In this document: positions 1 to 64,000 of the stretch, one piece after another | Numbering within the stretch: position 1 is the stretch's first letter | Layout: the number at the start of each line of letters is the position of its first letter | Source of the DNA: Peristeroidobacter soli | GTDB lineage: Bacteria > Pseudomonadota > Gammaproteobacteria > Steroidobacterales > Steroidobacteraceae | Reading direction: 5' to 3' | NCBI RefSeq assembly: GCF_004138485.1 | Contig: NZ_RYEV01000005.1 | Coordinates: 1,102,827-1,166,826, forward strand | Length of the DNA: 64,000 nt | Translations under genes and position numbers: made by a program | Notes under the pieces: model-generated | What the model was told of the DNA's origin: nothing | Database searches by the model: none | The model's input: only the letters and a program-made list of their open reading frames with translations

Positions 1-488
1 CGGCATTTGGATATGGCGTCATGTCCATCGCGGATGCACGGCCCGCGTATGTGGCCTTCGCCAAGGATGCGTTCGAGGTGGCGCTGGCGGGGGATCTGGA
101 GGACCAGGATCTACAGGCCGCCAAGGATCCATACCGCACTCGTCCCAAGTGGGGCCCGAAAGTCGTCGGTACCCAATCGCCGACCAATAGAGAAGAACGC
201 AATGCATTGCTGTTCTCAGCGGTCTCGGGCAAAGACATCCAGATGTTTCCGAAGTACTTCGTGCCTTACGAGGCGGTGAGAGAACAGGTCAAGCAGAAGG
301 CACAGCCGCTCGAGGTCCTCTACAAACATCATCCCGAGGCCCGGCAAATGGTCGCGGAGGCCGGGCTGAAGATTCCGGAAGCGCAACTGCGCTGGCTGCC
401 CATCCGGGGCAAGACGTTCTGGACCGTGCTGCTGGATGCGAATGGCGGGCCGCCGCTCGCGTATCTGCCGGTCGATCCGTACTACTGA
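1..488 (+). CDS. TfpX/TfpZ-like type IV pilin accessory protein, C-terminal part
   Basis: The frame is open to the left edge of the window, so this is the C-terminal part of a longer protein. An ATG at 21 is internal, because the codons before it are also open. The visible part reads ARPAYVAFAKDAFEVALAGD, followed by a long polar region and a C-terminal TVLLDANGGPPLAYLPVDPYY-type ending. This resembles the soluble domain of the TfpX/TfpZ (FimB-like) proteins, which are membrane-anchored accessory factors for type IV pilin. The family has N-terminal membrane helices that would lie outside the window. The assignment is from remembered family motifs and is moderate. No neighbouring pilin gene is visible. 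Confidence 0.55.
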   Translation, partial: AFGYGVMSIADARPAYVAFAKDAFEVALAGDLEDQDLQAAKDPYRTRPKWGPKVVGTQSPTNREERNALLFSAVSGKDIQMFPKYFVPYEAVREQVKQKAQPLEVLYKHHPEARQMVAEAGLKIPEAQLRWLPIRGKTFWTVLLDANGGPPLAYLPVDPYY

Positions 489-525
489 CGGTCTCGGATC
501 GTTTTGTTATCTATTGATGCTTTGT

Positions 526-553
526 TACCGCCGCCGCTGGAGTATCGGCGGTA
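526..553. other. inverted repeat in intergenic gap
   Basis: An 8-bp perfect inverted repeat (TACCGCCG at 526-533 and CGGCGGTA at 546-553) with a 12-nt loop lies 38 bp after the stop of the upstream gene. No run of T follows, so it is a weak terminator candidate at best. It could equally be a regulatory site for the receptor gene at 673. Confidence 0.3.
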
Positions 554-672
554 CGTGACGTCGCGAGCGGTCACAACCCTGCCTGGCCGATGACTGAGCC
601 GCAACCGCTTCGTGACTGATCCGCTGACCGTTCCGGTCATAGATTGCAGCTGCCCTCAGGGAGGGGCGCGGC

Positions 673-3075
673 ATGCGGTCTCATCATATGAAACATTGGT
701 TGGGGTTGGTCACGGCGCTGAGCGGCGGCGTGGCGCTGAATGTTCCTGCGTTAGCTCAGGATGCCAGCGGCGAGTCGGGCTCGGCCGGTCGCGGTGTGGA
801 GGAGGTGGTGGTCACGGCACGCAACCGCTCGGAGCGGTTGCAGGAGGTGCCGATTCCCATCTCGGTCGTGAGTGGCGCCACGCTCGATCGCGATCGCACC
901 TTCACTGTCGCTGAGTTGAGCCAGCGTGCGCCCGGCCTGACTGCAACCACGCCGAATGCGCGCCGCTCCGGCATTTCGATTCGCGGCATCGGCAAAACCA
1001 GCGGCAACGACAACATGGAGCCGGCGGTCGGCGTGATCGTCGACGATGTCTTCCTGGGTCACGTCGGCATGACCTATCAGGACTTCACCGATCTGGAGCG
1101 TGTCGAGATCCTGCGCGGTCCGCAAGGTACGCTGCTCGGCAAGAACACCTCGCTGGGCGCGATCAAATACACCAGTCGTGCGCCGTCGTTCAGCCCGGAG
1201 GCCAGGCTGGAGCTCGAAGGCGGTCTGGGCACCGAGTCGTACAAGGCGCGCGGCTCGTACTCCAACGCGCTCATCGAGAATCTGCTGGCGTTGCGTGCGT
1301 CCGCCTTCTTCGACAATCAGGAAGGCGATATCGAGAACGTCGCCAACGGCGGGCATTGGCACGAGCGCAATCGCTACGGCGGTCGGGTGCAGTTCCTGCT
1401 TCAGCCGAGCGAAGCGCTGTCGGTGAAGCTGAATCTCGACGGTGCGTTCACGGACGAGAACAGCAACACCAAACCGTTCATGGTCGATCCCGCGACGCTG
1501 AACGACGGCTCGGTGCGTGCGACGACGTACAGCACGCGGCTCGCCCGCGATTATTTCGGCGGGTACACGCCGATCGTCGGCTCGTGGGACCAGATCGAGC
1601 TGGACATGGCGCGGCCGTTGGTCACGGACAACTACGGCGCGTCCGCGGTCGTGACCTGGGACGCAGGCCCCGTGGAGCTCACGTCGATCACGGCCGTGCG
1701 CTGGTTTCACTTCGACGCCAAGAACGATCAGGAGCAGACCCGCTTTCCCATCGCTCGCAGCGGTACGCTGGTCGACACGCGTCAGATCTCGCAGGAGTTG
1801 CGGCTCAGCGGCGACATCAATGATCGCGTCGATTATCAAACCGGTATTTATTTGTTCAACATCGATACGGATACGACCAGTCGCAATACGTACGGCGCGG
1901 ATGCCGGCGCGTTCTACGCGAGCGACTCGCAGTACCGAACGCTGAACACAGTCGCGGGCCGGCAGCAGCTACAAGCGTCGCTGCGCGATGTTTATTCGAT
2001 CACCAATCAGAAGCCGGTGTCGGACAGCGCCGCGGTGTTCGGCCAGGTGAACTGGCATCTGACCGATCGCGCCAGCCTGACGCTGGGCTTGCGTCAGACC
2101 TGGGAATACAAGACCAACGAGGTCTATCGACGCACGACGCTGCTGAATGGCTCGGCGCTGGTCTCGACCGGCAATGCCACGGCCGATGCGATTCGCTCGG
2201 CCCAGACCGGCGCGGACTACGGCGTGATCGATGGCCAGCGCATCAAGGACGACGCCATTGCCTGGCTGATCAATCCGAGCTTCCAGCTGAGCGATGACGT
2301 GCTGGTCTATGCATCCGCCAGTGCCGGCGAGAAGTCCGGCGCGGTCGCCTTCGACAACAATGGCGGGATCGCCAACGTCGCGCCGGAGGAATCGTTGAAC
2401 TTCGAGGCCGGCGTGAAGAGCCGGCTGTTCGACCATCTGCTGACGTTGAATGTGAACGTCTACTACACGCGTGTGCGCGATTATCAGAACGTCACGAGTG
2501 AGCCGGATCCGACCTCACCGACGGGCTTCAGCTCGCGCCTGGGGAACATTCCGGAGATCCGCGCGGTCGGCACGGAGTTCGATGCCGCTGTTCGCGTCAG
2601 CGAGAACCTGCAGATCACGGCGGGCGGCGCATACAACGAGGCTGAATATACCGATTGGTCGACGGCCACGTGCCCGCGATCGTTCCCATCGTCGCTGGCG
2701 GTCTGCAACAACACGGGGCGTCAGATCGTGGGTGCGCCTCGCTGGACCGGCATCGTTGGGTTCGACTACCAACTGCCACTGGCGTCGGGCTTCGGCGCGC
2801 ATTTCTTCGGCAATCACATCTATCGCTCCAGGCACAACCTGGAACAGCTGCTGTCGCCCTATGGCGAGCAGTCCGGCTATTCGCTCACGGATCTGGGTGC
2901 GGGCATCACGCACGAGACGGATTCAGCGAGGTACGAGCTGAGCGTCGTTGCGAAGAACGCTTTCGACACCCAGTACACCACCAGCGTCAACGATTTCAGC
3001 AACAGCGCGCCGGTGGGCTACGACGGCATCGGTCCGCGTCGCTACGTCGGTGTGATCCTTCGCTCCAGCTTCTGA
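673..3075 (+). CDS. TonB-dependent outer-membrane receptor
   Basis: This 800-residue protein should be an outer-membrane beta-barrel that imports a ligand using energy from TonB. It starts with a signal peptide ending near ALAQ. A TonB-box-like VEEVVVTARNR follows at about residues 41-52, then a plug domain with RVEILRGPQGTLLGKNT and a C-terminal barrel ending in a phenylalanine (LRSSF). The start at 673 is preceded by GGGAGGGG at a good distance; an in-frame ATG at 688 is the alternative. The plug sequence is of the general iron-complex type, but that label does not fix the ligand. The next gene is convergent, so it is transcribed alone or with a short remnant behind it. Confidence 0.93.
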   Translation: MRSHHMKHWLGLVTALSGGVALNVPALAQDASGESGSAGRGVEEVVVTARNRSERLQEVPIPISVVSGATLDRDRTFTVAELSQRAPGLTATTPNARRSGISIRGIGKTSGNDNMEPAVGVIVDDVFLGHVGMTYQDFTDLERVEILRGPQGTLLGKNTSLGAIKYTSRAPSFSPEARLELEGGLGTESYKARGSYSNALIENLLALRASAFFDNQEGDIENVANGGHWHERNRYGGRVQFLLQPSEALSVKLNLDGAFTDENSNTKPFMVDPATLNDGSVRATTYSTRLARDYFGGYTPIVGSWDQIELDMARPLVTDNYGASAVVTWDAGPVELTSITAVRWFHFDAKNDQEQTRFPIARSGTLVDTRQISQELRLSGDINDRVDYQTGIYLFNIDTDTTSRNTYGADAGAFYASDSQYRTLNTVAGRQQLQASLRDVYSITNQKPVSDSAAVFGQVNWHLTDRASLTLGLRQTWEYKTNEVYRRTTLLNGSALVSTGNATADAIRSAQTGADYGVIDGQRIKDDAIAWLINPSFQLSDDVLVYASASAGEKSGAVAFDNNGGIANVAPEESLNFEAGVKSRLFDHLLTLNVNVYYTRVRDYQNVTSEPDPTSPTGFSSRLGNIPEIRAVGTEFDAAVRVSENLQITAGGAYNEAEYTDWSTATCPRSFPSSLAVCNNTGRQIVGAPRWTGIVGFDYQLPLASGFGAHFFGNHIYRSRHNLEQLLSPYGEQSGYSLTDLGAGITHETDSARYELSVVAKNAFDTQYTTSVNDFSNSAPVGYDGIGPRRYVGVILRSSF

Positions 3076-3091
3076 TTCATCAGGGAAACAC

Positions 3092-3201
3092 ATGAAGACG
3101 ATTCGTTCCTGGCCGCCGGCACGCCGATCGTGCTCATCAAGGATGACTTCAAAGGCACGCGGTCGATGCACGCGCGTTTGATTGCATGCGTGGAGCCTTG
3201 A
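3092..3201 (+). pseudogene. possible gene remnant behind the receptor
   Basis: An ATG with an upstream AGGGA (3082-3086) opens MKTIRSW at 3092, which looks like the start of an exported protein. In the frame one base off, the DNA reads DSFLAAGTPIVLIKDDF and continues to ACVEP and a TGA at 3199-3201, which looks like the natural end of a globular protein. Neither frame alone makes a convincing gene. The simplest reading is a large internal deletion that left the first few codons and the last 30 or so. The original product is not recognised. Confidence 0.3.
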
Positions 3202-3208
3202 CTCGTAA

Positions 3209-3238
3209 CGGCCGCGCGATCCTATGACCGCGCGGCCG
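3209..3238. terminator. hairpin between convergent genes, putative bidirectional terminator
   Basis: A perfect 10-bp GC-only inverted repeat (3209-3218 with 3229-3238) and a 10-nt loop lie between the receptor (+) and the phytase-like gene (-). There is no clear T tract on either side, so the role as terminator rests on position and stem strength. Confidence 0.45.
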
Positions 3239-3281
3239 GTTCGAGCCTCGGAGCTATGTCGTAATCAACATTTATTCCGAC

Positions 3282-4736
3282 TCATTCCTTCGCCGGACGG
3301 CACTCCTGGTCGTCGTCATGACCATGGCCACGATCGTCCCAGCGATAATCGTACTTGTCCTTAGCCTTGCCTCGACCCTTGCCGTCGTTGTCGCAATCGA
3401 GCAGCGGCGCGGTGTGCAGCACGATGAACTCGTTGTTGTCCGGCACGCCGAACTCACGGCCGGCCGAGCCCGGATAGTTGTTGTCGTTGATCACCAGCAG
3501 CCGATTGTTGTCCAGGATCAGCACGTCTTCGATGGTGGTGAACGGGAAGGTGAACACGTTCTTGGCCTTGCCGTCGGCGGCCACGTCACGCGGATCGTAG
3601 ATGTTCATCAGGTCGGCCACTTCCTGCTTGATCAACAAGCCGTTGGCGTCGCTGCGCTTCAGGTCGATCTTGTAGATCTTCTTGAAGCGGGCCGGGCTGG
3701 TGAAGCGCGGATCGCTGGCATCGCCCTGACCGCTGTCGCGCTCGATGACCAGGAACTGCGTGTCGGTCAGCGCGGTCATGTCGCCGATGGCGTTGCTGGC
3801 GCTTTCCATGGGATAGGCAAACGTCTTGCCGGTGTACTTGCGATCCTTGAGGCTGAACTCGTTGATCAGCAGACGCGTGCGTTCCGAGTCGCCGGAGACG
3901 GCCTTCTCGAGCAGCGGATACAGCTTGGTCTTGCTGGCGTTCAGCGCCATGCCTTCGAAGCCGCCGGAGTCGGCGAGATTCGCGGGCAGGGTGCGCACCG
4001 GGTTGCTCACCGCCTGGATCAACGGGTTCACGTCGGTGCCGCCGATCGTGCCGGGCAGCTTGCGGAAGTTCGGCAGCGGAATCGGCGCTTCGAGCACGCG
4101 ACCCTTGGCGTCGGTGTGAATCAGATAGGGGCCGAATTCATCGCCGAACCACAGCGTGCCATCCGGCGCGCGACGGAACGATTCGATGTCGAAGTCCGAG
4201 CCGGTCAGCATACGATTCGCCTTGATGGACGCATCGACCGGGATCGCGGCACCGCCGCCCACGGGCGCGCTCGGATACACCGTGCCGTCGGCGACGATGG
4301 CGAACGGCACCTTGTTCCACGGGTCGCTCAGCGTGATGTAGCTGTCGGAGGTGAACGCATCGAGGTTGTCGCCCGTGAAACGATTCACCGGCGTGACCGT
4401 GCCTGCCTCGAAATCCGGGCGCACCGTGTAGACACGCAGCAGCGCGTCGTTGGAGTTGGCCTTGTTACCGAAGCCGTTGTCCGCCATCACCATATAAGTG
4501 CCGTCGTGCGGACCGGGCAGCACGGCCGAGAAGCCCTGCACGGGCTGCTTGTTGATGAAGGGCGTGGCGACGCCGTTGCCGCCGGTGGCGAACTGACCCG
4601 ACGTTGGGCCGGTGGAGAAACTGGCGCTGGGCAGAACCGCACGCTCGAGCAGTTCGGCGGCTTGTACGGTGGAGGCTGCGATGCCCATGGCGATCAGCGC
4701 CATGGCGGAACGCAGAGGGTGGTTCAGACTCTTCAT
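3282..4736 (-). CDS. secreted esterase-like protein of the phytase-like family
   Basis: This 484-residue exported protein has a clear signal peptide (MKSLNHPLRSAMALIAMG to VQAAE). The body matches the phytase-like, 'esterase-like activity of phytase' family: GFSAVLPGPHDGTYMVMADN near the N terminus, DGTLWFGDEFGPYL in the middle, GFEGMALN and FLVIERDSGQG further on, and LLVINDNNYPGS near the end. Members are predicted beta-propellers, and the name does not prove phytase activity. The last 40 residues are rich in Lys, Asp, His and Arg, which could bind metal. The ATG at 4736 follows GGAG by nine bases. The gene is divergent from a TonB receptor. Confidence 0.85.
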   Translation of the reverse strand: MKSLNHPLRSAMALIAMGIAASTVQAAELLERAVLPSASFSTGPTSGQFATGGNGVATPFINKQPVQGFSAVLPGPHDGTYMVMADNGFGNKANSNDALLRVYTVRPDFEAGTVTPVNRFTGDNLDAFTSDSYITLSDPWNKVPFAIVADGTVYPSAPVGGGAAIPVDASIKANRMLTGSDFDIESFRRAPDGTLWFGDEFGPYLIHTDAKGRVLEAPIPLPNFRKLPGTIGGTDVNPLIQAVSNPVRTLPANLADSGGFEGMALNASKTKLYPLLEKAVSGDSERTRLLINEFSLKDRKYTGKTFAYPMESASNAIGDMTALTDTQFLVIERDSGQGDASDPRFTSPARFKKIYKIDLKRSDANGLLIKQEVADLMNIYDPRDVAADGKAKNVFTFPFTTIEDVLILDNNRLLVINDNNYPGSAGREFGVPDNNEFIVLHTAPLLDCDNDGKGRGKAKDKYDYRWDDRGHGHDDDQECRPAKE

Positions 4737-5110
4737 GTTTTATCGACTCCGGTGCGCTCACGCGCCGACCTCGACGCGTTCCAAGTAGCGGCCGCGACAT
4801 AATCGTGGGGTGATATGTCTGTTCGATGACCGGAATGAGACGGTTCATCGGTTGCGCGTGGCGGCGCTGAATTCCCATCGAAGCGCGCCGTTGACGGGTA
4901 ACAGCGACAGACAGTCGAAGTTACACGCCGGTCACGATCACGGTGCAACGGTCACGGCGGTCACTATTCGACCGGCTTTCGGTCGTCACCCGGTTAGAAA
5001 GCGATCACATAAGGTTGCATGCAATTCAAATAACGACACGGCATTTCGCCGCGGCCACCGGCGTCGCTAGATTGCGCCGCCCGTAGGTTTCCGAAGGAAG
5101 AATTGCCATC
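4737..5110. promoter_or_regulatory. divergent promoter region (374 bp, no gene)
   Basis: This gap separates the phytase-like gene (-) from the second TonB receptor (+), so it should hold promoters for both. Three direct copies of GGTCAC lie at 4930-4935, 4950-4955 and 4959-4964, which could be half-sites for a regulator. The part nearest the receptor is less GC-rich. A GAAGGAAG ribosome-binding site precedes the receptor start. No convincing -35/-10 pair or Fur box was recognised by eye. Confidence 0.45.
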
Positions 5111-7687
5111 ATGCGTCGCGTCCCTGCTGCGGCCTTTGTTTCTTTGTTGAGCATCAACTCGATTGCGACAGTGTACGCACAGGATGTGGACGCCAACGGA
5201 ACCGGTGCGGATACCGGCGTGATCGATAGTGTCGTCGTGCTCGGCACGGCGCGTGAGAACACCACGGCCTTGACCAGCACCGCGCCGGTCGACGTCATCA
5301 CGCCCGAACAGCTGCGTGAGACCGGTGCGGTCACCGTCAATCAGGCGCTCTCGAAGTTGCATCCGTCGTTCAACTTCCCGCAGGGTCAGAACGCTGTGAA
5401 GGGGCAGGGCGTGCGCTCGGCGTCGCTGCGTGGCGTGGGGCCTGCGTACACGCTGGTGCTGGTCAACGGCAAGCGTCGTCATCTCTCGGCTCAGCTCTCT
5501 GGCACCGATCCGTGGCCGGCGGCGCAGGTCGTCGACATCAACACCATTCCGGTGAATGCGATCGAGCGCGTTGAAGTCCTGCGTGACGGCGCCGCTGCTC
5601 AGTACGGCTCGGATGCGATCGCGGGCGTCATCAACATCGTGCTCCGTAAAGACTCGTCCGGCGGTTCAGTCGGCGGACGCTATGGCGGTTACAGCGATGG
5701 CGGCGGCGAGACGCGGCAGTACTTAGGTAATGCGGCTACGGCGCTGGGTGAGGATGGCTTCATCAACGTCAGCATCGATCGTTTGAAGAACGACAACGTC
5801 GATCGCAGCGAGGCCGACTGGCGCCAGCTGTTCCCGAACGGCGATTCGCGCAACCAGACGTTCAATAAACAGTACGGTCAATGGGGCCAGTCCACCCGCG
5901 ACAACTGGACCGCGTTGATCAATGCCGAGATCGGCTTGAGCGACAGCGTGCGGGCTTACGGCTGGGCCAACTATGCCGACAAGTCGGCGCTGAACTACGT
6001 CAATCCCGAGCGCATCGTCAAAGCCAATACTCGTGTCGCGTCCGCGACGGATCCGACTCGCGTGTCCGAGACCGCGGTCATTCCGGTGTATCCGAATGGC
6101 TATCAGCCCTTCATGACTTACGACGCCGAGGACATCGCTGCGGTCGCCGGTGTGCGCTATGAGGGTGCATCGCTCGGCGATCTCGACTTCGCAGTGTCCT
6201 TCGGTCAGAACGAGACCGGACGCACCACCGAAAGCACCATCAATCCGAGCTACGGCCCGGACAGCCCGACCCGGTTCTATCTCGGTTCGTGGAAGAGTCG
6301 CACCACCAGCGTGACGTTGGATTACACCAAGGACCTGGACATTCCGGGTCTGCAGTCGACGGTGCTCTCCTCCGGTGCGTTGTATCGACACGAATACTGG
6401 GGTACGGCGGACCTGGGCGATGCGCTCGGCTACACCAGTGGTCCGCTCGCGGGCCGCACGATTGCTTCGCTGTATCGTCCGGGCGGCATCTACAACCAGT
6501 ACGCGTCGCTGTTTCCGGGCGTGAACTTCGCCGCCGATACGTCGGTGGTGGGCGCGACGGGTTCCTCGACCTCGGGCATCAACCCGATCGATGCGGGCTC
6601 GGTGACGCGCAATGTGTATGGCGGCTACGCCGGCCTCGACTTCACCGTGTTCGACAAGCTGGATCTCGGCTTGACCGCGCGTTTCGAGGATTACTCCGAC
6701 TTCGGCAGCACGACCAACTATCGACTGACCGGTCGTTACGAGTTCATTCCGGCGGTGGCCTTGCGTGGCACGTTGAGCTCGGGCTTCCATGCGCCGAGCC
6801 TCGCGCAGCTGGGCCAGCAGTCGACCGGCTACACCAGCACCTTTACCAACAACGGCCAGAGCATTCTGACCCCGGGCCGCACGCGTCTGTTCCGTTCGAA
6901 CGATGCTCAGGCCGCGGGCTTCGGCGCCAGGCCGCTCGATCCGGAAGAGTCGACGACGATCTCGCTGGGGCTGGTGCTGCGTCCGACCAGCAGCAGCTCG
7001 GTGACCATCGATGCATATCAGCTGGATGTGGATGATGTCATCACGATCACGGACACGATTCAGGGCGCGACGGTGACGTCCGCGTTCAACGCGATCGGGT
7101 TGGCCGGGTACACCCAGGCGACCTACTACTTGAACGCCTGGGATACGCGCACTCGCGGCGTCGATCTCGTCGGCCGTCAGCAATTCAACATTCTCTCCGG
7201 CACGCTCGAGCTGACCGCGGCGGCAAGCTTCCTCGATACCGAGGTGGAAAGCGTGAACCGGTCGGTGAACGTGGGCGGCGCGAACATCGTCGTGATCGGT
7301 AACTCGCGCATTCGCGATGCCGAGACCGGTGTGCCGAAGAGCAAGTACATCCTCAATGGCCGTTACAGCCAGGGCCCCTGGTCGCTGGAAGTGACCGGCA
7401 CGTACTACGACAGCTACACCTACAACGTCGGCGACACACCGGGCCTCGCCACGCCGAACGGCAACATCGATCAGGAGTTCTCACCTGAAACGTACGTGGA
7501 TCTGGGCTTCGACTACGAGCTGCTGCAAGGCCTGCACTTGAACCTGCTGGTGCAGAACGTGTTCAACAAGTACCCGGAGAAGTACGTCAACGGCAATCGG
7601 TCGAGTGGCATCAACCCGTACTCGTTCATCGCGCCCAACGGCGCCTCCGGCCGTTTCGTCCAGGGTGGCGTGACCTTCTCGTTCTGA
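5111..7687 (+). CDS. TonB-dependent outer-membrane receptor
   Basis: This 858-residue protein has a signal peptide ending near VYAQD and a TonB-box-like stretch (IDSVVVLGTARE). The plug domain carries LRGVGPAYTLVLVNGKRRH, IERVEVLRDGAAAQYGSDAI and AGVINIVLRK, and the C-terminal barrel ends in VTFSF. The RRH motif and DGAAAQYGSDAI place it among receptors often annotated for iron complexes or larger organic substrates. It heads a run of closely spaced genes for exported proteins (7702 onward), so the substrate may relate to what they handle. The ligand cannot be read from sequence. Confidence 0.93.
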   Translation: MRRVPAAAFVSLLSINSIATVYAQDVDANGTGADTGVIDSVVVLGTARENTTALTSTAPVDVITPEQLRETGAVTVNQALSKLHPSFNFPQGQNAVKGQGVRSASLRGVGPAYTLVLVNGKRRHLSAQLSGTDPWPAAQVVDINTIPVNAIERVEVLRDGAAAQYGSDAIAGVINIVLRKDSSGGSVGGRYGGYSDGGGETRQYLGNAATALGEDGFINVSIDRLKNDNVDRSEADWRQLFPNGDSRNQTFNKQYGQWGQSTRDNWTALINAEIGLSDSVRAYGWANYADKSALNYVNPERIVKANTRVASATDPTRVSETAVIPVYPNGYQPFMTYDAEDIAAVAGVRYEGASLGDLDFAVSFGQNETGRTTESTINPSYGPDSPTRFYLGSWKSRTTSVTLDYTKDLDIPGLQSTVLSSGALYRHEYWGTADLGDALGYTSGPLAGRTIASLYRPGGIYNQYASLFPGVNFAADTSVVGATGSSTSGINPIDAGSVTRNVYGGYAGLDFTVFDKLDLGLTARFEDYSDFGSTTNYRLTGRYEFIPAVALRGTLSSGFHAPSLAQLGQQSTGYTSTFTNNGQSILTPGRTRLFRSNDAQAAGFGARPLDPEESTTISLGLVLRPTSSSSVTIDAYQLDVDDVITITDTIQGATVTSAFNAIGLAGYTQATYYLNAWDTRTRGVDLVGRQQFNILSGTLELTAAASFLDTEVESVNRSVNVGGANIVVIGNSRIRDAETGVPKSKYILNGRYSQGPWSLEVTGTYYDSYTYNVGDTPGLATPNGNIDQEFSPETYVDLGFDYELLQGLHLNLLVQNVFNKYPEKYVNGNRSSGINPYSFIAPNGASGRFVQGGVTFSF

Positions 7688-7701
7688 TCGGAAGCAGCAA
7701 C

Positions 7702-8139
7702 ATGAGCAAAGCCATCGTCAGCAAAACATTCCTGTCCGTGCTCACCACCGGTGTGCTGCTAGCGGGATCGAGCCAGGTCGCCGCGCATCACGCGTTCGCC
7801 GCCGAGTTCGACGCCGACAAGCCGCTCGACCTGACAGGCAAGGTGACCAAGATCAAATGGGTCAACCCGCACAGCTGGTTGTACTTCGATGTGACCGACG
7901 CGAAGGGCGCCGTGACCAATTGGGGCGTGGAGTTCGGCGCGCCGAATCAGCTGGCGAAGATCGGCTTGAAAAAGACCGATGTCGCGCCGGGCACCGAAGT
8001 TCACATTCGCGGCTACAGGGCCAAGAACGGCGGCCCGTACGGCTATTCGGTAATCGTCACGTTGCCCGATGGCCGGAAGTTCCAGACGGGCGGGGCGCAG
8101 GACGCGCCGACTGCCCAGACCGCCGGCCTGGCTCAGTGA
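7702..8139 (+). CDS. DUF6152 family exported protein
   Basis: A 145-residue protein with a signal peptide (ends near SQVAAHH) followed directly by the family hallmark HHAFAAEFD. The body, KVTKIKWVNPHSWLYFDV and GVEFGAPNQL, fits the small beta-rich DUF6152 family. Its function is unknown. The gene starts 14 bp after the TonB receptor and is followed eight bases later by the next gene, so it is almost surely in the same operon. The exposed histidine pair right after the cleavage site could be a metal ligand, but this is a guess. Confidence 0.8.
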   Translation: MSKAIVSKTFLSVLTTGVLLAGSSQVAAHHAFAAEFDADKPLDLTGKVTKIKWVNPHSWLYFDVTDAKGAVTNWGVEFGAPNQLAKIGLKKTDVAPGTEVHIRGYRAKNGGPYGYSVIVTLPDGRKFQTGGAQDAPTAQTAGLAQ

Positions 8140-8147
8140 GGACAATG

Positions 8148-8927
8148 ATGCGTTCACTGATGACAGCCCGGGTCGCGGCGGTATTGGTCGGTGGGATGCT
8201 GGCCGTCTCGCTGGCCACCGCCGCACCGAAGATTCCGCGACTGAAGAGCGGCAAGCCGGATTTTTCCGGCATCTGGGAAACCACCAGTGCCGCGGAGTAT
8301 GACCTGGAGCCGCATTCCGGCCGCGCCGACGCGCCCCCGAGCGCCGGCGTGATCGATGGCAAGACCATTCCGTATTTGCCCGCGGCGCTCGAGCAAAAGA
8401 AGAAAAACTTCGCTGCCCGGAGCACCGAAGATCCGCGCCTGAAGTGCTGGACGCTCGGCACGCCGCGCGGCATCTACTATCGCGAGCCGTTCCAGATCTT
8501 CCAGCGCGATCGGGATCTGACACTGCTGTTCCAGTTCGGTCATTCGGTACGCACCATACATACGAATGGCACGTTGCATCCGGAGGTCACGGATAACGAG
8601 TTCTATCTCGGCGATTCGCGGGGTCGCTGGGAAGGCGACACGCTGGTCGTCGACGTAACCGATTTCAATACCGAAACCTGGCTGGATCGGGCCGGCAATT
8701 TCCATGGCCCCAAGCTGCACGTGGTGGAGCGCTGGAAGTTCCTCGATGAAAACACTCTCGAGTATCGGGCGACGCTCGAAGACCCCGAGGTGTTCTCACG
8801 CCCCTGGACGTTGCGCGTGCACCTGAACCGGCATCGCGAGAAAGATTTCCAGCTCATCGAGAACTACTGCTTCACGCTGGGCTACGACAAGTTCTACCCG
8901 GTGCCGCAACAGGGCACGCACGAATGA
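8148..8927 (+). CDS. exported protein of unknown function, DFSGIW paralogue 1
   Basis: This predicted 259-residue secreted protein has a signal sequence (MRSLMTARVAAVLVGGMLAV, cleaved near ATAAP). The mature part begins with SGKPDFSGIWETT and has a core motif GDSRGRWEGDTLVVDVTDFN. I chose the ATG at 8148 because GAGGA at 8138-8142 lies five bases upstream; ATG 8145 is in frame just before it. The next gene encodes a paralogue with the same RGRWEGNTL-VDVT block and the same FTRPWT/FSRPWT motif. I do not recognise an enzymatic activity. The repeated Trp and Asp motifs suggest a conserved beta fold. Confidence 0.7.
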   Translation: MRSLMTARVAAVLVGGMLAVSLATAAPKIPRLKSGKPDFSGIWETTSAAEYDLEPHSGRADAPPSAGVIDGKTIPYLPAALEQKKKNFAARSTEDPRLKCWTLGTPRGIYYREPFQIFQRDRDLTLLFQFGHSVRTIHTNGTLHPEVTDNEFYLGDSRGRWEGDTLVVDVTDFNTETWLDRAGNFHGPKLHVVERWKFLDENTLEYRATLEDPEVFSRPWTLRVHLNRHREKDFQLIENYCFTLGYDKFYPVPQQGTHE

Positions 8928-9889
8928 TGGCGCACAGAATGAAGACCCGATGGTTGGTGACGGTCGCGACGGTGGCGGCGGTGCTCGCCGGGACGCAGGC
9001 TCACGGGCAACAGCCGCCACCGGGCGCGGGCATTCAACGTGAGAAGAGCGTGCCCAAGCTCGAGTCCGGCAAGTGGACGGGCAAGCGACTGGCCGACGGC
9101 CAGCCGGATGTGGAAGGGCATTGGTCGAACACCATCGCCAATCACAACAACTGGACCGATCCGCAGGGGGGCGTGCCGGGCGATCCCAATCCCCGGGCCA
9201 CGCCGAAGACGCAGCGTTCGGAGCGTGCGCCGAGTCGGGTCAGTGATCCGCCGGACGGCGAGTTGCCGTTTCAGCCCTGGGCGCGAGCGGTCCAGCAGGA
9301 ATATCTGCAGTACTTCCACAACCCGACCAAGGAGCAGTACGTCGAGCCGCTCGCCCGTTGCGCGCCAGCCGGTGTGCCAAAGTCATTCACGTGGCATGGC
9401 TATGAGATCCGGCAGTTCCCGGGCTACGTGGTGTTCCTGTTCAACTCCGGTACGCGCGTCGTTCATCTGGATGGCAAGCCGCACCTGCCGGAGAACATCA
9501 AGCTGTGGAACGCCGACTCTCGCGGCCGCTGGGAAGGCAACACGTTGATCGTCGATGTCACCAACAACAACGCCAAGGCGCGCCTGGCTCGCACTGGTGA
9601 GTTCTTCAGTGAGAACGCGCGCATCGAAGAGCGTTACATCTTCAACAGCGATGGCACTCGATATAACTACGTCGCAACCATCACCGATCCGACCGTGTTC
9701 ACGCGTCCGTGGACCGCGACCATTCCGGCCCGGCGCTTCACGCTCGAAGACGAGCCGGATGGCTGGCACTACGAGGTGGCACTGGCGAATCAACCCGCCG
9801 GCAAGCCGCCGCTGATCGAGCGCTATGAGCGCATCTGCGTCGAGAACAACGGGCCGTTCGGTAACGTTGCCGTGCTCGGCGCCAAGTAG
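8924..9889 (+). CDS. exported protein of unknown function, DFSGIW paralogue 2
   Basis: A 321-residue exported protein whose ATG overlaps the stop of the previous gene (ATGA at 8924), a sign of translational coupling. The signal peptide runs to about AHGQQ. The mature part has QPDVEGHWSNT in place of DFSGIW, then NADSRGRWEGNTLIVDVT and DPTVFTRPWTATIP, matching the upstream paralogue. An insertion rich in charged residues and Pro (about residues 75-110) makes it longer. Its TAG stop at 9887-9889 ends on the first base of the 283-bp repeat that follows. Function unknown. Confidence 0.7.
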   Translation: MMAHRMKTRWLVTVATVAAVLAGTQAHGQQPPPGAGIQREKSVPKLESGKWTGKRLADGQPDVEGHWSNTIANHNNWTDPQGGVPGDPNPRATPKTQRSERAPSRVSDPPDGELPFQPWARAVQQEYLQYFHNPTKEQYVEPLARCAPAGVPKSFTWHGYEIRQFPGYVVFLFNSGTRVVHLDGKPHLPENIKLWNADSRGRWEGNTLIVDVTNNNAKARLARTGEFFSENARIEERYIFNSDGTRYNYVATITDPTVFTRPWTATIPARRFTLEDEPDGWHYEVALANQPAGKPPLIERYERICVENNGPFGNVAVLGAK

Positions 9890-10171
9890 GACCTGTTAAC
9901 ACTCATTGGATGGGCTGCGACGAGCTATTGCGGTTCAGGGCTAGGCGCGACGACCGCCGTGTACTCTCCGTACATAAGGGAGGAGCAACGACGGCCTGAA
10001 CCGCAATAGCTCGTCCCATCAAATGTATTTATTCATTAAATGGGTTGCGCCTCGAATCGCCAGCAGCTGCGTTACAAAGCTTGCCCATATCGACATATGG
10101 GCTGCGCTTTGCGCCTTGCTGCAGGCGATTGGAGGCGCAACGCAGCCCATCCAATGAGTGTTAACAGGCCC
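9889..10171. repeat. 283-bp structured repeat, copy 1 (MITE-like, non-coding)
   Basis: The element has 30-bp terminal inverted repeats (9889-9918 and 10142-10171) with one mismatch. Inside are two large hairpins: A, a perfect 21-bp stem (9919-9939 with 9995-10015), and B, a stem of 17 of 18 pairs (10044-10061 with 10124-10141) with CCCATAT/ATATGGG nested at its tip. A 28-bp AT-rich spacer separates them. TA flanks the element on both sides (9887-9888 and 10172-10173), consistent with a TA target duplication. A second copy in the same orientation lies at 28494-28776 with about six substitutions. There is no transposase, so it is probably a non-autonomous element mobilised in trans. Confidence 0.85.
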
Positions 10172-10184
10172 TAAGGAAAGGCTC

Positions 10185-10688
10185 ATGTCTACGTTATATG
10201 CATTGGCGGAGCAGATCGAGGCGTCGGCGATCGGCGTGGCCATCGCCGAGTCGCGCTATGCCTATCCCATCATCGAGGGCATTCATCTGATCGGCCTGTC
10301 GGTCTCGGTGGGACTGATCTTTCTCACCGATTTGCGGCTGATGAATCTGTTCCTGAAGAAGGTACCGGTGATCGACGTGCTGCGTCACCTGCGGCCGTAT
10401 GTGGTTGGCGGTTTCATCGCCGTGTTTCTCTCCGGTGGGCTGCTGTTCTGGTCGGCGGCGGCGCGCATGCTCGACAGTCCGGCGTTCGTCGCGAAGATGA
10501 TCTTCATGTTCTTCGCGGGGCTCAACGCGCTGTATTTCGAATTGGTGATCGCGCAGCGAGCGCCCGTTCAGGAGAGCCATCCGGTGCTGCCCACGAGCGT
10601 CACGGTGGCGGGCGTTGCTTCGTTTGGTCTGTGGACCCTGGTCGTGGTGTGCGGCCGGTTGATTCCTTATTTGCCGACCTGGGGCTGA
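10185..10688 (+). CDS. DUF6644-like membrane protein 1
   Basis: A 167-residue integral membrane protein with about four or five hydrophobic segments. The N-terminal part has SRYAYPIIEGIHLIGLSVSVG, where the two histidine-containing helices recall small cytochrome b-like or DUF6644 proteins. The ATG at 10185 sits just 13 bp beyond the 283-bp repeat, with AAGGAAAG (10173-10180) as ribosome-binding site. An earlier in-frame codon at 10158 lies inside the repeat and is unlikely to be used. The next gene is a shorter relative. The function is unknown; heme or quinone binding is only a thought. Confidence 0.7.
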   Translation: MSTLYALAEQIEASAIGVAIAESRYAYPIIEGIHLIGLSVSVGLIFLTDLRLMNLFLKKVPVIDVLRHLRPYVVGGFIAVFLSGGLLFWSAAARMLDSPAFVAKMIFMFFAGLNALYFELVIAQRAPVQESHPVLPTSVTVAGVASFGLWTLVVVCGRLIPYLPTWG

Positions 10689-10692
10689 CGCG

Positions 10693-11166
10693 ATGACGAC
10701 GACAGACATTCTCAACTGGCTGCAGGACAGCGCGCTGGCCCATACCATCAGCAAGACCGATCACCTGGTCGGTGCGGGGCTGCAGATCGTTCATGTCATG
10801 GGGCTGGTGGCGTTGCTCGCGTCGCTGGTGCTGATCGGCCTGCATCTTGCGGGCCTGGCGTTCAAACATCAGCCCACCACGGACATCGCCAGGGAGGCGA
10901 CGAAGCTGGTGTGGCTCGGCCTTGCGCTCACGGCGCTCAGCGGCACCTTGATGTTCATCGCCACGCCGAAGCTGTATTTCTACAATCCGGCGTTCCGCTT
11001 GAAAATGATTCTGTTCTTCGTGGCCGTGATCGTGCAGCTGGCGTTGTTTCGCAAGACCGCGTCTCAGAAAACGCCGACACCGGCGTTTGCCCGCGCCAGC
11101 GTGGGGATCTCGCTGGCCGCCTGGTTCAGCGTCGCGATGGCGGGGCGGATGATCGGCTTCATTTAG
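10693..11166 (+). CDS. DUF6644-like membrane protein 2
   Basis: A 157-residue membrane protein with about four helices, including DHLVGAGLQIVHVMGLVALL and LALTALSGTLMFIATP. It begins four bases after the preceding DUF6644-like gene, and the two share the helix-His-x-x-G layout, so they may work as a pair. The last bases overlap the end of the convergent histidine kinase gene (11163-11166), leaving no room for a separate terminator. Function unknown. Confidence 0.7.
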   Translation: MTTTDILNWLQDSALAHTISKTDHLVGAGLQIVHVMGLVALLASLVLIGLHLAGLAFKHQPTTDIAREATKLVWLGLALTALSGTLMFIATPKLYFYNPAFRLKMILFFVAVIVQLALFRKTASQKTPTPAFARASVGISLAAWFSVAMAGRMIGFI

Positions 11167-12752
11167 AGAATGGGCAGCTCGAAGAAGAACGTCGAGCCCT
11201 TGCCCAGCTCGGTTTCGAAGCCGAGCACGCCGCCGTGATGCTGGATGATCGCGCGGCTGATGTTCAGGCCGAGCCCCGAGCCGCCTTTGCGATTGGTCGC
11301 GGTCCAGTTGGCCTGCGCGAATTTCTCGAAGATGTGCGGGCGGAACTCTTCGGGAATGCCGTCGCCACGGTCGGTGATACCCACGCGGATGGCCTCGTTG
11401 GTGCGGCTGACGTGCACATCGATCGTGCCGCCCGCCGGCGAATGTTTCACGGCGTTCGAGATCAGATTCGCCAGTACTTGCATCAGCCGGTCGGCGTCGG
11501 CATGTAAGAATGCCCGGGGCAGGTCGGAGTGCACCTCGATCTTGACCTGGTATTGATCCGCGTACGGTCGAAGTTCGACCGCGGCTTGCGTGACCAGCTG
11601 ATTCAGGTCTACATCGGTGCGTCGATAGGCAAAGGCGCCGGATTCGAGCTTGTCGATATCCAGAATGTCGTTCACCAGACGATGCAGTCGATCGGCGTTG
11701 CGATCGGCGAGTGCCGTCAGCGCCTGAGCTTTTGGCGGCAGCTCACCCGCGGCGCCGGCTGCGAGGATTCCCAACGCGCCGCGCAGTGCCGTCACGGGCG
11801 TGCGCAGCTCATGACTCACCATCGTCAGGAACTCGGCTTTGCCGCGCTCGATGTTCTTGCGTTCGGTGATGTCCTGGATTTGTGAAATGAAATAGAGCGG
11901 TTTTTGCCGGTCCCACACCAGCGACACGCTCAAGTGCGCCCACACCGCATGGCCGGTGCGATGCAGGTAGCGCTTTTCCAACTGATACGTACGAATCTCC
12001 CGGGTCAGCATTCGTCGCACCAGGAGCAGATCCGACTCCAGATCTTCGGGATGCGTGATGGCTTGGAACGTGGTGCGCCTCAGCTCATCGGCCGGGTAGC
12101 CGAGCATGTCGCACAGAGACTGGTTCACTCTCAGCCATTCGCCTTCGGGGGAGACCAGCGCGATGCCGATGGGCGCGTTTTCATACGCCTCGCGAAACAA
12201 TGCCTCGCTGCGAGTCAGTGCTTGCATCGCTCCACGCAACGCCGCCGACGTGCGCCGTTCTTCCATCAGTGCCATCACCTGACGCGACAGGGCGAGCAGC
12301 GCCTCCTTTTGCCCGGGCTCCAGGTGTCGTGGTTCGCGATCGATCACGCAAAGAGTACCCAGTGCATGACCATCTGCCGATACGAGCGGCGCGCCCGCGT
12401 AAAAGCGAACGTGCGGGTCGCCTGTGACAAAGGGATTGGCGGAAAAACGCTCGTCGGTACGTGCGTCGACGACCGTGAGCACTTTATCCGGCTCCACGAT
12501 GGCATGCGCGCAGAACGCCAGCTCGCGCGGCGTCTCGGTCCCATCGAGGCCCACTTTGGATTTGAACCACTGCCGGTCCTCGTTGATCAGCGTGATCAGC
12601 GCCATGGGCGTGCCGCAGATCCGCGAGGCGAGCAGTGTAATGTCGTCGTAGCGCAATTCCTGCCCGCTATCCATGATGTCGTAGGACTGCAAGGCCAGCA
12701 GTCGCGACGACTCGTTCAGCGGTATGGGAACGCGGGAACTTTCAGAAGACAT
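11163..12752 (-). CDS. GAF-PAS sensor histidine kinase, soluble
   Basis: This 529-residue kinase has no signal peptide or membrane segment, so it should sense a cytoplasmic or diffusible signal. An N-terminal GAF domain (about 15-165) holds FCAHAIV and GTLCVIDREPR, the form common in light- or redox-linked kinases. A PAS/PAC domain follows (about 180-298), then HisKA with the phosphate-accepting His at about 314 in FLTMVSHELRTP. The HATPase domain has an N-box Asn near 433 (NLISNAVKHS) and a GSGLGLNIS G-box. No receiver or response regulator gene lies beside it, so it is an orphan kinase. Confidence 0.9.
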   Translation of the reverse strand: MSSESSRVPIPLNESSRLLALQSYDIMDSGQELRYDDITLLASRICGTPMALITLINEDRQWFKSKVGLDGTETPRELAFCAHAIVEPDKVLTVVDARTDERFSANPFVTGDPHVRFYAGAPLVSADGHALGTLCVIDREPRHLEPGQKEALLALSRQVMALMEERRTSAALRGAMQALTRSEALFREAYENAPIGIALVSPEGEWLRVNQSLCDMLGYPADELRRTTFQAITHPEDLESDLLLVRRMLTREIRTYQLEKRYLHRTGHAVWAHLSVSLVWDRQKPLYFISQIQDITERKNIERGKAEFLTMVSHELRTPVTALRGALGILAAGAAGELPPKAQALTALADRNADRLHRLVNDILDIDKLESGAFAYRRTDVDLNQLVTQAAVELRPYADQYQVKIEVHSDLPRAFLHADADRLMQVLANLISNAVKHSPAGGTIDVHVSRTNEAIRVGITDRGDGIPEEFRPHIFEKFAQANWTATNRKGGSGLGLNISRAIIQHHGGVLGFETELGKGSTFFFELPIL

Positions 12753-12923
12753 ACCAACTCTTCGGCCGAGGCAGCCGTGCCATGAGGATCCGGGCCAGCG
12801 CGCATTGCTGAACTGAGAGGCCGTTCACCTCAAGTCAGGGATTGCCGAAACGCCCCGGAATGCCTCGCAGTGATCCGAGTCACGCTGCCTGTGAGCCAGA
12901 AGTTACACGCTGTGTTTTCGGGC

Positions 12924-13559
12924 TCAGGCCGGCGCCACGTCGAATTGATAGGACGTGTTTTGCGCCGATGGGCGCGTCGCGAAGCTTTTGCGGAAGGCCT
13001 CGAGCTTCGAGTACGGCTCGATCGGCAGGGTCTGGCGGAAGTGCAGGTGCTCGATCATGCAAAACAGCGAGACCTCGAACAGGCTCAGCCGTCGAGCCTC
13101 GGGTAGCGCGGTGAGCGCCTCGGGCAGGTGAGCATCGAGCCAGGTGAGCGCGCCCTCGAACCCCGTGCGTGCCTTCTCGAAGTAGAGATTGTCCGCCGGC
13201 AGCCTCGCCACCAGGGTGCCGAACACGATCTGCACCTGCGCGGTCATGCAATGCCAGACCAGTTCCTGCGCATTCCTCGACACAGCCGTTCGCAACTGCT
13301 CGGGCCACACGATGGCGGTGGATTCATGCGCGTGATCCGCCAGTGCGCGGCAAATATTCTCAGTGCCGAACACAACGTCGGCGCCGACGCGCAGGATGGG
13401 CAGCTTCAGAGCGGGGTTGTCGGCGTAGATGGCCGGGTTTTGTGCCGTCATGTCGTAAATGGGAAGGATGTCGTACGACACGCCGAGCTCTTCGGCGAAG
13501 ATGCGTGCGATGCGGGTGAAATGCGAGCTGCGTCGCCCGACGATTTGCAATGAGGTCAT
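12924..13559 (-). CDS. glutathione S-transferase-like protein
   Basis: A 211-residue protein with an N-terminal thioredoxin-like fold: MTSLQIVGRRSSHFTRIARI, then NPALKLPILR, where the cis-Pro of the GST fold would sit, and FGTENICRAL as the gamma-Glu-binding segment. The C-terminal half is helical, as in GSTs. The start at 13559 is preceded by GGA at seven bases; a longer frame to 13622 has no such support. Substrate unknown. The kinase gene downstream is 171 bp away, so the two need not share a transcript. Confidence 0.75.
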   Translation of the reverse strand: MTSLQIVGRRSSHFTRIARIFAEELGVSYDILPIYDMTAQNPAIYADNPALKLPILRVGADVVFGTENICRALADHAHESTAIVWPEQLRTAVSRNAQELVWHCMTAQVQIVFGTLVARLPADNLYFEKARTGFEGALTWLDAHLPEALTALPEARRLSLFEVSLFCMIEHLHFRQTLPIEPYSKLEAFRKSFATRPSAQNTSYQFDVAPA

Positions 13560-13828
13560 GTGAGTTCCGTGATCGACTTCAACAACAACGTAACCGTACG
13601 GCGCTCGCGATAGAAGAATCAATTGCCGCGGCGGACTTATGCTGGGCAGGATGCCCGAATGCCGGGGGCGCAGGGACGCGCAGGACCGGCCCGCACAGTC
13701 CGACCACCGATTACGGTGATGTCTTATACGTCCGCGGGTGGCCCACCCTCAGGACATTCAGGGATTCGCCGCGCTTTATCCGACACCGTTCCCGGCCGAT
13801 ACGGTCCGTGGAGCCGAAGGACTAAGTG

Positions 13829-14137
13829 ATGGACCAGGATCAAAAACTTTCGATGAGCGAGCTGCGAGTGGATGGCGAACTGACCATCTACCGTGCCACC
13901 GAGGTCGCGCAGACCTTGTTCGACGCCGTGCGTGCACAGACAGGCGACGTGGGCCTGGATATGTCGGACGTGACGGAGTTCGACACCGCCGGCCTGCAAC
14001 TCGTGCTGATGGCCCGGCGCATCGTGGAGGCCAACGGGCATCGCCTCGATGTCGTGCAGCCCAGCGAGTGCGTGGCCGAGGTGCTCGAGCTGTGCAACGT
14101 CGCCCTCAATAACAACGAAGTGCAGGCAGCATCATGA
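13829..14137 (+). CDS. STAS-domain protein heading the chemosensory operon
   Basis: A 102-residue single-domain STAS protein (anti-anti-sigma-factor or MlaB-like fold). The motif LDMSDVTEFDTAGLQLVLMA is typical, with Thr rather than Ser at the usual phosphorylation position (about residue 48). It starts the operon, and its stop overlaps the ATG of cheA. Small STAS proteins in this position occur in several chemosensory clusters and may be phosphorylated or act as a scaffold. That role is inference. ATG 13829 follows GAAGG by nine bases; a GTG at 13826 is the alternative. Confidence 0.85.
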   Translation: MDQDQKLSMSELRVDGELTIYRATEVAQTLFDAVRAQTGDVGLDMSDVTEFDTAGLQLVLMARRIVEANGHRLDVVQPSECVAEVLELCNVALNNNEVQAAS

Positions 14138-16122
14138 CCGACGCAGCATTACCTACTTTCATCGCGGAAAGTCGCGAGCTGCTGCGCGAGATGGAAGCCG
14201 CCTTGCTCGAATGCGAGCAGGGTGAGAGCGGCGCCGAAGCCGTCAACTCCATTTTCCGCGCGGCCCACACGATCAAGGGCTCGTCCGGCCTGTTCGGCCT
14301 GGACGGCATCGTTGCCTTCACTCACGTGGTCGAAAGCGTGCTGGATCGCGTACGCGCCAACAGCTTGCAGATGGATCGTACGCTGGCGGCCATCCTGCTC
14401 GAATGTCGCGACCATATCGAACATCTGGTGGACGCGGTTGCCGACGGCAAGCCCGACGACGTGCAGCTCGCCACCAAAGGCGAGAGCCTGCTACAGAAAC
14501 TCAGCGCCCGCGCCGGCGGCCCCGCTACCACACACGCTACTGCCACTGCGTCTGCCTCTGCTTCGGCCTCTGCTCCCGTTGCGCCGGCCGCAGGCTGGCA
14601 GATTACGGTGCAGTTTCATACTGAGGTCCTGCGCAATGGCATGGACCCGCTGTCATTCATTCGTTATTTGAGCACGCTCGGCGAGATCGTCGAGCTGACG
14701 TTGCTCACCGAGCGTCTGCCGGCCGCGGAAGAGTTCGACGCCGAAGCTTGCTATCTCGGCTTCGAGATCGAGCTGGCGAGCAGTGAAACTCAGCAGCGCA
14801 TCGAGGGCGCGTTCGAGTTCGTGCGCGACGATTGCACTTTGCAGGTGCGTCCGAAGGCGCCGGTGGCCAGCGAATCGGTAGCCGAGAAGCGTGAGGCTTC
14901 CGATGCCAAGGAGACCAAGGCCGCCAAGAACAGCGACCGTTCGCTGCGTGTCGATGGCGACAAGCTCGACGCGCTCATCGATCTGATCGGCGAGCTCGTG
15001 ACGGCCGGTGCCACCACGACGATCACCGCCCGCAAGGCGGGTTTGTCGGAATTGAATGAATCGACGCTGCGCCTGGCGCGGCTCGTCGAAGAAGTGCGCG
15101 ATCAGGCCCTGAAGCTGCGCATGGTGCAGATCGGACCGACGTTCTCGCGCTTCCAGCGTATCGTGCGCGACGTGGCGCGCGAGATCGGCAAGGAAATCCG
15201 GCTCGAAATCGGCGGTGCCGAGACCGAGCTCGACAAGACCTTGATCGAGAGCATCACCGATCCGCTGACCCATCTGGTGCGTAACGCCATCGATCATGGC
15301 ATCGAGACCGCCGAGGTTCGTCGTAACCGCGGCAAGAACGTCGAAGGCGTGGTGCGTCTGGACGCGTATCACGACTCCGGCTCGGTCGTCATCGAAGTGG
15401 CCGACGACGGCGGCGGCCTGAAGCGTGAGCGCATCATTGCCAAGGCAATGGAGCGCGGCCTGATCACCGACGGCAGCTCGCTGACCGACGGCGAAGCGTT
15501 CGCGCTGATCTTCGAGCCGGGCTTCTCGACGGCGGAGCAGGTGACCAACCTGTCCGGCCGCGGCGTCGGCATGGACGTGGTGAAGCGCAACGTCAATGCG
15601 CTGCGCGGCACGGTCGAGCTCGACAGCAAGGAAGGCCAGGGCACGACAGTGCGCATCCGCCTGCCGCTCACCCTCGCCATCATCGACGGCTTCCTGGTCG
15701 GCGTGGGCGGCTCGTCCTTCGTGATTCCGTTGGAGCTGGTCGAGGAGTGCGTCGAGCTGGGCGATGAACATCGCGCGGCCGACGGCGACCAGCGTTACAT
15801 CAATCTGCGCGGGCAAGTGCTGCCGTTCGTCCGCCTGCGCGAAATGTTTTCTATTCGTTCGTCTGCATCGCGTCGGGAGAGCATCGTGGTGATCCGCTCC
15901 GGCGGCAAGCGCATCGGCATCGTGGTCGATGACTTGCTCGGAGAAATGCAGGCGGTGATCAAGCCCTTGTCGCGGCTGTTCAGCCGCATCCGGGGCATTG
16001 GTGGTTCGACGATTCTGGGAACGGGCCAGCTGGCCCTGATTTTGGATGTGCCCAGCCTGCTCGACTTGTGCCTGAACACGCGTCAGGTCCAGGTCGCGCC
16101 GCGCCGCGCGCTCACGGATTGA
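14134..16122 (+). CDS. cheA: chemotaxis histidine kinase CheA
   Basis: This 662-residue kinase autophosphorylates in response to receptor state and passes phosphate to CheY and CheB. The Hpt domain comes first, with the phosphorylated His at about residue 45 (FRAAHTIKGSSGLFG). An Ala/Ser/Thr linker follows, then a second globular part (about 150-255), the dimerisation domain, the HATPase (HLVRNAIDHGIE N-box and GRGVGMDVVKRNV) and a C-terminal CheW-like domain. The order matches canonical CheA. It overlaps the STAS gene by 4 bp and precedes an MCP. Confidence 0.97.
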   Translation: MTDAALPTFIAESRELLREMEAALLECEQGESGAEAVNSIFRAAHTIKGSSGLFGLDGIVAFTHVVESVLDRVRANSLQMDRTLAAILLECRDHIEHLVDAVADGKPDDVQLATKGESLLQKLSARAGGPATTHATATASASASASAPVAPAAGWQITVQFHTEVLRNGMDPLSFIRYLSTLGEIVELTLLTERLPAAEEFDAEACYLGFEIELASSETQQRIEGAFEFVRDDCTLQVRPKAPVASESVAEKREASDAKETKAAKNSDRSLRVDGDKLDALIDLIGELVTAGATTTITARKAGLSELNESTLRLARLVEEVRDQALKLRMVQIGPTFSRFQRIVRDVAREIGKEIRLEIGGAETELDKTLIESITDPLTHLVRNAIDHGIETAEVRRNRGKNVEGVVRLDAYHDSGSVVIEVADDGGGLKRERIIAKAMERGLITDGSSLTDGEAFALIFEPGFSTAEQVTNLSGRGVGMDVVKRNVNALRGTVELDSKEGQGTTVRIRLPLTLAIIDGFLVGVGGSSFVIPLELVEECVELGDEHRAADGDQRYINLRGQVLPFVRLREMFSIRSSASRRESIVVIRSGGKRIGIVVDDLLGEMQAVIKPLSRLFSRIRGIGGSTILGTGQLALILDVPSLLDLCLNTRQVQVAPRRALTD

Positions 16123-16140
16123 TTGATATTGGAGTAGTCA

Positions 16141-17844
16141 ATGTTCAGGAATTTGAAGATAGGAATCCGGCTCGGGCTGAGCTTCGCGCTCATCCTGATC
16201 CTGTTAGGGGCGGTGACCTACATCGGTATCGACGGCTTCAAGCTGATGAAAGTCAGCACCGACGACGTGGTCGAGAATCGGGTCCCCAAGATGGAGCTGG
16301 CGCTGGAGTTACAGAAGAATGCCGAGACCCTGGGCCTGGTCGCCCGCGATCAGTTGCTCGCCACCGACGCCAAGCAGCTCGACAAGGCCGTTCAGCAGAT
16401 GCTGAGCGTACGCGAGCGCAACGCCAAGATCGTCGATGAATTGACCGCGACGGTCACGTCCGAGCGCGGCAAGGAAAAGCTGGCCGGCGTGGTGCGTGCC
16501 CGCCTCGAGTATGCGAAGGCGCAGGACGTGATGGTCGAGCTGTTGCAGGCGGGCAAGAGAGAGGAGGCAGTGCATTGGCTGCGTACCGATCAGCGCGAAG
16601 CGCGCGAAGCCATGACGGCAGCGACCGATGCGTATTTCGATCACGAGAAGGCGTCGGTGAACGAGGCCGGTCAGGCCGCGGAAGACACTTATCTCCAGGC
16701 GAGCAAGATGATGATGACCGGCGCGGCGATTGCGGCGCTGCTCGCGCTCATCGCAGGCGTGTGGGTGACGTTGTCGATCACGCGTCCCATCGGGCTTGCC
16801 GCCTCGGTGGCGAATCGCATGGCCGAGGGCGATCTGACCGCGCGCGTCACCGCGAATTCGCGTGACGAAGCCGGCATGCTGCTGCTGGCGATCAGCACGA
16901 TGACTGAGCGGTTGTCGCAGGTCGTCGGCGAGGTGCGTCAGTCCTCGGATACGTTGAGCAGCGCCTCCGAAGAAATGTCGGCGACCGCGCAGTCGCTGTC
17001 GCAGGCCTCCACCGAGCAGGCCGCGAGCGTCGAGGAAACCTCGGCGTCGGTGGAGCAGATGACGGCGTCGATCGGTCAGAACACCGACAACGCCAAGATC
17101 ACCGATCAGATGGCGAGCAAGGCCGCGACCGAAGCTTCCGAAGGCGGTCAGGCCGTGCGTCAGACGGTCGAGGCGATGAAGCAGATCGCGCAGAAGATCT
17201 CGATCATCGACGACATCGCTTATCAGACCAACCTGCTGGCGCTGAACGCGGCGATCGAAGCCGCTCGTGCCGGCGAACATGGCAAAGGCTTCGCGGTCGT
17301 CGCCGCCGAAGTTCGCAAGCTCGCCGAGCGTTCGCAAGTGGCCGCGCAGGAGATCGGTGAAGTCGCCGGCTCCTCGGTCGAGCTCGCTGAGCGCGCCGGC
17401 AAGTTGCTCGATGAGATGGTGCCCGCGATTCGCAAGACCTCCGAGCTCGTGCAGGAAATCACTGCGGCGAGCCAGGAACAGTCCTCAGGCGTGGGCCAGA
17501 TCAACACCGCAATGACGCAGCTGTCACAGTTGACGCAACAGAATGCGTCGTCGAGTGAAGAACTGGCCGCGACTGCCGAAGAGATGAGTAGCCAGGCGCA
17601 GCAACTGCAGGCCGCCATCTCCTTCTTCAAGGTCGAGGGTGTGAGCTCGGGTGCTGCGTCCAGGCCGGCGGCCAAGCCGGCGACGCGCGTGAATCGCGTG
17701 CCGTCGAGCTGGGCGCCGAAGTCGCCGGTGGAGATGCCCGTAGCCGCGGTCGCGATGGCGGCGCATGCCCACGGCGGCAACGGCAAAGCGAATGGCAACG
17801 GCCATGACCATAGCGTGACGATGGATCAGTTCGTGCGCTTCTAG
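16141..17844 (+). CDS. methyl-accepting chemotaxis protein 1
   Basis: A 567-residue transmembrane receptor. It has one helix near residues 9-29, a periplasmic four-helix-type domain (about 30-188), a second helix ([20 protein letters not shown]), a HAMP domain and the signalling hairpin with [20 protein letters not shown] and [13 protein letters not shown]. The periplasmic part resembles the small four-helix-bundle sensor domains. The C terminus (MDQFVRF) is not the NWETF-type tether for CheR. GGAG lies just upstream of the ATG. Confidence 0.95.
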
Positions 17845-17853
17845 GAGCAGACG

Positions 17854-18393
17854 ATGACAAACAATACTGCCGCCAAGGCGGACGACGCCGAGCGCCGGCA
17901 CGACCAGAACCAGTATCTGACGTTCGTGCTCGGGCGCGAGACGTTCGCGCTCGGGATTCTGTCGATCAAGGAGATTCTGGAGTACTCGGCGCCCACCGAG
18001 ATTCCGATGATGCCGGCGTTCATTCGCGGCGTCGTCAATCTGCGCGGTGCCGCCGTGCCGGTGGTCGATCTGTGCGCGCGCTTCGGCCGCCCGAGCGCGG
18101 CCGTCACCAAGAAGACCTGCGTGGTGATCATCGAGACCCGGGTCGAAGACGAAAGCCACGTCATCGGCGTGGTGGTCGATGCGGTCAACGAAGTGCTGGA
18201 GATTCCCGATAGCGAGATCGAGCCGGCGCCGAGCTTCGGCGCCTCGATCCGCGCCGACTTCATTCAGGGCATGGGCAAGGTGCGGGGCAAGTTCGTGATC
18301 ATCCTCGACGTCGACCGCGTGCTGTGCGTCGAGGAGATGGAGATGCTGACCCACGCCGCCGCCTCGGGCGAAGTCGTGCAGCCGGCCGCATAG
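17854..18393 (+). CDS. cheW: chemotaxis coupling protein CheW
   Basis: A 179-residue adaptor that joins receptors to CheA. The core reads [20 protein letters not shown], then [18 protein letters not shown] and [12 protein letters not shown], all typical of the CheW fold. The first 20 residues are a polar extension rich in Lys, Asp and Arg. It starts nine bases after the MCP stop and is followed by a soluble receptor. Confidence 0.95.
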
Positions 18394-18403
18394 GACCGAA
18401 ACA

Positions 18404-19405
18404 GTGCAAAACGTTGTGAAATTGTTTACTCGCGGCCGAGCTGCGGCGCCGGCGCAGACCGAAGTGCATGCTGCCGACGCCGTCTGTATCCAGGCCCTGC
18501 CGATCTGGACCAAACAGGTCGAGACGGCGCGGGTGCAGAGCGAAGAGGCCATCATCGCGCTCAGCGGGCGCTTTGCCAGCATCGTCAACCGGCTCGATCT
18601 GGCGCTCGATGCGTCTCAGCACAACTCCGGCGGCGCCGATCTGTCGCGGGCCCTGGACGAGGGCCGGCAGGAGCTGGCGCAAGTGATGAGTGCGTTGAAC
18701 GAGATTCACAAGAGCCGCTCGACGCTGGCCGAACAGATCCGCGCGCTGGCCGCGCACAGCAGTGAGCTGGCGAAGATGGCGAGCGAAGTCGAACAGATCG
18801 CGTTTCAGACCAACATGCTCGCGCTCAACGCGGCCATCGAAGCGGCGCACGTGGGCGAGGCCGGTCGCGGCTTTGCCGTCGTGGCTCACGAGGTTCGCAA
18901 CCTCGCCACCGCCTCGCGCGAGACCGGCAAGGGCATCACGCAGAAGATCGCGCTGGTCAATCAGTCGCTCGAGGAAATCATCACGACCAACGAGACCGTG
19001 TCGGCGCGCGAAGGCGAAGCGCTGCACGACTCGGGCAATCGGATTCAGGGCGTGCTCGGCAAGTTCGGCGACATGAGCGAAGGCCTGGCGCGTTCCGCCG
19101 AAGATCTGCGTCGCGAAAGCGGGGTCATCAAAGGCGAGATCGAGGATTCGCTGGTGCAGCTGCAGTTCCAGGACCGCGTCGGCCAGATCATGGCCCAGGT
19201 GGTCGGCAGCATGCAAGACCTCGATGAGCGGGCGGGCGCGGTGGCACGCGGTGAACAGCTGCAGATCGACACTGCCGCCTACATGGCGCAGATGGTCAGC
19301 ACGTACACCACCGAAGAACAGCGCAGAAATCATCAAGTCACGGCGGGCAGCGTTCCCGCACCGACCCTCAAGGTACAGGGCGGGTCGGACGTCGAATTCT
19401 TTTGA
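18404..19405 (+). CDS. soluble MCP-like receptor without membrane segments
   Basis: This 333-residue protein has the receptor signalling tip ([20 protein letters not shown], then [20 protein letters not shown]) but no transmembrane helix or HAMP. It is probably cytoplasmic. The C-terminal part carries [20 protein letters not shown], a motif seen in some soluble receptors and reminiscent of the QDFQDLTGQ region of CheZ. That likeness is by eye only. The start is a GTG at 18404, supported by AGGA upstream. It may monitor an internal signal or serve as an adaptor in the array. Confidence 0.85.
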
Positions 19406-19420
19406 ACGGAGTGAATGGCA

Positions 19421-19786
19421 ATGGCTAAGCGAATTCTGATCGTCGACGACTCCGCCTCGGTGCGGCAGGTGTCGAACATCGCGCTGACCCGCGCGGGCTA
19501 CGAAGTCATCGAGGCCACCGACGGCCAGGATGGGCTCACCAAGCTCGCGGGCAAGATCAACCTGATCATCAGCGACGTGAACATGCCGCGCATGGACGGC
19601 ATCACGTTCCTGAAGGCCGTCAAGGCCCATCCGAATTACAAGTTCACGCCGGTGATCATGCTGACCACCGAAGCCGGCGAGGACAAGAAGAATGAAGGCC
19701 GCGCGGCGGGTGCCAAAGCGTGGATCGTCAAACCGTTTCAACCTCAGACCATGCTGGACGCGGTCGCCAAGCTCTGCCTGGCCTGA
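19421..19786 (+). CDS. cheY: chemotaxis response regulator CheY
   Basis: A 121-residue single receiver domain. The acidic pocket is DD at residues 9-10, the phosphorylated Asp is about 52 (LIISDVNMPRMDG), the Thr is near 82 (MLTTEAG) and the Lys about 104 (WIVKPF). It has no output domain, so it acts by binding a partner. CGGAG at 19407-19411 favours ATG 19421; ATG 19415 is in frame but too close. Confidence 0.95.
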   Translation: MAKRILIVDDSASVRQVSNIALTRAGYEVIEATDGQDGLTKLAGKINLIISDVNMPRMDGITFLKAVKAHPNYKFTPVIMLTTEAGEDKKNEGRAAGAKAWIVKPFQPQTMLDAVAKLCLA

Positions 19787-19821
19787 AGCGCGTCCCGCAA
19801 GAACAATAATTGGAGATTGCA

Positions 19822-21609
19822 ATGCTTTCGAATATGCGGATCGGCCCTCGATTGATCGCGGCTTTCATGATGCTGGTGTTGATCAGCATCGTCATCGGCA
19901 TGGTCGGCCTGTACGGCGCCGGCAAGATCGACGACAAGGCCGAGCAGATGTACACCAAGGAACTGATGGGTCTGTCGCACATCAAGGAAGCCAACATCAA
20001 ACTGATCGCCATCGGTCGGGCGCGCTCCAACTTCCTGCTCGCGACCAGCGAGGCCGAGCGCGACAAACACCTGCAATCCATCAAGACCAACTCCACCGAT
20101 GCGCTCAAGGCAATGGAGGAGGCGCAGCCGCTGTTCGTCTCCGACCGCGCCAAGCAGCTGTTCTCGGACATCGGCAAGACCTGGGCGGAATACGACGCTG
20201 AAATGCAGCGCGCGCTCACGCTGGCCGCGAAGCAGCCGCTGCAGTCGCGCAGTGAAGATCTGGTGCGCTCGCTCGATACGGTGCGTCAGCACGCCGATCA
20301 GCTCGACGCCATGATGAGTGAGCTGACCGAGCAGAAGGAAACGCGCGCGGCCGAAGCGCTCGTGGAGACCGGCGCCGTCTACTCGGTGAGCCGCAACTGG
20401 ATCCTCGTGACGCTCGCAGCCGGCGTGATCATCGGCATCGTGCTCGCGCTCGTCATCAGCCGCGGCGTGACGCGTCCGCTCGGTATCGCCGTACAGGCGG
20501 CCAATCGCCTGGCGAAGGGTGACTTCTCGGTCGCCATCGAATCGGAGTCCAAGGACGAAGTCGGCGACATGCTCCGTGCCATGCGTGACATGGTGACCGC
20601 CGCCGGCGGCAGCATCGATGAAGTGTCGAAGGTGATGCGCGCCATCTCCGAGGGCGACCTGACCAAGACCATCGACAAGAATTACGAAGGCGTGTTCAAC
20701 GAGATGAAGGAATACGCCAACAGCACCGTGCTGAAGCTCTCGATGATCATCGGTGAGATCAACACCGCGACCGATGCCATGTCGAGCGCGTCCCAGCAGG
20801 TGAGCACGACCGCGCAGTCGTTGTCGCAGGCTGCGAGCGAACAGGCCGCGGGTGTCGAGGAGACCAGCGCGTCCATCGAACAGATGACGGCGTCGATCTC
20901 CCAGAACACCGAGAACGCCAAGGTCACCGACAGCATGGCCCGCAAGTCCGCGGGTGAGGCGAGCGAGGGTGGCGAGGCGGTGAAGGCCACGGTCTCGGCG
21001 ATGAAACAGATCGCGCAGAAGATCAGCATCATCGACGACATCGCGTATCAGACGAACCTGCTCGCGCTCAACGCGGCGATCGAAGCGGCTCGCGCCGGTG
21101 AGCACGGCAAGGGCTTCGCGGTGGTGGCGGCTGAAGTGCGCAAGCTCGCCGAGCGCAGCCAGGTGGCGGCTCAGGAGATCGGCACGGTCGCGATCAACAG
21201 CGTCGAGCTGGCCGAGCGCGCCGGCAAGCTGCTCGATGAAATCGTTCCGAGCATCACCAAGACCTCGGATCTGGTGCAGGAGATCTCGGCCGCTTCGCAG
21301 GAGCAGGCGTCGGGCGTCAATCAGATCAACTCCGCGATGACTCAGTTGAGCCAGACGACTCAGCAGAACGCGTCCTCCTCCGAAGAGCTGGCGGCGACCG
21401 CCGAAGAAATGAGCGGTCAGGCTGAGCAGCTGTTGCAGACCGTGGCGTTCTTCCGCGTTCAGGGCGGGGTGTTCAGTTCCGGCGCCAAGCCGGCGCGTGG
21501 GAAAGCGCCGACCGAGAAAGCCACGATCAAGAAAGGCGCGCCGGCGGTCGTTGGTAACCTGGCGCTGGCCGCCGGCGACCCGGACCTCGGCAGCTTCGCC
21601 AAGTTCTGA
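19822..21609 (+). CDS. methyl-accepting chemotaxis protein 2
   Basis: A 595-residue receptor with an N-terminal helix ([20 protein letters not shown]), a periplasmic four-helix-type sensor domain, a second helix near residue 195 ([20 protein letters not shown]), HAMP, a second HAMP-like stretch ([15 protein letters not shown]) and the signalling hairpin. Its signalling part is very close to MCP 1 at the DNA level as well. GGAG at 19812-19815 supports ATG 19822. The C terminus ends GSFAKF. It lies between cheY and cheR. Confidence 0.95.
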
Positions 21610-21658
21610 TTGAAACGTTTTCAGCTCACAGCCCCCTGGATAGACGACGACCGCGCCG

Positions 21659-22465
21659 ATGACGACTGCCATCACTGATAAGGAGTTCGCGCTGTTCCAG
21701 CGCTTCATCTACGACGCGGCCGGCATCACGATGTCGCCATCGAAGAAGGCGCTGGTGATGAGCCGGCTGTCCAAGCGGCTCGACCTGCGCAAACTGCCAA
21801 CGTTCGCCGAGTACTTCAAGGTGCTCTCGAGCGGGCAGGATGCGCAGGAAGTGCAGCTTGCGATCGACCTGCTGACCACCAACGAGACGTACTTCTTCCG
21901 CGAGCCGAAACATTTCGATCTGCTGCGTGAGCAGGCGGAACAGGCGCGCGGCCGGGGCCAACCGTTCCGGGTGTGGAGCGCGGCGTGCTCGACGGGCGAG
22001 GAGCCTTACAGCATCGCCATGGTGCTCGCAGCGACGCTGCAGACCACACCGTTCGAAATCCTCGGCTCGGATATCAGCTCGCGCGTGCTCGAGCGGGCTC
22101 GCACCGGCCACTATCCGGTGTCGCGCACGGTTCATACGCCCAAGGCCTACTTGCAGCAGTTCTGTCTGCGTGGCACCGGCGCGCAGGAAGGGACGGTCCT
22201 CGTCGACCGTCCGCTGCGGGACAAAGTGCGGTTCATGCAAGTGAACCTGAATACGACCTTGCCCAAGATCGGGCCGTTCGATTTCGTGTTCCTGCGTAAC
22301 GTGATGATCTATTTCAGCGCCGACACCAAGCGCCAGGTGGTGGAGCGCGTGCTGTCGACCCTCAAACCCGGCGGCTATCTGCTGATCGGACACTCGGAGA
22401 CCTTGAACGATTTGAATGCATCGGCGGCGGCGGTGGCTCCTTCGATCTATCGCAAGCCATGTTGA
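21659..22465 (+). CDS. cheR: chemotaxis methyltransferase CheR
   Basis: A 268-residue SAM-dependent enzyme that methylates Glu side chains on receptors. The N-terminal helical domain has [18 protein letters not shown]. The catalytic domain has [16 protein letters not shown], the SAM-binding [17 protein letters not shown] and [11 protein letters not shown]. These are the standard CheR motifs. The stop overlaps the cheB start by 7 bp, which couples the opposing activities. Confidence 0.95.
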
Positions 22466-23601
22466 ACACGCGTCCCCTTCAAGCCAGCCAGCGGCGCGTG
22501 CAGGTGATGATCGTCGACGACTCGGCGGTCGTGCGCCAGGCGTTGACCGAGGTGTTGAACGCGGATCCCGGCATCGAAGTGCTGTGTGCGGTCGCCGATC
22601 CGTTGCTCGCCATGGAGCGCATGAAGACGAAGTGGCCGCAGGTCATCGTGCTCGATGTCGAGATGCCGCGCATGGACGGGTTGACGTTCCTGCGCAAGAT
22701 CATGGCCGAGCGACCGACGCCCGTCGTCATCTGCTCGACGCTCACCGAGGCCGGGGCGGCTACCACGCTCGAAGCCTTGGCGGCGGGCGCCGTCAGCATC
22801 GTTACCAAACCCAAGCTCGGCCTGCGCCGGTTCATCGAAGATGCGTCGGCGGATCTTGCGTCCGCGGTGAAAGCGGCCTCGCATGCGAATGTGAGCAGGC
22901 TGCGCGCGGCGCCTCGAATGTCGGCGGAGCCTGCGCAGGCGCTCGGTGTGCCGCCAAAGCTCACGGCCGACGCGATTCTCTCGCCCAGCGGCCCGAAAGC
23001 GCTTCAGCAGACGACCGAGCGCATCATTGCAATCGGCACATCGACTGGTGGCACGCAGGCGCTGGAGCAGGTGCTGACGTGTCTGCCGCGAGTGAGCCCA
23101 GGCATCGCGATCGTCCAGCACATGCCTGAAAAATTCACGGCTGCCTTCGCGAGTCGCTTGAACAGTCTGTGTCAGATCGAAGTGCGCGAGGCCCGGCACG
23201 GCGATCGTTTGCTGCCCGGTCTGGCGTTGATTGCGCCCGGTGGCAAGCACATGATGCTGAAGCGCAGCGGCGCGTACTACTACATGGAAATCATCGACGG
23301 TCCGCTGGTGAACCGGCACCGTCCCTCGGTTGACGTTTTGTTTCGTTCGGCAGCGAAGTGCGCCGGCGCGAACGTGCTCGGCATCATCATGACCGGCATG
23401 GGCGATGATGGCGCCCGTGGCTTGAAGGAAATGCGGGACGCTGGCGCCGCCACGATCGCGCAGGACGAGGCGACTTGCGTGGTGTTTGGCATGCCCAAGG
23501 AAGCAATTCGCATGGGCGGCGCGCAGCGCGTGCTGTCGCTCGGCGACTTGCCGCGCTCCATGCTGGACTTCGGTGCCGGCAAGCGAATAGAAGGGAAGTA
23601 G
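22459..23601 (+). CDS. cheB: chemotaxis methylesterase CheB
   Basis: A 380-residue receptor-demethylating enzyme. The N-terminal receiver has its Asp at about residue 66 ([13 protein letters not shown]). The C-terminal esterase has the catalytic triad Ser195 (GTSTGGTQ), His221 (VQHMPEKF) and Asp317 ([11 protein letters not shown]). The linker between domains, about 60 residues, is longer than in E. coli. It overlaps cheR and is followed 13 bp later by the REC-EAL gene. Confidence 0.96.
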
Positions 23602-23614
23602 GAAGGGAAGCAGC

Positions 23615-24835
23615 ATGACCGCGCCGCCTGTGTCGATTGCCTCCGTGCTGATCGTCGACGACAGTTTCGTGCAACGTGACCACGCGGTGTCGATCTGCAA
23701 GGCGCTGGGCATTGCCAGGATCCACGAGGCCAGCAATGGCCGCGAGGCGCTGGCGCTGTTGACCGCGATCTCACCGCGTCCCGGCCTGGTGATCGTCGAT
23801 CTGGAAATGCCGACCATGGATGGCCCGGAGTTCCTGGTGAAGTTGCAGGAGCTCGGCTTCGATATTCCTGTGATCGTCGCCTCCTCGCGCGAGCGGGCGT
23901 TGATCGACACGGTTCGCGAAATGGGCGGCGTGCTCGGTTTGCATGTGCTCGCCGCCGTTCAGAAGCCGTTGCAGGCCGACGTTCTGCGGCAGGCCATTCA
24001 GAACGCGAAGGGCAGAGAGCTCGCGCGCGCTTCGCAGCGTGTGGATCTGGGCGTCGATGCCACCTCGCTATCGGATGCCCTGGAGCGCAGCGAAGTTTAC
24101 GTTCACTATCAACCGAAGGCCGACATTCGCACCGGCATCGTCCGCGGCGTGGAAGCGCTGGCGCGGTGGAAACATCCGACGATGGGCCAGGTGCCGCCGG
24201 ATCAGTTCATTCCGGTCGCCGAGCGCAGTCAGTTGATTCATCGTCTGACCATCGATGTGATGAATCAGGCGATGTTGCAGAACGCCGCGTGGCGCGCTCG
24301 CGGCTTGCATCTGCCAGTCGCGATCAATCTGTCGCCGATGCTACTCGAGCGTTCCGACCTCGCGTTGGAAATATCCTCGTTGCAGCAGTGTCACGGTCTG
24401 ACGCCGGATCAGATCGTCATCGAGATCACCGAAAGCTCGCTGGTCACCCGCGTCGGCACGGCATTGAGTGTGCTGGCTCAGCTGCGTCTGCGAGGCTTCG
24501 GTTTGTCGATCGACGACTACGGCACCGGTTTCTCATCGATGCAGCAGCTCGCACGCATTCCGTTCACCGAGCTGAAGATCGATCGCAGCTTCGTACGAGG
24601 TGCACCGGAGCGTGAGAGTCTGCAGGTGATCCTGCGCTCCGCGATCGAGATGGCGAACCGGCTGGGGCTGGTCACGGTCGCCGAGGGTGTCGAGACGCTC
24701 GATGAGTGGCGCATGCTGCAGGAGTATGGCTGCACCCTCGGCCAAGGCTGGCTGATCGCGAAGCCCATGTCCGGCGAGGACCTGATCGGCTGGATGAAAC
24801 AATATCGCGTGCAGGCGGCACAGCTGCGCGCCTAG
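23615..24835 (+). CDS. response regulator with c-di-GMP phosphodiesterase (EAL) domain
   Basis: A 406-residue REC-EAL protein, similar in layout to RocR-type regulators. The receiver has its Asp at about residue 62 (LVIVDLEMPTMDG). The EAL domain keeps the catalytic motifs GVEALARWKHP, EITESSLV, DDYGTGFSS, LKIDRSFV and AEGVET, so it should be active. It probably lowers c-di-GMP when phosphorylated, perhaps by CheA of the same operon. That would couple this chemosensory array to surface motility or biofilm control rather than only to flagellar switching. It is the last gene of the run. Confidence 0.93.
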   Translation: MTAPPVSIASVLIVDDSFVQRDHAVSICKALGIARIHEASNGREALALLTAISPRPGLVIVDLEMPTMDGPEFLVKLQELGFDIPVIVASSRERALIDTVREMGGVLGLHVLAAVQKPLQADVLRQAIQNAKGRELARASQRVDLGVDATSLSDALERSEVYVHYQPKADIRTGIVRGVEALARWKHPTMGQVPPDQFIPVAERSQLIHRLTIDVMNQAMLQNAAWRARGLHLPVAINLSPMLLERSDLALEISSLQQCHGLTPDQIVIEITESSLVTRVGTALSVLAQLRLRGFGLSIDDYGTGFSSMQQLARIPFTELKIDRSFVRGAPERESLQVILRSAIEMANRLGLVTVAEGVETLDEWRMLQEYGCTLGQGWLIAKPMSGEDLIGWMKQYRVQAAQLRA

Positions 24836-24893
24836 GGTTGCCTCGGCCATTCCGCTACACTACGCGCCGATTTCCCTTCGGCTCGTACTGGCA

Positions 24894-25919
24894 ATGTCCG
24901 AAAGCTATCGCATCCAGCGTCGACAATTGCTTCAGGCAATGATGGCCGCGGCCGTGCCGGTCGGCCTGATGTCCTGTTCCAGTGAAACATCGGCGGGCCC
25001 GCTGGTCGTCGGTGGCTTGCCCGTCACCTGTAATTTGACTTTGCCGGTCGCGTGCGTCGCACGTTCCCGGGCGCCGCAGGCCGCCGGGCAGAGTTTTGCC
25101 TTTCAGTACAGCAAGTACAGCGGCTGGCCGGAGATCAAGGAATCGCTCATGGCCGGCCGGATCCAGGCCGCCTACATGCTGGCGCCGCTGGTCATGGACC
25201 TGGCGGACAAGAAGATTCCGGTGAAGATCGTGTCGCTGGGCCATCGCTCCGGCGCCGTCATCATGGTGCGCACCGATTCGCCGTATCAGACGTTCCGTCA
25301 GCTGTCCGGCAAACGCATCGCCATTCCCAGCCGGTTCGCCGTGGACTTCCTGTTTCTGCGCAAGATGCTGGCGCAGGAGAGCATGACGCCGGCCGATATC
25401 GAGATCGTCGAAATGCCGCCGCCGGACATGCCCGCGGCGTTGTATGCGAACGCGGTCGACGCCTACTGCACGGGCGAGCCCTTTGGCGCGGCAGCTCAGA
25501 GCGCCGGCTATGCGCGTCCGCTGCGCATGACGCGAGATGAATGGCGCAACTACATCTGTTGCGTGCTCACGGTGCGGGAGGAGTTGATACAAACCAATCG
25601 CCCGCTGGTTCAGGATCTGGTCAATTACGTGCTCGGCGCGGGCCAGTGGCTCGATCTGCAACAGGGCAATCGCGACAAGGCGGTGCAGATTGCCGCCGGC
25701 AAGCAATACTTCAATCAGGATCCCAACATCATTCGTTTCGTGATGGAGAATCCGACCGACCGGGTGACTTACGGCGATCTGCGCATGATCCGCGCCGAGT
25801 TCGAGGAGCTGATGCAGCTGTCGATCCAGGCGGGCACGATCAAACATCCGATCGCTTACGAAGCCTATATGGACGAAAGCTTCGCCAAGGCGGCGCAGGC
25901 GGCGGCCATCAATATCTGA
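24894..25919 (+). CDS. ABC importer substrate-binding lipoprotein (NrtA/SsuA-type)
   Basis: A 341-residue periplasmic binding protein. The N terminus has RRQLLQ, a possible twin-arginine signal, then a lipobox-like LMSC, so it may be lipidated. The body includes SGWPEIKESLMAGRIQAAYM, AYCTGEPFGAAA and MENPTDRVTYGDLRM, which fit the nitrate/sulfonate/taurine NMT1-like class. The mature start has unusual cysteines (VTCNLTLPVACVA) and there is a CC in NYICCVLTV. The ligand is not clear. A SCO protein, a cupredoxin-like protein, a permease and an ATPase follow, so this is the recognition part of one transport locus. Confidence 0.85.
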   Translation: MSESYRIQRRQLLQAMMAAAVPVGLMSCSSETSAGPLVVGGLPVTCNLTLPVACVARSRAPQAAGQSFAFQYSKYSGWPEIKESLMAGRIQAAYMLAPLVMDLADKKIPVKIVSLGHRSGAVIMVRTDSPYQTFRQLSGKRIAIPSRFAVDFLFLRKMLAQESMTPADIEIVEMPPPDMPAALYANAVDAYCTGEPFGAAAQSAGYARPLRMTRDEWRNYICCVLTVREELIQTNRPLVQDLVNYVLGAGQWLDLQQGNRDKAVQIAAGKQYFNQDPNIIRFVMENPTDRVTYGDLRMIRAEFEELMQLSIQAGTIKHPIAYEAYMDESFAKAAQAAAINI

Positions 25920-25926
25920 TGCCGGC

Positions 25927-26520
25927 ATGAAACATCACGGACGCATTACTGGCTGGCTGACGGCGATGATGGTGTCGCTGAGCGCGATGTGCGCGCTCGC
26001 GGCCGATCGCCCCACGCTCAAGGCCGGCGTATTCGAGCCGCCGCGTGCCGCGCCGGAGCTGTCGTTGGAGGCATCGAGCGGGGGCAAGCTCGCGCTCGCG
26101 AATTATCGTGGCAAGGTCGTGCTGCTCGGCTTTGGCTTCACCTCTTGTCCTGAAGTGTGTCCGACGACGCTTGCGACCCTGGCGCAGGCGCGCAGGCGAC
26201 TCGGCGCGCAGGGCGAACAGCTGCAAGTGCTGTATGTCACCGTCGATCCTGAGCGTGACAATGCAGATCGAATGCGCGCCTATCTTCACGGCTTCGATAC
26301 GAGCTTCGTCGGCGGCACCGGCACGCCGGAGCAGCTTGCGGGAGTTCGCAAGAATTATGGCGTGATGGCCGAGCGCAAGCCGTTCGGTAACAGCTACACC
26401 GTTGCGCATTCCTCATCGGTGTACGTGATCGACCCGAAGGGCCTGCTTCGAGGGATGATGCCGTACGGGCGATTGCCTGATGATTACGTGCACGACGTTC
26501 GCGCGTTGCTGAGCGAGTGA
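25927..26520 (+). CDS. SCO/SenC family copper-binding thioredoxin-like protein
   Basis: A 197-residue exported or membrane-anchored protein with an N-terminal hydrophobic segment (MMVSLSAMCALAAD). The Cu-binding pair is Cys74 and Cys78 (FTSCPEVCPTT), with the third ligand His161 in TVAHSSSVYVIDPKG. SCO proteins normally deliver copper to the CuA site of cytochrome oxidase, but no oxidase gene is near. It lies inside an ABC importer operon and overlaps the next gene by one base, which suggests a shared task. Confidence 0.92.
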   Translation: MKHHGRITGWLTAMMVSLSAMCALAADRPTLKAGVFEPPRAAPELSLEASSGGKLALANYRGKVVLLGFGFTSCPEVCPTTLATLAQARRRLGAQGEQLQVLYVTVDPERDNADRMRAYLHGFDTSFVGGTGTPEQLAGVRKNYGVMAERKPFGNSYTVAHSSSVYVIDPKGLLRGMMPYGRLPDDYVHDVRALLSE

Positions 26521-26969
26521 TGAACCGCCGGGGCTGGCTGGTCATCGTCGCTGTGGGCGTGCTGGTGGGCGTCAGCTGGGCTGCATTGACGCCGCTGCCG
26601 GAGCGCTCGACTCGTGAGCAACCATTCGTCATTCCCGAGGGCACCTGGCAGCGACGCATGTCGGGCGATCCGGTCGACATCCTTCCACAGCACATTCGTC
26701 TCACCCTCGGCATCAACGACGTGCTGCTGCTGAAGAATCAGGATACGGTGCCACAGACGTTCGGCCCGGCGTTGCTGATGCCGGGACAGAGCTTTCGCTT
26801 GCCGTTCGAAGTTGCCTCCGACTATCAATTCGCCTGCACCGCGCACGCCAGCGGTCAAATGACTATCATCGTCGACCCCTTTCCTGCCTCTGCGTGGGGC
26901 AAGCTGCGCTGGCGGGCGCTGAAACTGATCGAGAGCTTCGGTAACAAGAGCCATGAACCGACGACCTGA
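26520..26969 (+). CDS. cupredoxin-like membrane-anchored protein
   Basis: A 149-residue protein with an N-terminal membrane anchor (WLVIVAVGVLVGVSWAAL) and a cupredoxin-like domain. The C-terminal metal loop reads FACTAHASGQM, giving Cys106, His109 and Met114. The first ligand, usually His in NxDxxPHxF, appears as Gln79 (NQDTVPQTFGP). The site may therefore be a modified copper site or not bind copper in the usual way. The TGATG overlap with the SCO gene implies coupled translation. Confidence 0.75.
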   Translation: MNRRGWLVIVAVGVLVGVSWAALTPLPERSTREQPFVIPEGTWQRRMSGDPVDILPQHIRLTLGINDVLLLKNQDTVPQTFGPALLMPGQSFRLPFEVASDYQFACTAHASGQMTIIVDPFPASAWGKLRWRALKLIESFGNKSHEPTT

Positions 26970-26990
26970 TTTCGTCCCGAGTTGTTGCGC

Positions 26991-27749
26991 ATGAGCAGAC
27001 TTCGGCAATCTCTGCCGGGCATCGCGATCATCGTGCTGTTGATCGGCGCCTGGTGGGTGAGCGTGACCCTGACGCGCAGCGTGATCTTTCCAAAGCCCTG
27101 GCAAGTGGTCACCGGCACCGTCGAGCTGATTCGCGATGGCACGTTGTGGATGCATATTGGCGCATCGCTGGGGCGCGTCGGCGCGGGTTTCTCTCTGGCC
27201 GTGCTGGTCGGCGTGCCGCTCGGCTTGTGGATGGGCTGGATGCGCGGCGCCTACGACACGCTCAATCCGCTGTTTCAGATTCTGCGGCCGATCTCGCCGA
27301 TCGCCTGGATTCCGATCGCGATTCTCTGGTTCGGCGTCGGCAATGCTTCGCCGATCTATCTGATCTTCATCTCCTCGGTGTTTCCGATGATCGTGCAGAC
27401 GGTCGCAGGCGTTCATACCATCGAGAAGCGCTATCTGCGCGCGGCGGAGAACTTCGGTGTGTCCCGTTACAAACTGTTTACTCAGGTCGTGATCCCGGCA
27501 GTGTTGCCGCAGATCATCGTCGGCATGCGCATCGGCCTGGGCGTGGCCTGGCTGGTGGTCGTGGCCGCCGAGATGATCGCGCTACGTTCCGGGCTCGGTT
27601 ATCTGATCATCGACTCGCGCAACGCCGGCAATCGCTATGACCTGGTCATCGCGGGCATGATCATCATCGGTTTGATCGGCTTGTTACTGGATGGGCTGAT
27701 GCGCCTGCTGGAAGGATTGAAGATCGTGCGGTGGCGCTATGCCCACTAA
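26991..27749 (+). CDS. ABC importer permease (SsuC/TauC-type)
   Basis: A 252-residue inner-membrane permease with about six helices. It carries the cytoplasmic EAA-type loop AAENFGVSRYKLFTQVVIPA with LPQIIVGMRIGLG. The family imports nitrate, sulfonates, taurine or related anions. The ATG at 26991 was preferred to TTG 26982. The end overlaps the ATPase gene by 11 bp, as in standard transporter operons. Confidence 0.92.
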   Translation: MSRLRQSLPGIAIIVLLIGAWWVSVTLTRSVIFPKPWQVVTGTVELIRDGTLWMHIGASLGRVGAGFSLAVLVGVPLGLWMGWMRGAYDTLNPLFQILRPISPIAWIPIAILWFGVGNASPIYLIFISSVFPMIVQTVAGVHTIEKRYLRAAENFGVSRYKLFTQVVIPAVLPQIIVGMRIGLGVAWLVVVAAEMIALRSGLGYLIIDSRNAGNRYDLVIAGMIIIGLIGLLLDGLMRLLEGLKIVRWRYAH

Positions 27750-28494
27750 GATCGAAGTCGCGGGGCTGCGCAAGAGCTTTGCCACCGACAAGGGCACGCT
27801 CGGCGTCGTCGACGATGTAAGCCTGCAGGTCGGCGACGGCGAGTTCATCGCCATCGTCGGGCCTTCGGGCTGCGGCAAGTCGACCCTGATGCGCATGATC
27901 GCAGGCTTCATCCCGCCGGATTCCGGCCGCATTCTCATCGACGGCATGACTCGGACTGAGCCGAGTCCACAGGGCATCCTGATCTCGCAGCACGGCTCGG
28001 TGTTCCCCTGGCTCACCGTGCAGGAGAATCTGATGTTCGGCCTGAACGGCAACGAGTCGACCCGCGAGAAGATCGCCAGCGCCGATCACTACGCCAACAT
28101 CGTCGGATTGAAGGGATTCGAGAGCAGCTATCCGCACGAGCTGTCCGGCGGCATGTTGAAGCGCGTCGAGATCGCCCGCGCGCTCGCGGTGAAGCCCGCC
28201 ATTCTTTACATGGACGAGCCGTTCTCGGCACTCGATGCGTTGATGAGCTTACGGATGCGCAACGAGCTGCGGAAGATTCTCGGGCAGGAGCGGCACACGG
28301 TGTTGCTCATCACGCACGACGTGGAGGAGGCGATTCATCTCGCCGATCGCGTGATGGTGCTGTCGCCGCGACCCACGCGGATTCAGGCAACGTTCGAGGT
28401 GAAGATGCCGCATCCAAGAAAGCTCACGAGTCCCGAAGTGCAGCAGCTGCGCGTGGCGATTCTGAAAGAGCTGGGCGTGGAGAGCGAGGACTAG
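27739..28494 (+). CDS. ABC importer ATP-binding protein (SsuB/TauB-type)
   Basis: A 251-residue ATPase with Walker A GPSGCGKST, Q-loop LISQHGSVFPWLTV, signature LSGGMLKRVEIARAL, Walker B AILYMDEPFSALD and H-loop LLITHDVEEA. All key residues are present. It pairs with the overlapping permease. Its TAG stop (28492-28494) ends on the first base of repeat copy 2. Confidence 0.95.
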   Translation: MPTKIEVAGLRKSFATDKGTLGVVDDVSLQVGDGEFIAIVGPSGCGKSTLMRMIAGFIPPDSGRILIDGMTRTEPSPQGILISQHGSVFPWLTVQENLMFGLNGNESTREKIASADHYANIVGLKGFESSYPHELSGGMLKRVEIARALAVKPAILYMDEPFSALDALMSLRMRNELRKILGQERHTVLLITHDVEEAIHLADRVMVLSPRPTRIQATFEVKMPHPRKLTSPEVQQLRVAILKELGVESED

Positions 28495-28776
28495 GGCCTG
28501 TGAACACTCATTGGACGGGCTGCGACGAGCTATTGCGGTTCAGGGCTAGGCGCGACGACCGCCGTGTACTCTCCGTACATAAGGGAGGAGCAACGACGTC
28601 CTGAACCGCAATAGCTCGTCCCATCAAATGTATTTATTCATTAAATGGGTTGCGCCTCGAATCGCCCGCAGCTGCGTTACAAAGCTTGCCCATATCGACA
28701 TATGGGCTGCGCTTTGCGCCTTGCTGCAGGCGATTGGAGGCGCAACGCAGCCCATCCAATGAGTGTTCACAGGCCC
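28494..28776. repeat. 283-bp structured repeat, copy 2 (MITE-like, non-coding)
   Basis: Same length, orientation and architecture as copy 1: terminal inverted repeats at 28494-28523 and 28747-28776, hairpin A at 28524-28620, spacer 28621-28648 and hairpin B at 28649-28746. TA flanks it on both sides (28492-28493, 28777-28778). It exactly fills the space between two convergent genes: the upstream ATPase stops at its left end, and the minus-strand VWA gene has its TAG stop across its right end. It could act as a bidirectional terminator. Between the copies, the position-9 pair in the terminal repeat changes from T-A to G-C on both arms. Confidence 0.85.
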
Positions 28777-29801
28777 TAGCTGATCTTGAATCTCGGGCCG
28801 CGGTTGTCGGCCTCGTGCATGCCGACGAACGTGCCATTGTTCTTCTGACAGATGATTCGCATCATCGTCGCGAAACGGATGCTGGTGTATTGGGGTGCGA
28901 GCGGCGTGACGGGAAATCCGATGGCGTGAATGCGCACGCGGCGCTCGCCGCTCTGGTCGGTGCGATTGACCATGTCGACGGTCTTGACCACCGTGTCGAT
29001 CGAGGGGCCGGTGAACTCGTCCCCGAATACGTACAGGCTGATCTTCTTGTCCGCGGCCCAGTAGGTGCGGATCGCGCTGACGATGCCCTGTGAGGGGTTG
29101 GAGGCCGAGAACGCATTCCAGGTGCGCAGTCGATCGAGCACCATCTTGCGCGCTTCCGGAGTGTCGTTGATCCACTTGCCCTGATAGCCCGAGAACATCG
29201 GTGTGCCGACGTCGTTGGTCACCTGGATGCCCTTGAGATGCGGATAGATGTTCAGGATCTCCTGCATGCTCTGGAGCATCATCGGCCAGGCATAGTTGAA
29301 CATGCTGCCGGAGGTGTCGATGATGAAGACCACGTACTCGCTGTCGATGGGCACGCCGCCGACGATGTCGCCGTTCTGATGCTTGAACTCGGGGCCGGCG
29401 TACAGCCGTTTCATTTCTTCGGTCAGCTTCTCCCGCGCGGCGACCAGTTGCCCCTGAATCTTGTTGGCCGCATCTGAGTCTTTGTTCGATGCCGAGAATT
29501 TGCCGCGTAGCGCACTCAAGTCGCCATACAAGCGGGCGATGCGGGCCTTCTCATCCGCGAGCTGCTCCTGCTGGGCGCGCAGATCCCGATTCAAGATCTC
29601 GCTCTCGCCGCGAATGTCGACCAGTTGGTCTTGCAGGTTCAGCACGTGCGCATGGGTCGCCTGCTGGGCTTCTTCGATGGCGGGACTGCGCACGTTACTC
29701 AGCACCAGCAGCAGGATCACCGAGCCCAGTCCGCAGGTGATGCAGTCGAGGAAGGAGATGCTGAACACCTCCGTTTCGCGGCGGATGTGACGACGTGGCA
29801 T
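28776..29801 (-). CDS. membrane-anchored VWA-domain protein 1
   Basis: A 341-residue protein with one N-terminal membrane helix (about 14-37) containing SFLDCITCGLGSV, where the Asp19 just before the helix resembles the key Asp of ExbD/MotB-type stator proteins. A coiled-coil segment follows (about 45-130), then a von Willebrand factor A domain with the MIDAS motif DTSGSM at 162-167. The bulk is probably periplasmic. The next gene upstream is a paralogue with the same anchor. No ExbB/MotA partner lies in the window. Function unknown. Confidence 0.82.
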   Translation of the reverse strand: MPRRHIRRETEVFSISFLDCITCGLGSVILLLVLSNVRSPAIEEAQQATHAHVLNLQDQLVDIRGESEILNRDLRAQQEQLADEKARIARLYGDLSALRGKFSASNKDSDAANKIQGQLVAAREKLTEEMKRLYAGPEFKHQNGDIVGGVPIDSEYVVFIIDTSGSMFNYAWPMMLQSMQEILNIYPHLKGIQVTNDVGTPMFSGYQGKWINDTPEARKMVLDRLRTWNAFSASNPSQGIVSAIRTYWAADKKISLYVFGDEFTGPSIDTVVKTVDMVNRTDQSGERRVRIHAIGFPVTPLAPQYTSIRFATMMRIICQKNNGTFVGMHEADNRGPRFKIS

Positions 29802-29806
29802 GACGG

Positions 29807-30901
29807 TCAGGGCCAGTCCTTGGCTGGCATCATGAATTCGCCGCCGCTATGGCGCGCGGCGACCCAGAAGGCGCTGGCGGCCTGCGGATCGCCTTCGAAG
29901 GGCAACAGCACCACGCTCAGCGGCACGTTGTGAGGATATTTCGCCATGGCTCTCTCGAATAATTTGTAGCGGCCATCGCCGTCGATCATCTTGCGGATCA
30001 CCGGCGCGGAGGCGCCCTGCGTCGGCAGGCCATCGGTGATCAGGATCACCCGATCCGGCGCCGGGTTCATCGCCGTGATGGCGGCGAAGGCGTTCTCCAG
30101 ACTGGTGCCGTCATTGGGAACCAGCTCATGCAACGCCTTCATGGTCGCATCGAGCGCATCGGCGTCGTTGCCGTTGAGCCATTTTCCTTCGCTCTGTTTC
30201 ATGAGCGGCCACGAGTGGGTATTGAACGAGTAGACCTGAAACTTGCTGGTCTCGGGAATGTGCGCTGCCAGCCACTCGGTGATGGCGAGCGTACGTCGCC
30301 ACTTGTCCGCCGCGCGCTTGCGGTCATCGGACATGTTGCGCAGTCGCAGGACGTTGACCAGCGTTTCATCGAGCATGCTGGCGGAGGAATCGATCAAGAA
30401 CAGGATGCGCTCGCCGCGGACTTTCAGGCCGGTCAGATAGTGGCGGTTGCCTTCACCCTCGAAGCCACGAATGCTGGTACCGCGAGGCCCCGGACTGTGG
30501 GCGCCGCCTTCGAGCCGGCGTTGCCCTTCCTCCATCGATTTCAGATCGGCTTCGAGACGCGCGATATCTTCGTGCCGAGCCAGCGTTTGTTTGTCGGAGT
30601 CGGCCAGTTGCAGCTTGGTGTGTTCGATCTGTGCGAGCACTCGCGGCGCCAGGCCTTCGGTGCGGACGCGTTCGGCCTGGGTCTGTTCCAGCGAGTTGCG
30701 CAGCTGGACCAGCTGCTGGTCGCCCTCCAGCACCTTATCTTCGAGCTGACTGACTTCCGCATCGCTCGAGCGCTCTTCAGTAATCCGCCGCAGTCCACCT
30801 TGCGCGTTGATCAGCGTGAAGACCAGCACCACCGACCCGAACGCGCAGGTGATGCAGTCGAGGAACGACATGCTGAAAACTTCGGTTTTACGGCGCGGCA
30901 T
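29807..30901 (-). CDS. membrane-anchored VWA-domain protein 2
   Basis: A 364-residue paralogue of the next gene downstream, separated from it by 5 bp, so both are on one transcript. The membrane anchor EVFSMSFLDCITCAFGSVVL is nearly the same as in VWA 1. It is followed by a predicted coiled coil (about 40-130), a short Gly-rich linker and a VWA domain with DSSASM at 171-176 and ILITDGLPTQG further on. The MIDAS Asp and Ser residues are present, so it should bind Mg or Ca and a ligand. Its role is not known. Confidence 0.82.
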   Translation of the reverse strand: MPRRKTEVFSMSFLDCITCAFGSVVLVFTLINAQGGLRRITEERSSDAEVSQLEDKVLEGDQQLVQLRNSLEQTQAERVRTEGLAPRVLAQIEHTKLQLADSDKQTLARHEDIARLEADLKSMEEGQRRLEGGAHSPGPRGTSIRGFEGEGNRHYLTGLKVRGERILFLIDSSASMLDETLVNVLRLRNMSDDRKRAADKWRRTLAITEWLAAHIPETSKFQVYSFNTHSWPLMKQSEGKWLNGNDADALDATMKALHELVPNDGTSLENAFAAITAMNPAPDRVILITDGLPTQGASAPVIRKMIDGDGRYKLFERAMAKYPHNVPLSVVLLPFEGDPQAASAFWVAARHSGGEFMMPAKDWP

Positions 30902-31211
30902 GGCAGGCCTTCGGGAGCACCGTCGACGCCAGATCTGACATCGATGGTAAGAACCTCGCGAGCGGGCAAGGATGAAGAGTTGCTTAAGATTTCGTAACGA
31001 TGTCGGCCGGCTTCGGACAGCGCGGACATTCGATCGCGACTATCACAAATTCAGACGACAGGAAGTGGCTCCTCGGAGGGTATTGCTCAGTTATCGCAGT
31101 CTTTTGCCCGGGAGCACGATGCGACGCTGCCGGCATTGCCAGCGTCGTATCGACCAATGCGCGGGTGCGTGTGAACTATGGTTGACGGTGTGTTAACTAT
31201 GGTTTACAGTA
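30902..31211. promoter_or_regulatory. divergent intergenic region (310 bp)
   Basis: This gap lies between the VWA operon (-) and the toxin-antitoxin pair (+) and should hold promoters for both. The right end has a well-defined promoter with direct repeats, listed separately. Short open frames within it lack ribosome-binding sites and familiar motifs, so I see no gene here. Confidence 0.5.
31171..31210 (+). promoter_or_regulatory. toxin-antitoxin promoter with two 19-bp direct repeats
   Basis: Two direct repeats (31171-31189 and 31192-31210) share 16 of 19 bases around the core AACTATGGTT and are spaced 21 bp apart, two helical turns. They overlap a good sigma70-type promoter: TTGACG at 31182-31187, a 17-bp spacer and TACAGT at 31205-31210. 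The start codon follows by one to four bases, so the mRNA may be leaderless or nearly so. The layout suggests that the antitoxin binds here to repress its own operon. Confidence 0.6.
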
Positions 31212-31214
31212 ATG

Positions 31215-31511
31215 ATGCTCGAGATATTCAGGTCCACCACATTTGATTGCTGGCTACGCGATCTGCGCGACTCGCGTGCTCGGGCGCGCATAGAGGCGCG
31301 GATTCTGCGGTTGTCTCGTGGAAATGCGGGCGATGTGAAGTCCGTCGGTTCGGGCGTGAGTGAGATGCGAATCGATCACGGGCCAGGTTATCGCGTGTAC
31401 TTCACGCGGTGCGGTCAGTTTGTGATTCTTCTTCTGTGTGGCGGCGATAAGCGTACACAGCACGCCGACATCGAGCGTGCGATCGAGATGGCGGAAGATT
31501 GGAGCGCTTGA
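31215..31511 (+). CDS. RelE/ParE-superfamily toxin (HigB-like)
   Basis: A 98-residue protein of the addiction-module killer group. It begins MLEIFRSTTFDCWLRDLRDS, with SRARARIEARILRLSRGNAGD and GYRVYFTRCGQFVILLLCGG in the core and KRTQHADIERAIEMA near the end. Members are ribosome-dependent mRNA interferases or gyrase poisons; which applies here is not clear. Two in-frame ATGs (31212 and 31215) are possible. The partner antitoxin gene follows after 2 bp. Confidence 0.85.
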   Translation: MLEIFRSTTFDCWLRDLRDSRARARIEARILRLSRGNAGDVKSVGSGVSEMRIDHGPGYRVYFTRCGQFVILLLCGGDKRTQHADIERAIEMAEDWSA

Positions 31512-31513
31512 CC

Positions 31514-31813
31514 ATGGTGCGCAAGAAAGAAAAGTTCTCTCGTTACGACGTTGTCGACTACCTCAAGACCGAGGAGGACATCGCGGCCTATCTCGAAGCC
31601 TGCATGGAAGAGGCGGGGGACGATGCCGCTTATATCGCCGCGGCGTTGGGAGACGTCGCTCGTGCGCGCGGCATGGCGCAACTTGCAAAAGACACGGGCA
31701 TCTCGCGCGAAGGTTTATATAAAGCGCTCTCGCCCGACGGCAACCCCAGTCTCGCAACAGTGCTCAAGGTCCTCAAAGCGCTGGGATTGAAGTTGGCGCC
31801 CAAGGTCGCGTGA
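31514..31813 (+). CDS. HigA-like antitoxin with helix-turn-helix
   Basis: A 99-residue putative addiction module antidote. The central and C-terminal part, RGMAQLAKDTGISREGLYKAL followed by PSLATVLKVLKALGLKL, is a Xre/Cro-type helix-turn-helix. It should neutralise the upstream toxin and repress the operon. GGAG (31501-31504) within the toxin gene is its likely ribosome-binding site. Toxin-first order is typical of the HigBA group. Confidence 0.85.
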   Translation: MVRKKEKFSRYDVVDYLKTEEDIAAYLEACMEEAGDDAAYIAAALGDVARARGMAQLAKDTGISREGLYKALSPDGNPSLATVLKVLKALGLKLAPKVA

Positions 31814-31895
31814 GCGCTTGGGCTGACTGGGGCCAAGGCGAATAATGAAGGTGGCCCGCATAAGGCGATCAGTGCGATCGTGACCGGTGAGCGAG

Positions 31896-32432
31896 TCAAT
31901 CAGACGCCATCCGGCGTCGCCAATGGCGCTTCTCGATCCGTCTGACATCAGGCGATGCGGCAAGCTGCTGCAAGTACAAAGCGAGATGCGCCAGCTCGTC
32001 ATCAGTTGGATCGCCCAGGAAGGGCGCGACGCGGACCAGGTTTCCATAGTTCCGCGTATGTTTCTCCGGACTATCGTCAACCACCACCACTCGCGATAAG
32101 TCATAACCACGACGTTTAATCTTTCGCAGCGGCTTGGCCTGGCACCAGGCATCCAGCTCGAAGTTGCGAGTAGGTGTGCAGCGATCGCTGGCCCAAACAA
32201 ATTCCAACGACTCTGTATTCCGAAAGACCAGCGAGCAGACCGCGCGTGCATACGCAGGCGACGATGACGTCCACACCGCAAGCCGAAACAGCTTCGACAC
32301 GTGCTCCAGAAATTCCGGCAGTCCCGGGCGCTGATATAGATAGTAGGGAGCGACTTCGCACCGCGGTTCAATCGCGAGCGGCGTTTCCGTCGCGTGCACG
32401 AGCGTCTCGTCCAGATCCAGGACCAATAACAT
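31896..32432 (-). CDS. HAD-family phosphatase of the FCP1/NLI-interacting type
   Basis: A 178-residue protein starting MLLVLDLDETLVHATE, the catalytic DxDxT motif (Asp6, Asp8) of HAD phosphatases. Features of the NIF/SCP/FCP1 group include YYLYQRPGLPEFLEHVSKLF, LAVWTSSSPAYA and VVVVDDSPEKH. Eukaryotic members dephosphorylate proteins, but bacterial members are poorly known. A longer reading to 32480 or 32519 is open, but those starts lack good ribosome-binding sites. It is convergent with the antitoxin gene. Confidence 0.82.
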   Translation of the reverse strand: MLLVLDLDETLVHATETPLAIEPRCEVAPYYLYQRPGLPEFLEHVSKLFRLAVWTSSSPAYARAVCSLVFRNTESLEFVWASDRCTPTRNFELDAWCQAKPLRKIKRRGYDLSRVVVVDDSPEKHTRNYGNLVRVAPFLGDPTDDELAHLALYLQQLAASPDVRRIEKRHWRRRMASD

Positions 32433-32552
32433 CCGAGAATCCACGCTGGAAGTGCTGACGGTGGTCGATGGGCCGCTCATGCATGGAGCATGTTCGATCG
32501 CCAGGCGATCTGGCAACACAGCGGCGGTGCCGAATGCTCGCGGATCGAGAGA

Positions 32553-32893
32553 TGGTGCCTGGGACCGGAATCGAACCGGTACGGAGTTGCCCCCGAGGGA
32601 TTTTCGTACTCGCTACAGCTTTCGCTGCGACCCGCTGATGACAAATCAGTTGGCCTTTGGAGTCTGGACTTTCTCTTTGTCGTGTCCCGCTGTCGCGGAA
32701 GTTAGACAGGGGCCGTCAAGTCTCTACACTTTCCCGGGCAGGGCCCGGGCTTAGCTCGGGATTGCAGGCACGCGCGCGATCAGGCGGAGCGTGAGGCTGG
32801 TTCCCCGAATTTGACCCCATTCACACCGGCCGTTTCCGAGCCGGGTGCTCAAAATTTCAAGTCCCTTGCGTCTACCAATTTCGCCACCCAGGC
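32553..32893 (-). tRNA. tRNA-Leu (anticodon UAA) split by a group I intron
   Basis: Read on the minus strand, the 5' exon (32893-32859, 35 nt) begins GCCTGGGTGGCGAAATTGG and ends GGGACTT. The 3' exon (32604-32553, 52 nt) begins AAAATCCCTCG and ends with an encoded CCA. Joined, they give an 87-nt tRNA with a perfect 7-bp acceptor (GCCTGGG/CCCAGGC), an AGGGA/TCCCT anticodon stem, loop CUUAAAA (anticodon UAA), a long class II variable arm and an ACCGG/CCGGT T stem. A 254-nt intron interrupts it between U34 and A35. Without allowing for the intron, a normal tRNA search may miss this gene. Confidence 0.93.
32605..32858 (-). ncRNA. group I intron in tRNA-Leu(UAA)
   Basis: The 254-nt insertion follows U34, and its last base is G, the two hallmarks of group I splice sites. 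The core resembles the cyanobacterial trnL intron: GCAATCCCGAGCTAAGCC (P4-P6 region, minus strand, 32765-32748), GTGTAGAGACTTGACGG (32729-32713) and GACAAAGAGAAAGTCC (32681-32666). GACTT in the second block pairs with AAGTC in the third to form P7. A GC-rich hairpin with CCCGGG arms lies between. The intron is too short to encode a homing endonuclease, and none is seen. Self-splicing is expected but not shown. Confidence 0.9.
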
Positions 32894-32988
32894 ACGGGCG
32901 GGACGGACATTGTAAGCCACTCGGGGGCAGCGTGTTAAACTAAGCGCGCACAAACCATTACACACAGAACATAGCGCGACACCCCAGC

Positions 32989-33636
32989 ATGCTTGCACAG
33001 GTCGCTGCGACTTCGCCGCAGCCGCAATTAGAAGCGCGCGCCGTCCATCTCTGGCGCGGCGAGAAACACCTGTTACGCGGCGTGTCCTTTGCCCTTTACA
33101 GCGGCGAGCTGCTGCAGATCGTCGGGCCGAACGGCGTGGGCAAGACCAGTCTCTTGCGCTGTGTGGCGGGGCTGTTGCCGACGGAGCAGGGCGAGATCGT
33201 CTGGCAGGGCCAGGCGCTGTCGGCCGGGCTCGAGGGGTTTCATCGGGAGCTGGCGTATCTCGGGCACGTCAACGGCCTCAAATCCGACCTTACGGCGCTG
33301 GAGAATCTGCGCTTCGGCGTGTCGGTCCGGCGCGGCGTCACTACGGAGGAGTTACGCGAAACTCTCCAGTTACTGCACGTCGAGTCTTGCGCAGACTTGC
33401 CGGTGCGCTCGTTGTCGGCGGGGCAGAAGCGTCGAGTCGCTCTGGCCCGCATCATGCTGACGCGCGCGTCGCTGTGGATTCTCGACGAGCCCATCACCAA
33501 TCTCGACAAAGCCGGCATCGCGCTGTTCGAGGCGCGGATCGCCGAGCACATGCGAGCTGGCGGCATGATCCTCACAGCGGCCCACCAACTGCTGCTACAG
33601 GGCCAGCCCGACGTGCGCACCTTGGAGCTGCGCTGA
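32989..33636 (+). CDS. ccmA: cytochrome c maturation ATP-binding protein CcmA
   Basis: A 215-residue ABC ATPase with Walker A GPNGVGKTS (about 46-54), signature SLSAGQKRRVALARIM, Walker B LWILDEPITNLD and AAHQLL. SAGQKRR with ITNLD is the CcmA form. Together with CcmB and CcmC it releases heme-loaded CcmE in the inner membrane. It starts the ccm operon, about 95 bp from the 5' end of the divergent tRNA gene, and its stop overlaps ccmB. Confidence 0.95.
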   Translation: MLAQVAATSPQPQLEARAVHLWRGEKHLLRGVSFALYSGELLQIVGPNGVGKTSLLRCVAGLLPTEQGEIVWQGQALSAGLEGFHRELAYLGHVNGLKSDLTALENLRFGVSVRRGVTTEELRETLQLLHVESCADLPVRSLSAGQKRRVALARIMLTRASLWILDEPITNLDKAGIALFEARIAEHMRAGGMILTAAHQLLLQGQPDVRTLELR

Positions 33637-34337
33637 TGCAGTCGTCCGTTCAGACGACGCCCGGACTGGGCAAAATCCTGATGCTGGTGCTGGCGCGCGA
33701 TCTGCGGCTGGCCGTGCGCCATTGGGATCAGGTGCTCCAGCCGCTGATCTTTTTCGTGATCGTCACGACCCTGTTCCCGCTGGCGATCAGTCCGGCACTG
33801 GACGAGCTGCGCAAGATCTCGCCGGGCGTGGTGTGGGTCGCGGCCATGCTGGCTTCGTTGCTGGCACTTGAATCGCTATTCAGGCCCGACGTCGAAGACG
33901 GCACCATGGAGCAGTGGGTACTGTCGGGTCAGCCGCTGTCGCTGCTGCTGCTGGCCAAAACCGGCACGCATTGGCTGCTCACCGGGCTGCCGCTGGTGTT
34001 GATGGCGCCGATCGTGGGAACTGCTTTGGGAATGCCGCAGTCTGTATGGCCGGTACTGGCGGCAACGCTGGCCTTGGGGACCGGATCGCTGTCCGTCCTT
34101 GGAGCCATCGGCGCCGCTCTTACGGTGAGTGTCCGAAGGGGGAGCGTGCTGCTAGCGTTGCTGGTGCTGCCGCTGGAGATGCCGGTGCTGATCTTCGGCG
34201 CCCGCGCCGTGGATCTGGCCATGCACGGCGAACCGGTGGCCGGTCCGTTAAACTTGCTGGCTGCGCTATTGTTGTTCTTCGTCAGCCTCGGGCCCTTCGC
34301 CATGGCTGCCGCCATGCGGATCAGTGTGGAGTCCTAA
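33636..34337 (+). CDS. ccmB: cytochrome c maturation membrane protein CcmB
   Basis: A 233-residue membrane protein with six helices. The N-terminal part LGKILMLVLARDLRLAVRHW and then PLIFFVIVTTLFPLAI and RPDVEDGTMEQWVLSGQPLS match CcmB. The ATG overlaps the ccmA stop (TGATG at 33634). It is slightly longer than the usual 220 residues because of a short N-terminal extension. Confidence 0.94.
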   Translation: MQSSVQTTPGLGKILMLVLARDLRLAVRHWDQVLQPLIFFVIVTTLFPLAISPALDELRKISPGVVWVAAMLASLLALESLFRPDVEDGTMEQWVLSGQPLSLLLLAKTGTHWLLTGLPLVLMAPIVGTALGMPQSVWPVLAATLALGTGSLSVLGAIGAALTVSVRRGSVLLALLVLPLEMPVLIFGARAVDLAMHGEPVAGPLNLLAALLLFFVSLGPFAMAAAMRISVES

Positions 34338-34344
34338 AAAAGCT

Positions 34345-35076
34345 ATGTGGCTGTGGTTTCACAAGCTCAGCTCGCCGCCTTACGCCTACCGCACGGCCGG
34401 TCTGGTGCGCCCGTGGCTGTTCTGGCCGGCGGTCGTGCTGATGATCGTCGGTGCCATCGGCGGCCTGCTGCTTGCGCCCGAGGACTACCAACAGAAGGAT
34501 GCGTTTCGCATTATTTACGTCCATGTGCCGACCGCGATCCTGTCGTTGTCGATCTACACCGTGATGGCGGTGGGCGCGGCGGTCGGCGTCATCTGGAGGA
34601 TCAAGCTGGCTCATGCGGTCGCCGCGGCCTGCGCGCCCATCGGGGCGTGGTTCACGGCAGTGTGCCTGGCAACCGGCTCCATCTACGGCAAGCCCATGTG
34701 GGGCACGTGGTGGGAGTGGGATCCGCGGCTGACCTCGGAATTGATCCTGCTTTTCCTGTATCTGGGCTACATGGCCTTGCGAGCGTCATTTGACGACACG
34801 CAGCGGGCCGACCGGGCCAGTGCGATCCTGGCCATCGTGGGCGTGGTCAATGTGCCCATCGTCAAATACTCGGTGGTCTGGTGGAACAGCTTGCACCAAG
34901 GCCCCAGTATCTCGAAGATTGCCGCCCCCTCGATCGCGGGGTCCATGCTCTGGCCGTTGCTGGTCATGCTGCTGGCCTTCGCTCTGTATGTCGGCGCGGT
35001 GGTCTGCGACCGCTTGCGGGCGGAAATCCTCCGGCGTGAGCGGAACGCCAGTTGGTTGAGCGAAAGCGTTGCCTGA
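34345..35076 (+). CDS. ccmC: heme-handling membrane protein CcmC
   Basis: A 243-residue protein with six helices and the heme-binding Trp-rich loop WGTWWEWDPRLTSELI. The flanking His residues lie in IIYVHVPTA and VVWWNSLHQG. It attaches heme to CcmE. The ATG at 34345 lies seven bases after the ccmB stop; an earlier in-frame GTG (34324) would overlap ccmB. Confidence 0.96.
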   Translation: MWLWFHKLSSPPYAYRTAGLVRPWLFWPAVVLMIVGAIGGLLLAPEDYQQKDAFRIIYVHVPTAILSLSIYTVMAVGAAVGVIWRIKLAHAVAAACAPIGAWFTAVCLATGSIYGKPMWGTWWEWDPRLTSELILLFLYLGYMALRASFDDTQRADRASAILAIVGVVNVPIVKYSVVWWNSLHQGPSISKIAAPSIAGSMLWPLLVMLLAFALYVGAVVCDRLRAEILRRERNASWLSESVA

Positions 35077-35078
35077 TC

Positions 35079-35267
35079 ATGAACTTGAAAGACGTACTTG
35101 ACATGGGGGATTACGGCGTTTACGTCTGGTCCTGCTATGGGCTGACGTTTGCCGTGCTGGTGCTCAACCTGTGGCTCGGGAAACGCTCGCTGGCCGAGCA
35201 GGTACTCAGTGCCAGGCGCCGTTTGAAGATGTCTGAATCGATCAGCCCGGAGTCGCCATCGTCATGA
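35079..35267 (+). CDS. ccmD: cytochrome c maturation protein CcmD
   Basis: A 62-residue single-helix protein: MNLKDVLDMGDYGVYVWSCY, then a hydrophobic stretch (GLTFAVLVLNLWL) and a basic cytoplasmic tail (SARRRLK). This is the standard CcmD pattern; it stabilises the CcmABC/CcmE complex. It starts two bases after ccmC and overlaps ccmE by 4 bp. Confidence 0.9.
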   Translation: MNLKDVLDMGDYGVYVWSCYGLTFAVLVLNLWLGKRSLAEQVLSARRRLKMSESISPESPSS

Positions 35268-35722
35268 CCCCTCGCCGCCGCCGCATGGTGATGGTCGCAC
35301 TGATCGTGCTGGGCGTGGGCTCGGCCGCCGCCTTCGCGCTCACCGCGTTCCAGGACAACCTGCTGTACTTCTATTCACCCTCGGATGTGACGGCCGGCAA
35401 GGCGCCGACGGACCGCGTGTTCCGCGTCGGTGGCATGGTCCCGGAAGGCAGCTTCACGCGCGCCCAGGGCAGCCTCGAGGCGCACTTCATCCTCACCGAC
35501 TATGCGCACGAAGTGAAAGTCAGCTACACCGGCGTGTTGCCCGATCTGTTTCGTGAAGGGCAGGGTGTGATCGCGCGCGGTCGCATGGGGGCGGACGGCG
35601 TGTTCGTCGCCGAGGAAGTGCTCGCCAAGCACGATGAGAACTACATGCCGCCGGAAGTGGCGAAGACGCTGAAGAAGCAGCATGAGAAGCCCACGAACAG
35701 CGGGCCGTTGCCCACCACTTAG
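35264..35722 (+). CDS. ccmE: heme chaperone CcmE
   Basis: A 152-residue membrane-anchored periplasmic chaperone. An N-terminal helix (MVMVALIVLGVGSAAAFAL) precedes an OB-fold domain with FRVGGMVPEGS. His123 in AKHDENYMPPE binds heme covalently; HDENY is the group I CcmE motif. The start overlaps the ccmD stop (ATGA). A hairpin follows at the stop codon. Confidence 0.96.
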   Translation: MTPRRRRMVMVALIVLGVGSAAAFALTAFQDNLLYFYSPSDVTAGKAPTDRVFRVGGMVPEGSFTRAQGSLEAHFILTDYAHEVKVSYTGVLPDLFREGQGVIARGRMGADGVFVAEEVLAKHDENYMPPEVAKTLKKQHEKPTNSGPLPTT

Positions 35723-35748
35723 GGAAGCTCGAATGCATCGACTTCCCT
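35721..35748. other. hairpin at the ccmE-ccmF junction
   Basis: AGGGAAG and CTTCCCT (35721-35727, 35742-35748) plus a TCGA/TCGA inner stem form an 11-bp hairpin with one bulge, directly at the ccmE stop codon. There is no T tract after it, so full termination is unlikely. It lies in the only sizeable gap (121 bp) of the operon and may mark partial termination or an RNA processing site. Confidence 0.4.
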
Positions 35749-35843
35749 GAACTGGGCAATCCATCCACTGGTTGGGATGTTTCGTTCGTCGAAGCTACCC
35801 TGTGCGAAGACTGAATTGAGATTAGAGATTTAATGGAAGTGAC

Positions 35844-37799
35844 ATGGCCGCCGAACTCGGACACTTCGCGCTGATCCTGGCGTTCTGCCTGTCGCTGCCA
35901 CAGGCATTTTTCGGCCTGATGGGCGCGCACTGGCGTCGTCCGCACTGGATCGCGCTCGCCAATCGCGCGGTCGCCGGGCAGTGGGTGTTCACGCTGTTCT
36001 CGTTCGCCTGTCTGTCGTACGTTTTCTATCAGAACGATTTCTCGGTGCTGTACGTCGCGCAGAACTCCAACTCGGAGCTGCCGACGTTCTATCGATTCGC
36101 CGCCGTGTGGGGCGCGCACGAAGGCTCGCTGTTGCTGTGGCTGCTGGTGCAGGTGACCTGGGCACTTGGAGTCGCGGCGTTCAGCGGCAACATGCCGCAA
36201 CAGATGACGAGTCGCGTGCTCGGCGTGTTGGGCCTGATCAGTGCCGGCTTTGCGTTGTTCATTCTGCTGACCTCCAATCCGTTCCTGCGCCTGTGGCCGG
36301 CCGCGCCCGATGGCCGCGATTTGAATCCGCTGCTGCAGGACCCCGCGTTGGCGATTCATCCGCCGATGCTCTACATCGGTTACGTCGGCTTCTCGGTGCC
36401 CTTTGCATTCGCCGTCGCTGCGATGCTCGAAGGCAAGCTTGATTCGATATGGGCGCGTTGGGTGCGTCCGTGGGCCACCGTCGCCTGGATGTTTCTGACC
36501 TGCGGTATCGCGCTCGGCAGCTGGTGGGCGTACTACGAGCTCGGCTGGGGCGGCTGGTGGTTCTGGGATCCGGTGGAGAACGCCTCGTTCATGCCGTGGC
36601 TCATCGGCACGGCGCTGATTCACTCGCTGGCGGCGACCGAGAAGCGCGGCCTGTTCAAGAGCTGGACGCTGCTGCTGTCGATCACTGCGTTCTCGCTGTC
36701 GTTGCTCGGCACGTTCCTGGTCCGCTCCGGCGTGATCGAGTCGGTGCACGCGTTCGCGAGCGATCCGGGTCGTGGCCTGTTCATCCTGTCGTTCCTGGGC
36801 GTGTGCGTCGGCGGAGCTCTGGGGCTGTATGCCTGGCGCGCGCCATTGTTTCGTTCGAATGCCGGCTTCTCGCCGGTGTCGCGTGAGTCGTTCCTGCTCT
36901 TCAACAACATCCTGCTGGTGGGTGCGACCGCGGTGATCCTGATCGGCACGACCTATCCGATGTTCATGGATGCGTTCGGGCTCGACAAAGTCTCGGTCGG
37001 CCCGCCGTATTTCGAAGCGATGTTCCTGGTGCCGATGTTGCCGATGGTGTTCCTGCTCGCACCGGGCATGCACGCGGCCTGGAAGAAGGCATCGTTCGAG
37101 TCGACCAAGAAGATTCTGGCCGTGCTGTTGGTCGTCGCGGTCGTGCTCGCACTGGTCGTGTCCGTGGGCGTGTACGGCTGGAAGTCGGTGATGACCATCG
37201 TCGGCCTGACGGCGGCGTTCTGGGTGGCGGGCGCGGCACTGGTCGATCCGATCAGCCGCTGGCGCAAAGGTCATTCGCTGCCGGCGAGCATCATCGGCAT
37301 GAGCGTCGCGCACTTTGGCCTCGCGATGTTCATCGTTGGCGCGACCACAGTGGAGTCGTACAAGCAGGAGACGGACCTCAGCCTGAAGCCCGGCCAGTCG
37401 GCCGAGCATGCCGGCTTCACGTTCACCATGACTCAGCTCAGCGACGTGAAAGGTCCCAACTACGAAGCCGTTCAGAGCGAAGTGGTGATCACGCGCGACG
37501 GCAAGCAAGTGGCGGTCGTGCATCCGCAGAAGCGGGTCTATCGGGTGCAGAAGAACGCCATGACGGAAGCCGGCATCGACGCGCATTGGAACCGCGACCT
37601 GTTCGTCGCCATGGGCGAGCCGCTGGGGGGCGACGCCTGGAGCCTGCGCCTGCAGTACAAGCCGATGGTTCGATTCATCTGGTTGGGCGCGGCCGTGATG
37701 GCGCTCGGCGGATTGATCGCCATCTGCGACCGGCGCTATCGCAAGCGTGTGACCGTCGATGAAGGCGCCGCCGCCGCGGCCGGCGCGAAGACGGCCTGA
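35844..37799 (+). CDS. ccmF: cytochrome c heme lyase subunit CcmF
   Basis: A 651-residue membrane protein with about 14-15 helices. Signature segments include AAVWGAHEGSLLLW, PPMLYIGYVGFSVPFAFA, the WWD motif in GWGGWWFWDPVENASFMPWL and THSL-equivalent LIHSLAATEKRGLF. The C-terminal periplasmic domain contains LRLQYKPMVRFIWLG. It joins heme to apocytochrome c with CcmH and CcmI. A 121-bp gap with a hairpin precedes it. Confidence 0.96.
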   Translation: MAAELGHFALILAFCLSLPQAFFGLMGAHWRRPHWIALANRAVAGQWVFTLFSFACLSYVFYQNDFSVLYVAQNSNSELPTFYRFAAVWGAHEGSLLLWLLVQVTWALGVAAFSGNMPQQMTSRVLGVLGLISAGFALFILLTSNPFLRLWPAAPDGRDLNPLLQDPALAIHPPMLYIGYVGFSVPFAFAVAAMLEGKLDSIWARWVRPWATVAWMFLTCGIALGSWWAYYELGWGGWWFWDPVENASFMPWLIGTALIHSLAATEKRGLFKSWTLLLSITAFSLSLLGTFLVRSGVIESVHAFASDPGRGLFILSFLGVCVGGALGLYAWRAPLFRSNAGFSPVSRESFLLFNNILLVGATAVILIGTTYPMFMDAFGLDKVSVGPPYFEAMFLVPMLPMVFLLAPGMHAAWKKASFESTKKILAVLLVVAVVLALVVSVGVYGWKSVMTIVGLTAAFWVAGAALVDPISRWRKGHSLPASIIGMSVAHFGLAMFIVGATTVESYKQETDLSLKPGQSAEHAGFTFTMTQLSDVKGPNYEAVQSEVVITRDGKQVAVVHPQKRVYRVQKNAMTEAGIDAHWNRDLFVAMGEPLGGDAWSLRLQYKPMVRFIWLGAAVMALGGLIAICDRRYRKRVTVDEGAAAAAGAKTA

Positions 37800-37812
37800 G
37801 CCTCGCCACCGA

Positions 37813-38346
37813 ATGCTTAAATATCTCGTTCCCATCGGACTGTTCGCGGCGCTGGTCGGCTTTCTGTATTTCGGTCTGGGCCGCGACAAACAGACGCTGC
37901 CGTCGCCGTTGATCGGCAAGAGCGCGCCGGTCTTCGAGCTGACGCGCCTGGAAGATCCGGCGAAAACCTTTTCGAACGCCGAGCTTGCCGGCAAGCCCTA
38001 TGTGCTGAATGTCTGGGGCACCTGGTGCGTGGGTTGCCGTCAGGAGCACGGTGCGTTGCTCGAGATCGCGCGTCGGGGCGAAGTGCCCATCGTCGGTCTG
38101 AACTGGAACGACGATCGGGAAGCGGCGCTGGGCTGGCTGCAGCAACTCGGCAATCCCTACGCCGTGACCGCATTCGACGGCGAGGGCCGCGCCGCCATCG
38201 ACTGGGGCGTGTACGGCGCGCCGGAAACCTTTCTGGTCGGCGCGAACGGTACAGTGATCAAGAAACACATCGCGCCGCTGACGGTGGAGATCTGGGAGCA
38301 GGAGTTCGTGCCGCTGCTGCCGCAGGCAAAGGCGGGTTCGCCATGA
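37813..38346 (+). CDS. ccmG: thiol-disulfide protein CcmG/DsbE
   Basis: A 177-residue membrane-tethered thioredoxin-like protein. The N-terminal helix (YLVPIGLFAALVGFLYFGLG) is followed by the active site WCVGC (Cys72, Cys75) in VLNVWGTWCVGCRQEHG and by GAPETFLVG. It keeps apocytochrome cysteines reduced. The start at 37813 follows 13 bp after ccmF, and the end overlaps ccmH. Confidence 0.95.
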   Translation: MLKYLVPIGLFAALVGFLYFGLGRDKQTLPSPLIGKSAPVFELTRLEDPAKTFSNAELAGKPYVLNVWGTWCVGCRQEHGALLEIARRGEVPIVGLNWNDDREAALGWLQQLGNPYAVTAFDGEGRAAIDWGVYGAPETFLVGANGTVIKKHIAPLTVEIWEQEFVPLLPQAKAGSP

Positions 38347-38774
38347 AACAGTTTTTTTTGGCCCTGGTGCTTGCGCTGTGCGGCCTGCAGGCTTTCGCGA
38401 TCGACAAGGCGCCGGCGTTCGAGGATCCGGTGCAGCAGGCTCGTTATGAGCGACTGTCGCGCGAGCTGCGCTGTCTGGTGTGCCGGAGCGAGACCATCGC
38501 CGATTCCAACGCGCAACTCGCCACCGATCTGCGCCGGCAGCTGCGTGAGCTGATGGCCGCCGGCAAGAGCGATCAGGAGATCATGAAGTACATGACGGAT
38601 CGATACGGCGACTATGTGCTGTACAAGCCGCCGGTTTCGCCTCGCACCTGGTTGCTCTGGGCGGCGCCGGCGTTGCTGGTCATCGGTGGCGGCATCGCCG
38701 CGGCCATCGTGATCTCGCGCAAGTCCAAACTTTCCGACACCGATCCCGCCGATCCCGGCCTGGGTGACACGTGA
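38343..38774 (+). CDS. ccmH: cytochrome c maturation protein CcmH
   Basis: A 143-residue protein with a signal peptide (MKQFFLALVLALCGLQAFA). The redox pair is LRCLVCRSETIADSNA (Cys44, Cys47), close to the usual LRCPVCQNQTIADSNA. A C-terminal membrane helix (LLWAAPALLVIGGGIAAAIV) follows. The ATG overlaps the ccmG stop, and the stop overlaps the GTG of ccmI, so translation is likely coupled across all three. Confidence 0.94.
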   Translation: MKQFFLALVLALCGLQAFAIDKAPAFEDPVQQARYERLSRELRCLVCRSETIADSNAQLATDLRRQLRELMAAGKSDQEIMKYMTDRYGDYVLYKPPVSPRTWLLWAAPALLVIGGGIAAAIVISRKSKLSDTDPADPGLGDT

Positions 38775-39850
38775 CCGCTTTTATCGTCGTCTGCGTCGCC
38801 ATGCTGGTGGCGGCGCTGTTGTGGATGGTGTTGCCGCTGGTGCGCTCGGCGAAGTCGACCGCCGACTCGGCGGAGCTCGCCTCGTATCGCTCCGAGCGTC
38901 GTTTCTCCGGTCTCGCCGTGGCGCTGCTGGTGCCGGTGCTCGCCATCGTCATGTACGCCGGTCTGAGCAACTGGGACTGGAAGGCCGTGCAGGTCGAGAC
39001 CACGCAGGCGGCCAACATGGAGCAGGCCGTCACCGGGCTGGAAGAGAAGCTCAAGCAGAATCCCGACAACCTGGATGGCTGGATCATGCTCGGTCGCTCG
39101 TATGTGGCCATGGGCCGCTATCCGCGCGCGGCCGATGCGTTTCAGCAGGCGTATGACCTGTCGAAGGGCCAGAACGTCGAAGTGCTGGTCGGCCTCGGTG
39201 AAGCGCTGGCGCTGACCGACGAGGCCTCGCTGAATGGTCGTGCCGGCCAGCTGTTCGATCAGGCGTTGACGATGGCGCCGAATCATCCCAAGGCGCTGTG
39301 GTACGGCGGCGTGGCGGCATTGCGCTCGGGCAATCTGCGTCTGGGGCGGGACCGCCTGCAGATGCTGATGGCGCAGAATCCGCCCGAGGAAATCCGCGGC
39401 GTGCTGGCTCGGCAGATCCAGGACCTGGACGAGCAGCTCGCAGCTTCGGGCGAAGGTGGAGCCTCTGCTGCTCAACCCTCCGCAGCGCCGGCCGCAGGCC
39501 CAGGGCGTGCAATACAAGTATCCGTCGCTTTGTCACCGCAACTGCGCCCGCAGGTCAGTGGCACCTTGCCGCTTTTCATCCTGGCGCGGGACCCGAGTGC
39601 GGGCGGTCCGCCGCTTGCCGTGCAGCGGCACAGCTCCGATTCGCTGCCGCTGAATGTGACACTCTCGGAAAGGGATGCGATGATTCCATCCCGCTCCATT
39701 GCCACCGTGCCGAAGGTGGTAGTTGTTGCACGGTTGTCGCGCTCAGGCGCGCCTCAGCAGCAAAGCGGAGACTACTATGGCGAGGCCGAATATGAATTCG
39801 GCAAGAGCAGCGGTCCGTTGGCTATCATCATCGACCGCGTCGTGCCTTGA
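38771..39850 (+). CDS. ccmI: cytochrome c maturation protein CcmI
   Basis: A 359-residue protein with two N-terminal membrane helices (FIVVCVAMLVAALLWMVLP and VALLVPVLAIVMYAG) and a TPR domain (about 70-220: DNLDGWIMLGRSYVAMGRYP and LGEALALTDEA). It holds apocytochrome c for heme attachment. A C-terminal domain (about 245-359) starts IQVSVALSPQL, like the second domain of CcmI. The start is GTG at 38771, overlapping the ccmH stop. Confidence 0.93.
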   Translation: MTAFIVVCVAMLVAALLWMVLPLVRSAKSTADSAELASYRSERRFSGLAVALLVPVLAIVMYAGLSNWDWKAVQVETTQAANMEQAVTGLEEKLKQNPDNLDGWIMLGRSYVAMGRYPRAADAFQQAYDLSKGQNVEVLVGLGEALALTDEASLNGRAGQLFDQALTMAPNHPKALWYGGVAALRSGNLRLGRDRLQMLMAQNPPEEIRGVLARQIQDLDEQLAASGEGGASAAQPSAAPAAGPGRAIQVSVALSPQLRPQVSGTLPLFILARDPSAGGPPLAVQRHSSDSLPLNVTLSERDAMIPSRSIATVPKVVVVARLSRSGAPQQQSGDYYGEAEYEFGKSSGPLAIIIDRVVP

Positions 39851-39896
39851 GCCGCGCCACCGTCATTGACTCAGCCCGCTCACTGATCGTTTATTG

Positions 39897-40784
39897 ATGT
39901 CAGCACCGACCAAGATTTCTTTTGCCCGCCGCCCTTCGATGGTGCCTGCGTACGCGCGTGTGCTGCTCGGCAAGAAGCCGTACAGCGCCCCCGAAGGCAC
40001 GGTGATCGAGCCGGTCGTGCTCGAAGCGCGCAAGGTGGTGCTGTCAGCGTCGCATCTGCGCAGCTATCGCGACGTGTGCGCAGTGCCTGCGTCGACGACG
40101 GGATTGCCGCCGGCGTATCTGCACGTGCTCGCGATGCCGCTTCACATGCAGCTGTTCGTCGTGAAGAATTTCCCGGTGAAGGTGCTGGGCCTGATCCATC
40201 TGCGCAATACGATCCGCGTGCTCGCGCCGGTCGATGAGCGCGCGCCGCTGCGGCTGAGCGTGCACTTCGACACCATGCGCCTGACGGATTTCGGCCAGGA
40301 GTATGACTTCACCACCAGCTACGAGCAGAACGGCGTGCGGGTGTGGGAAGAGATCAGCACGATGTTTGCTCGCGGCACGTCGGGCCCGAAAGAGGGCAGC
40401 AAGCGGCCGGTGATCGAGCGCTCGAATCATCCCGAGACCGGCACGCACACCGATCCGGTCGAGGTGGCGGACAACACCGGCTGGCGTTACGCGCGCGTGT
40501 CCGGCGATTTCAATCCGATTCATCTGACGGCGCGTACCGCGCAGATGTTTGGTTTCAAACAGGCGGTGGCGCACGGCATGTGGTCCATGGGCCGGTGTCT
40601 GGCGGCGGCGGCGCCGCACATTCCGAACATGAGGATTCAGATCGACACGCAGTTCAAGCTGCCGGTCTACATTCCTTCGCAGGCGCTGGCCCGGACCTGG
40701 GCCGTGCCGGGCGGCGCCGACATTTCGATGTGCACGATGAAGGGCGACCGGCTGCATCTGGCCATGCAAGTGCGGACGATCTGA
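39897..40784 (+). CDS. MaoC-like hot-dog dehydratase
   Basis: A 295-residue protein with the R-hydratase motif in its second half: YARVSGDFNPIHLTARTAQM then FKQAVAHGMWSMG, where Asp and His are the catalytic pair. The first half is a degenerate hot-dog repeat, as in fused MaoC-like enzymes. It probably hydrates or dehydrates an enoyl-CoA or related thioester. ATG 39897 was chosen; TTG 39894 precedes it. The nitroreductase gene follows after 11 bp. Confidence 0.8.
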   Translation: MSAPTKISFARRPSMVPAYARVLLGKKPYSAPEGTVIEPVVLEARKVVLSASHLRSYRDVCAVPASTTGLPPAYLHVLAMPLHMQLFVVKNFPVKVLGLIHLRNTIRVLAPVDERAPLRLSVHFDTMRLTDFGQEYDFTTSYEQNGVRVWEEISTMFARGTSGPKEGSKRPVIERSNHPETGTHTDPVEVADNTGWRYARVSGDFNPIHLTARTAQMFGFKQAVAHGMWSMGRCLAAAAPHIPNMRIQIDTQFKLPVYIPSQALARTWAVPGGADISMCTMKGDRLHLAMQVRTI

Positions 40785-40795
40785 GAGGACAGACG

Positions 40796-41338
40796 ATGGA
40801 TTTGTTGGAAGGCATTCAGTCGCGGACGTCGCCGTTGAAGCTCGCCGCGCCGGCGCCGAGCGCCGCGCAGGTGGAGCAGATCATTCGCGCCGGCACGCGT
40901 GCTCCCGATCATGGACGCCTGCGTCCCTGGCGCTTCACCGTGCTCGAGGGCGCGGCTCGCGAAAAGCTCGGCGATGCAATGGCGAATTCTCTGCGCACGC
41001 GCGTGCCGGGCTCGCCGCAAGAACATCTTGATGCCGAGAAGAACAAGGCCATGCGCGCGCCGGTCGTGATCCTGGTGGGCGCGAAGATCGGCAAGGGCAA
41101 GATCCCCGAGATCGAGCAGGTGTGCGCCACCGCCGCAGCGGTACAGAACATGCTGCTGGCCGCGCAGGCCCTCGGCTTCGGCGCGCAGTGGAAGACGGGC
41201 GCGGCTGCGTACGACGCGGGCGTCAAAGCGCTTTGTGGCCTCGCGCCGGAAGATCACATCGTGGCGATCGTGTATCTCGGCACCGTGGCGTCGCCCGGTC
41301 CGCTGGTCGAAGCGCCGGTGGACATCACTCGTCTTTGA
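40796..41338 (+). CDS. nitroreductase of the YdjA type
   Basis: A 180-residue FMN-dependent oxidoreductase. The N-terminal LLEGIQSRTSPLKLAAPAPS and AGTRAPDHGRLRPWRF closely follow E. coli YdjA, and the C-terminal half has VQNMLLAAQALGFGAQWKTG and AIVYLGT. These are FMN-binding parts of the family. It likely works as a dimer using NAD(P)H; the natural substrate is not known. It is convergent with, and overlaps by 14 bp, the hybrid kinase gene. Confidence 0.88.
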   Translation: MDLLEGIQSRTSPLKLAAPAPSAAQVEQIIRAGTRAPDHGRLRPWRFTVLEGAAREKLGDAMANSLRTRVPGSPQEHLDAEKNKAMRAPVVILVGAKIGKGKIPEIEQVCATAAAVQNMLLAAQALGFGAQWKTGAAAYDAGVKALCGLAPEDHIVAIVYLGTVASPGPLVEAPVDITRL

Positions 41339-44300
41339 TTTCGGCCAGTTTGCGGGCGAGCTGTTCCAGGTTGAACGGCTTGCCGATCAGATGCACGCCG
41401 GGATCGAGCACACCGTTGTGGACGATGGCGTTGCGCGTATAGCCGGTCGTAAACAGCACCTTCAGATTCGGTCGCCGCTGGCGCGCTTCATCCGCCAGCA
41501 TGCGGCCGTTGACCTCCGGCATCACCACGTCGGTGAACATGATGCCGATCTCGGGATGCTGGTCGAGCAGTTGTAGCGCCGTCGCCGCGCCATTGGCTTC
41601 CAGCACGTTGTAGCCCAGCTCGTTGAGCGCCTCGACGCTCACGTGGCGCACGCTTTCCTCATCTTCGACCACCAGAATGGTCGTGCCGGCGCCGGATAGC
41701 GCCGGTGTGAAGCGGGCATTCGCCAGGATCTCCTCCGACGGGCCATAGAAGCGTGGCAGATAGATTTTCACCGTCGTGCCTTGATCGATCTCGCTGTAGA
41801 TCTTCACGTGTCCGCCGGACTGATGCACGAAGCCGTGCACCTGGCTCAGCCCCAGCCCCGTGCCTTTGCCGACGGACTTGGTGGTGAAGAACGGATCGAA
41901 CGCCTTTTGGATCACGTCGGCGGACATGCCGCAGCCGGTGTCGGAGACCGCGATCATCACGTACTGACCTTGTGGCACGCCGGCGTGTTGAGCGGCGTAG
42001 ATGTCATCGAGATGCGCATTGCCGGTTTCGACGGTGAGCTTGCCGCCGTTGGGCATCGCATCGCGGGCGTTGACCGCGAGATTCAGGATCGCGCTCTCCA
42101 GCTGATTGGCGTCGGTGTGCAGCCGCCACAGGCCGCCGGCGAGCACGGTCTCGGTGCGAATGGTCTCACCGAGGGTCCGATGCAACAGATCTGACATGCC
42201 CGCCACCAGTTTGTTTGCATTGATCGGTTCGGGCCGCAGCGGCTGCTGACGGGCGAAGGCGAGCAGCCGCTCGGTCAACTGAGCGGCGCGCGTGGCGCCA
42301 TCCAATGCGAACGAAGCAAACCGCTGCACATTCGAGTCGCCGCGCGCCAGTCGTCGCAACAGCATGTCCAGGTTACCGATGACGACGTTCAACATGTTGT
42401 TGAAGTCGTGCGCGATGCCGCCGGTGAGCTGGCCGAGCGATTCCATCTTCTGTGCCTGGCGCAACGCCTTCTCGGCGTCGCCGCGCGCTTCGATTTCAGC
42501 CTCGACGCGTTGCTTGAGTGTCTCGTTCAGATTCAGCAAGGCTTCTTCGGCCAGCTTGCGCTCGGTAATGTCGATCACCGAGCCGATGTAGCCCAGGAAT
42601 TCGCCCTCGCCGGTGAAGCGGGGGGAGGCGGCGTCGATGGCCCAGCGGTATTCGCCGTCGCGCCGGCGCAGGCGATATTCCATGCGGAATTCCTTTCGAG
42701 CCGCGCTGGAGTCGACGAAGGTGCGCGCGGCCGCCCCGCGATCGTCGGGATGAACCGCGTTCGTCCAGCCCAGCCCGAGGGCATCCGCCTCGGCCTGGCC
42801 GGTACAGTCGTACCAGCTCTTGTTCAGATAGATGCACTGACCGTCGGCATCGGTGATCCACATCATCACCGGTGAGCTTTCCGCCATGTTTCGGAAGCGC
42901 TGCTCGCTTTCCGCCAGCGCCGCCATGCTTTCCCGGCGCACGTGGGCGAGCTTGAGGTTGGCGTGCACGCGTGCGGTCAGCTCGCGAGCCGAGAAAGGCT
43001 TGATGAGATAATCATCCGCGCCTGCATCCAGCCCCTCGATTCGAGCTTCTTCGCCAGCGCGCGCGGAGAGCATGATGACCGGCAGATCGCGCAGCTCGGC
43101 ATCGTCGCGAATCGCTTTGAGCAAACCGAAGCCGTCGAGCTCGGGCATCATCACGTCCGTCAGCACCAGATCGGGCCGGCTGGCGCGAATGGCGGCGAGG
43201 GCGGCAGCACCGTCGGACACCGCTTCGACCTGCAAATGTTTACTGAGCAGCCGCGAGACGTAGCGACGCATGTCGGCATTGTCATCCGCGAGCAGCAGTC
43301 GGGAGCCTTCGACCTGCGCGAGATCATCGCCCGCGGCATCATCGTGATATTCCTGCAGACCCAGGCCGTCATTCGACAGCCACGTCAACGCCTCCTGCAC
43401 GAAGGCCCGCGAGCGCTCGCCCGTGCGCTCGGCGGTCGCGTCGTAAATCTGATCGGCTGGCAGATGCTGTGAGCCGAAAGGCACGGTGACGGTGAAGGTC
43501 GTGCCTTCGTGCACGCGGCTTTCCGCGTGGATCACGCCGTGGTGGAGGCGCACCAGCTCCAGGATGAGGGCGAGGCCGATGCCGCTGCCCTCGTGCGTGC
43601 GACTCTTCTGTCCCTCGATGCGATGGAACCGCTCGAACAGCTTCGGCAGTTCCTCGGGTGGCACGCCGACGCCGGTATCTCGTACGGTCAGCTCCGCGCC
43701 CTGCGGGGTGGCGCGCAGACTCACTCGAACACCACCAGCGAAGGTGAACTTGAATGCATTGGACAGCAGGTTCAAGACGATCTTTTCCCACATCTCCCGA
43801 TCGACGAACACCGGCTCGGGCAGGGGCGAGCAGTCGACGACGAGCTCGAGCGAGGCGCGAGCGAGCGCCGAGCGGAACGTGGAAGCGAGCTCGGCAGTCA
43901 ACATCGCAAGATCGGTGGGCTGGAACCTGGCCTTGGTGCGGCCCGCTTCGATGCGCGAGAAATCCAGCAGCGTATTCACCAGCCGCAACAGTCGCAGCGA
44001 GTTGCGATGCGCGGTATGCAGACGTTCCTTCTGCGCCATCGGCAGCGAGGCGTCCGCATCGGCGATCGCGTCTTCCAGCGGGCCCATCATCAGCGTGAGC
44101 GGTGTGCGGAACTCATGGCTGACGTTGGAGAAGAACGTGGTCTTGGCGCGATCCAGCTCCGCCAGTTTTTCCAATCGCTCGCGTTCCTCTTCGACCGCGC
44201 GGGCATTGTGAATCGCGGTGGCGACGTGGCTGGCGATCAGGTTGAAGAAGGTGAGGTATTCCTCATCGAGCCGGCGCGTGGGGTTCACGCCGCCGATCAG

Positions 44301-45182
44301 CACCGCGGTCGGCTGATCCTGGCCGCCCGACATGACCGGCACCAGCATCGCCTCGACGATGGGGCGTCCGGCCGGCCCGAGCGGCAGCGATTTGCAGGGT
44401 TCGATATGGATGGCGCGAGGCTGACAGGTCTCCACCACTTCCTGCACCGGCCACATCGCGCTCCCGGCGTCCAGACCCAGCACCGGTGGCGCGCATTCGT
44501 GATCGTCCGCGACCACGCCAGCGCTGCGATTGAGCACGGCCCGGCGATTCACGGGGTCGATCCAATAGAGCAGGGCGAACGGCACGTCCTCCGGATTCTT
44601 GCCGAGCGTGTCGATCGCCGACGCGCAGGCGGTATCGACCGAGCGCTCCACCAGCGCTTTGGCCGCGAGCTCCGACAGCGTGCGCAGGCGACGCGCGTTG
44701 AGGACCTTATGAGTGGTCTCGGCGCTCGGGCAGAACAGGCCGGCGACGCGGCCGGTTTCGTCGCGAATCGGGCTGTACGAGAACGAGTAATACGTTTCCT
44801 CGATGAAGTCGCCGCGGCTCATGAACAACTGCACGTCGTCGACGAAGCTCGCCTCGCCATGCTGAAACACCTTGTCGGCGAGCGGGCCGCACACGTCCCA
44901 GATCTCGGCCCACACTTTCTCGGCGGGCAGGCCGAGCGCGCCTGGATGCTTCACGGGGCCGAGCACTTGAACGTAAGCGTCGTTGTAAAGAAAGGTTGCT
45001 TCGGGCCCCCAGCCCATCCACATCGGATGTCGGGAATCGAGCACCAGATTGACCGCGGTTCGCAGGCTCTGCGGCCAATGCTCGACGGGGCCCAGCGGCG
45101 TTTTGGACCAGTCGAAGGCGGCCACCAGGCGACCCAGTTCACTGCCATTGTTGAAGGTGGGAGGGGTGGCGGACGGCGGCAT
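41325..45182 (-). CDS. hybrid histidine kinase with two kinase cores
   Basis: A 1285-residue cytoplasmic kinase. Domains in order: PAS-like (about 20-155), GAF (165-330), HisKA with His356 (FFSNVSHEFRTPL), HATPase, receiver (about 640-760, LVLTDVMMPELDG), PAS (about 785-900), a second HisKA (GGIAHDFNNML) with HATPase, and a last receiver (IMFTDVVMPEVNG). The second core is of the FixL/NtrB-like HDFNN type. It starts 134 bp after the upstream kinase gene; GGGA precedes the chosen ATG. Several phosphotransfer routes are possible. Confidence 0.92.
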   Translation of the reverse strand: MPPSATPPTFNNGSELGRLVAAFDWSKTPLGPVEHWPQSLRTAVNLVLDSRHPMWMGWGPEATFLYNDAYVQVLGPVKHPGALGLPAEKVWAEIWDVCGPLADKVFQHGEASFVDDVQLFMSRGDFIEETYYSFSYSPIRDETGRVAGLFCPSAETTHKVLNARRLRTLSELAAKALVERSVDTACASAIDTLGKNPEDVPFALLYWIDPVNRRAVLNRSAGVVADDHECAPPVLGLDAGSAMWPVQEVVETCQPRAIHIEPCKSLPLGPAGRPIVEAMLVPVMSGGQDQPTAVLIGGVNPTRRLDEEYLTFFNLIASHVATAIHNARAVEEERERLEKLAELDRAKTTFFSNVSHEFRTPLTLMMGPLEDAIADADASLPMAQKERLHTAHRNSLRLLRLVNTLLDFSRIEAGRTKARFQPTDLAMLTAELASTFRSALARASLELVVDCSPLPEPVFVDREMWEKIVLNLLSNAFKFTFAGGVRVSLRATPQGAELTVRDTGVGVPPEELPKLFERFHRIEGQKSRTHEGSGIGLALILELVRLHHGVIHAESRVHEGTTFTVTVPFGSQHLPADQIYDATAERTGERSRAFVQEALTWLSNDGLGLQEYHDDAAGDDLAQVEGSRLLLADDNADMRRYVSRLLSKHLQVEAVSDGAAALAAIRASRPDLVLTDVMMPELDGFGLLKAIRDDAELRDLPVIMLSARAGEEARIEGLDAGADDYLIKPFSARELTARVHANLKLAHVRRESMAALAESEQRFRNMAESSPVMMWITDADGQCIYLNKSWYDCTGQAEADALGLGWTNAVHPDDRGAAARTFVDSSAARKEFRMEYRLRRRDGEYRWAIDAASPRFTGEGEFLGYIGSVIDITERKLAEEALLNLNETLKQRVEAEIEARGDAEKALRQAQKMESLGQLTGGIAHDFNNMLNVVIGNLDMLLRRLARGDSNVQRFASFALDGATRAAQLTERLLAFARQQPLRPEPINANKLVAGMSDLLHRTLGETIRTETVLAGGLWRLHTDANQLESAILNLAVNARDAMPNGGKLTVETGNAHLDDIYAAQHAGVPQGQYVMIAVSDTGCGMSADVIQKAFDPFFTTKSVGKGTGLGLSQVHGFVHQSGGHVKIYSEIDQGTTVKIYLPRFYGPSEEILANARFTPALSGAGTTILVVEDEESVRHVSVEALNELGYNVLEANGAATALQLLDQHPEIGIMFTDVVMPEVNGRMLADEARQRRPNLKVLFTTGYTRNAIVHNGVLDPGVHLIGKPFNLEQLARKLAEIKDE

Positions 45183-45315
45183 CAGAGTCCCAGGTATCGC
45201 CTGTGCGTAAGTGATCCTGCACAACAGCGATTGTACTTATTGGGTTCCATCGAGGGCCCAAGAAGAGGGCCGTTTTGGCACCCTCGAGGTCGGCAGGATG
45301 CCGACGCGGACCCGA

Positions 45316-48165
<2,850 letters not shown>

Positions 48166-48175
48166 CGTCGTCTGC

Positions 48176-49204
48176 TCACTCGAGCGCCCGGATGAAGCGT
48201 GAATCCAGATGCGCCGGACTGTCGACGCGGCGCGTGACCAGGCCGCGATTCAACATGAAGTCGTTCATCCGGCGCCACGAGCCATGCAACGATTCAAAGC
48301 CCGCGGCGTATGAAAATGCACGGCTGTTGTCGGCGAGGCCGAGCGTCCGGTCGGTGCTCAACAGGCCTTGCACGTACGGCAAGGGTTCGTTCGACAGCCG
48401 CGCGACGATCGCACAGGCTGCATCCGGATGCTCACGGATGTAGCGCTCAGCGCGCTTCCACACGTGCGCCAGCGCTTCCACTTCACGCGGATGCTGCTCG
48501 ATGAAGTCCCGTCGCATCGTGAAGACCGAGTAGGTCAGGCCCGGAAAGTCCGCGGCGGAAAAGATCTGCCGGCCGCCTGCTGCCTTGGCGTCGGTGACAA
48601 AGGGTTCCCAGACCAGTAACGCGTCGATGGTGCCAGCGTTGAACGCTTTGATGGCGTCATCGCCATTCATATCCACGAGATCGAACTCGTCGAGCTTCAG
48701 ATGATCGCGCTCGGCGACCACCGACAGCAGATATTCCAGATAGGTGCCTCGATGCAGGGCGATCTTCTTGCCGCGCAGATCCTGGAGGCGATGGATGCCG
48801 GGCCTGGCGATCAGCGCTTCGGCGGCTTCGGAATAGTCGATGGCGATGATGCCGACCAGATCGTTGCCGGCGGTCACGTGCCGTACCAGGTCGTACTCGG
48901 TGAAGCCCATGCCCTGCAGCTCGCCGGAGTTCACCTTTTCCATGGACTCGAAGTACTTGAGATTCACGTCGACGCGCTCGACGTTCAGACCGGCGTCCTC
49001 GAACCAACCCTTGTCCCACGCGACGTCGATCCAGTAGCTGCCCGGCCACACATAGGTGGCGAGGCGGATCGGTGCGGAGGAGGCAGGTTGTGGGGACACT
49101 GGCGCCTCACAAGAGCTCGTCAGCACGCAGGCAGCAAGCATCGCCGCCGCGGCCGCGAACGGAGCGCGGCCGGCGGTCACAAGCGACTTGAAGGCGTGGA
49201 ACAT
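48176..49204 (-). CDS. NMT1-like solute-binding lipoprotein linked to the kinase
   Basis: A 342-residue exported binding protein. The signal region [19 protein letters not shown] has a lipobox-like LTSSC. The mature part has [37 protein letters not shown] and [14 protein letters not shown], as in the SsuA/NrtA/THI5-like class. No permease or ATPase is next to it; instead a dCache kinase follows. This points to a sensory role. The start could be 49204 (ATG) or slightly upstream. Confidence 0.83.
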
Positions 49205-49410
49205 CCTGCTGATCACGACCCGATCGTCCGTCGACCCCGTTTGCCGGGATTTCTCATCTCGAACAGCGGCGTCGTTGACGGAATCTTGAGCAGACAACGG
49301 CCCGACCGCGGGCCACGTCACGGACCTGGAGCAAAACTGTGCGCTCGGTCACGTCAGTCGCATCGGCGTATAATGCGTCGCATCCACACCGCGCCTTCCT
49401 GGGGATGCGA

Positions 49411-50370
49411 ATGACTCTGACCTTGGCCGATATCCGCGCCGCACAGACCCGCATCCGGGATCGAGTCCATCGCACGCCGGTGATGACCAGCGCCACGCTC
49501 AATGAGAAGGCGGGCGCTCAGCTGTTCTTCAAATGCGAGAACCTGCAGAAGATCGGTGCCTTCAAGGCGCGCGGCGCGACCAACGCGGTCGCCTTGCTTT
49601 CCGATGAGGAAGCGAAGCGCGGCGTGGTGACGCATTCCTCGGGCAACCACGCTGCCGCTCTGGCGCGTGCGGCCAGGTTGCGAGGCATTCCTGCCTACAT
49701 CGTGATGCCCTCGACCTGTCCCCAGGCCAAGGTGGCCTCGGTACGTCGCTACGGGGCCGAAGTGATTCTGTGCGAGCCGACCTATGCCGCGAGGGAGAGC
49801 AACGCGAAGAGCGTGGTCGAGCGTACCGGTGCGGTGTTCATTCATCCGTTCAACGATCCGCGCGTGATGGCCGGGCAGGGCACGCTTGCGCTGGAGTTGC
49901 TGGAGGACGTTCCGGATCTCACCGACGTTCTGTGCCCGGTGGGCGGCGGCGGGTTGATCAGCGGCGTGTCCGCGGCCATCAAGAGCATCAACCCGGAGAT
50001 CCACGTGTTCGGCGTCGAGCCCAAAGGGGCGGATGACGCTGCGCAGTCGCTCGCCGCGGGCAGGATCATTCCGTGTACCTCGCCCAATACGATCGCGGAT
50101 GGCTTGCGTGGCACGCTGGGCGAGCTGACGTTCGAAGAAATCCAGCGTCACGTCGATGGCATCGTCACGGTCTCCGAAGAGGAGATCGTCCACGCGATGC
50201 GCGCGATCTGGGAAGTGCTGAAGATCATCGTCGAGCCGTCGGGCGCAGTGGCCTACGGCGCGCTGGTCGATGGCCAGCTCGACGTGCCGGGGCGCCGGGT
50301 CGGCATCATTCTTACCGGCGGCAACCTGGATCTCGAGTCGTTGCCCTGGATGACACCGGCCACAGCGTAG
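49411..50370 (+). CDS. PLP-dependent serine/threonine dehydratase-like enzyme
   Basis: A 319-residue fold-type II enzyme. The PLP Lys is Lys52 in IGAFKARGA. The phosphate-binding loop is VGGGGLISG, and SSGNHAAA binds the substrate carboxylate. It lacks the C-terminal regulatory domain of biosynthetic IlvA, so it is of the catabolic TdcB or serine-racemase/threo-3-hydroxyaspartate group. Which amino acid is used cannot be told. GGGGA sits five bases before ATG 49411. Confidence 0.88.
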   Translation: MTLTLADIRAAQTRIRDRVHRTPVMTSATLNEKAGAQLFFKCENLQKIGAFKARGATNAVALLSDEEAKRGVVTHSSGNHAAALARAARLRGIPAYIVMPSTCPQAKVASVRRYGAEVILCEPTYAARESNAKSVVERTGAVFIHPFNDPRVMAGQGTLALELLEDVPDLTDVLCPVGGGGLISGVSAAIKSINPEIHVFGVEPKGADDAAQSLAAGRIIPCTSPNTIADGLRGTLGELTFEEIQRHVDGIVTVSEEEIVHAMRAIWEVLKIIVEPSGAVAYGALVDGQLDVPGRRVGIILTGGNLDLESLPWMTPATA

Positions 50371-50686
50371 CAGGCCCCTCGATGGTCAGCGGAGCATCGC
50401 CGGAATATGCACATCGATACACGCGGGTATCCAGCACGACTTGTTTGTAACCCGGCCAGTTCCTCTGCAATCGTCGGTGCCGTCCGCAGGACCAACAATC
50501 CGTGCCAGAGGTCTCGCGTCGGCACGTGACCGTCCCGCGTGCCAGCGTCGTTTCCATGCGGCAATACCAGGGCTTCCGGCGGCCGGGTGAACAGCGTCGC
50601 ACCGACCTCCTGCATTCGGTGCGGTGATCGGTTTCATCTCTCGTTAGCATCGCGCGGACTTCGCAGCGACTAACTGGAGGCGTGCC
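50371..50686. other. 316-bp gap without a supported gene
   Basis: No RNA gene or clear ORF is supported here. On the minus strand a frame reads LVLPHGNDAGTRDGHVPTRD and LVLRTAPTIAEELAGL, which looks protein-like, but the start and end are unsatisfactory and it runs into the end of the dehydratase gene. It may be a decayed gene. The right end includes the ribosome-binding site (GGAGG) for the MbtH gene. Confidence 0.3.
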
Positions 50687-50956
50687 ATGGCTGGTGGGTT
50701 TGACGATGAGAACGGCAAGTTCCGCGTGCTGATGAACGAAGAAGAGCAATATTCCCTGTGGCTGGACGGGATGGAGATTCCGCGCGGCTGGATCGATACG
50801 GGCGTGGCCGGCGACAAAAAGACCTGTCTGGACTATGTCGGCAAAGTGTGGACGGACATGCGTCCCAAATCGTTGCGCGTGTGGATGGAAGAGCACGCCA
50901 AGAAGACCGCCGCCGAGTCCGCCGAGTCCGCTGAGACAGCGACTCCCGAGGCATGA
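50687..50956 (+). CDS. MbtH-like protein
   Basis: An 89-residue protein with the MbtH signature: FRVLMNEEEQYSLWLDGMEI, PRGWIDTG and CLDYVGKVWTDMRPKSLRVW. MbtH proteins bind and activate adenylation domains of non-ribosomal peptide synthetases. The C-terminal tail is a Ala/Glu/Ser-rich low-complexity extension. The type II thioesterase gene overlaps its stop by 4 bp. No synthetase is in the window, so partners must lie elsewhere. Confidence 0.92.
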   Translation: MAGGFDDENGKFRVLMNEEEQYSLWLDGMEIPRGWIDTGVAGDKKTCLDYVGKVWTDMRPKSLRVWMEEHAKKTAAESAESAETATPEA

Positions 50957-51714
50957 CGTCGAAGGCGCTGGTCTCTCTGCTTTGCCTGCCATGCGGGGGC
51001 GCCAGCGCTGCGATCTATGCGCGCTGGCGTCTGCAACTGCCGCGATGGATTCAGCTGATTCCGGTCGAGCTGCCCGGTCGTGGTGCACGAGCCGCCGAGC
51101 CGTTCAGCTGTAACATTTCCAACCTGGTGGAGCAGCTGTGTTTGGAGCATGCGCGCGTGCTCGAAACGCCTCATGCCTTATTCGGGCATAGCATGGGCGG
51201 GCTGCTCGCCTACGGCATGGCGAAACATTTGCAACAGCACGGCCAGTCGCTGCCATTGATGATGTTTGCTTCCGCGAGTCCCGCACCCTCGAGCGGCACC
51301 TGGCATTTCTCGGGACGCGATAACGACGAGGCCTTGCTAAGGGACTTGCATCGCTACGGTGGCGTGCCCGAGGACGTGCTGGAAAGCCCTGAAATGCTGC
51401 GTCTGGCGATGGATGCGCTGGCGGCCGATTACGTCCTCTGCAACAGCTTCGAGTATCAGGGGCCGGCGCATCTGCCCGTGCCCTTACGTGTGTTCGCCGG
51501 TCGCGACGATGAGGTCCGACAGGAGCAACTCGCGGCGTGGCGCCGGGAGACGACGGCGAGCTTTTCCATCCATTGGTTCGACGGCGGACATTTCTATTTG
51601 CGCCCTCAGGAGAAACTGGTGGTTCGTCTGATCGAGCAACAACTCGCCGGGACGCTTAGGGCGCTCCAGGCAAACACTGATGCTGCGTTGCCCGCTTTGC
51701 GGGCCGGCGTTTGA
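50953..51714 (+). CDS. type II thioesterase for non-ribosomal peptide synthesis
   Basis: A 253-residue alpha/beta hydrolase. The triad is Ser80 (FGHSMGGLLAYGMA), Asp185 (FAGRDDEV) and His213 (DGGHFYLRP). LCLPCGGASAAIYARW at the N terminus is the GrsT/TEII mark. It removes wrong or stalled groups from carrier proteins. The start overlaps the mbtH-like stop, which strongly ties the two. Confidence 0.92.
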   Translation: MTSKALVSLLCLPCGGASAAIYARWRLQLPRWIQLIPVELPGRGARAAEPFSCNISNLVEQLCLEHARVLETPHALFGHSMGGLLAYGMAKHLQQHGQSLPLMMFASASPAPSSGTWHFSGRDNDEALLRDLHRYGGVPEDVLESPEMLRLAMDALAADYVLCNSFEYQGPAHLPVPLRVFAGRDDEVRQEQLAAWRRETTASFSIHWFDGGHFYLRPQEKLVVRLIEQQLAGTLRALQANTDAALPALRAGV

Positions 51715-51780
51715 CTGTCGCGCTGATCCTCATCTTCCTGCGGTTTACCCATCCTATGCCCACAGGCACAGGACCCGCGA

Positions 51781-53454
51781 ATGACTCGCGGGGCGGCACT
51801 GCAGGAGATTCCCTTGAAAGTAGCGGCACGGTTGCTGGGATTGTGGATGGCGTTGAGTGCGGTCGCGGCTCACGCGCAACAGTTCGACAAGCTCGGCTTT
51901 TTTGTTGGCGAGGCGACGCCCGCGACCGCGGCGCCGTCCTATCGCGCCTTCGTCGAGAGGGTGCAACAGATTCCGAACTCCACCAATGTGTTCGTCGATT
52001 ATCGCGAGCCGATCTGGAGCGCCGGCACGTACGATCCCAAATGGCGCAACAACGCGACCTGGGCGGCGGGCAATCTGGCGGAGCTGTGCTCGGTGGATCA
52101 TCTGAACCGGCTCGACTCGGAAGGCCGGCCGACGCTGGTTCCGATCGTGAGCGTGGGGCTCACCGACGATCCCACGGTGTATCAGCTCAATCTGCCGGAA
52201 GGCGATCCCAATCGCGGCGTATATAGCGAGACTGCGGCTATCGGGATGATGAACGCGGTCGCCGCCGGCAGATATGACTTCGACGGCCAGGGTCGCTACC
52301 GCGTGTGGCCGGCGATCTTCGATGCCTTCAAGAACAAGGGCTTTCGCAAGATCTATCTGCGCATCGGCTGGGAACAGAACGGCAATTGGTATGGCTGGCA
52401 GGTGCGCAGCGAGGCGACGCGGGTTGCTTACATCCAGGCGTGGCGACACGTCGCGAATCTCGCGCATTCCTATGCGAGCGCCAACGGCATGGTCATCGAA
52501 ACCATGTGGAGCCCGTCGGCGTCCTATGCCAATTACGGCTTGAGCGAGGAGAGCAGTTATCCCGGCGACTCTTACGTCGACATCATCGCGCCGACGCATT
52601 ACAGCCCGGTCTGGAATCCGACCCGCTCACGTGACAAGACGGCTTATCACGATTGGAGCAGCGGGCAGAACGTCGCTCTCGCCGAGTGGCTCGCGAACCC
52701 GGCGAATCGTCGCGTGATTTGGGACTACCCCGCGGCCGACTATTGGAATCCGACGCGCGGCTGGGGATTGCCTGCGGCGATCAGCTTCGCGCTGGCGCAT
52801 AGCAAACGTTTCGCGTTGTCCGAGACGGGCGCGGGCAACGTCGGCGTGACTCGTAACGGCGGCGGTCCCGTCGATGAAGGCGACTATCCGATCTATCTCG
52901 GCGAGCGTCTCAGCGCGGCGATGGCGCAAGGCCTGGAACTCGAAGTGGTCGAGGTGTGGCCGCAGGCGTCGGGCGCGGATCGGCTGACATTCCTCAGCGG
53001 CCAGCGTCCGCTCGAAGCTACGGGCTGGAAAGAGTTTGGAGCGATGCTGGCGGCTGCACAGTCGCCGCGCAATCTGGCGACAGGCCGCAAGGCTTATCCC
53101 AGCTCGACCGAGAGCAGCGCGTATGCCGCGGCCAATGTTACCGACCGTAGCACCTTGACCGGCTGGCACAGCGCCGGCGGCGACAAGCAATGGATCTACG
53201 TGGATCTGGGCCAGCGTTACTCGCTCTCACGCGTGCGACTCACTTGGGACACGGCCTACGCGTCCGAGTACACCATCCAGGTGCAGGTGAGCACGAACAC
53301 GTGGGTCAACATCTATAAGACGACGGCGGGCGATGGCGGTGTCGATGACATTCGCGGGTTGACCGGCGTCGGTCGATTCGTGCGGGTGTTCGCCATCAAA
53401 CGCGGCACGACGGCTCGCAACTACGGGCTCAAGGAGATTGAAATCTATCCTTGA
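51781..53454 (+). CDS. secreted GH26-like glycoside hydrolase with discoidin-type domain
   Basis: A 557-residue exported protein with a signal peptide ending at AHAQ. The catalytic part resembles GH26 beta-mannanases: acid/base Glu198 in YLRIGWEQNGNWYGWQ and possible nucleophile Glu348 in FALSETGAG. About residues 425-557 form an F5/8 type C or CBM32-like domain (WIYVDLGQRYSLSRVRL). An alternative TTG start at 51814 has a strong AGGAG site. Family assignment is by motif and substrate is not known. It is convergent with the methyltransferase gene. Confidence 0.72.
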   Translation: MTRGAALQEIPLKVAARLLGLWMALSAVAAHAQQFDKLGFFVGEATPATAAPSYRAFVERVQQIPNSTNVFVDYREPIWSAGTYDPKWRNNATWAAGNLAELCSVDHLNRLDSEGRPTLVPIVSVGLTDDPTVYQLNLPEGDPNRGVYSETAAIGMMNAVAAGRYDFDGQGRYRVWPAIFDAFKNKGFRKIYLRIGWEQNGNWYGWQVRSEATRVAYIQAWRHVANLAHSYASANGMVIETMWSPSASYANYGLSEESSYPGDSYVDIIAPTHYSPVWNPTRSRDKTAYHDWSSGQNVALAEWLANPANRRVIWDYPAADYWNPTRGWGLPAAISFALAHSKRFALSETGAGNVGVTRNGGGPVDEGDYPIYLGERLSAAMAQGLELEVVEVWPQASGADRLTFLSGQRPLEATGWKEFGAMLAAAQSPRNLATGRKAYPSSTESSAYAAANVTDRSTLTGWHSAGGDKQWIYVDLGQRYSLSRVRLTWDTAYASEYTIQVQVSTNTWVNIYKTTAGDGGVDDIRGLTGVGRFVRVFAIKRGTTARNYGLKEIEIYP

Positions 53455-53464
53455 GCGGATCTCT

Positions 53465-54133
53465 TCAAGCCGCGGCGCTCGCTGAGCGCCGCGCGATGAC
53501 CAGCCAGTTGTTGAAAGGCGTGCGGCCCCACAGCGGTTTGAATTCCGCATGCAGGCCGTGTCGGTGCAGCGTGGCCCGCAGCTCCTGCGCCGAGGGCTGC
53601 GCCTTGAACGATGTTTTCATCCAGCCGACCCGATGGCCGAAACGATCGGTGGCGCGGGTCATCGCGCTTCGCCACGTGCCATCGGCGAGTCCGGTACGAA
53701 TCACCAACTGGCCTCGTCTGCTGACGCACTGAGCCGCTTGCGACAGCAACGTTCCTTGTGCCTGGTGTGGCAGGTACTGGAGCACATCCAGGAGCGCGAC
53801 GCTGCCCCGGTGCTTGGGAAACCGCTCGCTCAAGTCGCAGACCTGGAAGTCGGCATCGTCATGACCGCCGCGCGAGGAGGCGACACGGGCGGCCGCGATC
53901 TTCACGGCATCGGTGTCCACACCGACATACGGCACTTTGCGACCGCTCGCACGCAGACAGTGCAACAGCAGACCGATGCCACAGCCCAGATCCAGCAACG
54001 GCTCGGCGTCCTCGTCGAACGCGTCGGGCACGGCTTCGTACAGCGGATCGATCGCGAGTTTGCTCAGCGAATAGTAGTAACGATACCGGTCCGGCAGATA
54101 GCTCGCGGCAATCGTACGTTTGGGCAGTGGCAT
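53465..54133 (-). CDS. class I SAM-dependent methyltransferase
   Basis: A 222-residue protein with SAM motif I LLDLGCGIGLLLH (about 46-58), acidic VGVDTDAVKIAAAR and motif IV SVALLDVLQYLPHQ. The N-terminal part (RYRYYYSLSKLAIDPLY) has a high tyrosine content. It resembles small-molecule methyltransferases of the UbiE/BioC type, but the substrate cannot be named. It stands between convergent and co-directional genes, about 100 bp from panB. Confidence 0.82.
   Translation of the reverse strand: MPLPKRTIAASYLPDRYRYYYSLSKLAIDPLYEAVPDAFDEDAEPLLDLGCGIGLLLHCLRASGRKVPYVGVDTDAVKIAAARVASSRGGHDDADFQVCDLSERFPKHRGSVALLDVLQYLPHQAQGTLLSQAAQCVSRRGQLVIRTGLADGTWRSAMTRATDRFGHRVGWMKTSFKAQPSAQELRATLHRHGLHAEFKPLWGRTPFNNWLVIARRSASAAA
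53471..53493. terminator. 10-bp perfect hairpin at the convergent gene junction
   Basis: CGCGGCGCTC (53471-53480) and GAGCGCCGCG (53484-53493) form a perfect 10-bp stem with a 3-nt loop, 17 bp beyond the glycoside hydrolase stop and inside the last codons of the methyltransferase. It could end the plus-strand transcript. No T tract is seen. Confidence 0.4.
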
Positions 54134-54229
54134 AACCGGGGCGGCACGTTTTTCTTGACGTTGTCGGCACTGGCAACCCCAGTGCGCGCAGCCGCTATGC
54201 TCGCATACAAACGAACGATTGATCGAGCT

Positions 54230-55156
54230 TCAGGCGCTCAGCAAGGCTCGCAAGCGCTCCTTGGCTTCCGGTCCGATATCCGAGGTCTGCTCCTTGCCCG
54301 GAAACGTGCCTTCCGACACGTCTTGGACGAACTGCCGGCCGGCCGTCACCACATCCTGCGCGACGTTCAGATAGCGACGGGTGTGGCGCGGCTTGAAATC
54401 GGTGTAGAGACCGAACAGGTCGTGGAACACCTGCACCTCGCCGTCACAGTGCGGCCCGGCGCCGATGCCGATGGTGGGGATCGAGACGCGCTGAGAAATC
54501 TCCTGCGCCACCGAGGCGGGCACCAGCTCGAGCACGATGGCAAAGGCACCGGCGTCTTCGAGGGCCTTGGCATCGGCCACCAGCGATGCGGCCGCGGAGG
54601 GCTCCTTGCCTTGAATGCGCGGGCCGCCCATGGCGTGCACCGATTGGGGCGTGAAGCCAAGATGGCCGCACACCGGAATGCCGACGCCGACCAGCCGCTC
54701 GATGGTCGGCGCAATGGTCGCGCCGCCTTCGATCTTCACGGCGCCAACCTTGCCCTCGGTCAGCAATCGCGCCGAATTGCGTAATGCGTCCTCGACCGAC
54801 ACCTGATAGGTCATGAAGGGCATGTCGCCGACCAGCAGCGATCGCTGCGCGCCCCGGGCCACCATCTGCGAGTGGTAGATGATCTGATCGAGCGTCACCG
54901 GCAGGGTAGTGTCCTGCCCCTGCACGACCATGCCCACGGTATCGCCGACCAGGATCATGTGCACCCCGGCGGCATCGACCATCTGCGCCGACGTGTAGTC
55001 GTAAGCGGTCAGCATGGCGATGCGCTCGCCCCGGCGCTTCATCGCGACGATGTCGATGGTCGAGAGTCGTTGGCCCTTCACAGCGTGTCCCCCAGGTTTC
55101 AGCCCGGTCACGATTCCATTTGCCTGGACATTAGTCAACGCTAAGGTTCTTTGCAT
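54230..55156 (-). CDS. panB: 3-methyl-2-oxobutanoate hydroxymethyltransferase PanB
   Basis: This enzyme transfers a hydroxymethyl group from methylene-THF to ketoisovalerate in pantothenate synthesis. Clear matches to E. coli PanB include IAMLTAYDYTSAQMVDAAGV, ILVGDTVGMVVQGQDTTLPV, VKIEGGATI, PVCGHLGFTPQSVHAMGG and IPTIGIGAG. The proposed start adds a 30-residue extension beyond the usual length, so translation may begin later, for example at a GTG near residue 15. No panC lies next to it. The gene is divergent from a LysR regulator just 28 bp away. Confidence 0.95.
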   Translation of the reverse strand: MQRTLALTNVQANGIVTGLKPGGHAVKGQRLSTIDIVAMKRRGERIAMLTAYDYTSAQMVDAAGVHMILVGDTVGMVVQGQDTTLPVTLDQIIYHSQMVARGAQRSLLVGDMPFMTYQVSVEDALRNSARLLTEGKVGAVKIEGGATIAPTIERLVGVGIPVCGHLGFTPQSVHAMGGPRIQGKEPSAAASLVADAKALEDAGAFAIVLELVPASVAQEISQRVSIPTIGIGAGPHCDGEVQVFHDLFGLYTDFKPRHTRRYLNVAQDVVTAGRQFVQDVSEGTFPGKEQTSDIGPEAKERLRALLSA

Positions 55157-55184
55157 CGACCCAAGGAAATGCTTATATGGCGGC

Positions 55185-56114
55185 ATGACGCTCGAAGATC
55201 TTCGCATCCTGGTCGCCGCCTGCGAGGCCGGCAGCATGAGCTCGCTGGCGCGCGAGCTGCAGCGGACCCAGTCCTCCATCAGCCAGCACATCGCGCGGCT
55301 CGAGGCCGAGCTCGGCATTCGATTGTTCGAGCGGCATGCGCGCGGCGTGCAGCCCACGGCTGCCGGCAAGATTCTCAAGGACTTCGCCCTCGAAGGGCTG
55401 GATGCGATCGAAGTCGGGCTGCAGCGGGTACGGGCGCTTCAGCATGGGGAGTCCGATACGCTGACCATCACCACCGGCGGTACCACCGTGCGTCACTTCA
55501 TGCGCCATTCGGTGGTGAGTTTCAGAAAATCACATCCGGGCGTGAACCTGCGGTTTCTGCCAGCCAGCTCGACGCGCCGCTGTTTCGAGATACTGCGGCT
55601 GAATCAGGCGGACCTGGGATTTGTCACTACCGGTGAGCCGGCCCGTGGCATCAACGAGAAGACCATCGCCAGGCAGCGCTTGTTTCTTTTGACGACGAAG
55701 GACGATCCGCTGTCACGCCGTCGCAAGCTGCGGCTGCAGGACCTCAAAGGCATTCGCTACCTTGGACTGGCCGGCGGCACGACTCATCACAGCGCCATCG
55801 AGCAGGCAGCGGCGCAACGGGGCGTCGAGCTCAAGGCCGAGGTGGTCTGCGACGATTTCGATACCGCGAAACTGTTCGTCGAGCTGGGGCTGGGGCAGGC
55901 GATCGTACCGGCCGTGCACGCCTACAACTTCGAGCGCAGCGGCTCGGTGCGGGCGGTGCTCATCTCCGATCTGCCCCCGGTGTCCATTGGCTGGGCATTC
56001 CGGCACTGGCATCACCTGTCGCCGGCCGCGCGTGATTTCGTGGAGATCACCAATCAGGAGATCGGCAAGCTGCACAGCGTGCCGGGCCTGGACCTCGCGG
56101 CGGCGGTCCGCTGA
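55185..56114 (+). CDS. LysR-family transcriptional regulator
   Basis: A 309-residue regulator. The N-terminal winged helix (about 1-60) reads MTLEDLRILVAACEAGSMSS, then LQRTQSSISQHIARLEAELG and LFERHARGVQPTAAG. The C-terminal effector domain starts near residue 90. The start at 55185 is supported by the domain boundary. It is divergent from panB with a 28-bp gap, so its binding site probably lies over both starts, and panB is a possible target. Confidence 0.93.
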   Translation: MTLEDLRILVAACEAGSMSSLARELQRTQSSISQHIARLEAELGIRLFERHARGVQPTAAGKILKDFALEGLDAIEVGLQRVRALQHGESDTLTITTGGTTVRHFMRHSVVSFRKSHPGVNLRFLPASSTRRCFEILRLNQADLGFVTTGEPARGINEKTIARQRLFLLTTKDDPLSRRRKLRLQDLKGIRYLGLAGGTTHHSAIEQAAAQRGVELKAEVVCDDFDTAKLFVELGLGQAIVPAVHAYNFERSGSVRAVLISDLPPVSIGWAFRHWHHLSPAARDFVEITNQEIGKLHSVPGLDLAAAVR

Positions 56115-56115
56115 C

Positions 56116-56520
56116 TCAGCCGTCGAGAGAGGCGGGGTTGGCCTGCAGGCGCGATCGGCCCAGCAGCTTGAGTGTGAAATTTCTGCCCGCGCGCAGCACG
56201 GGATAGGCGACGCGCGAGACCGCTTGCGAACGGAACGCCAGCGAGTTGAGCCGGTTGAACCAGCCCGCCTTCGTGGTCAGCAGCGCCAGGGCATGGATGC
56301 AATCGGCGCCGTGGTAGTAGCGGCCATTCAGCTTCAAGACCATGCCTTCGTCGACATCGTAGCCGAGCCGCTGCACCTCTTCGACGAGTGCCGGATGTTC
56401 GCGAGCATTCGCCAGCATCACCGCACCCACTGCTTCACGAAGGCGCACGTGAACGACGTAACGCGAGCAGAAAGGGCAGTCGCCGTCGTAGAGCAGCCAG
56501 TTGGCCGATGATGGAGCCAT
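56116..56520 (-). CDS. DCC-family thiol-disulfide oxidoreductase-like protein (DUF393)
   Basis: A 134-residue protein with WLLYDGDCPFCSRYVVHVRL at the start; the CPFC pair (Cys15, Cys18) is the DCC motif. The C-terminal half (YYHGADCIHALALL) is also typical. The family is thioredoxin-like and often next to, or fused with, HTTM membrane proteins; one lies divergently at 56908. It overlaps the small upstream gene by one base. Confidence 0.85.
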   Translation of the reverse strand: MAPSSANWLLYDGDCPFCSRYVVHVRLREAVGAVMLANAREHPALVEEVQRLGYDVDEGMVLKLNGRYYHGADCIHALALLTTKAGWFNRLNSLAFRSQAVSRVAYPVLRAGRNFTLKLLGRSRLQANPASLDG

Positions 56521-56672
56521 CAGTCGTTGAGGCTGCCGGTGGCAGAATTGTCCGGGCACTCGGAGTAGAAATTACAACCGCTCAACACCGGCAGGTTACG
56601 TAAAGCATCGTAGGCGCCGGCCAGCGCCAGCGCGCTGAGGAAATAAAGCGCCAATTTCCTGCGTGTGAGCAT
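56520..56672 (-). CDS. small membrane or exported protein, 50 residues
   Basis: The ATG at 56672 has a strong GGGAGGAAAC site in front. The product reads MLTRRKLALYFLSALALAGA and ends in a Cys-containing tail (SGCNFYSECPDNS). It could be a membrane-anchored peptide or a cleaved exported peptide with a disulfide. The stop overlaps the DCC gene start (TGATG), so it belongs to that operon. No homologue is recognised. Confidence 0.6.
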   Translation of the reverse strand: MLTRRKLALYFLSALALAGAYDALRNLPVLSGCNFYSECPDNSATGSLND

Positions 56673-56907
56673 GTTTCCTCCCTTCCCGGATGCCGACGAT
56701 ATTACTGCATCGGCAGCGGACATTCAGTACCGGCGAGAAAATACCGGGCCGGCACGGTTTTCGCTTCAACTCCCCGATTTGGCCGCGCCGCGTGGCTCCG
56801 GTTGGTGACAGCTGGCGCGCACTCGCCTCAGCTGGCACACTTCGGCGCACCTCGAAGCTGCGCTCTATCTTGAGTCATAAACAAATGAGGAAGGGGACTG
56901 AAGGGAC

Positions 56908-58404
56908 ATGAGCGCTGGAGCCGATCGTTCCATTGACAAATTTTTCGGCAGTTTCTGGCGGCGCCCGCTGAGTCACGCAACCGATCATGTCGCCGCCGAT
57001 GGTTTGACCGCATTCTCGCCCGTGTGGGCGGCCGCTGCGATCTTCAGCCTGGCCGGCGATCGCACCATGCTGTTGTTCCGTGACGGTGCGTTGCTCGGGC
57101 TGATCAGCTGGCTCGCGGTCGCCGTTGCCCTGTTATTGATCTGGCGTCCGCGCTTGACGCCGCTGCTGGTCCTTCTGGCCGGCGTCATGCTGACGCGTTA
57201 TGCGATCGCCATGCCGGTCGCGGGCAACAACAAGATGATCGCTGCGTTCATGAACGCAGGCATTCTGCTCATCTGCGCCCACGCGGTCCTGCGTTTCGGC
57301 AATTCGGCGCAGATGCGAGAGAACACTTACGAGAACATGCGTGTGGTGGCCCGGGCGTTGCTCGCCACCATGTATTTCTACGGCATCTTTCACAAGATCA
57401 ACACCGATTTTCTGGATCCACGAGTCAGCTGTGCCGTCGCGTTATACATGCCGCTGGCCGACGGCTTCGGGTTGCAGAACAATCTGACCGGCAAGTATCT
57501 CGCGATCTGGAGCACGTTCATCATCGAGGCGATCGCCATCGTCGCGTTGTACTGGAAGCGCTGGTTCGCGGTCGGCCTGCTGCTGGCGCTGATGTTCCAT
57601 TTCGTCATCCCGATCTCCGTGTACTCGTGGTACATGGATTTCTCGAGCCTGGTGCTGGCGCTGTACATCCTGTCGGTGCCGCGCGAGGTTAGCGAACGGT
57701 TCTATGACAGCTGCGCGCGATTGTTCCGGCAGCTGCGCGAACGCTTCGGCACGCTCGGGCAGGCGCTGCCGTTCGGTATCGTCATCGGCGCGGCGGTGAC
57801 GCTGGTCGGAGTGCTTTCAGTGTTCAGCCGCCAGACGCACGTGGCGCCCTCGCACGCGTATCAGTCTGTATGGGTATTGATGTGGGTCGTCTACGGTGGA
57901 CTGACGATGCTGCTGCTGGCGGACGCGGCGATCAATCATCTGCCATGGCGTGGCACCGTCGGGCCGCGTCGACCCTTATGGGTGTACGCAGTGCCGGCGA
58001 CGTTGTTCATCGTGTGCACGGCGCCTTATCTCGGGCTGCGCACCGAGGCGTCGATCGCCATGTTCAGCAACCTGCATACGGAGGCGGGCGTCTCGAATCA
58101 TCTGGTGATCCGCGAGCCCATCGATCTGTTTCCGTATCAACGCGAGGTCGCGATGATCAAGGCGTCCTCGGATCCGGACCTGCAGCACTTCGCCAATCGC
58201 AACCAGGGGCTGGTGATGTTCTCGCTGCTGGAACGTCTCAGAAAGAAGCCTGAGCACTGGGTGACCTACGAGCTCAACGGCGTTCGCTATGAGAAGGCCA
58301 CGGCTCAATCGCTGGGGGCCGCCACTCACGCGAATTTCTGGGAGCGCAAGCTGCTCATCTTCAAGCACGTCGACTTCGCGCGCCCCAAAGTGTGCACGCA
58401 CTAG
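56908..58404 (+). CDS. HTTM-like integral membrane protein
   Basis: A 498-residue membrane protein with roughly ten hydrophobic segments, then a soluble C-terminal domain from about residue 385. YFYGIFHKINTDFLDP and WSTFIIEAIAIVALYW resemble the HTTM (vitamin K-dependent gamma-carboxylase-like) family. Family members are often linked with DCC thioredoxin-like proteins, as the divergent neighbour here. Catalytic residues cannot be judged. A 235-bp gap separates the divergent units. Confidence 0.65.
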   Translation: MSAGADRSIDKFFGSFWRRPLSHATDHVAADGLTAFSPVWAAAAIFSLAGDRTMLLFRDGALLGLISWLAVAVALLLIWRPRLTPLLVLLAGVMLTRYAIAMPVAGNNKMIAAFMNAGILLICAHAVLRFGNSAQMRENTYENMRVVARALLATMYFYGIFHKINTDFLDPRVSCAVALYMPLADGFGLQNNLTGKYLAIWSTFIIEAIAIVALYWKRWFAVGLLLALMFHFVIPISVYSWYMDFSSLVLALYILSVPREVSERFYDSCARLFRQLRERFGTLGQALPFGIVIGAAVTLVGVLSVFSRQTHVAPSHAYQSVWVLMWVVYGGLTMLLLADAAINHLPWRGTVGPRRPLWVYAVPATLFIVCTAPYLGLRTEASIAMFSNLHTEAGVSNHLVIREPIDLFPYQREVAMIKASSDPDLQHFANRNQGLVMFSLLERLRKKPEHWVTYELNGVRYEKATAQSLGAATHANFWERKLLIFKHVDFARPKVCTH

Positions 58405-58560
58405 CGTCGCGATTCGACCGTGCCACTCCCGCGACGGACCATGCGCCCAGAATGAGTGTTACTGCGCCGCTCTGACGCGCGTGATCGAGGGCGCAATATA
58501 GGGGCCAGTTGAAGCCTCGGGGCGGTCCGCTGGACAGCGACAGCTGTTCCGCGACCGCCG

Positions 58561-59730
58561 ATGAAGTATCTGCATCTGATCTGGGCCGGCCTGTTCCGTC
58601 GCAGAGCGCGAGCGGTGCTGATGCTGCTGTCCATCACGGTCGCCTTCCTTTTATACGGCCCGCTCGAAACGGTGCGCAGCACGTTCTCGAACTTCGGGCA
58701 ATCGACGGCCGGTCACGACCGGTTGCTCACCCTGTCGAAGCTGCGGCCGGGGGCGCCCACGCTGCCGCTGAGTTTGTATCAACGCATCAAGTCGGTGCCT
58801 GGCATCGTCAATATCGACTATGCGTGTGCATTCGGTGCTTCCTATCAGGATGCCAAGAACGCGTTTCCGCTGGAGACGCATACCGCGGCCTTCTTTGATC
58901 TCTATCCAGAGCTGGAGCTCGCACCCGATGCGCGGGCAGCGTTTCAACGCATTCGCACCGCAGCCATCGTCGGCGAGGGCATGGCTGCGAAGTTCCATTG
59001 GAAGGTGGGCGACAAGGTGCCGCTGCAAACGTCAGAGCAGCGCAAGGAGGGTTCCACCGTCTGGACTTTCGACATCGTGGGCATCTACCGCTTCACCGAT
59101 CCTGGCATGAAGGTCTGGGAGAACACGGTGTATATCAATTGGGACGGCTTCGATGAGGCTCGTCTCTCCGGCGCGGGCACTGTGGGTTGGTATGTGTTCC
59201 GCGTGGCCGATGTGCGGCAGGCGGATAACATCGCTTATGAGGTGGATGCGCTCTCGGCCAACTCCGCTCACGAAACCCGCACGCAAAGCGAGAACTCGTT
59301 CAGTGCGAGCTGGATCAGCGAGCTCGGTGATTTCGGCCTGATTCTGACCTCGATCATGAGTGCGGTGTTTTTCACGCTGCTGTTATTGACCGGCCACACG
59401 ATCGCTCAGTCCACCCAGGAGCGCATTCCGGAGTTCGGCGTGCTGAAGACCATCGGTTTCTCCGACGGCGCCGTGTTGAGTCTGGTGCTGAGCGAGTCCG
59501 TGCTGTTGTTACTTCTTGGCAGCGCGCTGGGGCTGGCAATCGCGACGCTCTCAGTGAATGTGGTCGGTACGCTGCTGTCGAACGCGTTGTTCATTCAGCT
59601 GCAGCCCATCGGTGGCGCGGTCTGGCTGCGAGGCATCGGCGTGGCCATCCTTCTTGGCCTGATCGTCGGTGCGTTGCCTGCGCTGCGCGGCTTGCGCTTG
59701 CGAATCGTGGATGCACTGGCGGGGCGCTGA
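58561..59730 (+). CDS. MacB/FtsX-type ABC permease 1
   Basis: A 389-residue permease with one N-terminal helix, a large periplasmic domain (about 45-255) and three C-terminal helices (FGLILTSIMSAVFFTLLLLT, LSLVLSESVLLLLLGSALGL and the last). QERIPEFGVLKTIGFSD is the cytoplasmic motif that meets the ATPase. It starts a pair with the next gene, 2 bp downstream. No ATPase or adaptor gene is in the window. Confidence 0.87.
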   Translation: MKYLHLIWAGLFRRRARAVLMLLSITVAFLLYGPLETVRSTFSNFGQSTAGHDRLLTLSKLRPGAPTLPLSLYQRIKSVPGIVNIDYACAFGASYQDAKNAFPLETHTAAFFDLYPELELAPDARAAFQRIRTAAIVGEGMAAKFHWKVGDKVPLQTSEQRKEGSTVWTFDIVGIYRFTDPGMKVWENTVYINWDGFDEARLSGAGTVGWYVFRVADVRQADNIAYEVDALSANSAHETRTQSENSFSASWISELGDFGLILTSIMSAVFFTLLLLTGHTIAQSTQERIPEFGVLKTIGFSDGAVLSLVLSESVLLLLLGSALGLAIATLSVNVVGTLLSNALFIQLQPIGGAVWLRGIGVAILLGLIVGALPALRGLRLRIVDALAGR

Positions 59731-59732
59731 TC

Positions 59733-60923
59733 ATGACGTTCATCACGGTGAGTCGACAGATCAGCTCGGTGGCACGCGTGGGCATCGCGACGATACCGAA
59801 ACGACTGGGCGCCTCCGCGGTGGTGGTGGTCGGAATCGCGGGTGTCGTGGGCGTGCTGGTCGGATTGCTGGCGATAGGCGAGGGCTTCGAGAAGACGCTC
59901 ACGCAGACGGGCAATGATCGGAATCTGATCGTGCTCCAGGCGGGCGCGCATTCCGAAGCAGCCTCCTCGCTCGGGCGGGAGACGCTCGCCATCGTCTCTC
60001 AGGCGCCACAACTACGAAGAGACGCCGACGACCGGGCAATGATCTCGGCGGAATTGTTGGTCGGCGCGAGCTTGCGAAAGAACGCCACGGGACGCGAGTC
60101 GAACGTCGCGTTGCGTGGCATCGGCCGGCAGGCGTGGGCGTTGCGTCCGCAGGTGAAGATCGTTGCTGGCAGAAAGTTTCAATCGGGATTGCATGAGCTG
60201 GTCGTGGGGCGCGAGGTGCGGCGGCAGTTCGCCGGGACTGAGCTTGGCTCGACGCTGACGCTGCAGGGCCAGGCGTGGACGGTCGTCGGCCTGTTCGACT
60301 CGGGCGATGCGCACAATTCGGAGCTGTGGGCCGACACGGACGTGCTCGGTCCGGCGTTCCGGCGCGGCAATGGCAAATCGTCGTTGCTCGTGCGTCTGAG
60401 CGACTCAAACGCACTCGGTGCATTCAAATCGCAGCTCTCGACGGATCCCCGTCTCAGAGTCGATGTCATGACCACGCGACAGTACTACAGTCGTCAGTCG
60501 GAACGGCTGGCCGGAATGATTCGTGCGTTTGGTGTCACGATTGCATCGATCATGGCGCTGGGCGCGATGTTCGGGGCGCTCAATACGATGTATTCCGCGG
60601 TTGCCACGCGCGCCCGGGAGATCGCCACGTTGCGTGCGATCGGCTTCAGATCCGTGCCAGTCATCGTTGCCGTCCTGCTCGAAACCATGCTGCTGGCCGC
60701 GGTGGGCGGAGTGATGGGCGCCGGCATCGCGTGGTTGCTGTTCGATGGCTTCAGCGCCTCCACCATGGGATCTGGCGGTCAGATCATGTTTGCCTTCGAT
60801 GTCTCGCCGGAGTTGCTGAGGAATGGATTGCTCGCAGCGCTCTCGATTGGATTCGCGGGCGGGCTGTTGCCGGCGGTCAGAGCGGCGCGCCTGCCGATCG
60901 CGATTGCCTTGCGAGAGCTTTGA
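59733..60923 (+). CDS. MacB/FtsX-type ABC permease 2
   Basis: A 396-residue permease with the same topology as the preceding protein. ATRAREIATLRAIGFRSVPV is the coupling motif and the periplasmic part spans about residues 55-270. The two probably make a heterodimer. MacB-type pumps export lipoproteins, peptides or toxins, or transmit force, but no clue about substrate is present. It is convergent with the epimerase gene. Confidence 0.87.
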   Translation: MTFITVSRQISSVARVGIATIPKRLGASAVVVVGIAGVVGVLVGLLAIGEGFEKTLTQTGNDRNLIVLQAGAHSEAASSLGRETLAIVSQAPQLRRDADDRAMISAELLVGASLRKNATGRESNVALRGIGRQAWALRPQVKIVAGRKFQSGLHELVVGREVRRQFAGTELGSTLTLQGQAWTVVGLFDSGDAHNSELWADTDVLGPAFRRGNGKSSLLVRLSDSNALGAFKSQLSTDPRLRVDVMTTRQYYSRQSERLAGMIRAFGVTIASIMALGAMFGALNTMYSAVATRAREIATLRAIGFRSVPVIVAVLLETMLLAAVGGVMGAGIAWLLFDGFSASTMGSGGQIMFAFDVSPELLRNGLLAALSIGFAGGLLPAVRAARLPIAIALREL

Positions 60924-60930
60924 AGCGATG

Positions 60931-61938
60931 TCATGAGCCGCCCCATAGCCGGTCCGGGCAAAACAGAGTGCCGTCGGTGTAGTCGACGGTGATATCCCGG
61001 TCCGTCTTGAGGAAGGTCGGGCCGTCGAGATCGATCACATCGCACAGCTGACCGACCAGGAAGGCCGGTGCCATGGCGAGCGAGGTGCCGCCCATGTTGC
61101 CGACCATGACCTCCAGCCCGCGTTCGCGCGCCGCGCGCGCCATCGCCAGGCCCTCGGTCAATCCGCCGCACTTATCCAGTTTGATGTTCACGACGTTGAA
61201 TCGTCCCACCAGCGAGGGAATGTCGGCGAGCCCTTGCACACTCTCATCGGCTGCGATTGGAATCGGCGCGGCGAAACCGTCGAGCAACGCTTCCTCGCCG
61301 ATACGGAACGGCTGTTCGATCAAAGCGACGCGCGCAGCGACCAGCGTCGGCATCAGTTCCTCCAGAAAGGCGCGCGTGAAGCCTTGATTGGCATCGATGC
61401 TCAGCCACATGTCCGGCAGCGCTTCGCGCACCGCGCGGACTCGATCGGCATCGACGGGCTCGCCCGTCAGTTTCAGTTTGACGGCACGCAGCGAAGTGAA
61501 GTTGCGTGCCTGCGCCGACATCTTCTCCGGGGTATCCGCGTGGCACGTGAACGTGGTCACCAGCGGCTTGGGTTTCGGCAACCCGGCGCGTTGCCAGGCG
61601 GGGATGCCGGTGAGTTTCGCTTCGAGATCCCAGAACGCGCAATCCAGTGCGTTGCGCGCGCCGCCGGGTGGCAGCAGTTGTTGTATCGACTCGCGGCTCA
61701 CACCCGCTTCGATGGTTGAGCGCAGCGATTCGAGCTGCGCTCGCATCCTGTCTGGCGTGTCGTCGTAGTAGTAAATGCCGCTGGCTTCGGCTCTGCCGAT
61801 CGCGCCGTTGCGTTCCAGAGCGACGGTGAGCACGCGCGTCACGTTCCACGTATAGCCCGTGATGCGAGCCGGGATCCGGCGCGGCCACTCTTCGGTCTGA
61901 AGGTGTAGCCGCACCGGCTCGGTCGATTCCAAAGTCAT
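60931..61938 (-). CDS. dipeptide epimerase / N-acetyl-D-Glu racemase (enolase superfamily)
   Basis: A 335-residue muconate-lactonizing-type enzyme. The catalytic pair is Lys154-x-Lys156 (AVKLKLTGE) and Lys253 (NIKLDKCGG). Metal ligands are Asp182 (SIDANQGF), Glu208 (LIEQPF) and Asp231 (AADESVQG). This fits the AEE or DgcA group, which epimerise L-Ala-D/L-Glu or racemise N-acetyl-Glu. The start at 61938 has GGAG upstream. The next gene is a divergent aldehyde dehydrogenase. Confidence 0.85.
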   Translation of the reverse strand: MTLESTEPVRLHLQTEEWPRRIPARITGYTWNVTRVLTVALERNGAIGRAEASGIYYYDDTPDRMRAQLESLRSTIEAGVSRESIQQLLPPGGARNALDCAFWDLEAKLTGIPAWQRAGLPKPKPLVTTFTCHADTPEKMSAQARNFTSLRAVKLKLTGEPVDADRVRAVREALPDMWLSIDANQGFTRAFLEELMPTLVAARVALIEQPFRIGEEALLDGFAAPIPIAADESVQGLADIPSLVGRFNVVNIKLDKCGGLTEGLAMARAARERGLEVMVGNMGGTSLAMAPAFLVGQLCDVIDLDGPTFLKTDRDITVDYTDGTLFCPDRLWGGS

Positions 61939-62259
61939 GACATCTGCTCCCTGGGGTCTCGGTCGTCGATTCCTCACCTCGTCAGCATGGCAGATTCGAA
62001 TGGAACGTTCATCAACGAAACATTTCGTGGGGAGGGGGGAGTAAGGCCGCGGGTAACACGGTCATGAAAAGTAGCAGCCACAGTTCGCGAGCTCCGGATG
62101 CATGACTGTTCAGCGCCAACCCACGTGGCGCATCTTCTTTTCCGTTCATCGGGCCCGAGCCCATTCAGCAGCGTTGTCATAACCAAACACCAAAGAAATT
62201 GAGTGTCCGAGCGCGCTGCTTCGTCGCCGGTGTTTGCCCACGATTCAGGACGATCTTCG
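61939..62259. promoter_or_regulatory. divergent intergenic region (321 bp)
   Basis: This gap separates the epimerase (-) and aldehyde dehydrogenase (+) and should hold promoters for both. It includes a G-rich run near 62030 and AT-rich bases near 62180-62200. If translation of the dehydrogenase began at GTG 62203, the gap would be shorter. No other feature is seen. Confidence 0.4.
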
Positions 62260-63789
62260 ATGAAAAATGCCAATGTCGAGCGGCTCGAGTCACGGACGGC
62301 CTCCGAGCAGCGGGGGACGGAGCGAGTACCGCCCAAGCTCGCGGTGGCGCCGTTTCTGGACGGGGGCCTGTCCGCCTCGCAGAGCGAGCGCATCGTCGAT
62401 GTGATGAATCCGTCGACGGGGCGGCTGTGTCTGCAACTCGCCGCCGGTAGCGATGCGGACGTGGATCGGGCCGTGGCGTCGGCTCGCAAGGCCTTCGACG
62501 ACGGGCGTTGGAGCGAGGCTGCGCCCTCGGTCCGGAAACAAGCGTTGCATCGGTTCGCCGATCTCATCACGGCGCATGCCAAGGAGCTCGATGCGCTGGA
62601 TGCCGCCGAGATGGGCAAGCCGGTCCAGGAGGGATTTGCCAGTGCCGCGGTCGCCGCCGGCCTGATGCGATTTCACGCCGAGGCTGTCGATAAGCTGCTG
62701 GGCGACGTTTATACGAGCGACAAGAACAGCTTCGTATTGCAGCGGCTGGTGCCACGGGGCGTGGTGGCGGCGCTGGTGCCTTGGAACTTTCCAACCTTCG
62801 TCGCGGCGTTGAAGATCGCCCCGGCCCTGGTCGCTGGCAACAGCGTGGTGTTGAAACCTTCGGAGCTGTCGTCGCGCTCGTCGCTGCGACTGGCACAGCT
62901 CGCGCTCGAGGCGGGAATTCCCGCGGGTGTGTTGAACGTCGTACCCGGCTTGGGCGAAACCGTCGGCCGGGCGCTCGGCTTGCACGGCGATGTCGACATG
63001 CTGACGTTCACCGGATCGACGGCGGCCGGCAAGTTGATGCTGCAGTACTCGGGCCAGTCGAACATGAAAGTGGTCATGGCGGAATGTGGCGGCAAGTGTC
63101 CGCAGATCGTGTTCGATGACGGGGTCGATCTGGATGTCGCCAGCGATCGGATCGCGCGCCAGTTGTTGGTCAACCAGGGGCAGGTGTGCAGCGTCGGCTC
63201 GCGGCTGCTGGTGCAGCGGTCCGTCCAGGATCGGGTGGTCGACAAGATCGTGTCGCGCTTCGAGCAGATCGTCATGGGCGATGCGCTGGATCCCAAGACC
63301 ACGTTCGGTCCGGTCGCATCGGAAAAGCAATGTGCGCGCGTCATGCAGTACATCGAAGGCGCTCAGCGCGAGGGAATACAAGCGGTGATCGGCGGGCGCC
63401 GCGCGCGCCTCGATGCGGGCGGCTATTTCATCGAGCCGACGCTGTTTCGGGACGTGGCGCCGAATTCGCGCATCGCGCAGGAAGAAATCTTTGGCCCGGT
63501 ATTGTCGGTCATTCCCTTTGAGGATGAGGCCGAGGCGATCCGGATCGCCAATGGCACGATGTACGGCCTGGTGTCGTATGTCTGGTCCGCCAATATTTCC
63601 ACCGGCATGAGGATGATGAAAGGTATTCGCTCCTCGATCCGGATCAACGCGACCGGGCCGGTCGGCGAGGGTTCCGGTTACGCGGCATCGTACGAGCCCG
63701 CGGCTCAGTCCGGCATCGGCACCGAGAGCGGCATGAAGGGCATCGAAAGCTACCTTCGTCGGCAACTCGTGAGCTTCAGCCACGCCTGA
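62260..63789 (+). CDS. NAD(P)-dependent aldehyde dehydrogenase
   Basis: A 509-residue ALDH with all key residues: Asn176 (VPWNFPTF), Lys199 (VVLKPSEL), Glu275 (MAECGGKC) and nucleophile Cys310 (NQGQVCSVGSR), plus EEIFGPV. It resembles PuuC and betaine-type enzymes, so an amino-aldehyde is a reasonable guess. ATG 62260 follows AGGA; GTG 62203 would add 19 residues. The MFS gene follows 27 bp later and may be in the operon. Confidence 0.93.
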   Translation: MKNANVERLESRTASEQRGTERVPPKLAVAPFLDGGLSASQSERIVDVMNPSTGRLCLQLAAGSDADVDRAVASARKAFDDGRWSEAAPSVRKQALHRFADLITAHAKELDALDAAEMGKPVQEGFASAAVAAGLMRFHAEAVDKLLGDVYTSDKNSFVLQRLVPRGVVAALVPWNFPTFVAALKIAPALVAGNSVVLKPSELSSRSSLRLAQLALEAGIPAGVLNVVPGLGETVGRALGLHGDVDMLTFTGSTAAGKLMLQYSGQSNMKVVMAECGGKCPQIVFDDGVDLDVASDRIARQLLVNQGQVCSVGSRLLVQRSVQDRVVDKIVSRFEQIVMGDALDPKTTFGPVASEKQCARVMQYIEGAQREGIQAVIGGRRARLDAGGYFIEPTLFRDVAPNSRIAQEEIFGPVLSVIPFEDEAEAIRIANGTMYGLVSYVWSANISTGMRMMKGIRSSIRINATGPVGEGSGYAASYEPAAQSGIGTESGMKGIESYLRRQLVSFSHA

Positions 63790-63816
63790 GCGAGGTCACG
63801 GCCTGACGCAACGACG

Positions 63817-64000
63817 ATGCTCGAGTCGCGTTACAAGAATTATCTGCTGACCGTTTTGCTGGTGATCTTCGCGTCGAATTATCTCGACCGCTTGACGCTG
63901 GGACTGTTGCTGGAAGATATCCGGGCGGAGCTGGCGCTGACCGATACCCAGCTCGGGTTTCTGACGGGCCTTGCGTTCGCGATGTTCCATGCGGTGCTCG
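63817..64000 (+). CDS. MFS transporter, N-terminal part
   Basis: The gene runs off the right edge. The 61 visible residues begin MLESRYKNYLLTVLLVIFAS, then NYLDRLTLGLLLEDI and LTDTQLGFLTGLAFAMFHAV. This is the first helix, loop and second helix of a major facilitator of the anion/aromatic acid type (NYLDR, ELxLTDTQLGFLTG). It probably imports a substrate oxidised by the ALDH upstream. Confidence 0.82.
   Translation, partial: MLESRYKNYLLTVLLVIFASNYLDRLTLGLLLEDIRAELALTDTQLGFLTGLAFAMFHAVL

Follow-up and report, generated by a model that had tools for sequence, protein, structure and literature searches.

The only gene for a UUA-reading tRNA detected in this cell is, with a probability of about 95%, interrupted by a trnL-type group I ribozyme intron, which is free of an endonuclease gene and was inherited mainly within the Steroidobacteraceae. 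The gene lies in the window, by which we mean the whole 64-kb stretch of DNA analysed, and has the following parts.

32859..32893, minus strand: 5' exon of tRNA-Leu(UAA), up to and including U34 (35 nt, ending in GGGACTT)
32605..32858, minus strand: group I intron, trnL type (254 nt, terminal G)
32553..32604, minus strand: 3' exon of tRNA-Leu(UAA), A35 to CCA (52 nt including CCA)
32909..32938, minus strand: sigma-70-like promoter TTAACA-18-TACAAT (consensus match, with 15 bases between the promoter end and the tRNA)

Once the intron is removed, the joined exons give an 87-nt RNA that ARAGORN identifies as tRNA-Leu(taa), a canonical class II tRNA whose cloverleaf has the long variable arm and the UAA anticodon. 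The insertion point lies between U34 and A35, as in trnL introns. With its intron option ARAGORN recovers the interrupted gene with identical junctions; without introns it reports no tRNA in the whole 64-kb window. The original prediction of a 254-nt group I intron in tRNA-Leu(UAA), with minus-strand halves joining as a class II tRNA-Leu, an insertion exactly between U34 and A35, a U ending the 5' exon (32893-32859) and a G ending the intron, is therefore borne out to the base by the ARAGORN junctions and by a covariance model (R2, below). Its warning that usual annotation may miss the tRNA was also justified, as both intron-free ARAGORN and Rfam at gathering were blank for the window. The promoter consensus search returned two sites in 701 bases versus 0.1 expected, the other site being inside the intron on the plus strand.

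The genome of the window comprises 9.37 Mb in 17 contigs, in which a tRNA model finds 45 intact genes. ARAGORN at the places given by the tRNA model assigns only the anticodons TAG, CAA, CAG and GAG to the intact Leu genes, GAT to Ile and two CAT to Met; no intact tRNA-Leu(UAA) was found among the 45 by the two programs. A blastn search of the gene against the same genome returned nothing but the gene itself and, on a different contig, a 38-nt 3' relic. Under established decoding rules tRNA-Leu(CAA) should not decode UUA, a codon that makes up 8 of the 2439 codons across eight ORFs of the window. Because no intact Leu(UAA) gene was found, Leu(CAA) is not expected to read UUA and UUA is in use, splicing of the interrupted tRNA-Leu(UAA) should be essential to the cell. 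The case for essentiality would be weaker if the tRNA model missed a UAA gene or if a gap in the 17-contig assembly hides one.

The relic (L033 1501-1538, contig C3 525,942-525,979) corresponds to a tRNA-Leu 3' end with 92% identity to the window's gene, and lies between two genes named by eye, one EAL-type and one antiporter-like. The genome also has only two intact CAU genes versus the three expected (initiator, elongator and Ile2), and it encodes a second group I intron of 301 nt in a CAU tRNA (L001 1452-1828, contig C2 near 566,168-566,472), matched by RF00028 at 48.8 bits. This tRNA was judged to be tRNA-Ile2, though ARAGORN says Met, a call that leans on what we take to be a resemblance to E. 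coli Ile2. The second intron follows the anticodon and has an additional 70-nt hairpin in the interval from the P7 5' strand to P3', which in IA introns is occupied by P7.1/P7.2. By eye, the insert of a cyanobacterial tRNA-Arg(CCU) intron (L334) resembles this hairpin.

Recognition of the window's intron depends on the model used. A check with the Rfam Intron_gpI model, proposed with the original prediction, gave a divided answer: nothing at gathering (50 bits), and 25.9 bits with an E of 1.7e-4 for RF00028 on the intron in a search space of only 651 bases. In the whole genome at E 0.001, RF00028 left the window's intron unmatched and found the second intron as its sole match, for which reason custom models were chosen for the surveys. 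One of these, R2, is a covariance model built from 25 trnL introns (alignment A2) on a structure predicted by RNAalifold, with the window's genus, every row of the Steroidobacteraceae-centred clade, L106 and L156 excluded from training; many A2 rows are titled merely Gammaproteobacteria, and one row (L168) branches with two rows from the window's order at a support of 76-77. R2 matches the window once in 64 kb, at 207.6 bits and E 4e-61. Among 13 further loci it found three trnL introns (L359-L361) and weakly matched the second intron (L001, 43.2 bits), and it had no match in nine intronless loci, which count as eight distinct places because L063 and L362 overlap. The intron match in the window is beyond chance, as a model lacking the window's own clade gives E 4e-61.

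The structural model is based on the window's own sequence, in which every drawn pair is standard; we presume IC3 as the subgroup label for this trnL-type intron. Its main elements are as follows.

32848..32855, minus strand: internal guide sequence AUUUUGAG, whose GAG pairs with exon CUU as P1, with U.G at the splice site
within 32848..32855, minus strand: AUUUU part of the guide sequence, which can pair with AAAAU of the 3' exon as P10 (five pairs)
32813..32818, minus strand: P3 5' strand (100% paired; both-side changes in 4 of 6 pairs)
32709..32714, minus strand: P3 3' strand (structure and alignment)
32733..32749, minus strand: P6a hairpin (structure and alignment)
32718..32722, minus strand: P7 5' strand, GACTT (structure drawn on the window sequence)
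32667..32671, minus strand: P7 3' strand, AAGTC (structure drawn on the window sequence)

Alignment A1 comprises 38 of 58 non-viral trnL introns; 14 introns longer than 600 nt, five others of at least 290 nt and one duplicate were left out, and the junction script missed 4 of the 13 relatives' loci (L056, L057, L059 and L061). Across the 38 introns 92.4% of 2559 cells are paired, versus 32.7-43.4% in controls with the structure shifted by 1-3 columns, and both sides change in 54 of the 72 pairs. Pairing is nearly complete in P3 (100% of cells), P4 (99.6%), P6 (100%), P9 (95.7%) and P9b (99.5%), and weaker in outer P8 (83%), P9a (81%), inner P5 (70%) and a 2-pair tip (50%). The group I fold of P2-P6, P8 and P9 is thus maintained through compensating changes, as in the trnL class, and the window's intron, itself one A1 row, retains the invariant positions of the alignment. 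The U.G pair of P1 at the 5' splice site is found in 38 of 38 rows, and P2 and P9b mostly retain their GAAA loops. P7, presumably the guanosine-binding helix here as in general group I anatomy, forms from GACTT/AAGTC (32722-32718 with 32671-32667), as had been foreseen; it is constant across A1, with letters preset by the search pattern, and therefore gives no covariation evidence. The expectation that the core blocks fit the trnL intron pattern likewise held, given the R2 score and the covarying pairs.

A pattern scan of genome contigs yielded at least 118 loci, and 49 of the 118 listed have trnL junctions. Together with 48 viral introns and 9 from the window's genus, these 49, from among the matches listed, make up 106 trnL introns that pass a filter on exon letters, which required a tRNA-Leu gene with ACTT / AAAATC junctions. 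All 106 end in G. Contiguous P10 pairs beside P1 number two in 41 introns, three in 45, four in one and five in seven, the remaining 12 being without the TGAG anchor used for this count.

The place of the gene is conserved in the family. On one side lies ccmA (32989-33636, plus strand), which encodes an ABC transporter domain and has cytochrome c assembly genes after it, and on the other flank a gene for an NLI-interacting-factor-like phosphatase (31896-32519, minus strand). Among 24 loci compared, ccmA adjoins tRNA-Leu(UAA) in 22 of 22 from the window's family, a count that includes the window's own locus and G001 twice; in the two from other families (L059 and L062) ccmA is not beside tRNA-Leu(UAA). 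The phosphatase neighbour is found in the window's own locus only. The ccmA-linked gene may be interrupted (for example in L050-L058, L160, L176 and L359-L361) or uninterrupted (L353-L358 and L362), and within the window's genus G006 and G009 are without the intron. The presence of both alleles at one ccmA-linked place suggests that the intron comes and goes there, within the genus as well. Nearby in the window, two overlapping small ORFs on the plus strand (31212-31511 and 31499-31813) look like a HigB/HigA-type toxin-antitoxin pair, the first with a Gp49-like (PF05973) match slightly under the cut-off. In the intron of a Steroidobacter sp. (L060/L176), GCGGTTA repeats lie in the P6 loop and again just 3' of the tRNA gene, which looks like the insertion of a repeat element into the intron.

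Beyond the observed gene, insertion site, covarying fold, lack of another UAA gene and synteny, we infer the splicing steps from group I chemistry. Transcription would yield the precursor of the sole detected UUA-reading tRNA, and this RNA would fold as a trnL-type group I ribozyme with P1-P9, in which a U.G pair in P1 would mark the 5' splice site. Guanosine held by P7 would attack this site; the released 5' exon would then attack behind the final G of the intron, while P10 would hold the 3' exon, and ligation of the exons would produce tRNA-Leu(UAA). Over longer times the intron would be gained or lost in place next to ccmA.

The original prediction implied that such an intron would be rare in this setting, which was not upheld. 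At E 1e-3, R1, another custom model, had matches in 96 of 196 genomes from the order (39 of them with more than 150 bits), and at E 1e-10 R2 had matches in 49 of 274 genomes from the class; both counts take in the reference genome as well as introns located in other tRNAs, with stricter filters for searches of more than 40 genomes. Of the best 30 loci in the order, ARAGORN called 25 tRNA-Leu(taa), left one uncalled and called four Val, yet these four have the same exon letters. The 87-nt tRNA query was used across the order to pick loci only and not as a count, because matches of about 84% could be other Leu isoacceptors. In 5 of the 274 genomes, two R2 matches share a strand and are separated by fewer than 500 bases (G538:C481, G452:C275, G368:C175, G400:C13 and G515:C1; one match is partial in the G400 and G515 pairs), and these may be either neighbouring interrupted tRNAs or nested introns.

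Intron phylogeny was inferred by maximum likelihood from 138 introns and 199 columns with a midpoint root; the input of 151 rows reduced to 138 distinct ones, seven judged duplicates having been taken out beforehand, and nine rows (four viral, two cyanobacterial trnL and three fMet) were dropped for absent block motifs. The window's intron and that of G010 (L052) are sisters (support 100) and belong to a Steroidobacter clade (nodes 84-100), which is nested in the Steroidobacteraceae-centred clade (99), among gammaproteobacterial introns. NCBI classes Steroidobacter under the Gammaproteobacteria. Introns cluster largely by genus and family, and support at the deep nodes is low, falling to 20. 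The cyanobacterial trnL introns stand separate, with Bacteroidetes rows and a single viral row as neighbours. The sister of this cyanobacterial group is an fMet row (L333; 99), and two Arg(CCU) rows (L112 and L133) sit among trnL rows; with introns of other tRNAs scattered in this way, some transfer between sites is likely, or else resolution is poor.

Larger relatives of the intron encode proteins. In the genome scan, 14 of the 49 trnL introns listed exceed 600 nt. Fifteen long trnL introns were measured: 14 have the insert in P6, and L258, the one viral intron among the 15, has it elsewhere. Ten of the long introns (L074, L077, L082, L093, L105, L125, L146, L151, L163 and L164; 684-706 nt) have in P6 an antisense ORF of 154-190 aa, HNH-type in the one of the ten proteins scanned; by title nine are gammaproteobacterial or muproteobacterial and one is from Klebsiella pneumoniae (L163). 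Four others from Chloroflexi and Bacilli bins (L076, L084, L100 and L152) have sense ORFs of 96-149 aa. A Pfam scan of three trnL-intron proteins gave one HNH match above the curated cut-off and two to HNH families just under it, and the protein of an initiator-tRNA intron is PDDEXK_5. The window's intron, with 254 nt and a P6 region of 23 nt, is without the endonuclease gene of a homing intron.

Among 119 matches listed from IMG/VR (L184-L302), at least 48 are trnL-type introns in tRNA-Leu(UAA). Ten proteins scanned from five such contigs included rIIA and rIIB (L187), rIIA (L197), and a phage DNA polymerase and helicase (L206); L226 gave a DNA ligase only and L245 nothing named, and at least three of the five look like real phages. 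Phage introns observed by 2014 were all in protein genes, according to a review (PMC3984707). Neither HNH genes in trnL introns nor group I introns in phage tRNA genes were reported in the titles and abstract openings covered by a limited literature search; print reports may exist. We tentatively consider, at rather less than even odds, that the trnL intron is one branch of a broad mobile lineage in several bacterial phyla and phage contigs, whose spread would be due to HNH endonucleases encoded in P6 (in Gammaproteobacteria on the strand opposite the tRNA) and perhaps also to tRNA genes carried by phages. Under that proposal it would not be a leaked cyanobacterial heirloom, and the Steroidobacter copy would be a settled, endonuclease-free descendant.

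A degenerate intron in a tRNA pseudogene, with UUA read by another tRNA, is very unlikely. While the RF00028 score under gathering and the 38-nt relic, a sign of earlier tRNA-Leu decay in the genome, would fit such a history, all drawn pairs are standard in the window's sequence, the invariant positions of A1 are retained (the intron being itself a row), joining the exons gives a canonical tRNA and searches of the genome found no intact UAA gene. That the intron came recently from a cyanobacterium is extremely unlikely. The tree, for all its weak deep nodes and midpoint root, nests the intron in the Steroidobacteraceae-centred clade and groups the cyanobacterial trnL introns apart, which outweighs the common insertion site and the R1 matches in 14 of 59 genomes sampled from the phylum of a cyanobacterium, a count over all tRNA sites that takes in the reference genome and was made with the stricter filters. 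Of the transfer or deep retention first proposed, retention within Gammaproteobacteria fits and a recent cyanobacterial source does not.

Homing or reverse splicing among Steroidobacteraceae, with the patchiness due to repeated gain and not loss, is a possibility to which we give about one chance in three. Consistent with it, the intron is present or absent at one ccmA-linked place even within the genus, two rows of the g18 genus (L317 and L319) inside the Steroidobacter clade hint at movement within the family, and related introns elsewhere have HNH genes. Against it stand the grouping of introns largely by genus and family and the lack of any relative of one HNH query protein in the window's genome or the 196 order genomes at E 1e-15, while the same search found the protein in 4 of 4 carrier genomes, its own source among them. 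In a separate search, the intron had no blastn match in plasmid and phage collections. Such movement concerns history and not splicing, and is compatible with the preferred reading of a trnL-type ribozyme inherited mainly within the family.

The intron fills an annotation gap, as genomes of this kind seem short of a UUA tRNA (here probably an AUA tRNA too) because interrupted genes escape default tools and the Rfam cut-off. The route by which trnL introns spread also becomes a testable question, since both alleles share a ccmA-linked place in one family and endonuclease-bearing relatives exist.

Cyanobacterial trnL introns, which R1 detects, are like the window's intron in their tRNA, U34/A35 site, U.G splice-site pair, final G and homologous core, and the group I introns of plastid tRNA-Leu(UAA) have the same site and traits. 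The window's intron differs from the cyanobacterial ones in its separate branch of the tree, and its P7 is GACUU/AAGUC. Closer in taxonomy, Vepritskiy et al. 2002 (J Bacteriol) reportedly described a 231-nt group I intron in the anticodon loop of tRNA-Leu(UAA) from a deep-subsurface gammaproteobacterium, which we liken to the window's by this description. In Azoarcus, a group I intron is placed after the anticodon of tRNA-Ile(CAU). Group I introns are also noted in tRNA-Ile2 of Acidovorax and Burkholderia by PMC8450103; these Ile introns are a related class, and the second intron of the present genome is also in a CAU tRNA, but their tRNA and site differ from those of the window's intron. According to PMC4853749, tRNA-Leu-TAA is interrupted by a putative group I intron in Beggiatoaceae (BOGUAY) and Candidatus Thiomargarita nelsonii, likewise gammaproteobacterial tRNA-Leu(UAA) genes, and that paper states that it did not determine the structure and type of these tRNA introns. 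Bacterial group I introns are mostly restricted to tRNA and rRNA genes, as stated in the review (PMC3984707). To these the window's intron adds one more of the trnL type, a kind already known and common in its order.
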